From: Planctomycetota bacterium | GTDB taxonomy: Bacteria > Planctomycetota > UBA1135 > UBA2386 | Length of the DNA: 23,359 nucleotides | Direction of reading: 5' to 3' | Assembly (NCBI GenBank): GCA_016793305.1 | Contig: JAEUHU010000050.1 | Location: 1-23,359, forward strand | Part shown: positions 1 to 23,359 of the stretch, piece by piece | How positions within the stretch are numbered: position 1 is the stretch's first letter | Layout: each line of letters begins with the position of its first letter | Translations under genes and position numbers: made by a program | The notes under the pieces: generated by a model | Seen by the model: the letters and a program-made list of their open reading frames with translations, nothing else | Databases searched by the model: none | What the model was told of the DNA's origin: nothing

Positions 1-1721
1 TGTCGATCGACGGCGTCAACACGTCGCCCGTCGCCCTCTGGAACGGCACCAGCTGGTCCGCGCTCGGCACCGGCATCGCCACGCTCTACGGCGCCGCGGT
101 CGACGGCATGGTCGTGCACCCGGACGGCTCGCTCTACATCAGCGGCGCCTTCGTCATGGTTGGTGGCATCCAGGCGATCGGCATCGCGCGCTGGAACGGC
201 GTCAGCTGGTCGTCGCTCGGCACCGGCATCGACCAGCGCGGGCTCGCGTTGACGCTGGCGCCGGACGGGAACGGCCTGGTGCTGGGCGGCAACTTCCTGC
301 AGGCCGGTGGCCAGCGCGTCGAGCGGGTCGCTGCGTGGAACGGCACGAGTTGGTCGCGACTCGGCGCCGAGGTGCACGATCGGGTGGTCGACTTCACCCG
401 CACCGCGAGCGGTGACCTGATCGCGTTCGGCTCGTTCGTGGAGCCGGGCAAGCCCACGTTCGCGGCGATCGCGCGATGGGACGGGTCGTCATGGTCGTTC
501 GCCGGCGGCGGCTGCAACGGCCGCATCGAGAGCGGCGTGCGCATGCCGAACGGGGACTACGTGGTGAGCGGCCACTTCACGACGGCCGGCGGCGTGCCCG
601 CGAGCCGCATCGCGCGCTGGAACGGCAGCTCGTGGGCGCCGCTCGGCTCCGGCCTGAACGGCCCGGCCCGGGACCTGCTGGTGCTGGCCAACGGCGACCT
701 GCTCGTCGGCGGCGCCTTCTCGACCGCCGGCGGCGTGCCCGCGAGCTGCCTCGCGCGTTGGGACGGCTCGTCGTGGTCGAGCCTCGGCAACGGCACGTGG
801 AGCCAGGTCGAAGCACTCGCGGAGCTGCCGAACGGCCACCTCGTCGCCGGCGGCTACCTGCCGCAGAACGTGCAGATCTGGAACGGGACCAGCTGGGCGC
901 CGCTCGGGGGTGCCGGCGTCGGCGATACCGTGACCGACATGGTGCTGCTGCCCAACGGCGATCTCGTGGTCGTCGGCTTCTTCTTCTGGGCCAACGGCCC
1001 TGCGAGTCGTGTCGCACGCTGGAACGGCAGCGCGTGGTCGCCGCTCGGCAGCGGGCTCGGCCCCGATGCCCCGGTGTCGCTGAGCATGGCCCCGAACGGC
1101 GACCTGCTGGCGGGCTGCGCCGGCTCGCCGAGCAGTCGCGTCGCCCGCTGGAACGGAGTGGCGTGGTCCAGCCTGGCGATCGGCATGGACGGCCCCGCGC
1201 GCGCGTTCGGCCAGTTCGCCGACGGCAGCGTCGCCATCGGTGGAGACTTCCGCTACGTCGGCAGCCTGGTGTCGCCCTACGTCGCACGGCTCGCGACGAC
1301 CTGTCCCGCGACCGCCGGTGACGCCGGCCAAGGCTGCCCGAGCAGCGGCGGCGCCAACCTGCTGGCAGCGGCGACGCTGCCCTGGCTCGGCAGCACGTTC
1401 CGGGCGGTGGGCACGGGCCTGCCCGCGTCGGCACACGTCTACGTCGTGATCGGGCTGACGCCGCCGGCCGGGGGCCTCGACCTGAGCAACGTCTTCCTCG
1501 CGGCCCCCGTCGGCTGCGTGCTGCACGCGAACCCCGACGTGATCCTCGGTCTCGGTGCGGTGGCGGGCACGGCCGAGTTCGGCTTGCCCCTGCCGAACAC
1601 GGCATCGCTCGCCGGGGTCACGTTCCAGGAGCAGTTCGTGGTCGCCGAGACGGGGTTCGGTGGCTACGTGACCGAGATCACCGTGACCAACGCACTCGAT
1701 CTCGTGGCTGGGTTCTTCTGA
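1..1721 (+). CDS. Secreted WNG-repeat (propeller-like) protein, 5' truncated
   Basis: The frame is open from the left edge (first full codon at base 3), so the N-terminus, probably with a signal peptide, lies outside the window. Nine W-N/D-G-x-S/A-W motifs (for example ARWNGSSWAPLG) recur about every 47-48 residues, with two shorter spacings. Between them sits a NGDLLVGGAFSTAGG-type strand pattern, as in delta-60-like or other beta-propeller repeats. The last ~130 residues differ: after a CPATAGDAGQGC segment comes a Gly/Ala/Pro-rich, beta-type domain ending in GFF. I read this as a large extracytoplasmic propeller protein with a C-terminal surface or sorting domain. The repeat architecture is seen directly; the secretion and the planctomycete-type family are inferred. 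No catalytic residues are recognisable and the substrate or partner is unknown. Confidence 0.85.
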   Translation, partial: SIDGVNTSPVALWNGTSWSALGTGIATLYGAAVDGMVVHPDGSLYISGAFVMVGGIQAIGIARWNGVSWSSLGTGIDQRGLALTLAPDGNGLVLGGNFLQAGGQRVERVAAWNGTSWSRLGAEVHDRVVDFTRTASGDLIAFGSFVEPGKPTFAAIARWDGSSWSFAGGGCNGRIESGVRMPNGDYVVSGHFTTAGGVPASRIARWNGSSWAPLGSGLNGPARDLLVLANGDLLVGGAFSTAGGVPASCLARWDGSSWSSLGNGTWSQVEALAELPNGHLVAGGYLPQNVQIWNGTSWAPLGGAGVGDTVTDMVLLPNGDLVVVGFFFWANGPASRVARWNGSAWSPLGSGLGPDAPVSLSMAPNGDLLAGCAGSPSSRVARWNGVAWSSLAIGMDGPARAFGQFADGSVAIGGDFRYVGSLVSPYVARLATTCPATAGDAGQGCPSSGGANLLAAATLPWLGSTFRAVGTGLPASAHVYVVIGLTPPAGGLDLSNVFLAAPVGCVLHANPDVILGLGAVAGTAEFGLPLPNTASLAGVTFQEQFVVAETGFGGYVTEITVTNALDLVAGFF

Positions 1722-1736
1722 CCGGCACTGCGGTCC

Positions 1737-2303
1737 ATGGGCATCCTCGTCTTCGGACTGCTCGTGGTCACCACGGCCCTGTGGTGGATGCTGTTCGACC
1801 TCTGGCCGCAGCTGCCGGCGAACCTCTCGCTCTGGCCGTTCGAAGGCGATCCGGCCCGCTGCATGGTCGCGCGCTCGGTGGCCTGGTGGTTCGGTCCGCC
1901 GGCCGCCGTCACGGCGCTCGCGCTGTCGTTGGGCCTGCTCGCGCCACGTCGCCTCGCGGCGCGAGCCGCCCGCGGTGACTGGCTGCCGGTGCCGCGCGCG
2001 AACGCCGTGGGGCGATTGCCGTCGGACTCGCAGGCGCGCATCGTCAAGCCGATCCGCCTCGGCCTTGCGTTCGCGGCGTTCTGCCTGCTGACGATGGTCG
2101 GCCACTGGTGGAACACGATCGCCGAGGCCGCCATGGACAGCGCGCCGACCCGACGAGGCGAACGCTTCGCCTGGCCCTTGGTCGGAGCGCTGGCCAGCGC
2201 TGTCGGTGCGAGCTGGACGATCGCCAGGGTGCGCGCCGACAAGGAACTGACGGCGTTCGTCCAGGCCGGCGGAACGCTGCCCGGCGAGCCCGACAGGGCC
2301 TGA
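1737..2303 (+). CDS. Hypothetical multi-pass membrane protein
   Basis: This 188-residue protein is not recognised as a family member. It starts with a hydrophobic helix (about residues 2-20, rich in Leu/Val/Trp). Further hydrophobic segments lie near residues 48-70, 105-122 and 146-163, giving three or four membrane passes. A basic stretch (RRLAARAARGDW) follows the second segment and should be cytoplasmic by the positive-inside rule. It begins 15 bases after the repeat protein's stop, so the two may share a transcript. No clear Shine-Dalgarno sequence precedes the ATG. Codon use matches the neighbours. The opposite-strand frames over it are arginine-rich shadows. A role in export or anchoring of the preceding protein is possible but has no direct support. 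Confidence 0.7.
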   Translation: MGILVFGLLVVTTALWWMLFDLWPQLPANLSLWPFEGDPARCMVARSVAWWFGPPAAVTALALSLGLLAPRRLAARAARGDWLPVPRANAVGRLPSDSQARIVKPIRLGLAFAAFCLLTMVGHWWNTIAEAAMDSAPTRRGERFAWPLVGALASAVGASWTIARVRADKELTAFVQAGGTLPGEPDRA

Positions 2304-2315
2304 CTTCCCGGCTCG

Positions 2316-2331
2316 CGCGCCGACTGGCGCG
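2316..2331. terminator. Short GC hairpin between convergent genes
   Basis: The sequence CGCGCC-GACT-GGCGCG forms a perfect 6-bp stem with a 4-base loop in the 31-base gap between two converging genes. There is no T-tract on either side, so if it terminates transcription it is not a classical intrinsic terminator. Position is the main support. Confidence 0.4.
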
Positions 2332-2334
2332 ATC

Positions 2335-3579
2335 TCAGCCGCCCGCCGACTTCAGTTCGGCGAACACGTTGGTCGTCTCGAGCGGCAGCCGGAGCGCGTC
2401 GGCGACGCTGGTCATGTAGTTGCCCCACGCGATCAACCAGATCCAGTCGATCGCGCGCACCGGCCCGAACGCGTCAACGAGCGCCGTTCGCTCGGCCGCG
2501 GCCAGCGCCCACGGCTCGCGCGTCAGCCGGCAGGCGACCGTGAACAGCGTGCGCTGCTCGGGCGGAAAGCTCTGCCAGTCGCCAGCGCAGAGCCGCTGCA
2601 CGAGTTCGTCGATCTCCGGTTCTTCCATCCCCGCGACCGCGAGGAGCATCTCGGCGTGACCCATTCAATAGAAGCAGTCGTTGCTGCGGGTCACGACCCA
2701 GAACACCGAGTTCTCCTGGATCGGGTCGACCTTCGCCTCGCGATAGAACGTGTGCAACGCGGTGATCCAGCCGCGCGTCAGCTCGGGCTGATAGGCATAG
2801 CCGAACCTGCTCCAGACGATGCGGCCCGCCTGGCGGCGCTCCCGTTCGCTCGCACGCACCAGCTGCTCGTCGGCGGGCAGCGGCAGGCGCGGCGTCGCGC
2901 GCTGCTGGCGCTCCATGCGGCTGCGCATGTCGACGGCGGCGCCGGCGGTCCAGTGCGCGGGTGCCAGCGAAGTCGTCGTCGGGTTCGCGGCGGCCGGACG
3001 CTCGGGTGCGGGGACGTCGGGCGGCGCGGCGTCGGCGGCCAGCGGCAGCCGCGGCGAGGCCGCGCCGTCGCCGAGACCCAGACCGAGCAGCAGTCGCGAC
3101 TGGAAGTTCGCGTAGGCGACGGTGTGTACGAGGGCCACGACGCCTGCGGCGCCGAATCGCTGCTCGGCGCGCGCGTGGACGTCGTCCGGGATCGCCTGCG
3201 GTGCTGCCGCCATCGCCGCAGCGAACGCCCCGGCGATCGCTTCGGCCTCGGGCGCACGTTCGCTCGCCGGCACCGCCGCGAGGTCGCGCTCGGCGGTGCG
3301 CACCAGCGAGGCGCAGCCGAGGTGCCGCGCCACGCGTTCGCGCACCACCGCCGACACCGCGGCCCCGAGCGGATGCGCGGCGCGATGGAGGTAGTCGAGG
3401 GCCAGCAGTCGGACCGTCGTCGCCGGCAGCGGGCCGCTCAGGGACTCGGCCCAGCCCGGGAGAACGACCCCGGCCGGCAACCCGAGCCGCGCCGCCGGGG
3501 TCTGGGGCTCGCCGCCCGAAACCGCACAGCCGGCCAGCAGCGGCAGCGCACACACCAGCCCTCGGACGGCCACGAGCAT
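2335..3579 (-). CDS. AhpD/CMD-like two-domain selenoprotein (lipoprotein), Sec encoded by TGA at 2665-2667
   Basis: Two abutting minus-strand frames are in the same register, separated by one TGA. Read through, they give 414 residues with Sec305. Residues 1-18 form a lipoprotein signal (lipobox LAGC, Cys18), which fixes the ATG at 3577-3579. Residues ~30-170 look like a first AhpD/carboxymuconolactone-decarboxylase helical domain whose active site is degraded (Cys89 then Leu92 and Thr95). After a Pro/Ala-rich linker, residues ~215-414 form a second domain with NDCFY-U-MGHAE: Cys302, Sec305, His308. This matches the CxxC..H redox site of AhpD-like proteins with the second Cys replaced by Sec. 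A SECIS-like hairpin follows the TGA. The family reduces peroxides or handles organic hydroperoxides through the CxxC pair; the substrate here is unknown. It is divergent from a vanadium haloperoxidase, 73 bases start to start. Alternatives are a point nonsense mutation or a sequencing error, but TGA landing exactly at the redox position argues for Sec. Confidence 0.85.
2628..2645 (-). promoter_or_regulatory. Candidate bacterial SECIS element
   Basis: On the minus-strand transcript, bases 20-37 after the UGA form a 7-bp stem: U-A at the base, then CCUCGC paired with GCGGGG, one pair being U-G. The 4-base loop is GGUC at bases 27-30. E. coli fdhF SECIS also presents GGUC in its apical loop, and bacterial SECIS loops usually sit about 16-37 bases after the UGA. 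The pairing and loop are seen in the sequence; SelB binding is inferred. Confidence 0.7.
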
Positions 3580-3652
3580 CGTGGGCACGCTAGTCGCGCC
3601 TCCGCCGAACGTCACCTGGAGATCCGCGCGGTGCTGCGGTGCAATGTTCCCG
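3580..3652. promoter_or_regulatory. Divergent promoter region of the selenoprotein and haloperoxidase genes
   Basis: These ~70 bases separate two divergent lipoprotein starts and must carry both promoters unless they lie inside the coding sequences. I see no convincing -35/-10 or -24/-12 boxes and no strong palindrome. An ATG at 3581 could extend the rightward gene, but that would add a non-hydrophobic extension ahead of its lipoprotein signal. Confidence 0.35.
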
Positions 3653-5167
3653 ATGCGACTCTCCTCGCCTTCGCTGTCCTTGCTCCTCGCCATCGGTGGC
3701 CTCGCCGCCTGCGCCGGCACCGGCCGAAGCCCCGCCGAGCGCGCGCCCGAGTACGCTCGCACCGGCCAGGAACTGCTGCCCTACGCCGAGCAGAACTTCG
3801 CCTACCGCTGGCTCGACGTGATGCAGGAAGCCGCGGCGCGCGACGTCGACACGTTCGGGGCCAGGCCGACCGTGCTGTCGCGGCAGATGATGCTGTGGGC
3901 CGTGGCGATGTTCGACGCGTGGGCCTGCTACGACGAGAAGGCGGTCGGCACGCGGCTCGGTGGCTCACTGCGGCGGCCGGCGAACGAGCGCACGCTGGCG
4001 AACAAGAACACCGCGATCAGCCACGCGAGCTACCGCGCGCTGTGCGGCGCGTTCCCGGCGCAACGCGAGTTCGTGCGCGGCGAGATGCAGCGGCTCGGCT
4101 TCGATCCGGACGATGCGTCGACCGACCCGACCACGCCGGTCGGCATCGGCAACCTCACCGCCGCGGCGGTGCTCGCCTACCGGGACCAGGACGGCAGCAA
4201 CCACGACGGCAAGGAGCCGGGCGGCGACGGCACGCCCTACGGCGACTACACCGGCTACCAGCCGGTCAACAGCAAGGACGAGATCCGCGACCCCGACCGC
4301 TGGCAGCCGATCGAATTCACGCGCCCCGACGGCAGCAAGTTCACGCCAGGCTTCCTGACGCCACACTGGTTCAAGATGAAGCCGTTCGCGCTCGAGTCGG
4401 CCGCCCAGTTCCGCGCCGAGCCGCCTCCGACCACGACGAGCAACGACGCGCTGCTGCGCGAGCAGACCGACATCGTGCTGCGCATGAACCGCACGCTGAC
4501 CCCGGAGGAGAAGGCGGTCGTCGAGTTCATGCGCGACGGCCCGCGCTCGACCGGCCAGAGCGGCCACTGGCTGCGCTTCGCGCAGGACGTGTCGCGCCGC
4601 GACTGGAACGACCTCGACACCGACGTGAAGCTCTACTTCGCGGTCGCGGTCGCGGCGTTCGACGCGTTCCTGTCGTGCTGGGAGACGAAGCGCTTCTACG
4701 ACACCTCGCGGCCGTGGACGCTGGTGCGGCACTACCACAAGGGCAAGACGGTGCAGGGCTGGGCCGGCCCGAAGGGCGGCGTCGTCGACCTGCCGGCCGA
4801 GCAGTGGCACCCGTACTCGCCGTACGTGTTCATCACGCCGCCGTTCCCGGGCTACACCAGCGGCCACGCGACGGTCAGCGGCGCCTGCGCGAAGGTGCTC
4901 GAGCTGTTCACCGGCAGCGACGTCTACGGCGCGAAGGAGGTGCGGCGCTGCTGCATCCTGACCGAGGAAGTGCCCGGCGACACCGCGACGCTCGACCTGC
5001 CGACGTTCTCGGCGACGGCGGAGATGGCCGCGCGTTCGCGCGCGATGGGCGGCTACCACATCCCGATCGACAACGACGTCGGGCTGCGCATCGGTCGCGA
5101 GCTCGCGGTGTGGAGCTGGCCGAAGTACCAGCAGTACTTCGACGGCACCGCGACCGTGCGGCCGTGA
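3653..5167 (+). CDS. Vanadium-dependent haloperoxidase, lipoprotein
   Basis: The 504-residue protein starts with a lipoprotein signal (MRLSSPSLSL... LAAC, Cys20); an ATG three codons upstream (3644) is equally possible. The C-terminal half carries the full vanadate site of the vanadium haloperoxidase/PAP2-related fold. It has Lys346 and Arg353 (ETKRFYDTSRPW, 7 apart), Ser403-Gly404-His405 (PGYTSGHAT), and Arg463 and His469 (RAMGGYH, 6 apart). The 7- and 6-residue spacings equal those of Curvularia inaequalis chloroperoxidase (K353/R360, R490/H496). His405 matches the acid-base His404. Such enzymes oxidise halides with H2O2 to hypohalous species; some relatives are acid phosphatases. Export is predicted by the signal. 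Halide choice cannot be read from sequence. It may be co-transcribed with the small downstream gene, 60 bases away. Confidence 0.9.
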   Translation: MRLSSPSLSLLLAIGGLAACAGTGRSPAERAPEYARTGQELLPYAEQNFAYRWLDVMQEAAARDVDTFGARPTVLSRQMMLWAVAMFDAWACYDEKAVGTRLGGSLRRPANERTLANKNTAISHASYRALCGAFPAQREFVRGEMQRLGFDPDDASTDPTTPVGIGNLTAAAVLAYRDQDGSNHDGKEPGGDGTPYGDYTGYQPVNSKDEIRDPDRWQPIEFTRPDGSKFTPGFLTPHWFKMKPFALESAAQFRAEPPPTTTSNDALLREQTDIVLRMNRTLTPEEKAVVEFMRDGPRSTGQSGHWLRFAQDVSRRDWNDLDTDVKLYFAVAVAAFDAFLSCWETKRFYDTSRPWTLVRHYHKGKTVQGWAGPKGGVVDLPAEQWHPYSPYVFITPPFPGYTSGHATVSGACAKVLELFTGSDVYGAKEVRRCCILTEEVPGDTATLDLPTFSATAEMAARSRAMGGYHIPIDNDVGLRIGRELAVWSWPKYQQYFDGTATVRP

Positions 5168-5227
5168 ATCCGCAGGCGCGTCTCCATCGGGCCGAACAGG
5201 AGCCGGCGCTTGCGGCATGATGGGCGC

Positions 5228-5536
5228 ATGGACCCGCAAGGCAAGGAGCCGGCGAACCTCGTGGAGAGGAACGCCGACGGCTCGTTCACCAAGGAGACCC
5301 TGACGCGCGCGATGAAGGCGCTGAAGAAGCGCATGAAGCTGACGCGGCTCGACGACGAGTCGCGGCTCGGCCACGACGCGATGACGCGCGGCGGCCACTC
5401 GGGCATCGTGGCCGTGCGGCCGCCAGCCCAGTACCCGCCCGAGGTCTGGCAGGCCCTCGAACAGAAGGGCCGGGTGCGGATCGACCGCCACGGCCTGGTC
5501 GAGACGATCGAGCAACCCTGCAATCCGCGCGACTGA
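5228..5536 (+). CDS. Small hypothetical protein
   Basis: This is a 102-residue, charged, soluble protein. I start it at the ATG at 5228 (MDPQGKEPANL); a TTG 18 bases upstream is in frame but less likely. A basic helix (TLTRAMKALKKRMKL, residues ~24-38) is followed by a Gly/His-containing segment (GGHSGIVAVRPP) and a mixed C-terminal part. I do not recognise the family. It lies 60 bases after the haloperoxidase gene on the same strand, so a shared transcript is plausible. Its stop is only three bases from the converging stop of the sigma-54 regulator. There is no signal peptide, membrane segment or cysteine pair, so it probably stays in the cytoplasm. Confidence 0.65.
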   Translation: MDPQGKEPANLVERNADGSFTKETLTRAMKALKKRMKLTRLDDESRLGHDAMTRGGHSGIVAVRPPAQYPPEVWQALEQKGRVRIDRHGLVETIEQPCNPRD

Positions 5537-5539
5537 CGC

Positions 5540-7147
5540 TCACCCGCCGCGGCGGCGCACGACCCCCAGCGCCTTCAGTCGCGACGCCAGCGTCGTCGGC
5601 TTCATGCCGAGCAGCTTCGCGGCACCTTCCGGCCCGAACACCTTGCCGCCGCACGCGGCCAGGGCGTTCTCGAGGTTGGCGCGCTCCTCGTCGCGCAGCC
5701 GCTCGCGCGTCTTGACCGACCCCGGCGTGGCGGCCGCGGTCTCGGCGCGATGACTGCGTTTCTCGGCCGTCGACGAAGGCGCGCCACCGAGCCCGTCGAA
5801 GCGCAGGCTCCCGCCGGCGGCGACGATCCGCGCGCGCTCCAGCGCGTTCTGCAGCTCGCGCACGTTCCCGGGCCAGGAGTAGGCCTCGAGCTGCCGCAGC
5901 GCCTGGCGATCCAACCGCAGCTTCCGGTCGGAGCCGTGCGACGAGGCTCGCAGGAAGTGCTCCGCCAGCGGCGCGATGTCGGCGATCCGCTCGCGCAGCG
6001 GCGGCACCTCGATCGGGAACACGCCGAGCCGGTAGTAGAGGTCCTGCCGGAACCGTCCGGCGTCGACCTCCTGCTGCAGGTCGCGGTTGGTGGCGGCGAC
6101 GATGCGCACGTCGACGCGCCGCGTCCGGGCGTCGCCGACGCGTTCGAACTCGCGCTCCTGGAGCACGCGCAGCAGCTTCGCCTGCATCGCCATCGGGATC
6201 TCGCCGACCTCGTCGAGGAACAGCGTGCCGCCGTCGGCGAGCTCGAAACGGCCGATCCGGTCCTTCTGCGCGCCGGTGAACGCGCCGCGGACGTGGCCGA
6301 AGAACTCGCTCTCGAACAGCGCCTCCGGCACGGCGCCACAGTTGACGCGGATCATCGGCCCGGTGCTTCGCGCGCTCTGCTCGTGGATCGCCCGCGCGAC
6401 CACTTCCTTCCCGGTGCCGCTCTCGCCGGCGATCAACACCGTCGCATCGGTGGGTGCCACGATGCGCACCTGCTGGGCGACGCGGCGCATCGCCTCGCTC
6501 TCCGCGACCATCGCCGGCGCACCCTGGCGCCGCTCCACCTCCTCGTGCAGGTAGTCGTTCTCCGCCGCGAGCCGCGCACGCAGGCGGTCGATCTCCTCGA
6601 AGGCGCGCGCGTTGGCGATGCTCACCGCAGCGTGGTCCGCGACGACGCGCAGCCAGGTCAGCTGCTCCTCGCCGAGTTCCTGCCGGTCGAACACGGCGAG
6701 CACGCCGAGCACCTCACCGCGGAACACCAGCGGCTGCGCCGCGAACGAGCGCACGCCTTCGGCCCGGAACCACTGCGGGTCGACGATCCACGGCTCGTCG
6801 CCGTTCAGGGTGCGCAACAACAGCGGCTCGCCCGACGCAGCGACCCGGCCGATCTTGCGGTGGCCGTTCGGGAAGCGGCGGAAGCCACCGTGCAGGTTGT
6901 CGGAATCGACCCCCGGCGTGGTGACGTTGCCCGCACTGGCCTCGAGATGCAGGCATCGGGAGCGGTCGGTGCAGTCGTTGGCGAAGCGACAGCTGGCGCA
7001 CAGGTCGCCCGGCCCGAACAACCAGAGACGGACCAGCACCACGTGGCGGCACTCGGCGATCCCGGTGACGAGGGTCCGCAGCACCTGGGACAGCGACAGG
7101 TTCTGCGCGACGGCCACCATCACGCGCGGCAGGGCGGGGATGTTCAC
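5540..7147 (-). CDS. Sigma-54-dependent activator, GAF-AAA-Fis, with four-Cys cluster
   Basis: This 535-residue bacterial enhancer-binding protein activates RNA polymerase-sigma54 by ATP hydrolysis. An N-terminal GAF-like sensor domain (~residues 10-185) carries C50-x2-C53-x5-C59-x5-C65 (CASC...C...CLHL). A helical linker follows (~185-208). The AAA+ domain has Walker A GESGTGKE (241-248), the sigma54-contacting GAFTGA loop (288-293) and Walker B GGTLFLDE (306-313). A Fis-type helix-turn-helix ends the protein (~505-530, [17 protein letters not shown]). There is no receiver domain, so a ligand or redox signal rather than phosphorylation is likely. The start is a GTG at 7145-7147, the only sensible start before the intergenic region. 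Its probable targets are the divergent CMD-DsrE-PPOX genes, whose upstream region carries a sigma-54 promoter and three palindromes. The cysteine cluster as an Fe-S or metal sensor is inference. Confidence 0.93.
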
Positions 7148-7158
7148 CCGCTCAGGCT

Positions 7159-7210
7159 ACGAATCTTCGTGGCAGCACACTCCGAAACTTCGTAGATCAC
7201 GAGAGTTCGT
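7159..7210. promoter_or_regulatory. Three palindromic enhancer sites (candidate UAS)
   Basis: Three copies of a 12-base palindrome occur at 7159-7170 (ACGAATCTTCGT), 7182-7193 (CCGAAACTTCGT) and 7199-7210 (ACGAGAGTTCGT). The consensus is ACGAA-N2-TTCGT, with centres 23 and 17 bases apart. They lie 82-134 bases upstream of the -24 box, a normal enhancer distance. The first starts 12 bases from the regulator's GTG, so autoregulation is also possible. The repeats are seen directly; binding by the adjacent activator is inferred. Confidence 0.75.
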
Positions 7211-7291
7211 AGCCAACTTCCGGCGCGTCGATCACCCTGAACTTACTGCTATTCCAGATCTTGCGACACTCTTCGAGGCACAGGGACGGAC

Positions 7292-7307
7292 TGGCACGCA
7301 GGTTGGA
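7292..7307 (+). promoter_or_regulatory. Sigma-54 (-24/-12) promoter
   Basis: TGGCACG-CAGG-TTGGA matches the sigma-54 consensus TGGCACG-N4-TTGCW with one mismatch, G for C at the -12 position. The -24 half is perfect. Predicted transcription would start near 7318, giving a leader of about 42 bases before the CMD gene's ATG. A divergent sigma-54 activator gene and palindromic sites upstream strengthen the call. Confidence 0.75.
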
Positions 7308-7359
7308 TTCCCGAGGGCACCGCGCCATCGCGGAAACCAACCAACCAACAGGACTGACC

Positions 7360-7935
7360 ATGACCCGCCTCCCCGCCCTCGATCCCGCAGCCGCCACCGG
7401 CAAGGCCAAGAACCTGCTCGACGCCGTCCAGAAGAAGCTCGGCCGCACGCCGAACCTGATGCGCACCCTGGCCAACGCCCCCGCGGCGCTCGAGGCCTAC
7501 CTGAACTTCGGCGGCGCGCTCGCCACCGGCACCCTCGACGCGAAGGTGCGCGAGCAGATCGCCCTGACCGTCGCCGAAGCGAACCTGTGCGACTACTGCC
7601 TCGCGGCGCACACCGCGATCGGCGGCATGGTCGGGCTCTCGGCCGACGCCATCACCAAGGCTCGCGCCGCGAACGCCGACCAGCCGAAGGCCACGGCGCT
7701 GCTGAAGCTCGCTCGCAGCATCGTCGTCAACCGCGGCAACCTCACGGACCAGGAGCTCACGACGGCGCGGGCGCAGGGCGTCAGCGACGGCGAGGTGATC
7801 GAGGTGATCGCGAACGTCGCGCTGAACATCCTGACGAACTACGTCAACCACGCGGCCCAGACCGTCGTGGACTTCCCCGCCGTCGCCCCGGCGACCACGT
7901 CGAGCTGCTCGACCGGCCAGTGCCACACGGGCTGA
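7360..7935 (+). CDS. AhpD-like carboxymuconolactone decarboxylase-family protein
   Basis: The 191-residue protein has the AhpD-type active-site pattern Glu73-x3-Cys77-x2-Cys80-x3-His84 (EANLCDYCLAAH). This is followed by helices typical of the family, ending with the NVALNILTNYVNHAAQTVVDFP signature. CMD/AhpD-like proteins with CxxC are thiol peroxidases or disulfide reductases, often for alkyl hydroperoxides; the substrate here is not known. The C-terminus carries an extra cysteine-bearing tail (SSCSTGQCHTG) beyond the usual core. An AGGA-containing stretch (CAGGACTG) precedes the ATG at 7360. It is the first gene of a probable three-gene operon (CMD, DsrE, PPOX) behind the sigma-54 promoter. 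It lacks a signal peptide, unlike the larger CMD-like selenoprotein in this window, so it is expected in the cytoplasm. Confidence 0.92.
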   Translation: MTRLPALDPAAATGKAKNLLDAVQKKLGRTPNLMRTLANAPAALEAYLNFGGALATGTLDAKVREQIALTVAEANLCDYCLAAHTAIGGMVGLSADAITKARAANADQPKATALLKLARSIVVNRGNLTDQELTTARAQGVSDGEVIEVIANVALNILTNYVNHAAQTVVDFPAVAPATTSSCSTGQCHTG

Positions 7936-7970
7936 ACCCCGGCCCGACACGCCCTACCCCGAGCACAACC

Positions 7971-8342
7971 ATGAAGATCGCCATCGCCATCACTTCCGAC
8001 CCGCAGGCCGGCGACGACGCGCTGGGCCGCGCCTTCCAAGGCCTGGCCCTCGCGGCCGAAGCACGACAACACGGCGACCAGGTCGAGGTCGTCTTCCTCG
8101 GCGCCGGCACGCGCTGGCCAGCGGCGGCCAGCAAGCTCGGCCACCCGCTGCACGGCCTGTTCGATTCCGTGCGCCCGAACGTGAAGGGTGCCTCGTGCGG
8201 GTGCGCCGACGTGTTCGGCGCGGCCTCCGGCGTCGAAGCCTGCGGCGTGCCGAAGCTGAAGGACTTCGCCCTCGCGGGCACGTCCGGACTCGCCAGCATG
8301 CGGACCTATCTGGCCGAAGGCTGGCACACGCTGGTGTTCTGA
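7971..8342 (+). CDS. DsrE-family protein
   Basis: This 123-residue protein resembles the DsrE/DsrF-like fold. It opens with a beta strand (MKIAIAITSDP), then a helix with FQGLALAAEA and a second strand QVEVVFLGAGTRW. DsrE-like proteins act in sulfur relay or bind small sulfur or redox species; many members have no assigned role. Cysteines occur as a CxC (GASCGCAD, Cys76 and Cys78) and Cys91 (VEACGVP), positioned where sulfur-carrier relatives keep their active cysteines. It follows the CMD gene by 35 bases on the same strand. The frame is open far upstream, but the ATG at 7971 is the natural start because it opens with the fold's first strand. A strong hairpin lies directly after its stop. 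Confidence 0.82.
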   Translation: MKIAIAITSDPQAGDDALGRAFQGLALAAEARQHGDQVEVVFLGAGTRWPAAASKLGHPLHGLFDSVRPNVKGASCGCADVFGAASGVEACGVPKLKDFALAGTSGLASMRTYLAEGWHTLVF

Positions 8343-8346
8343 AGAA

Positions 8347-8380
8347 GGCGCGCGCCGCGGCCCTCGCCGCGGTGCGCGCT
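8347..8380. other. 14-bp GC hairpin between DsrE and PPOX genes
   Basis: A 14-bp stem (12 Watson-Crick pairs and 2 G-T) with a 6-base loop CCCTCG begins four bases after the DsrE stop. It is followed by CCCAACCC rather than a T-tract. It could be a partial terminator, attenuator or mRNA-stabilising structure that separates PPOX expression from the two upstream genes. This is the most stable-looking hairpin in the window by pairing alone. Confidence 0.6.
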
Positions 8381-8414
8381 ACCCAACCCGAAACCCGCCC
8401 ACCGAGCCCGTCCC

Positions 8415-9020
8415 ATGGCCCGCGAGTTCCTGCGCACCCTGCTGACCAAGCACGTTCGAGACGCCCAGAAGCACTACTACGGCCGCGGCTACCCCGAGCT
8501 GGGCGAGACGAGCGAGCCCGAGCCGCTGACCGAGGACGAAGTGCAGTTCGCCGCAGCCCGCGACTCGTTCTATCTGGCGACGATCGGCGAGTCGGGCTGG
8601 CCCTACGTGCAGCATCGCGGTGGACCACGCGGCTTCCTGCGCGCCACCTCGGACCGGCACCTGGTGTTCGCCGACTACGGCGGCAACCGGCAGCTGATCT
8701 CGGTCGGCAGCCTCTCGCACGATCCGCGCGTGTGCCTGTTCCTGATGGACTACGCGCAGCGCGCGCGCCTGAAGATCCTCGGCAAGGCAGAGGTGCTCGA
8801 CGCCAGGACTCACCCCGACCTGGTCGCGGCGAGTGCGCCGCCGGCTGGTCATGCAGCCGCACCGGAACGAGTGATCCGCATCGAAGTGCACTCGTACGAC
8901 TGGAACTGCCCGAAGTTCATCACGCCCCGCTTCACCGCCGAGGAGTTCGAAGCAGCGGTGGCCCCGCTGCGCGCGCGGATCGCGGAGCTGGAAGCCAGGG
9001 AGCGGCAACGCGCGAACTGA
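8415..9020 (+). CDS. Pyridoxamine 5'-phosphate oxidase-fold flavoprotein
   Basis: The 201-residue protein matches the PPOX-type split-barrel family. FYLATIGESGWPYVQHRGGPRGFL gives the first strands, followed by LVFADYGGNRQLISVGSL (the FMN phosphate region in the family) and RVCLFLMDYAQRARLKILGKAEVL. C-terminal helices end in a charged coil (ARIAELEARERQR). Family members bind FMN, F420 or heme and carry out redox chemistry on small molecules; the exact substrate cannot be inferred. The segment YDWNCPKFITPRF is typical of a subgroup with a conserved W-N-C-P-K-F motif. It is the third gene after the sigma-54 promoter, but a 14-bp hairpin lies between it and DsrE, so its expression may be uncoupled. 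Its stop is 30 bases from a converging glycosyltransferase. Confidence 0.88.
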   Translation: MAREFLRTLLTKHVRDAQKHYYGRGYPELGETSEPEPLTEDEVQFAAARDSFYLATIGESGWPYVQHRGGPRGFLRATSDRHLVFADYGGNRQLISVGSLSHDPRVCLFLMDYAQRARLKILGKAEVLDARTHPDLVAASAPPAGHAAAPERVIRIEVHSYDWNCPKFITPRFTAEEFEAAVAPLRARIAELEARERQRAN

Positions 9021-9027
9021 CGAGATC

Positions 9028-9046
9028 GGTGGCCCCTGCAGCCACC
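9028..9046. terminator. Hairpin between convergent PPOX and glycosyltransferase genes
   Basis: GGTGGC and GCCACC form a perfect 6-bp stem around a 7-base loop (CCCTGCA) in the 29-base gap between two converging genes. It has no T-tract. Bidirectional termination is inferred from position. Confidence 0.45.
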
Positions 9047-9049
9047 TGG

Positions 9050-10234
9050 TCAGCGAGGCGCAGCGGCCGAGCATTTCGCGCCGAGCTGGTCGAGGTAGGC
9101 GATCAGCTCACGCGTGCGGTCGTCCCAGGTCGCCTGCCCCAGCAGACCACTGCGATCGCCCGGCGCCTTCTTGCCGCGCACGACGTCGTCGATGCGGGCC
9201 AGGAACTCGTCACCGGTCTTCGCCACGTGCACGAAGTCGCGGTAGTGCTCGACCTCGGGGAACCAGGTCGTCACGACCTCCTGGCCGAGCGACAGGTATT
9301 CCTTCAGCTTGATCGGGTTGCAGCAGCGGATCCAGTCGTTGTCGAGCCACGGCATGATCGACACGTCGAAGTCGGCGCCGAGGGTCGGGATCTCGGCGTA
9401 GGGCCGGAAGCCCAGGTGGCGCACGTTCGGGTGCCGCGTCAGCCGGTCCATCGGCAGCGTCGCGTCGCCGATCAGCACCAGCGTGTAGTCGGGCCGCTCG
9501 ACGGCGAGACGTTCGAGCAGGTCGAAGTCGATCACGTAGTCGTCGAGCCCGCCGAAGAAGCCGACGATCGGGCGCTTGCCGCCCTGCTTCACCAGCACCT
9601 CGGTGCGCGGCCGCGGTGCGAAGTGCTTGCCGTCGACGCCGTGGTCGAGGAAGAACGCGCGGTCGCCGGTCAGTGCGCGCTCGCTCTCGAGGAACGCGCG
9701 GCTGCTGTAGAGCACGCCGTCGGCCTTGGTCAGCAGTTCCCGTTCGAGCCCGGCGATCAGGCCCTGGTCGGCCTCGCCGAACGCGCTGTGCTTGTCGCTG
9801 CGGTTGTAGACCAGCGTGGTGCGCTTCATGTCCTTCGCGACGTCCCACGCGGTCGGCACGGTGACGATGATGTGCGGATCGACCATGCCCATCTTGCGGG
9901 CGACCCGTTCGACCTGGGCCCGGATGCTGCGCGCGTTCCAGTCGCGCGCCTTCTTGCTGCCGTAGAAGGGGAACAGCACCGGCGTCATCACCGTGTAGTC
10001 CGGCGTGTCGGCGAGCGGCCGCCGCGTGTGCCGCAGCATGCTCTTCAGCTTGCGCCAGATCCGCCGGAACGGCAGCGGCGAGCGGCCGGGCATCGGCATG
10101 CGCATGCCGATCGAGTTCACGAGCAGCACCTTGCGGTGCTTGGCGGCGCGCGTCATCAGCTGGAAGTCGCTGTGCGCGCGGTTGTGGTACCACCAGTCCT
10201 GACCACAGAAGCAGAGGATGTCGCGTTCCGGCAC
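9050..10234 (-). CDS. GT4-type glycosyltransferase
   Basis: The protein is 394 residues from a GTG start at 10232-10234 (VPERDILCFCGQDWW). An upstream in-frame start would extend it into the preceding gene with an arginine-rich, shadow-like sequence, so I rejected that. The N-terminal half has the GT-B opening pattern (DILCFCGQDWWYHNRAHSD, then KVLLVNSIG). The C-terminal Rossmann-like half has IVGFFGGLDDYVIDFDLL, YTLVLIGDA, NVRHLGF and the donor-binding NPIKLKEYLSLGQEVVTT typical of GT4 enzymes. It probably transfers a sugar from a nucleotide-sugar in the cytoplasm to a lipid or polysaccharide acceptor; neither can be named. It is the last gene of a minus-strand run with DUF3817 and a GT39-like protein, which suggests envelope glycan work. 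Confidence 0.85.
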   Translation of the reverse strand: MPERDILCFCGQDWWYHNRAHSDFQLMTRAAKHRKVLLVNSIGMRMPMPGRSPLPFRRIWRKLKSMLRHTRRPLADTPDYTVMTPVLFPFYGSKKARDWNARSIRAQVERVARKMGMVDPHIIVTVPTAWDVAKDMKRTTLVYNRSDKHSAFGEADQGLIAGLERELLTKADGVLYSSRAFLESERALTGDRAFFLDHGVDGKHFAPRPRTEVLVKQGGKRPIVGFFGGLDDYVIDFDLLERLAVERPDYTLVLIGDATLPMDRLTRHPNVRHLGFRPYAEIPTLGADFDVSIMPWLDNDWIRCCNPIKLKEYLSLGQEVVTTWFPEVEHYRDFVHVAKTGDEFLARIDDVVRGKKAPGDRSGLLGQATWDDRTRELIAYLDQLGAKCSAAAPR

Positions 10235-10274
10235 GGCGGAGTTGTATCGGCTGGCCGGCAGGGCGCGATGGACT

Positions 10275-10580
10275 TCACCTGGCCTGTGGCGGCGTCTCGT
10301 CGATCCAGCGGCGGACCGTGCGGTCGAGGAAGAACGGCACGATCGGCACCAACGAGGCCAGGAGCACGAGCCGGATCTGCGCCCCGGTCCAGCCACGCTG
10401 CACGTTCGCCTGCACCGCGAGCATGCCGAGCAGCAGGAACAGGATTCCGTGCACCATCCCGGAGATGCGCACCGCCAGCGGCTCGCCGTAGCCGTACTTC
10501 AGCACCATCGCGCCGGCGAGGATCAGGTAGGAGACGGCTTCGGCCAGGGCGACCCAGCGCAGCGCACGAACGGGATCCAT
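10275..10580 (-). CDS. DUF3817-family membrane protein
   Basis: This is a 101-residue integral membrane protein starting at the ATG at 10578-10580 (MDPVRALRWVALAEA). It has three hydrophobic helices: about residues 9-27 (ALAEAVSYLILAGAMVL), 38-58 (GMVHGILFLLLGMLAV) and 68-86 (RLVLLASLVPIVPFFLD). The AEAVSYLIL...GMVHG pattern is characteristic of DUF3817, a domain of unknown function in small membrane proteins. The frame is open further upstream, but that part is charged and would overlap the preceding gene's end. It sits 40 bases before the glycosyltransferase start and 52 bases after the GT39-like stop, consistent with one minus-strand transcript. Confidence 0.82.
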   Translation of the reverse strand: MDPVRALRWVALAEAVSYLILAGAMVLKYGYGEPLAVRISGMVHGILFLLLGMLAVQANVQRGWTGAQIRLVLLASLVPIVPFFLDRTVRRWIDETPPQAR

Positions 10581-10632
10581 GCGCGCATCGTGCGGCAGCG
10601 CGAGGCGCCCGGCAACCACGCGGCGGCGGCGA

Positions 10633-12165
10633 TCAGGGCCGTTCGCGCAGCCGGTGCACGCGCACGCCGGCGGTCTCGCCGACCACTTCACCGTTCTGCT
10701 CGAGCCACTGCTGCACCTCGGGGGGGTTCTTGCCCGGCGCCATGTCGCACAACACCCGCGCCCCGAGTCCGTACAGCTCGACGAGCTTCGCGAGGTCGAA
10801 CTGGTCGCGCGACAGCGCCCAGCCGCGCAGTCGGGATTGGTAGAAGAAGCGCGGGTCCTCGTAGTTGCTGCGCCGCTTCCAGCTGGCGTCGACCGCGTCC
10901 TTGTCGCCGCGCACGATCAGCCGCGGCGGCTCGGTGGTCGTCGTCGGCCGGACCGACTGGGCCAGCCCGACCCACGGCGTGTTCAGGGTGTCGGTGCGGA
11001 AGCGTCGTTCGGCGCCGAGCCGCCAGCCGGTGATGCCGACCAGCAGCAGGCCTGCCGCCAGCAGCAGCGCCTTGGACACCGGCGGGCTCGGCCAGGCGCG
11101 CGCCACGCACCAGGCTCCGGCGACCGCCGCGAACACGTGGTACTGTGGCCCCATCGACTGGTGGAAGCTGTAGCGCAGCGACGCGATCAGCCCGAACGCC
11201 ACGGTGCCGAGCAGCACGAGGTCCTGGCGATCGAGCCGGCGACGCAGCAGCAGCCAACCGAACGCGAGCACCGCCGGCACACCGACGCCGTACTGCAGCG
11301 TCGTCCAGGCGAGCTGCCCGTAGACCTTCGGCTGCAGCAGCTGGTCGAGCCCGGGGAACTTGGTGTCGCCGACCGTGACGCCGAACGACAGCCCGGTCGC
11401 CTCGTAGAGGCCCTTGCCGTGCACGAGCCACGCCGCCACGGTGCCGACGATCGCCGCGAACGCGAGCCACAAGCGGCCCTCGCGCAGCCGAGGACGCGCC
11501 AGCAGCAGGGTCCAGCCGAACATCACCACGCCGAGCTGCAGCGCCGGCGGCTTCTGCAGCCCTGCCAGCGCCAGCGACGAGGCCGACAGCAGCAACGACA
11601 CGCCGCTGCCGGTCGCCAGGTAGCGCACGAACGGCGGCAACGACGCCATCGCCAGACCGAAGCTCAGCGCGTCGGGCATCACCCGGGTCGCCATCAGCGC
11701 CGCACCGCCGGTGGCGAGCAGCGTGCAGGTTCCGGCCAGCGCCCCACCCGGCCCCGTGCGCCACTCCAGCAGGCGGTGCACCGCGATCGCGCCGGCCAGC
11801 ACGGCCAGCAGCGCCAACAGTCGCCCCGGCCACTCGGCATCGAGATCGCCGATCCCGGCGAGCGACGTCGCGATCATCAGCTGGTAGAGCGGGAACTCGC
11901 ACTCGACGTAGCCCGCGGTCGTGCCACGCCAGTCGACGCGCGGGTGCAGCGGGTCGAAGCCGTCGACCAGGAAGTTGCGGGCGATCGATTGCGTGTCGCA
12001 CTCGCGCCACGAGTAGCCGATGCCGTGCGGCACGACGAACCACGTGGCGAGCGCCCAGACCAGCAGTACGGCGACGAGCCAGCGGCGGCCGTTCCGGACC
12101 CGGACCGCATCGGCGGGCGCGGGCGAAGCTGCGGCGAGTACAGGGGACGGGGCTTCTGCGGACAC
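10633..12165 (-). CDS. GT39/ArnT-like membrane glycosyltransferase
   Basis: The protein is 510 residues from a GTG at 12163-12165. A CCGGAG Shine-Dalgarno five bases upstream supports this start over an ATG 63 bases earlier. About 9-10 hydrophobic helices span residues ~30-380, and a soluble C-terminal domain follows (~390-510). After the first helix, the loop holds acidic residues (WRECDTQSIARNF and DPLHPRVDWRG), where GT-C transferases keep their catalytic acid. The enzyme would use a polyprenyl-phosphate sugar donor on the outer side of the membrane to modify a lipid or protein; donor and acceptor are unknown. Its neighbours (DUF3817, GT4) suggest a small glycan-building locus. Family assignment rests on topology and the acidic loop rather than on a strict motif. 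Confidence 0.75.
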   Translation of the reverse strand: MSAEAPSPVLAAASPAPADAVRVRNGRRWLVAVLLVWALATWFVVPHGIGYSWRECDTQSIARNFLVDGFDPLHPRVDWRGTTAGYVECEFPLYQLMIATSLAGIGDLDAEWPGRLLALLAVLAGAIAVHRLLEWRTGPGGALAGTCTLLATGGAALMATRVMPDALSFGLAMASLPPFVRYLATGSGVSLLLSASSLALAGLQKPPALQLGVVMFGWTLLLARPRLREGRLWLAFAAIVGTVAAWLVHGKGLYEATGLSFGVTVGDTKFPGLDQLLQPKVYGQLAWTTLQYGVGVPAVLAFGWLLLRRRLDRQDLVLLGTVAFGLIASLRYSFHQSMGPQYHVFAAVAGAWCVARAWPSPPVSKALLLAAGLLLVGITGWRLGAERRFRTDTLNTPWVGLAQSVRPTTTTEPPRLIVRGDKDAVDASWKRRSNYEDPRFFYQSRLRGWALSRDQFDLAKLVELYGLGARVLCDMAPGKNPPEVQQWLEQNGEVVGETAGVRVHRLRERP

Positions 12166-12271
12166 GGCGACTCCGGGGCGGACCGGCAACGAGCGAGGAG
12201 TGCGGAGCCTAGCAGAACCCCGCCGCACGTCATTCCCCGGTTCGCACCAACCGCCGCGCCGGGCGCTGCCC

Positions 12272-12290
12272 GAGCGGCCGTACGCCGCTC
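12272..12290 (-). terminator. 7-bp hairpin over the MCP stop codon
   Basis: GAGCGGC and GCCGCTC form a perfect 7-bp stem with a 5-base loop. One arm overlaps the stop codon of the chemoreceptor gene (12289-12291) on the minus strand. A weaker stem follows downstream on that strand (CGGGC/GCCCG near 12260-12272). No T-tract is present. It may limit read-through into the GT39-like gene. Confidence 0.45.
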
Positions 12291-14022
12291 AGGGATTGGC
12301 CGGCGTGTGCGCTTCCGCCGATGCCACCGCGTTCCGGTCGACGCGGAACGTCTCGACCATGCGCAGCAGCTGCGCCATCCGGTCGGAGCTCTGGATCGCC
12401 GACACCGACAGTTCCTCGGCGCTGGCGGCGTTGTCCTGGGTGGTCTGGCTCAGGGCCGTGACACCGTGCGTGACCTGGTCGACGCCCTGCCGCTGGCTCG
12501 TGGTCGCCTCCACCACGCCGGCCAGCGACGTCGACACCTGGGCCGTCTGCACGTCGATGTCGCCGAGCGCTCGCGTCACCTCGGCGGTGATGCGGGCGCC
12601 GTTCTCGGCGCGGCGGCACGCCTCCTCGATCAGCTGCTTCGTCTCCGTCGCGGCCGTGGCACTGCGCTGCGCCAGGTTGCGGACCTCTTCGGCGACGACC
12701 GCGAAACCCTTGCCCGCCTCACCGGCGCGCGCCGCTTCGACTGCGGCATTCAGCGCCAGCAGGTTGGTCTGGAACGACACGTCCTGGATCACGCCGACGA
12801 TGCGCGTGACGGTGGCGCTCGACTCCTGGATCGCGGCCATCGCCTGGTCGAGCCGGCGCACCTCTTCGTTGCCGCGAGTGGCCGACTCGCGCGCCCGCAC
12901 GGCTCCGGTGGCCGCTTCGCCGCAGGCGGTGGCGGTCTTCTCGGCCTGCTGCACGATCTCCTCGAGCGAGGCGTTGATCTCCTGGATCGTCGCCGCGTTC
13001 TGCGAGGCGCCGTGCGCGAGCCGCTGGGACTCCTTCGAGATCATGCGCGCGGCCCCGTCGACGTCGCTGGTCAGGTTGACGACGCTCACGATCGTGTCGT
13101 GGATGCGCGAGACGAAGCGGTCGAACCAGCCGCCCGCCTCGCCGATCTCGTCGGCCCGGTTCATCGCCAGACGCTTGGTCAGGTCGCCCTTGCCCTCGGC
13201 GACGTCCTGCAGCTGGGCGGTGAAGCGCTGCAGCGGCCGCCGCAGCGCCCTCTGCAACATGAACCAGAAGGCGCCGAGCGCCACCACCATCACCGGCAGC
13301 GCGAACAGCAGGCCCTGGCCGAGGAACGAGGCGATCTGCGCATCGCACGGGGCGAGCGGCAGCACCAGCTCGTAGGCGCCGTGCGTGTCGCCGGCCTTCC
13401 AGTTCTCCATCCGGAACCCGGCGATGTCCTTGCCGTCGCCGGTCTTGCTGGTCGCCGGGTCGCCGTGGCAACCCATGCAGGTCTCGTCGAGCCGGATCGC
13501 GCGCAGGTAGTGCAGGTTGTTGTTCGCTTCGTCGATCCGCGACAACGAGTCGTTGCCGCCGGCCTTCACCTGCGTCTCCAGGTCGGTCAGCAACCGGGTG
13601 CGGAACGGCCCATTCTCGCGATCCGAGTTCGGGTCGTTGTCCGGGTTGCGGGCCTGGAACGCCGTGATACGGAAGTCGATGCCCTCGCGCTTGGCCGCGG
13701 CCTTGGCCGAAGCCCAGCCGGCGACCACCGGGATCGCGTCGTAGAGCCGCGCGGCCTCGTAGCCCTCCCCGCTGGCGACCTTCTCGCGCAACTCGGCGAC
13801 CAGCGGTTCGACCTGGAACAGGCCGCCCGCGTGCAGCTTCGCGACATGGTCCTTCGCAGCGTCGGCGACCGCGGTGAACGCGGCGGCCTTCTCGACCATC
13901 AGGCCTTCTGCGCCTCGGCGATAGCTGCGGGCACTGTTCCACAGCAGCACCCCACCGACGCAGACGAGCACGACGATGGCGCCGAACAGGACTCGAGTGG
14001 ACAGGCTACGAGCGACCTTCAT
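12289..14022 (-). CDS. Methyl-accepting chemotaxis protein with heme-c (Tll0287-like) sensor
   Basis: The protein is 577 residues, starting at the ATG at 14020-14022 ([14 protein letters not shown]) with AAGG about six bases upstream. A membrane helix (~12-28) is followed by a periplasmic domain (~30-235) resembling the Tll0287/DUF3365 heme domain. It holds a c-type heme site C182-MG-C185-H186 ([11 protein letters not shown]). A second helix (~237-257), a HAMP-like region (~258-315) and a long coiled-coil signalling domain follow. The conserved tip is [18 protein letters not shown] and the next part is [17 protein letters not shown]. The C-terminus lacks an NWETF-type CheR tether. It should sense redox state or a small gas or ligand via heme and drive CheA; no che genes are in the window. 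Heme attachment would need cytochrome c maturation. Confidence 0.93.
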
Positions 14023-14212
14023 GCTGCCTTGGTTCGGAAGGTCTGTGGCCGCGACTCGATGGCGGTCCCCCCTAACGGTATCCACCTACGAATTGGCTCC
14101 GATCCATGGATGGCATGGCGGGTTCGGGAGCCCGGGCCGAGCTGCGGGGGACCCCGGATTTCCGCAGGGACATTGCATCCAAGGACAGGTGCCGAGGAAC
14201 TGAACTCTCCGG
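14023..14212. promoter_or_regulatory. Divergent regulatory region, MCP and ECF sigma
   Basis: These 190 bases separate the divergent chemoreceptor and sigma-factor starts and hold no credible gene. The part next to the chemoreceptor contains its AAGG Shine-Dalgarno. The part next to the sigma gene contains GAGGAACTGAAC (14190s), which includes a GGAAC like many ECF -35 boxes, but no partner box at the right distance is evident. I cannot fix a promoter. Confidence 0.35.
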
Positions 14213-14761
14213 ATGACGCCCCACGCGACACCACCGCCCATGCGAACGCAGTCACCCGAACCTGCCACCGGGGTGGAGGAGTTGGTCCAGCGGCACCTGC
14301 GGGACGTCTGGCGCTACCTGCGAACCCTCGGTGCGAGGCCCGAACACGCCGACGATCTGGCGCAGGAAGCGTTCCTGGTCGCGCTCCGGCGCGGCGCTGC
14401 GGAGCTGGCCCCGGCCGCCACGGCGACGTTCCTGCGGCGCACGGCGCGCTTCCTGTTCTTGCACCACCTGCGCGATCGGCACCGCGATGTTGCATTCCTC
14501 GACGCGGTCGACGAGCTGTTCGCCCGCGAAGAGGCGAACGGGGGTGGTGACCCGCACCTGGACCGCCTGCGCCAGTGCCTCGCGGCCCTGCCGCCGCGTT
14601 CCCGAGAGGCAGTGCAGCTCTGGTACGGGATCGACCCCGCCGACGAAGCACGCCGGGAGCACGTCGCGGCCCGCCTCGGCCTGCGTCCGCACGGCCTGAA
14701 GAGCCTCTTGCAGCGGGTCCGCCGCCTGCTGCGCGATTGCCTGGAGAACGAACCCCGATGA
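14213..14761 (+). CDS. ECF-type RNA polymerase sigma factor
   Basis: This 182-residue protein (or 173 if it starts at the ATG at 14240) has the two-domain layout of ECF sigma factors. Sigma2 spans ~20-85 with VWRYLRTLGARPEHADDLAQEAFLVALRR. The DDLAQEAF segment is the core-binding helix. Sigma4 spans ~120-175, with LAALPPRSREAVQLWY and a DNA-binding helix-turn-helix near HVAARLGLRPHGLKSLLQRVRRLL. It has no sigma3 or region 1.1. Its TGA overlaps the next gene's ATG (ATGA), so the two are translationally coupled, the usual arrangement for an ECF sigma and its membrane regulator. The promoter it recognises cannot be deduced. Confidence 0.9.
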   Translation: MTPHATPPPMRTQSPEPATGVEELVQRHLRDVWRYLRTLGARPEHADDLAQEAFLVALRRGAAELAPAATATFLRRTARFLFLHHLRDRHRDVAFLDAVDELFAREEANGGGDPHLDRLRQCLAALPPRSREAVQLWYGIDPADEARREHVAARLGLRPHGLKSLLQRVRRLLRDCLENEPR

Positions 14762-15834
14762 ACCCCAGCGAACCCGAAGATTCGTCCCCGTCGTCGCGCG
14801 CTGCGATGGCCCGCCTCGACGTCGCCCTGCACGAACTCGCGGGCATCGGCCCGGCGCCAGCACTCGAGGCCAGGGTGCTCGCCGCCTTCGCCGCTGCGCC
14901 GATCCGGTCGCGCGCGCTGCTGCCGCCCCAGTGGTTGCTGACGGCCTCGGTGCTGCTCGGCCTTCTGGTCGTCGGCACCGTCGCATGGCTGCAGCGCCAC
15001 TCTGCATCGCAGCAGGCGACCGCGCCGATGCCCCAGGATCCGCCCCCGGCCCCAGCACCGCCTCCCACGCCGGCCCCGACGCCCCCGAACCCGCAGCCGG
15101 CCCTGCCCACCGAGCGTGGCACGACCTGGATCGCCAGCTACTCGGAGAACCTCGTGGTCGCGTTCGACGCCGCCGGCAAGGAGATCGCGCGCCTCGAGGA
15201 CATGTTCGGCGTGTGGGACGTCGAACCCATCGCGGGTGGCCGAGTGCTCGTCACCGAGTTCGCCCTGAGCCAGGTCCGGGAAATCGACTTGGCGACCAAG
15301 CAGACGGTCTGGAAGTTCAAGCAACTGCGCAACCCGTACGACGCCGACCGCCTGCCGAACGGCAACACGCTGATCGCCGACACGTTCGCCGACCGCGTGA
15401 TCGAAGTCGATGCGAAGGGCACCATCGTGTGGTCGTTCGACAAGGAGATCCGACCGTTCGACTGCGATCGTCTCGACAACGGCAACACGCTGATCGCCGA
15501 CGTGCGGAAGGACCGCATCCTCGAGGTCGACCCGAAGGGCGAGGTGGTCTGGCAGCTGCGTGGCATGCCGTCCCCCCACGACGCCGACCGGCTGCCGAAC
15601 GGCAACACCCTGGTGACGTTGCGCAACAAGAACTCCGTCGTCGAAGTCGACCGCGACGGCAAGGTGGTCTCGGAGCTCACCGGGCTGCTGGGTCCGAGCG
15701 ACGCCGATCGCCTGCCGAACGGCAACACGCTGGTGGCCGAGAGCCATCAGGTCCGTGAGTTCGACCCGCGCGGCGTGGAGGTCTGGAAGAAGGAGATGAC
15801 CTGGGCGGTCGAGGTTTGCCGGCAGGCACGCTAG
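14758..15834 (+). CDS. Membrane-anchored propeller protein, candidate anti-sigma/sensor
   Basis: The 358-residue protein starts at the ATG overlapping the sigma gene's TGA. Residues 1-55 form a cytoplasmic part with helices (AMARLDVALHELAG, LEARVLAAFAAAPI). One transmembrane helix lies at ~57-78 (PQWLLTASVLLGLLVVGTVAWL). A Pro-rich linker (~90-117) follows, then an extracytoplasmic propeller. Its blades repeat with an exact 120-base/40-residue period, shown by RLPNGNTLI-type motifs beginning at about 15349, 15469, 15589 and 15709. Such D-x-DRLPNGNTL blades occur in PQQ-like and arylsulfotransferase-like propellers. No HxxxCxxC zinc anti-sigma motif is present. The operon position and topology suggest that it holds or senses for the ECF sigma, but this is inference. 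It could also be an unrelated propeller co-expressed with it. Confidence 0.8.
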   Translation: MNPSEPEDSSPSSRAAMARLDVALHELAGIGPAPALEARVLAAFAAAPIRSRALLPPQWLLTASVLLGLLVVGTVAWLQRHSASQQATAPMPQDPPPAPAPPPTPAPTPPNPQPALPTERGTTWIASYSENLVVAFDAAGKEIARLEDMFGVWDVEPIAGGRVLVTEFALSQVREIDLATKQTVWKFKQLRNPYDADRLPNGNTLIADTFADRVIEVDAKGTIVWSFDKEIRPFDCDRLDNGNTLIADVRKDRILEVDPKGEVVWQLRGMPSPHDADRLPNGNTLVTLRNKNSVVEVDRDGKVVSELTGLLGPSDADRLPNGNTLVAESHQVREFDPRGVEVWKKEMTWAVEVCRQAR

Positions 15835-15866
15835 GCGCTCCGCGTCCCGAAGCCGACCGGCGCGGC

Positions 15867-18620
15867 TCACTTCGCCGTGAGTCGCTGCAGCGCTGCTTTC
15901 GCCGCAGTCGCCGGATCGCCGTAGGGCTCCACCTCAAGCACGCGCTCGTAGCAGACCCTGGCACGCTCGACCTCGGGCGGCGAGGTCCGTTCGCACGACC
16001 TCGCGAGCAGCCACCACAACCGCGCTTCGCGGCCGTGCACACCGAGCGCCGCCAGCAGGTCCTTCTCGAACTCGGGATCCGCGCTGCCAGCCGTGCGCAA
16101 CCGGTCGCGCGCCTGCAGCCAGGCGACGTGATGCACGGCCTCGGGCCACTTCGCAGCCACGGCTTCCAGGGCCAGCTCGGCAAGTTCCTGCCAGGCCTTC
16201 GCCCGGTCGAGCCGCGCGTAGACCAGGCTGCGCAGGAACCGGTTCTCCGGATGGGTGCGCGCCATCGCCATCAGTTCCCCAGGCCGCTGGGCTGCATGGA
16301 ACTCGGCGGGAACGATCGCTTCGCTCGCAGCTGCCAGCGCCTGTCCGTCGACCCCACACAAGTACCGGCGCCCGGCGCGGCGCTCGCCCAGCCAAACCGC
16401 TTGTGCGAAGTCCCCTTCCGAGTCGTCGAGGGCCGTGACGATGGCCGAAGGCAGGTGCCGTGCGATGGCGAACGGATGGTCGGCCACCGTGTCGGCGGCA
16501 ACCACCCAGTCGAGCCACGACGAGTTCCGGCTCGCCACCCATTCGGCTCCGTTGGCCATGGCACTGCCGGCCAGCAACAGGACGTAGACGATGCGGCCGT
16601 TCGCCGTCGTCGGCTGCACACTCGCCAAGAGCACGTCGAGTTCGGTGGCGGCGATCGGCAAGGCGTGGCCGAGTTCGCGCTGCGCCAACTGCTGCAGACG
16701 TGAGAGCGCCGCTTCGACCTCCGCCTGCGTGCGCGGCGCCACGCCGAGCTCGCGCACGAACGCCTCGCCGACCGCTTCCAACTGGCGCACGTCCGGAACC
16801 GGAAAGCGCGCCCGCACACGGTCGACGAGCTCGAGTGGCGCGAACACCAGGCCACTGCCGGTCGCTTCGTAGGTGCTGATCCAGAGCCCATCCGCAGCCA
16901 GATGGACGCCCCGGACGTACGGGCCTGGGACCAACAGGCGCAACGCGCCACCGGGTTGCAGGTGCCATAGGCCGGCAGCACGTCCCCACGGCGCCCCGTT
17001 CACGAGCCAACCGACGGTCGCCGTGCCGATCCACGGAGGGCTCGACCACCGGGTCGTCGCGACTCGCTCGCCGGACGTGAGGTCGAACTCGGCGACCTCG
17101 AAACCCGACTGCTCACCGGTGACTGCCACCGCGAAGCGGTCGGTCCCACTCGCCACCGGAGCCTGACCCCACAGACCTCGGACGGAGGCGAACCGTCGCT
17201 CGCTGCCGTCCGAACGCCGCACCCAGAGATCGCTCTCGGAATCACCCGGTGCCGACAGGACCGAAGGCTCGCCATGGCGCACACACAGCAGGGCATCCCC
17301 CAACGCGGCCACGCCGAGGGCGGAGAAGGGCAGCGCGACCGTGGTGCCGTCGGCTGCGACCGACTGCACGGTCCCGTCCAGGCCATGAGGCACGATCAAC
17401 CGGTCGTTCCAGATGGCCACCGAGCCCGTCCCGTTGCGCGACGTCATCAGCCGCTTCGCTGGCTTTCCTTCCACACAGCGATCGATCCCGTCATAGCCGA
17501 CGCGAAACCAGGCACCGTCCTGGTCGGGCAGCCATGCCTGCGCATGCCCGGCACCGACGAGACGCCGCACGGCACCCGCGACGAGCTCCTGCGTCGCATC
17601 GCTGCTCGGGAACGGCATCGGCGCGGCCGGGGGCAGCGGCGGCAGGTTCGGCACCGGTCGCGGCCGCAGCTGGATCGACGCGAAGATCGCGTCGCGATCG
17701 GGCCGAGCGTCCGTCGGGCCGCCCCTCGCCCAGTGCCGCAACAACAGCCAGCGCCCATCCCCGGCCGGCACGACGAGCCCGCGGTAGCAGAACTCGTCGG
17801 AGACACCAACGCACTCGATGCACTCGAAACCGTCGATCTGCCTGGGGGTGCGATGTACCTCCCGATAGCTCGTCGCGTGGCCCCGCTGGGTCTCCGTTTC
17901 GTTGTCCACTGCCTCTTCCAGCGAGGTCGGCCCTGCCAGCTCCATGACCATGAGCCCTTGCCCCTCGTCGGCCGTGCGCCAGGACCGAAGGCTGCCTTCG
18001 AGGGAGTATGGCCGCATCACGAATGGTCGCAGGCGCAGCGCCAACTCGACGTCGCCGCATTCGATCCGCTGTGGCTCCAACCGGAGACCCTGACGCTTGG
18101 CGCTCTCGTCTGCCGGAAGCTCGATGCCCTCGACGAGCTCGTCCACGGCCTTGGCGAGGCCGCCGCGTTCCGAGCGCGCACACCAGCACATCACGTGCAT
18201 GGCGTAGCCGTCCACCACCAGCAGCTCGCTGCGGAACGTGGCGCGAAAGGTGTCGAAGTCCTTGTCCACCTGCTTGCTGACACGGCGCCGTGTGCCCTCG
18301 TCGACGATCGTCAAATCCGGGGCGCGCGGCAGGTCCTCGAGCTCCTCGAAGAGACGCCAGTAGTCGCGCTCGTTCTCGAGCAGGCCGAGGTGCTCGCGAA
18401 CCAACACGAAGACCTGGATCGTGCCGAAGAACCCACGCGCACGCGTGCCCACCAACTGCTCGCAGAGAAGGTCCTCGTCGAACCGCGTGCGCTTCCAGCC
18501 CTTGGCGAGCTCGACGAGGGCCCCGTGCTCGCCGATCGCCTCCGGCTGCTGGGCGTTCGCCGATGCGGCCCCGACGACCAGCGCCACCAGCGCGGCAGAA
18601 AGTGAGAATCGACGCTCCAT
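15867..18620 (-). CDS. Large exported protein of unknown function with C-terminal TPR-like region
   Basis: This is a 917-residue protein starting at the ATG at 18618-18620. It has a clear signal peptide (MERRFSLSAALVALVVGAAS, cleavage likely after ANA before QQ). Residues ~25-340 form an alpha/beta region I cannot assign. The middle (~400-620) contains short beta-type segments (GSVAIWNDRLIVPHG, SDLWVRRSDGSERRFASV) that look propeller-like. The last ~180 residues are helical and TPR-like (AWQELAELALEAVAAKWPEA; RVCYERVLEVEPYGDP). No catalytic motif is visible. Scattered cysteines (CWC, CIEC) suggest disulfides. Its function is unknown and the periplasm or cell surface is expected. It converges with the propeller gene and is divergent from the tandem thioredoxin gene. 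A nested inverted repeat lies directly before its start codon. Confidence 0.75.
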   Translation of the reverse strand: MERRFSLSAALVALVVGAASANAQQPEAIGEHGALVELAKGWKRTRFDEDLLCEQLVGTRARGFFGTIQVFVLVREHLGLLENERDYWRLFEELEDLPRAPDLTIVDEGTRRRVSKQVDKDFDTFRATFRSELLVVDGYAMHVMCWCARSERGGLAKAVDELVEGIELPADESAKRQGLRLEPQRIECGDVELALRLRPFVMRPYSLEGSLRSWRTADEGQGLMVMELAGPTSLEEAVDNETETQRGHATSYREVHRTPRQIDGFECIECVGVSDEFCYRGLVVPAGDGRWLLLRHWARGGPTDARPDRDAIFASIQLRPRPVPNLPPLPPAAPMPFPSSDATQELVAGAVRRLVGAGHAQAWLPDQDGAWFRVGYDGIDRCVEGKPAKRLMTSRNGTGSVAIWNDRLIVPHGLDGTVQSVAADGTTVALPFSALGVAALGDALLCVRHGEPSVLSAPGDSESDLWVRRSDGSERRFASVRGLWGQAPVASGTDRFAVAVTGEQSGFEVAEFDLTSGERVATTRWSSPPWIGTATVGWLVNGAPWGRAAGLWHLQPGGALRLLVPGPYVRGVHLAADGLWISTYEATGSGLVFAPLELVDRVRARFPVPDVRQLEAVGEAFVRELGVAPRTQAEVEAALSRLQQLAQRELGHALPIAATELDVLLASVQPTTANGRIVYVLLLAGSAMANGAEWVASRNSSWLDWVVAADTVADHPFAIARHLPSAIVTALDDSEGDFAQAVWLGERRAGRRYLCGVDGQALAAASEAIVPAEFHAAQRPGELMAMARTHPENRFLRSLVYARLDRAKAWQELAELALEAVAAKWPEAVHHVAWLQARDRLRTAGSADPEFEKDLLAALGVHGREARLWWLLARSCERTSPPEVERARVCYERVLEVEPYGDPATAAKAALQRLTAK

Positions 18621-18670
18621 GACCGGAGGATGCCGCGCGCTCGAGAGCGAAACCACCGCGGCATCCGGTC
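18621..18670 (-). repeat. Nested inverted repeat abutting a start codon
   Basis: GACCGG-AGG-ATGCCGCG (18621-18637) pairs with CGCGGCATCCGGTC (18657-18670). The result is a 14-bp stem with a 3-base bulge. Its loop holds a second perfect 5-bp stem (CGCTC/GAGCG, 18638-18649). The outer stem directly touches the ATG at 18618-18620, so on the minus-strand mRNA the ribosome-binding region would be inside the hairpin. It may control translation or be a protein-binding operator or cruciform. Confidence 0.6.
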
Positions 18671-18760
18671 GGGCGCGGGCTTCGTGCAAGCCTGCCCGAG
18701 GCCAGGCTGGTCGCGGCAAACCTGGGACGACCTTGCTCCGACTGCGGCAGCGCCCCGCGC

Positions 18761-18766
18761 TATCCT
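18761..18766 (+). promoter_or_regulatory. Possible -10 box of the tandem thioredoxin gene
   Basis: TATCCT resembles a sigma-70 -10 hexamer and lies 28 bases before the ATG at 18794. No good -35 hexamer lies at 16-18 bases. A clear GAGGTG Shine-Dalgarno (18783-18788) precedes the start codon. The call is weak. Confidence 0.25.
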
Positions 18767-18793
18767 CGCGCGCCATTCCCCCGAGGTGATGCC

Positions 18794-19855
18794 ATGATCC
18801 GATCCGCCCGTTCGTTCGCGTGGAGCGCGCTGTTCGCTCCGGCCCTGCTCGCGCAGGATCCCGCCCCCGCCACGCCGCCGGCCCCGACCGCGCCGGCCAC
18901 CAAGGTCGCGGCCAAGAAGCAGGAGACGCCGGTCTACGACGAGAAGGCCGACGCCCGCCAGCAGGTCGCAGCAGCGCTCGCCAAGGCCAAGAAGGAGAAC
19001 CAGCGCGTGCTGATCCAGTGGGGCGCCAACTGGTGCGGCTGGTGCAAGTGGCTCGCGGCGACCATGAAGTCCGACCGCGACGTCAGCCACGAACTGCTCT
19101 ACGAGTACCAGGTCGTGCACGTCGACGTCGGCCGGTTCGACAAGCACATGGACCTGGCGAAGGAGCTCGGCGCCGAGTTCAAGGCGATCCCGTTCCTGAC
19201 GCTGCTCGACGCCGACGGCAAGCCGCTCGTGCAGCAGAACACCGAACCGTTCGAGACCAAGGTCGACGGCAAGGACGGACACGACCCGAAGAAGCTGGTC
19301 GCGTTCCTGAAGGAACACGCCGCGAAGCCGCTGGTGGCCGCCGACGTGCTCGCGGCCGGGATCGCGCAGGCGAAGCAGTCGGGCAAGCGCGTGTTCCTGC
19401 ACTTCGGCGCGCCGTGGTGCGGCTGGTGCCACCGCCTCGAAGACTGGATGGCGCGTCCCGAGGTCGCGGCCCTGCTCGCCAAGGACTTCGTCGACGTGAA
19501 GATCGACAACGACCGCATGACCGGCGGCGAAGACGTCTACAAGGCGCAGCTGCAGGCGGCCGGCCAGAAGGCGAGCGGCATCCCGTGGTTCGTGTTCCTC
19601 GACGGCGAGGGCAAGCTGCTGGCGCACGCGACCGGCCCGAAGGGCAACGTCGGGTTCCCCTACCAGCCCGAAGAAGTCGAGCACTTCGGCACGATGCTGA
19701 AGGCGGCCAAGCAGAACCTGAGCGACGCCGAGGTTGCCTCGCTGGTGCAGATGCTGCACAAGAACCGGGAAGCCGACGAAGCGAAGAAGAAGGGCTCGGC
19801 CGCGGGCGCGCCCGCCGTGCCGGCGACGCCGCTGGTGCCGACGGGCCCGCAGTGA
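18794..19855 (+). CDS. Exported tandem thioredoxin-domain protein
   Basis: The 353-residue protein has a signal peptide (MIRSARSFAWSALFAPALLA, cleaved near AQD) followed by an Ala/Pro linker. The first thioredoxin-fold domain (~50-175) has WCGWCK (Cys81, Cys84) and cis-proline AIPFLT (Pro133). The second (~180-315) has WCGWCH (Cys209, Cys212) and cis-proline GIPWFV (Pro264). The tail is Lys/Ala-rich and ends in a Pro-rich stretch. Both catalytic pairs are intact, so it can exchange or reduce disulfides outside the cytoplasm; the partner is unknown. A GAGGTG Shine-Dalgarno lies at 18783-18788. It is the first of several thiol-redox genes in this half of the window. The second Cys of neither motif is Sec-coded. 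Confidence 0.92.
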   Translation: MIRSARSFAWSALFAPALLAQDPAPATPPAPTAPATKVAAKKQETPVYDEKADARQQVAAALAKAKKENQRVLIQWGANWCGWCKWLAATMKSDRDVSHELLYEYQVVHVDVGRFDKHMDLAKELGAEFKAIPFLTLLDADGKPLVQQNTEPFETKVDGKDGHDPKKLVAFLKEHAAKPLVAADVLAAGIAQAKQSGKRVFLHFGAPWCGWCHRLEDWMARPEVAALLAKDFVDVKIDNDRMTGGEDVYKAQLQAAGQKASGIPWFVFLDGEGKLLAHATGPKGNVGFPYQPEEVEHFGTMLKAAKQNLSDAEVASLVQMLHKNREADEAKKKGSAAGAPAVPATPLVPTGPQ

Positions 19856-19872
19856 ACGGGAGCTGACACCAT

Positions 19873-19898
19873 CGCGAGCGTGGGACTGATCGCTCGCG
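19873..19898. terminator. 8-bp hairpin between convergent genes
   Basis: CGCGAGCG and CGCTCGCG form a perfect 8-bp stem around a 10-base loop (TGGGACTGAT) in the 73-base gap between the converging thioredoxin and DUF3592 genes. There is no T-tract. Bidirectional termination or mRNA 3'-end protection is inferred. Confidence 0.55.
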
Positions 19899-19928
19899 TG
19901 CGCTACGAGGACTGCGCCCCTCCTGCAG

Positions 19929-20411
19929 TCAGGTTGCGGCGCCGCCGTTCGAAGCGTCGATGGGCGGCTCGGCCCACGCCCGTCGAAGCAGCATCACCAG
20001 CCCGCTGAGCAACCCTGCCGACAGCAAGGCGATGCCGACCGGGAACATGCCGCGCTGGTCGCTCGAACCGCCGACCAGGATCGCGACTGTCGGGTCGCTC
20101 GGGTCGTAGCGCACGACACAGCGATCCGACACGATCTGGTCGTCCTTCGTCACGCTCTGGGCGTACTCCTTGGTCACGACGAAGGTCTTCCGGATCGCCG
20201 TGCCGCCAGCCGGCGTGTAGTCCACCTCGAATCGGTAGGTCTTGCTGCCGCGGCGACCACGCGACACTTCCCCGGACTCGAGGATTCCCTCGGTCGTCTG
20301 GCCGGCGGCGTCGAGGCGTTCCCACAGGGCCTTCGCGTTCCAGCCTTGCACGGTGAGGAACGCGCCCCCGATCACGGCGCCGACGGCAAGCCATTTCAAG
20401 CCCTTCAACAT
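19929..20411 (-). CDS. DUF3592-like membrane protein
   Basis: The 160-residue protein starts at the ATG at 20409-20411 (MLKGLKWLAVGAVIGGAF). A first membrane helix (~6-22) and a second near the C-terminus (~118-141, VGIALLSAGLLSGLVMLL) flank an extracytoplasmic beta-rich region. That region has GILESGEVSRGRRGSKTYRFEVDYTPAGG...VVRYDPSDPTVAIL, which fits the DUF3592 family. The fold is common in bacterial membrane proteins of unknown function. An in-frame start 33 bases upstream would add a non-hydrophobic stretch before the helix, so I reject it. It is divergent from the HtrA-like protease gene across 64 bases. Its role is not known. Confidence 0.75.
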   Translation of the reverse strand: MLKGLKWLAVGAVIGGAFLTVQGWNAKALWERLDAAGQTTEGILESGEVSRGRRGSKTYRFEVDYTPAGGTAIRKTFVVTKEYAQSVTKDDQIVSDRCVVRYDPSDPTVAILVGGSSDQRGMFPVGIALLSAGLLSGLVMLLRRAWAEPPIDASNGGAAT

Positions 20412-20438
20412 TGGCGACAGCCTACCTGGGTGGGTCGC

Positions 20439-20466
20439 TTGCACAACCCGGTCGACGGCCTACAGA
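20439..20466 (+). promoter_or_regulatory. Possible promoter of the HtrA-like gene, near-leaderless
   Basis: TTGCAC (20439-20444), a 16-base spacer and TACAGA (20461-20466) resemble a weak sigma-70 promoter. If used, transcription would begin about three bases before the ATG at 20476, giving a nearly leaderless mRNA. No Shine-Dalgarno precedes that ATG, which fits. Both boxes are imperfect. Confidence 0.3.
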
Positions 20467-20475
20467 CGGCCCCGC

Positions 20476-21405
20476 ATGAGCTTGCTGGGTTCGTTCTCCG
20501 ACGAGATCGCCGCCATCGTCGCGCGCGTCCGCCCCGCGGTGCTGCACCTGCGCACGCACGGGCGCGGCCGCAGCGGCACCGGTTCGGGCTTCGTGGTGTC
20601 GGACGACGGCCTCGCCCTCACCAACCACCACGTCGTGCAGGGTGCCGCGAACGTCGAGGCGATGCTGCACGACGGACGCACCTTGCCGGCCGAACTGCTC
20701 GGCAGCGACCCGGCGACCGACCTGGCGCTGCTGCGCGTGCCGGGCACGGCCACCGCACCCCTCGTGCTCGGCGATTCGAACGCGCTGCGCGTCGGCGACT
20801 TCGCGCTCGCGATCGGCTGCCCACACGGCCTGTCGCACACGGTGACGGCCGGCATCCTGAGCGGGCTCGGTCGTGCGCTGCCGGGGCCCGGGGGCCAGTC
20901 GATCGAGGACGTGATCCAGACCGACGCGCCGCTGAACCCGGGCAACTCCGGTGGACCGCTGCTCGACGGCAACGGGACCGTGGTCGGCATCGCGACCGCG
21001 ATCCTGCCGATGGCGCAGGGGCTGTGCTTCGCAGTGCCGTCGGCGACCGCCCAGGTCGTGCTCGAGGAGCTGCGCGAGTTCGGCAAGGTCGTGCGCGGCT
21101 GGCTCGGCATCGCCGTGCAGGGCGTCGAACTGGCGCCGACCATCGCGCACCGCCTCGGCCTGCCGTCGCCGCGCGCGCTGGCGGTGGCCGCGGTGACGCC
21201 TGGTTCGCCGGCGGCGAGTGGTGGTGTGCTCCCGGGCGACCTGCTGGTGTCGATCGAGCAGCGGCCGATCCGCGGCGTCGGCGACCTGTTCGCCGGGCTG
21301 CCGCGGCGCACGATCGGCGCCCCGCAGCAACTTCGCCTGCTGCGGCACAACGAGATCCTGCGGACGGTTGTGACGCCGGCCTCGGCACCCGGGCGAGCCG
21401 CCTGA
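20476..21405 (+). CDS. HtrA/DegP-like serine protease with one PDZ domain
   Basis: The 309-residue protein has the trypsin-like chymotrypsin fold of HtrA proteases with the full triad: His52 (TNHHVV), Asp82 (PATDLALL) and Ser158 (PGNSGGPLL). The oxyanion loop TDAPLNPGNSGG is normal. A single PDZ domain occupies ~205-300 (GWLGIAVQGVEL, VAAVTPGSPAASGGVLPGDLLVSI). It starts at the ATG at 20476 and has neither a signal peptide nor a membrane anchor. It would therefore be cytoplasmic unless an upstream start adds an export signal; the sequence upstream is not hydrophobic. HtrA family members degrade misfolded proteins or act as chaperones. It lies 110 bases before a redoxin gene on the same strand. 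Confidence 0.93.
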   Translation: MSLLGSFSDEIAAIVARVRPAVLHLRTHGRGRSGTGSGFVVSDDGLALTNHHVVQGAANVEAMLHDGRTLPAELLGSDPATDLALLRVPGTATAPLVLGDSNALRVGDFALAIGCPHGLSHTVTAGILSGLGRALPGPGGQSIEDVIQTDAPLNPGNSGGPLLDGNGTVVGIATAILPMAQGLCFAVPSATAQVVLEELREFGKVVRGWLGIAVQGVELAPTIAHRLGLPSPRALAVAAVTPGSPAASGGVLPGDLLVSIEQRPIRGVGDLFAGLPRRTIGAPQQLRLLRHNEILRTVVTPASAPGRAA

Positions 21406-21419
21406 GCCGTCGCGACGGC
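21406..21419. terminator. Palindromic hairpin after the HtrA-like stop
   Basis: GCCGT-CGCG-ACGGC is a perfect palindrome starting immediately after the TGA. It gives a 5-bp stem with a 4-base loop and no T-tract. It may be a weak terminator or end-protecting hairpin. Confidence 0.35.
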
Positions 21420-21515
21420 CTGCTGCGTATGTGCCAAGGGCGTCACGCCGAGTCCGGCCATTTGCCGCGCCGCACGCCCTGGCGCAGCATCCCCACCCCG
21501 ATCCGGAGCACCATC

Positions 21516-22283
21516 ATGAACGCACTCTCTACCCTGTTCTTGTCGTCCTGCCTGTGCCTGCCGCTGTTCGCGCAGGAGCCGGCGAAGGAACCGCCGAAGC
21601 CCGCCACCGAGCAGAAGCAGCAGGAGCCGAAGACCGAGGCGCCGAAGACGCTGCAGCTCGGCACGCGTGTCGACGGCAAGACGACGCTGACCGACATCGA
21701 CGGCAAGGCCGTCATGGCCCACGAGTTCATGGGCAAGGTCACGGTCGTCAACTTCTATTCGATCCAGTGCCCGATCCAGCGTGCGTGGGACAGCCGCCTC
21801 GCCGAGATCCAGAAGGAGTTCGAGGCGCAGGGCGTGGTGTTCCTGCACATCGACAGCAACGTCACCGAGATCGGCGAGGAAGCGCCGAAGCAGGACGGCG
21901 AGCAGAAGCCCTACGCGAAGATCCGCGAGCACCTGAAGGCCGAGGGCCTGCCGTTCCGCGTGCTCGCCGACCACGGCAACAAGATCGCCGACTTCTTCGA
22001 GGCGAAGACCACGCCGCACGTCTACGTGTTCGGCCAGGACGGCAAGCTGATCTACAAGGGCCTGGTCGACGACGACCAGAAGAACCGCAACGCCGAGAAG
22101 CGGAACAACTACCTGCGTGACGTGCTCGGCAAGCTGCTGAAGAACGAGAAGGTCGAGCCGTTCGCGACCAAGGAAGAGGGCTGCTCGATCAAGCGCGTCG
22201 GTGCAGCTGGCGGTCGCGGTGGTCGCGGTCGCGGCGACGGCGGTGGCCGCGGCGAGAAGCCGAAGGCGAACGGTGGCAGCTGA
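21516..22283 (+). CDS. Exported one-cysteine redoxin with Gly/Arg-rich tail
   Basis: This 255-residue protein has a signal peptide (MNALSTLFLSSCLCLPLFAQ), then a charged linker (~21-45). The thioredoxin/AhpC-TSA-like domain (~46-215) has strand VTVVNFYSIQCPIQRAW (Cys85) and cis-proline TTPHVYVFGQDG. At the CxxC position only the first Cys is present (C-P-I-Q88), so it cannot form the usual CxxC disulfide; Cys223 in EEGCSIKR could be a resolving cysteine. The last ~28 residues are a Gly/Arg tail with GGRGGRGRGDGGG. A GGAG at 21504-21507 precedes the ATG. The next gene overlaps its end by 11 bases, so co-translation is likely. Thiol peroxidase activity is inferred from the fold. Confidence 0.88.
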   Translation: MNALSTLFLSSCLCLPLFAQEPAKEPPKPATEQKQQEPKTEAPKTLQLGTRVDGKTTLTDIDGKAVMAHEFMGKVTVVNFYSIQCPIQRAWDSRLAEIQKEFEAQGVVFLHIDSNVTEIGEEAPKQDGEQKPYAKIREHLKAEGLPFRVLADHGNKIADFFEAKTTPHVYVFGQDGKLIYKGLVDDDQKNRNAEKRNNYLRDVLGKLLKNEKVEPFATKEEGCSIKRVGAAGGRGGRGRGDGGGRGEKPKANGGS

Positions 22284-22851
22284 GCGGCTGCTGCCGGGTC
22301 TGCTGCTGCTGGCCGCCTGCTCGGGCGAGCCGGCAGCGCCTGCACCCGAGGCCACTCCGGCGGTGGTGACGTCGCCGAAGACCCCGCCGGCCCCGGCGAC
22401 GAACACCTTCCCCGTCGAAGCCCGCGACACCGCCGGCGTGATGCAGTGGCTCGCGGCGCAGCGCGGCAAGCCGGTGCTGGTCAACTTCTGGGCGACCTGG
22501 TGCGCACCGTGCGTCGCCGAACTGCCCGACCTGCTGGCCGGCACGCGCACGTTCCGCGACGGCGGTGGCGTGGTTCTCACCGTCGCGATGGAGCAGCTCG
22601 GCCTCGACCTGACGGTCGAGCAAGCGGTCGCCAAGGCCACCGCGAAGGCCAAGGAGCTCGGCTTCGACGTGCCGCTGCTGGTCTGCACCGACGACGAGAT
22701 GACCAAGATCCGCCAGGTGCTCGGCGTCGAGATCGGCGGCCTGCCGCAGACGCTGACCTACGACCGGGCCGGCAAGCTGGTGCACCAGCACGAAGGGCCG
22801 GCGGACGCCGAGGAGTTCGCGGCGCTGGCGAAGGACGCGGCGGCGCGCTGA
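22273..22851 (+). CDS. TlpA-like thioredoxin lipoprotein
   Basis: The 192-residue protein starts at a GTG at 22273 that overlaps the redoxin gene's end by 11 bases. The lipoprotein signal (VAAERLLPGLLLLAAC, Cys16) supports this start. Earlier in-frame starts would translate the redoxin's Gly/Arg tail in another frame. After a Pro/Ala linker, the thioredoxin-like domain has VLVNFWATWCAPCVAEL (Cys77, Cys80). The cis-proline is in GGLPQTLTYD. TlpA/ResA-like proteins reduce disulfides outside the cytoplasm, for example in cytochrome c maturation; the specific partner is unknown. It probably works with the upstream redoxin and receives electrons from a DsbD-like protein such as the convergent gene at the right edge. 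Both catalytic cysteines are present. Confidence 0.9.
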   Translation: MAAERLLPGLLLLAACSGEPAAPAPEATPAVVTSPKTPPAPATNTFPVEARDTAGVMQWLAAQRGKPVLVNFWATWCAPCVAELPDLLAGTRTFRDGGGVVLTVAMEQLGLDLTVEQAVAKATAKAKELGFDVPLLVCTDDEMTKIRQVLGVEIGGLPQTLTYDRAGKLVHQHEGPADAEEFAALAKDAAAR

Positions 22852-22864
22852 CGCGGCGGCCGCG
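22852..22864. terminator. Short inverted repeat between convergent redox genes
   Basis: CGCGG-CGG-CCGCG is a 5-bp stem with a 3-base loop in the 19-base gap between the converging TlpA-like and DsbD-like genes. It has no T-tract and could be chance in GC-rich DNA. Confidence 0.25.
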
Positions 22865-22870
22865 CGTCGC

Positions 22871-23359
22871 TCACTTCGCGACCGGCGGCAGCGGCCGCCC
22901 AGTCTTCTGCAGCGAGCTCTCGAGGAACTTGCGGTAGCCGGGCAGCCAGTCGCCGCTCAGCACATACTCGACGATCGTCGTGCCGACGTTCGGGTCGACG
23001 CTGACGTAGGTCGGCGTGGTGATCCGGCCGCCGACCAGGTCCTTGCGCAGCTGCAGGTGCCGCGCCCACTTCTCCGGCGCGATCACGTCCGGGTTGTCCA
23101 TGTGCAGACGCGCTTCGACGAACTGCGCCTCGAGCAGCGGGGCGATCTGGTCGTCCGGCATGATGCCGCGCTCGACCATGCGGCAGTTGGCGCACGTGAA
23201 GCCGGTGAAGTTCACCAGCACCAGCTTGCCCTCGGCCTTGGCCCGGGCGGCGGCCGCCTCGTAGTCGTCGACGACGATCGGGTGGCGGGCGATCTCCTTC
23301 ATGCCATAGGCCGGCGCCAACGCGTTCATCACGAAGTCGAGCTTGTAGCCGAGCGCGCC
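22871..23359 (-). CDS. DsbD-like protein, C-terminal thioredoxin domain (5' truncated)
   Basis: The frame stays open to the right edge (upstream residues read GALGYKLDFV), so the N-terminus is missing. The visible ~160 residues form a thioredoxin-like domain. VVDDYEAAAARAKAEGKLVLVNFTGFTCANCRMVE carries the active CANC pair, and ITTPTYVSVDP gives the cis-proline region. The F-T-G-x-T-C-x-N-C pattern is typical of the C-terminal domain of DsbD/ScsB-type proteins, which move electrons across the membrane to periplasmic thioredoxins. The missing upstream part would be expected to hold the membrane CcdA-like domain, but this cannot be seen. The thioredoxin family without a membrane part is the alternative. 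It converges with the TlpA-like lipoprotein gene, a plausible client. Confidence 0.8.
   Translation of the reverse strand, partial: GALGYKLDFVMNALAPAYGMKEIARHPIVVDDYEAAAARAKAEGKLVLVNFTGFTCANCRMVERGIMPDDQIAPLLEAQFVEARLHMDNPDVIAPEKWARHLQLRKDLVGGRITTPTYVSVDPNVGTTIVEYVLSGDWLPGYRKFLESSLQKTGRPLPPVAK

Follow-up and report, generated by a model that had tools for sequence, protein, structure and literature searches.

The window, i.e. the whole 23,359-nt stretch of DNA analysed here, carries on its minus strand a gene that very probably encodes a planctomycete selenoprotein, in which UGA is decoded under the direction of a hairpin and the product is a fused pair of AhpD-like domains working as a redox enzyme. 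Taken by itself, selenocysteine (Sec) recoding at UGA 305 is close to certain, as judged from the sequences compared below. The 21 TGA sequences referred to throughout are the window and 20 related genomic loci with TGA at this position. The gene and its key codons are as follows:

2335..3579, minus strand: selenoprotein gene of 414 residues, counting the TGA at 2665-2667 as Sec, with its terminal stop at 2335-2337
2665..2667, minus strand: in-frame TGA, putative codon of Sec305, which is the second residue in the C-x-x-U pair; TGA in 20 of 22 related loci and TGC in two
2674..2676, minus strand: codon of Cys302, the partner of Sec305; Cys in all 21 TGA sequences
2656..2658, minus strand: codon of His308, three residues past Sec; His in all 21 TGA sequences, within U-[ML]-G-H

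Read from 3579 to 2335, the minus-strand frame holds a single in-frame TGA (2667..2665) ahead of the terminal TGA (2337..2335), and the peptide around codon 305 is SNDCFY-U-MGHAEM. The open frame extends over 371 codons upstream of the TGA and 109 codons downstream, and the gene start at 3579 is supported by the N-termini of homologues. The sequence-only reading had described two same-frame stretches meeting at one TGA at the second redox position of a CMD/AhpD-like CxxC..H site; this arrangement and its coordinates were confirmed. The histidine lies at +3 (U-M-G-H) and not at +4 as in the CxxCxxxH of AhpD.

Relatives were sought in a genome collection of 84,980 species (according to the tool's description) by matching two short peptide patterns exactly, a scan that is uninformative on absence elsewhere. 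A pattern was matched by 49 stretches, of which 22 encode relatives; 20 of these loci are labelled planctomycetes, while L007 and L011 are labelled only "bacterium", and one named relative, Gemmata sp. IIL30 (L004), comes from a record without a MAG label. The search also picked out three stretches of viral contigs by pattern, none of which encodes a relative. At the position of codon 305, TGA is found in 20 of the 22 loci, TGC in two (L020 and L022, the latter a distant relative with reversed domain order), and TAA or TAG in none. In the 21 TGA sequences, the frame past the TGA stays open over 105 to 214 codons. That 20 of the 22 related loci, all from other genomes, share the TGA, its context and the frame downstream goes beyond chance, and it supports the selenocysteine that had been proposed from the window sequence.

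Seen in a single sequence, such a gene could be taken for a pseudogene arising from a nonsense mutation or an assembly error, and annotation would split it. Against this stand the TGA shared by 20 loci, whose proteins have 36 to 86% identity to that of the window, and a dN well below dS downstream of the TGA. The probability of this reading is negligible, and the conserved TGA in effect refutes it. A sequencing error at 2665-2667 is excluded in practice by the presence of the TGA in the 20 other loci. Between the window and L001, dN and dS were 0.09 and 0.33 downstream of the TGA and 0.09 and 0.45 upstream; between the window and L002, they were 0.18 and 0.63 downstream and 0.22 and 0.62 upstream. 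In all seven pairs computed, one of which (L010/L012) has saturated dS, a smaller share of nonsynonymous than of synonymous sites had changed on both sides of the TGA. By these substitution estimates, the part downstream of the TGA is under purifying selection.

The protein database yielded 72 homologues with the window protein as query and 76 with P0010 (itself included); the two sets overlap and comprise 139 distinct homologues. Of these, 111 have C-[FI]-Y as their very last residues, 23 contain a motif that reads on and five fit neither description, although inspection showed C[SP]YCMGH in three of the five (P0087, P0092 and P0093). The TGA was seen at the DNA level in the 20 genome loci, while the 111 database entries are known by their protein end only. 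Left out of the Sec/Cys counts were P0009 and P0140, in which the frame leaves the family, P0073, which consists of the dead domain alone, and P0061 and P0070, in which the motif search matched the dead domain only. The expectation that homologues would carry Cys at residue 305 was borne out by P0010, P0084, P0087, P0092, P0093, P0097, P0120 and L020, and the Cys forms with the domain order of the window read C[FSP]YCMGH. In a tree of 53 rows, built by a quick method with SH-aLRT support only and a midpoint root, and with "Sec" for the P rows inferred from the end of the ORF, the Sec/Cys label needs two changes, both forced by well-supported branches, against 7.6 in shuffles. Because Cys rows are nested within Sec rows, the tree suggests that Sec gave way to Cys at least twice, a direction that hangs on the midpoint root.

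A family of at least 111 database entries (90% identity clusters) is stored as truncated proteins, many of them named hypothetical or alkylhydroperoxidase. Missing from these entries are the catalytic residue and the latter half of the active domain, standard annotation having cut the gene in two. For instance, P0135 (source name Tautonia marina), a 355-residue entry named carboxymuconolactone decarboxylase, ends at HCFY and is probably the truncated selenoprotein of a named species.

Shortly after the TGA, the coding sequence contains a hairpin of the kind expected for a bacterial selenocysteine insertion element:

2629..2644, minus strand: SECIS-like hairpin of six shared pairs, to which the window adds a seventh, with 26 nt separating the TGA from the GGUC loop at 2635-2638

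Codons +8 to +11 are CTC GCG GTC GCG in all 21 TGA sequences. There are 19 alignment columns with one fourfold codon family in the 21 sequences, and the third base is invariant in only four of them, which are the contiguous codons +8 to +11; third-position GC among the same sequences lies between 0.42 and 0.99. The helix is 100% paired in the 21 sequences. Its outer pair falls on two third positions, where changes are synonymous, and is G-C in 17, C-G in three and A-U in one; as five of the six pairs never vary, covariation comes from this outer pair alone. None of 500 shuffles attained the covariation score or the percentage paired of the hairpin, while 224 attained its number of covarying pairs and 180 its extra pair types. 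The isolated 21-nt stretch folds into the hairpin in 21 of 21 sequences, and the minimum-energy fold of a 47-nt stretch contains the full six-pair hairpin in 12 of 21, the rest showing competing folds (L016 keeps four pairs).

According to the available text of PMC13188914, the bSECIS model has a loop of 3-9 nt, a stem of 4-16 bp, G in the first two loop positions, a distance of 16-37 nt from the UGA and an energy of at most -7.5 kcal/mol. These criteria were applied by hand, and the window hairpin falls within them, with its GGUC loop 26 nt from the UGA, a stem of six pairs (the window has a seventh) and -11.3 kcal/mol when isolated; the hairpin of L021 lies just at the -7.5 kcal/mol limit. 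No Rfam family matched the window at gathering scores. The hairpin motif is absent from the Cys loci L020 and L022. A pattern of TGA plus hairpin built from the related loci occurs once per genome in 18 TGA genomes, twice in G015 and G017 and in neither of the two Cys genomes, and the reversed pattern occurs in none of the genomes. In G015 and G017, the second place with this TGA and hairpin pattern is a putative second gene. The invariant SECIS-like sequence is on offer for SelB studies.

The sel genes were sought in the genomes of the 22 relatives. tRNA-Sec with anticodon TCA was found in 18 of the 20 TGA genomes (not in G002 and G007); SelB was over the cut-off in 18 of 20 (G004 has it split into two neighbouring pieces scoring 217 and 141 bits, and G018 lacks such a match); SelA was found in 19 of 20 (not in G012); and SelD in 20 of 20, the matched gene having an in-frame TGA in 10 genomes. 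At least three of the four genes (selA, selB, selC and selD) are present in each of the 20 TGA genomes. Since most of the 22 records are MAGs, single absences mean little. No sel gene over the cut-off was found in the two TGC genomes (L020 and L022), a contrast that comprises two TGC genomes only, one of them (L022) distant and with reversed order. Among 14 control genomes, matches below the cut-off were returned for RF01852, SelB and SelD in 14 of 14 and for SelA in 4 of 14, and for this reason only matches that were over the cut-off and, for the tRNA, checked by anticodon were counted; over the cut-off, the controls gave RF01852 in five, SelB in two, SelD in two and SelA in one. The weak RF01852 matches (about 44-51 bits) were rejected as evidence of tRNA-Sec: the two with a fetched locus, L041 and L042, were identified as tRNA-Ser(tga) by ARAGORN, so the tRNA-Sec tally is 18 genomes and not 19.

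The TGA could also be a true stop, with two polypeptides made and the second restarting at an ATG directly after it (TGA-ATG), as in translational coupling. The ATG lies directly 3' of the TGA in 18 of 21 sequences and the downstream ORF is readable from it, but L009, L015 and L017 have CTG in its place, and Met also follows position 305 in the stop-free Cys homologues (C-M-G-H), so it is kept for the protein. In addition, a true stop leaves the hairpin and the sel genes unexplained, as well as a codon that is TGA or TGC in the 22 loci and never TAA or TAG; coupling is therefore very improbable. The Sec reading, by comparison, appears about as firm as sequence alone allows. In this strain, SelB would bind the GGUC hairpin, whose loop starts 26 nt past the UGA, and deliver Sec-tRNA at UGA 305, and translation would run on to 2335.

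The protein encoded by the joined frame can be divided into a signal and two domains:

3526..3579, minus strand: putative signal peptide with lipobox LAGC (residues 15-18) and Cys18, read directly from the sequence
3040..3501, minus strand: first AhpD/CMD-like domain, about residues 27-180, from the AF2 model, with PDB profile matches to 2ijc and 2o4d and hhalign
2368..2904, minus strand: second AhpD/CMD-like domain, about residues 226-404, carrying C302-F-Y-U305-M-G-H308

The AF2 model of the joined protein (pLDDT 92.7, pTM 0.91) has the AhpD/CMD helical fold, and the two halves align to each other in hhalign with a probability of 99.0. The first domain has no active site, with L92 at the Sec position and T95 at the His position; the earlier description of a degenerate first CMD-like domain followed by one with an active site was therefore right. 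As for family models, the window protein has no match to PF02627 (CMD) at E 0.1, while 9 of 53 alignment members match it at E 0.01, and no NCBIfam model takes the window protein at its cut-off. The lipoprotein-type signal that had been read in the window holds for the window and its nearest relative, P0002, both with LAGC, but not as a family trait: among the 111 truncated homologues, of which some may miss the true start, a strict lipobox is present in three and a looser one in 13, and from the look of these sequences the lipobox does not look like a family feature. The product would probably be exported, possibly with a lipid anchor in this strain, and with this family the bacterial selenoproteins would gain a member that has two domains and is probably exported.

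Motif and fold indicate, with good confidence, that the window protein is a thiol/selenol redox enzyme. It would fold as a fused pair of AhpD-like domains, in which the first is the catalytically dead half and may supply a pseudo-dimer interface, while the second would hold the Cys302-Phe-Tyr-Sec305 pair at the start of a helix with His308 nearby. The most likely reaction is the reduction of an organic hydroperoxide or of a protein disulfide or sulfenic acid, the balance tipping slightly towards a peroxide rather than a disulfide as substrate. Sec305 would attack, Cys302 would resolve the intermediate to a selenenylsulfide, and a thioredoxin-fold partner would reduce it. It is unlikely, although conceivable, that Sec is inserted into a protein that is not a peroxidase but a sestrin-like scaffold with a structural or sensing role, or a decarboxylase or dehalogenase of the CMD superfamily such as Bmp8.

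Fused relatives point to a thioredoxin-fold partner, since L007, L010, L012, L021 and P0138 have EF hands and a PF00837 deiodinase-like domain ahead of the AhpD pair; 10 of the 22 loci were read for N-terminal extensions, so this count is a lower bound. The redox residue of the PF00837 domain in these members is Cys (FGNFTCGPF). In L020, whose genome has no sel gene over the cut-off, two Cys-type copies of the AhpD pair stand in tandem in one reading frame. No neighbour is common to most of the 22 loci. L012, L020, L021 and L022 have two upstream ORFs in common, one of them DUF1559 pseudopilin-like and the other without a Pfam match (as looked at in L012 only), and these were taken as uninformative; L010 and L012 have additional neighbours in common, as expected of close kin. 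In the window, a divergent neighbour at 3581-5167 (plus strand) matches DUF6851 and the vanadium chloroperoxidase second domain, and tblastn found this haloperoxidase-like protein at none of the 22 loci, some of which, e.g., L001, have little upstream DNA. An ordinary single CMD/AhpD-like protein (PF02627) with CDYC and His at +4 is encoded at 7261-7935 (plus strand), so the window carries both kinds. Thioredoxin-like or redoxin-like proteins are encoded within the same 23 kb at 18794-19855 and 22201-22851 (plus strand) and at 22871-23332 (minus strand). When the organism was placed by its sigma-54 regulator, no genome stood out clearly as the nearest.

AhpD-like CxxU selenoproteins have already been catalogued (available texts of PMC1794560, PMC2398784, PMC1088965, PMC9312934 and PMC13188914), and planctomycetes with sel genes, Gemmata obscuriglobus among them, have been reported (available text of PMC4807772). 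The two-domain family was not found as a selenoprotein in the available texts of the literature searched, and the terms sought were absent from that of PMC12013277. Among the CxxU selenoproteins related to AhpD in a table in the available text of PMC13188914 is NF041238 (AhpD_rel_CFYUT, known from the Sargasso Sea selenoproteome as "hypothetical protein 1"), which has by its name the same CFYU site; however, the window protein scores 33.2 bits against its cut-off of 175, and none of the 22 relatives' genomes has a match over that cut-off. The CxxU site is also common to the single-domain AhpD-like selenoproteins of the TIGR01926/COG2128 class. Six of the same genomes (Gemmataceae and other planctomycetes) contain single-domain AhpD-like genes (L053-L058) with CFY-TGA-[TRV]-E-S-H, which on our reading belong to this class, no family search placing them over a cut-off. 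Unlike the window family, they have one domain of about 190-200 residues (from translations), no dead first domain and His at +4, as in CFYU-T-E-S-H, and CTCGCGGTCGCGGG is absent from the 54 nt past their TGA.

In AhpD (2prr), where His is at +4 after CxxC, the site is Cys86/Cys89/His93 and the relay acid is Glu74, 12 residues before the first Cys; His113 takes the relay-acid position in Sestrin2 (available text of PMC4674687). At this spacing, the 21 TGA sequences have Asn in 18, Ser in two and Gly in one, a count at fixed spacing that leaves room for another residue to serve. With His at +3 and Asn in 18 of 21 at the position of the relay Glu, AhpD chemistry is not simply transferable, and peroxidase chemistry of the AhpD type may not apply to the window family. 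Two AhpD-like domains are also found in the Isosphaeraceae-type CMD proteins (P0055-P0072), 16 of 18 of which have a C-x-Y-C-x-G-H site by motif; these differ from the window protein in having the active domain first and Cys in place of Sec, the order having been inspected in six sequences and taken from motif order or length in the rest.

In predicted overall shape, the window protein resembles the animal stress protein sestrin, which likewise has two collinear AhpD-like domains per chain. Kinship by sequence found no support, as no sestrin matched the window protein up to E 10, and the DDYDY motif of the sestrin C-domain, which binds GATOR2 (available text of PMC11429811), is not in the translated window sequence. 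Sestrin2 keeps one Cys in its N-domain and none in its C-domain (available text of PMC4674687), whereas in the window protein the C-domain is the active one and bears the Sec. A speculative and rather doubtful extension is a bacterial selenium sestrin fold, i.e. an exported, Planctomycetota-centred family with Sec in the active half, some members of which, with EF hands and a deiodinase-like domain in the same chain, would be extracytoplasmic selenium peroxidases or dehalogenases that are tuned by calcium and carry a redox partner of their own. As a bacterial sestrin-fold protein with a putative active-site Sec, the window protein could be assayed alongside the sestrins.
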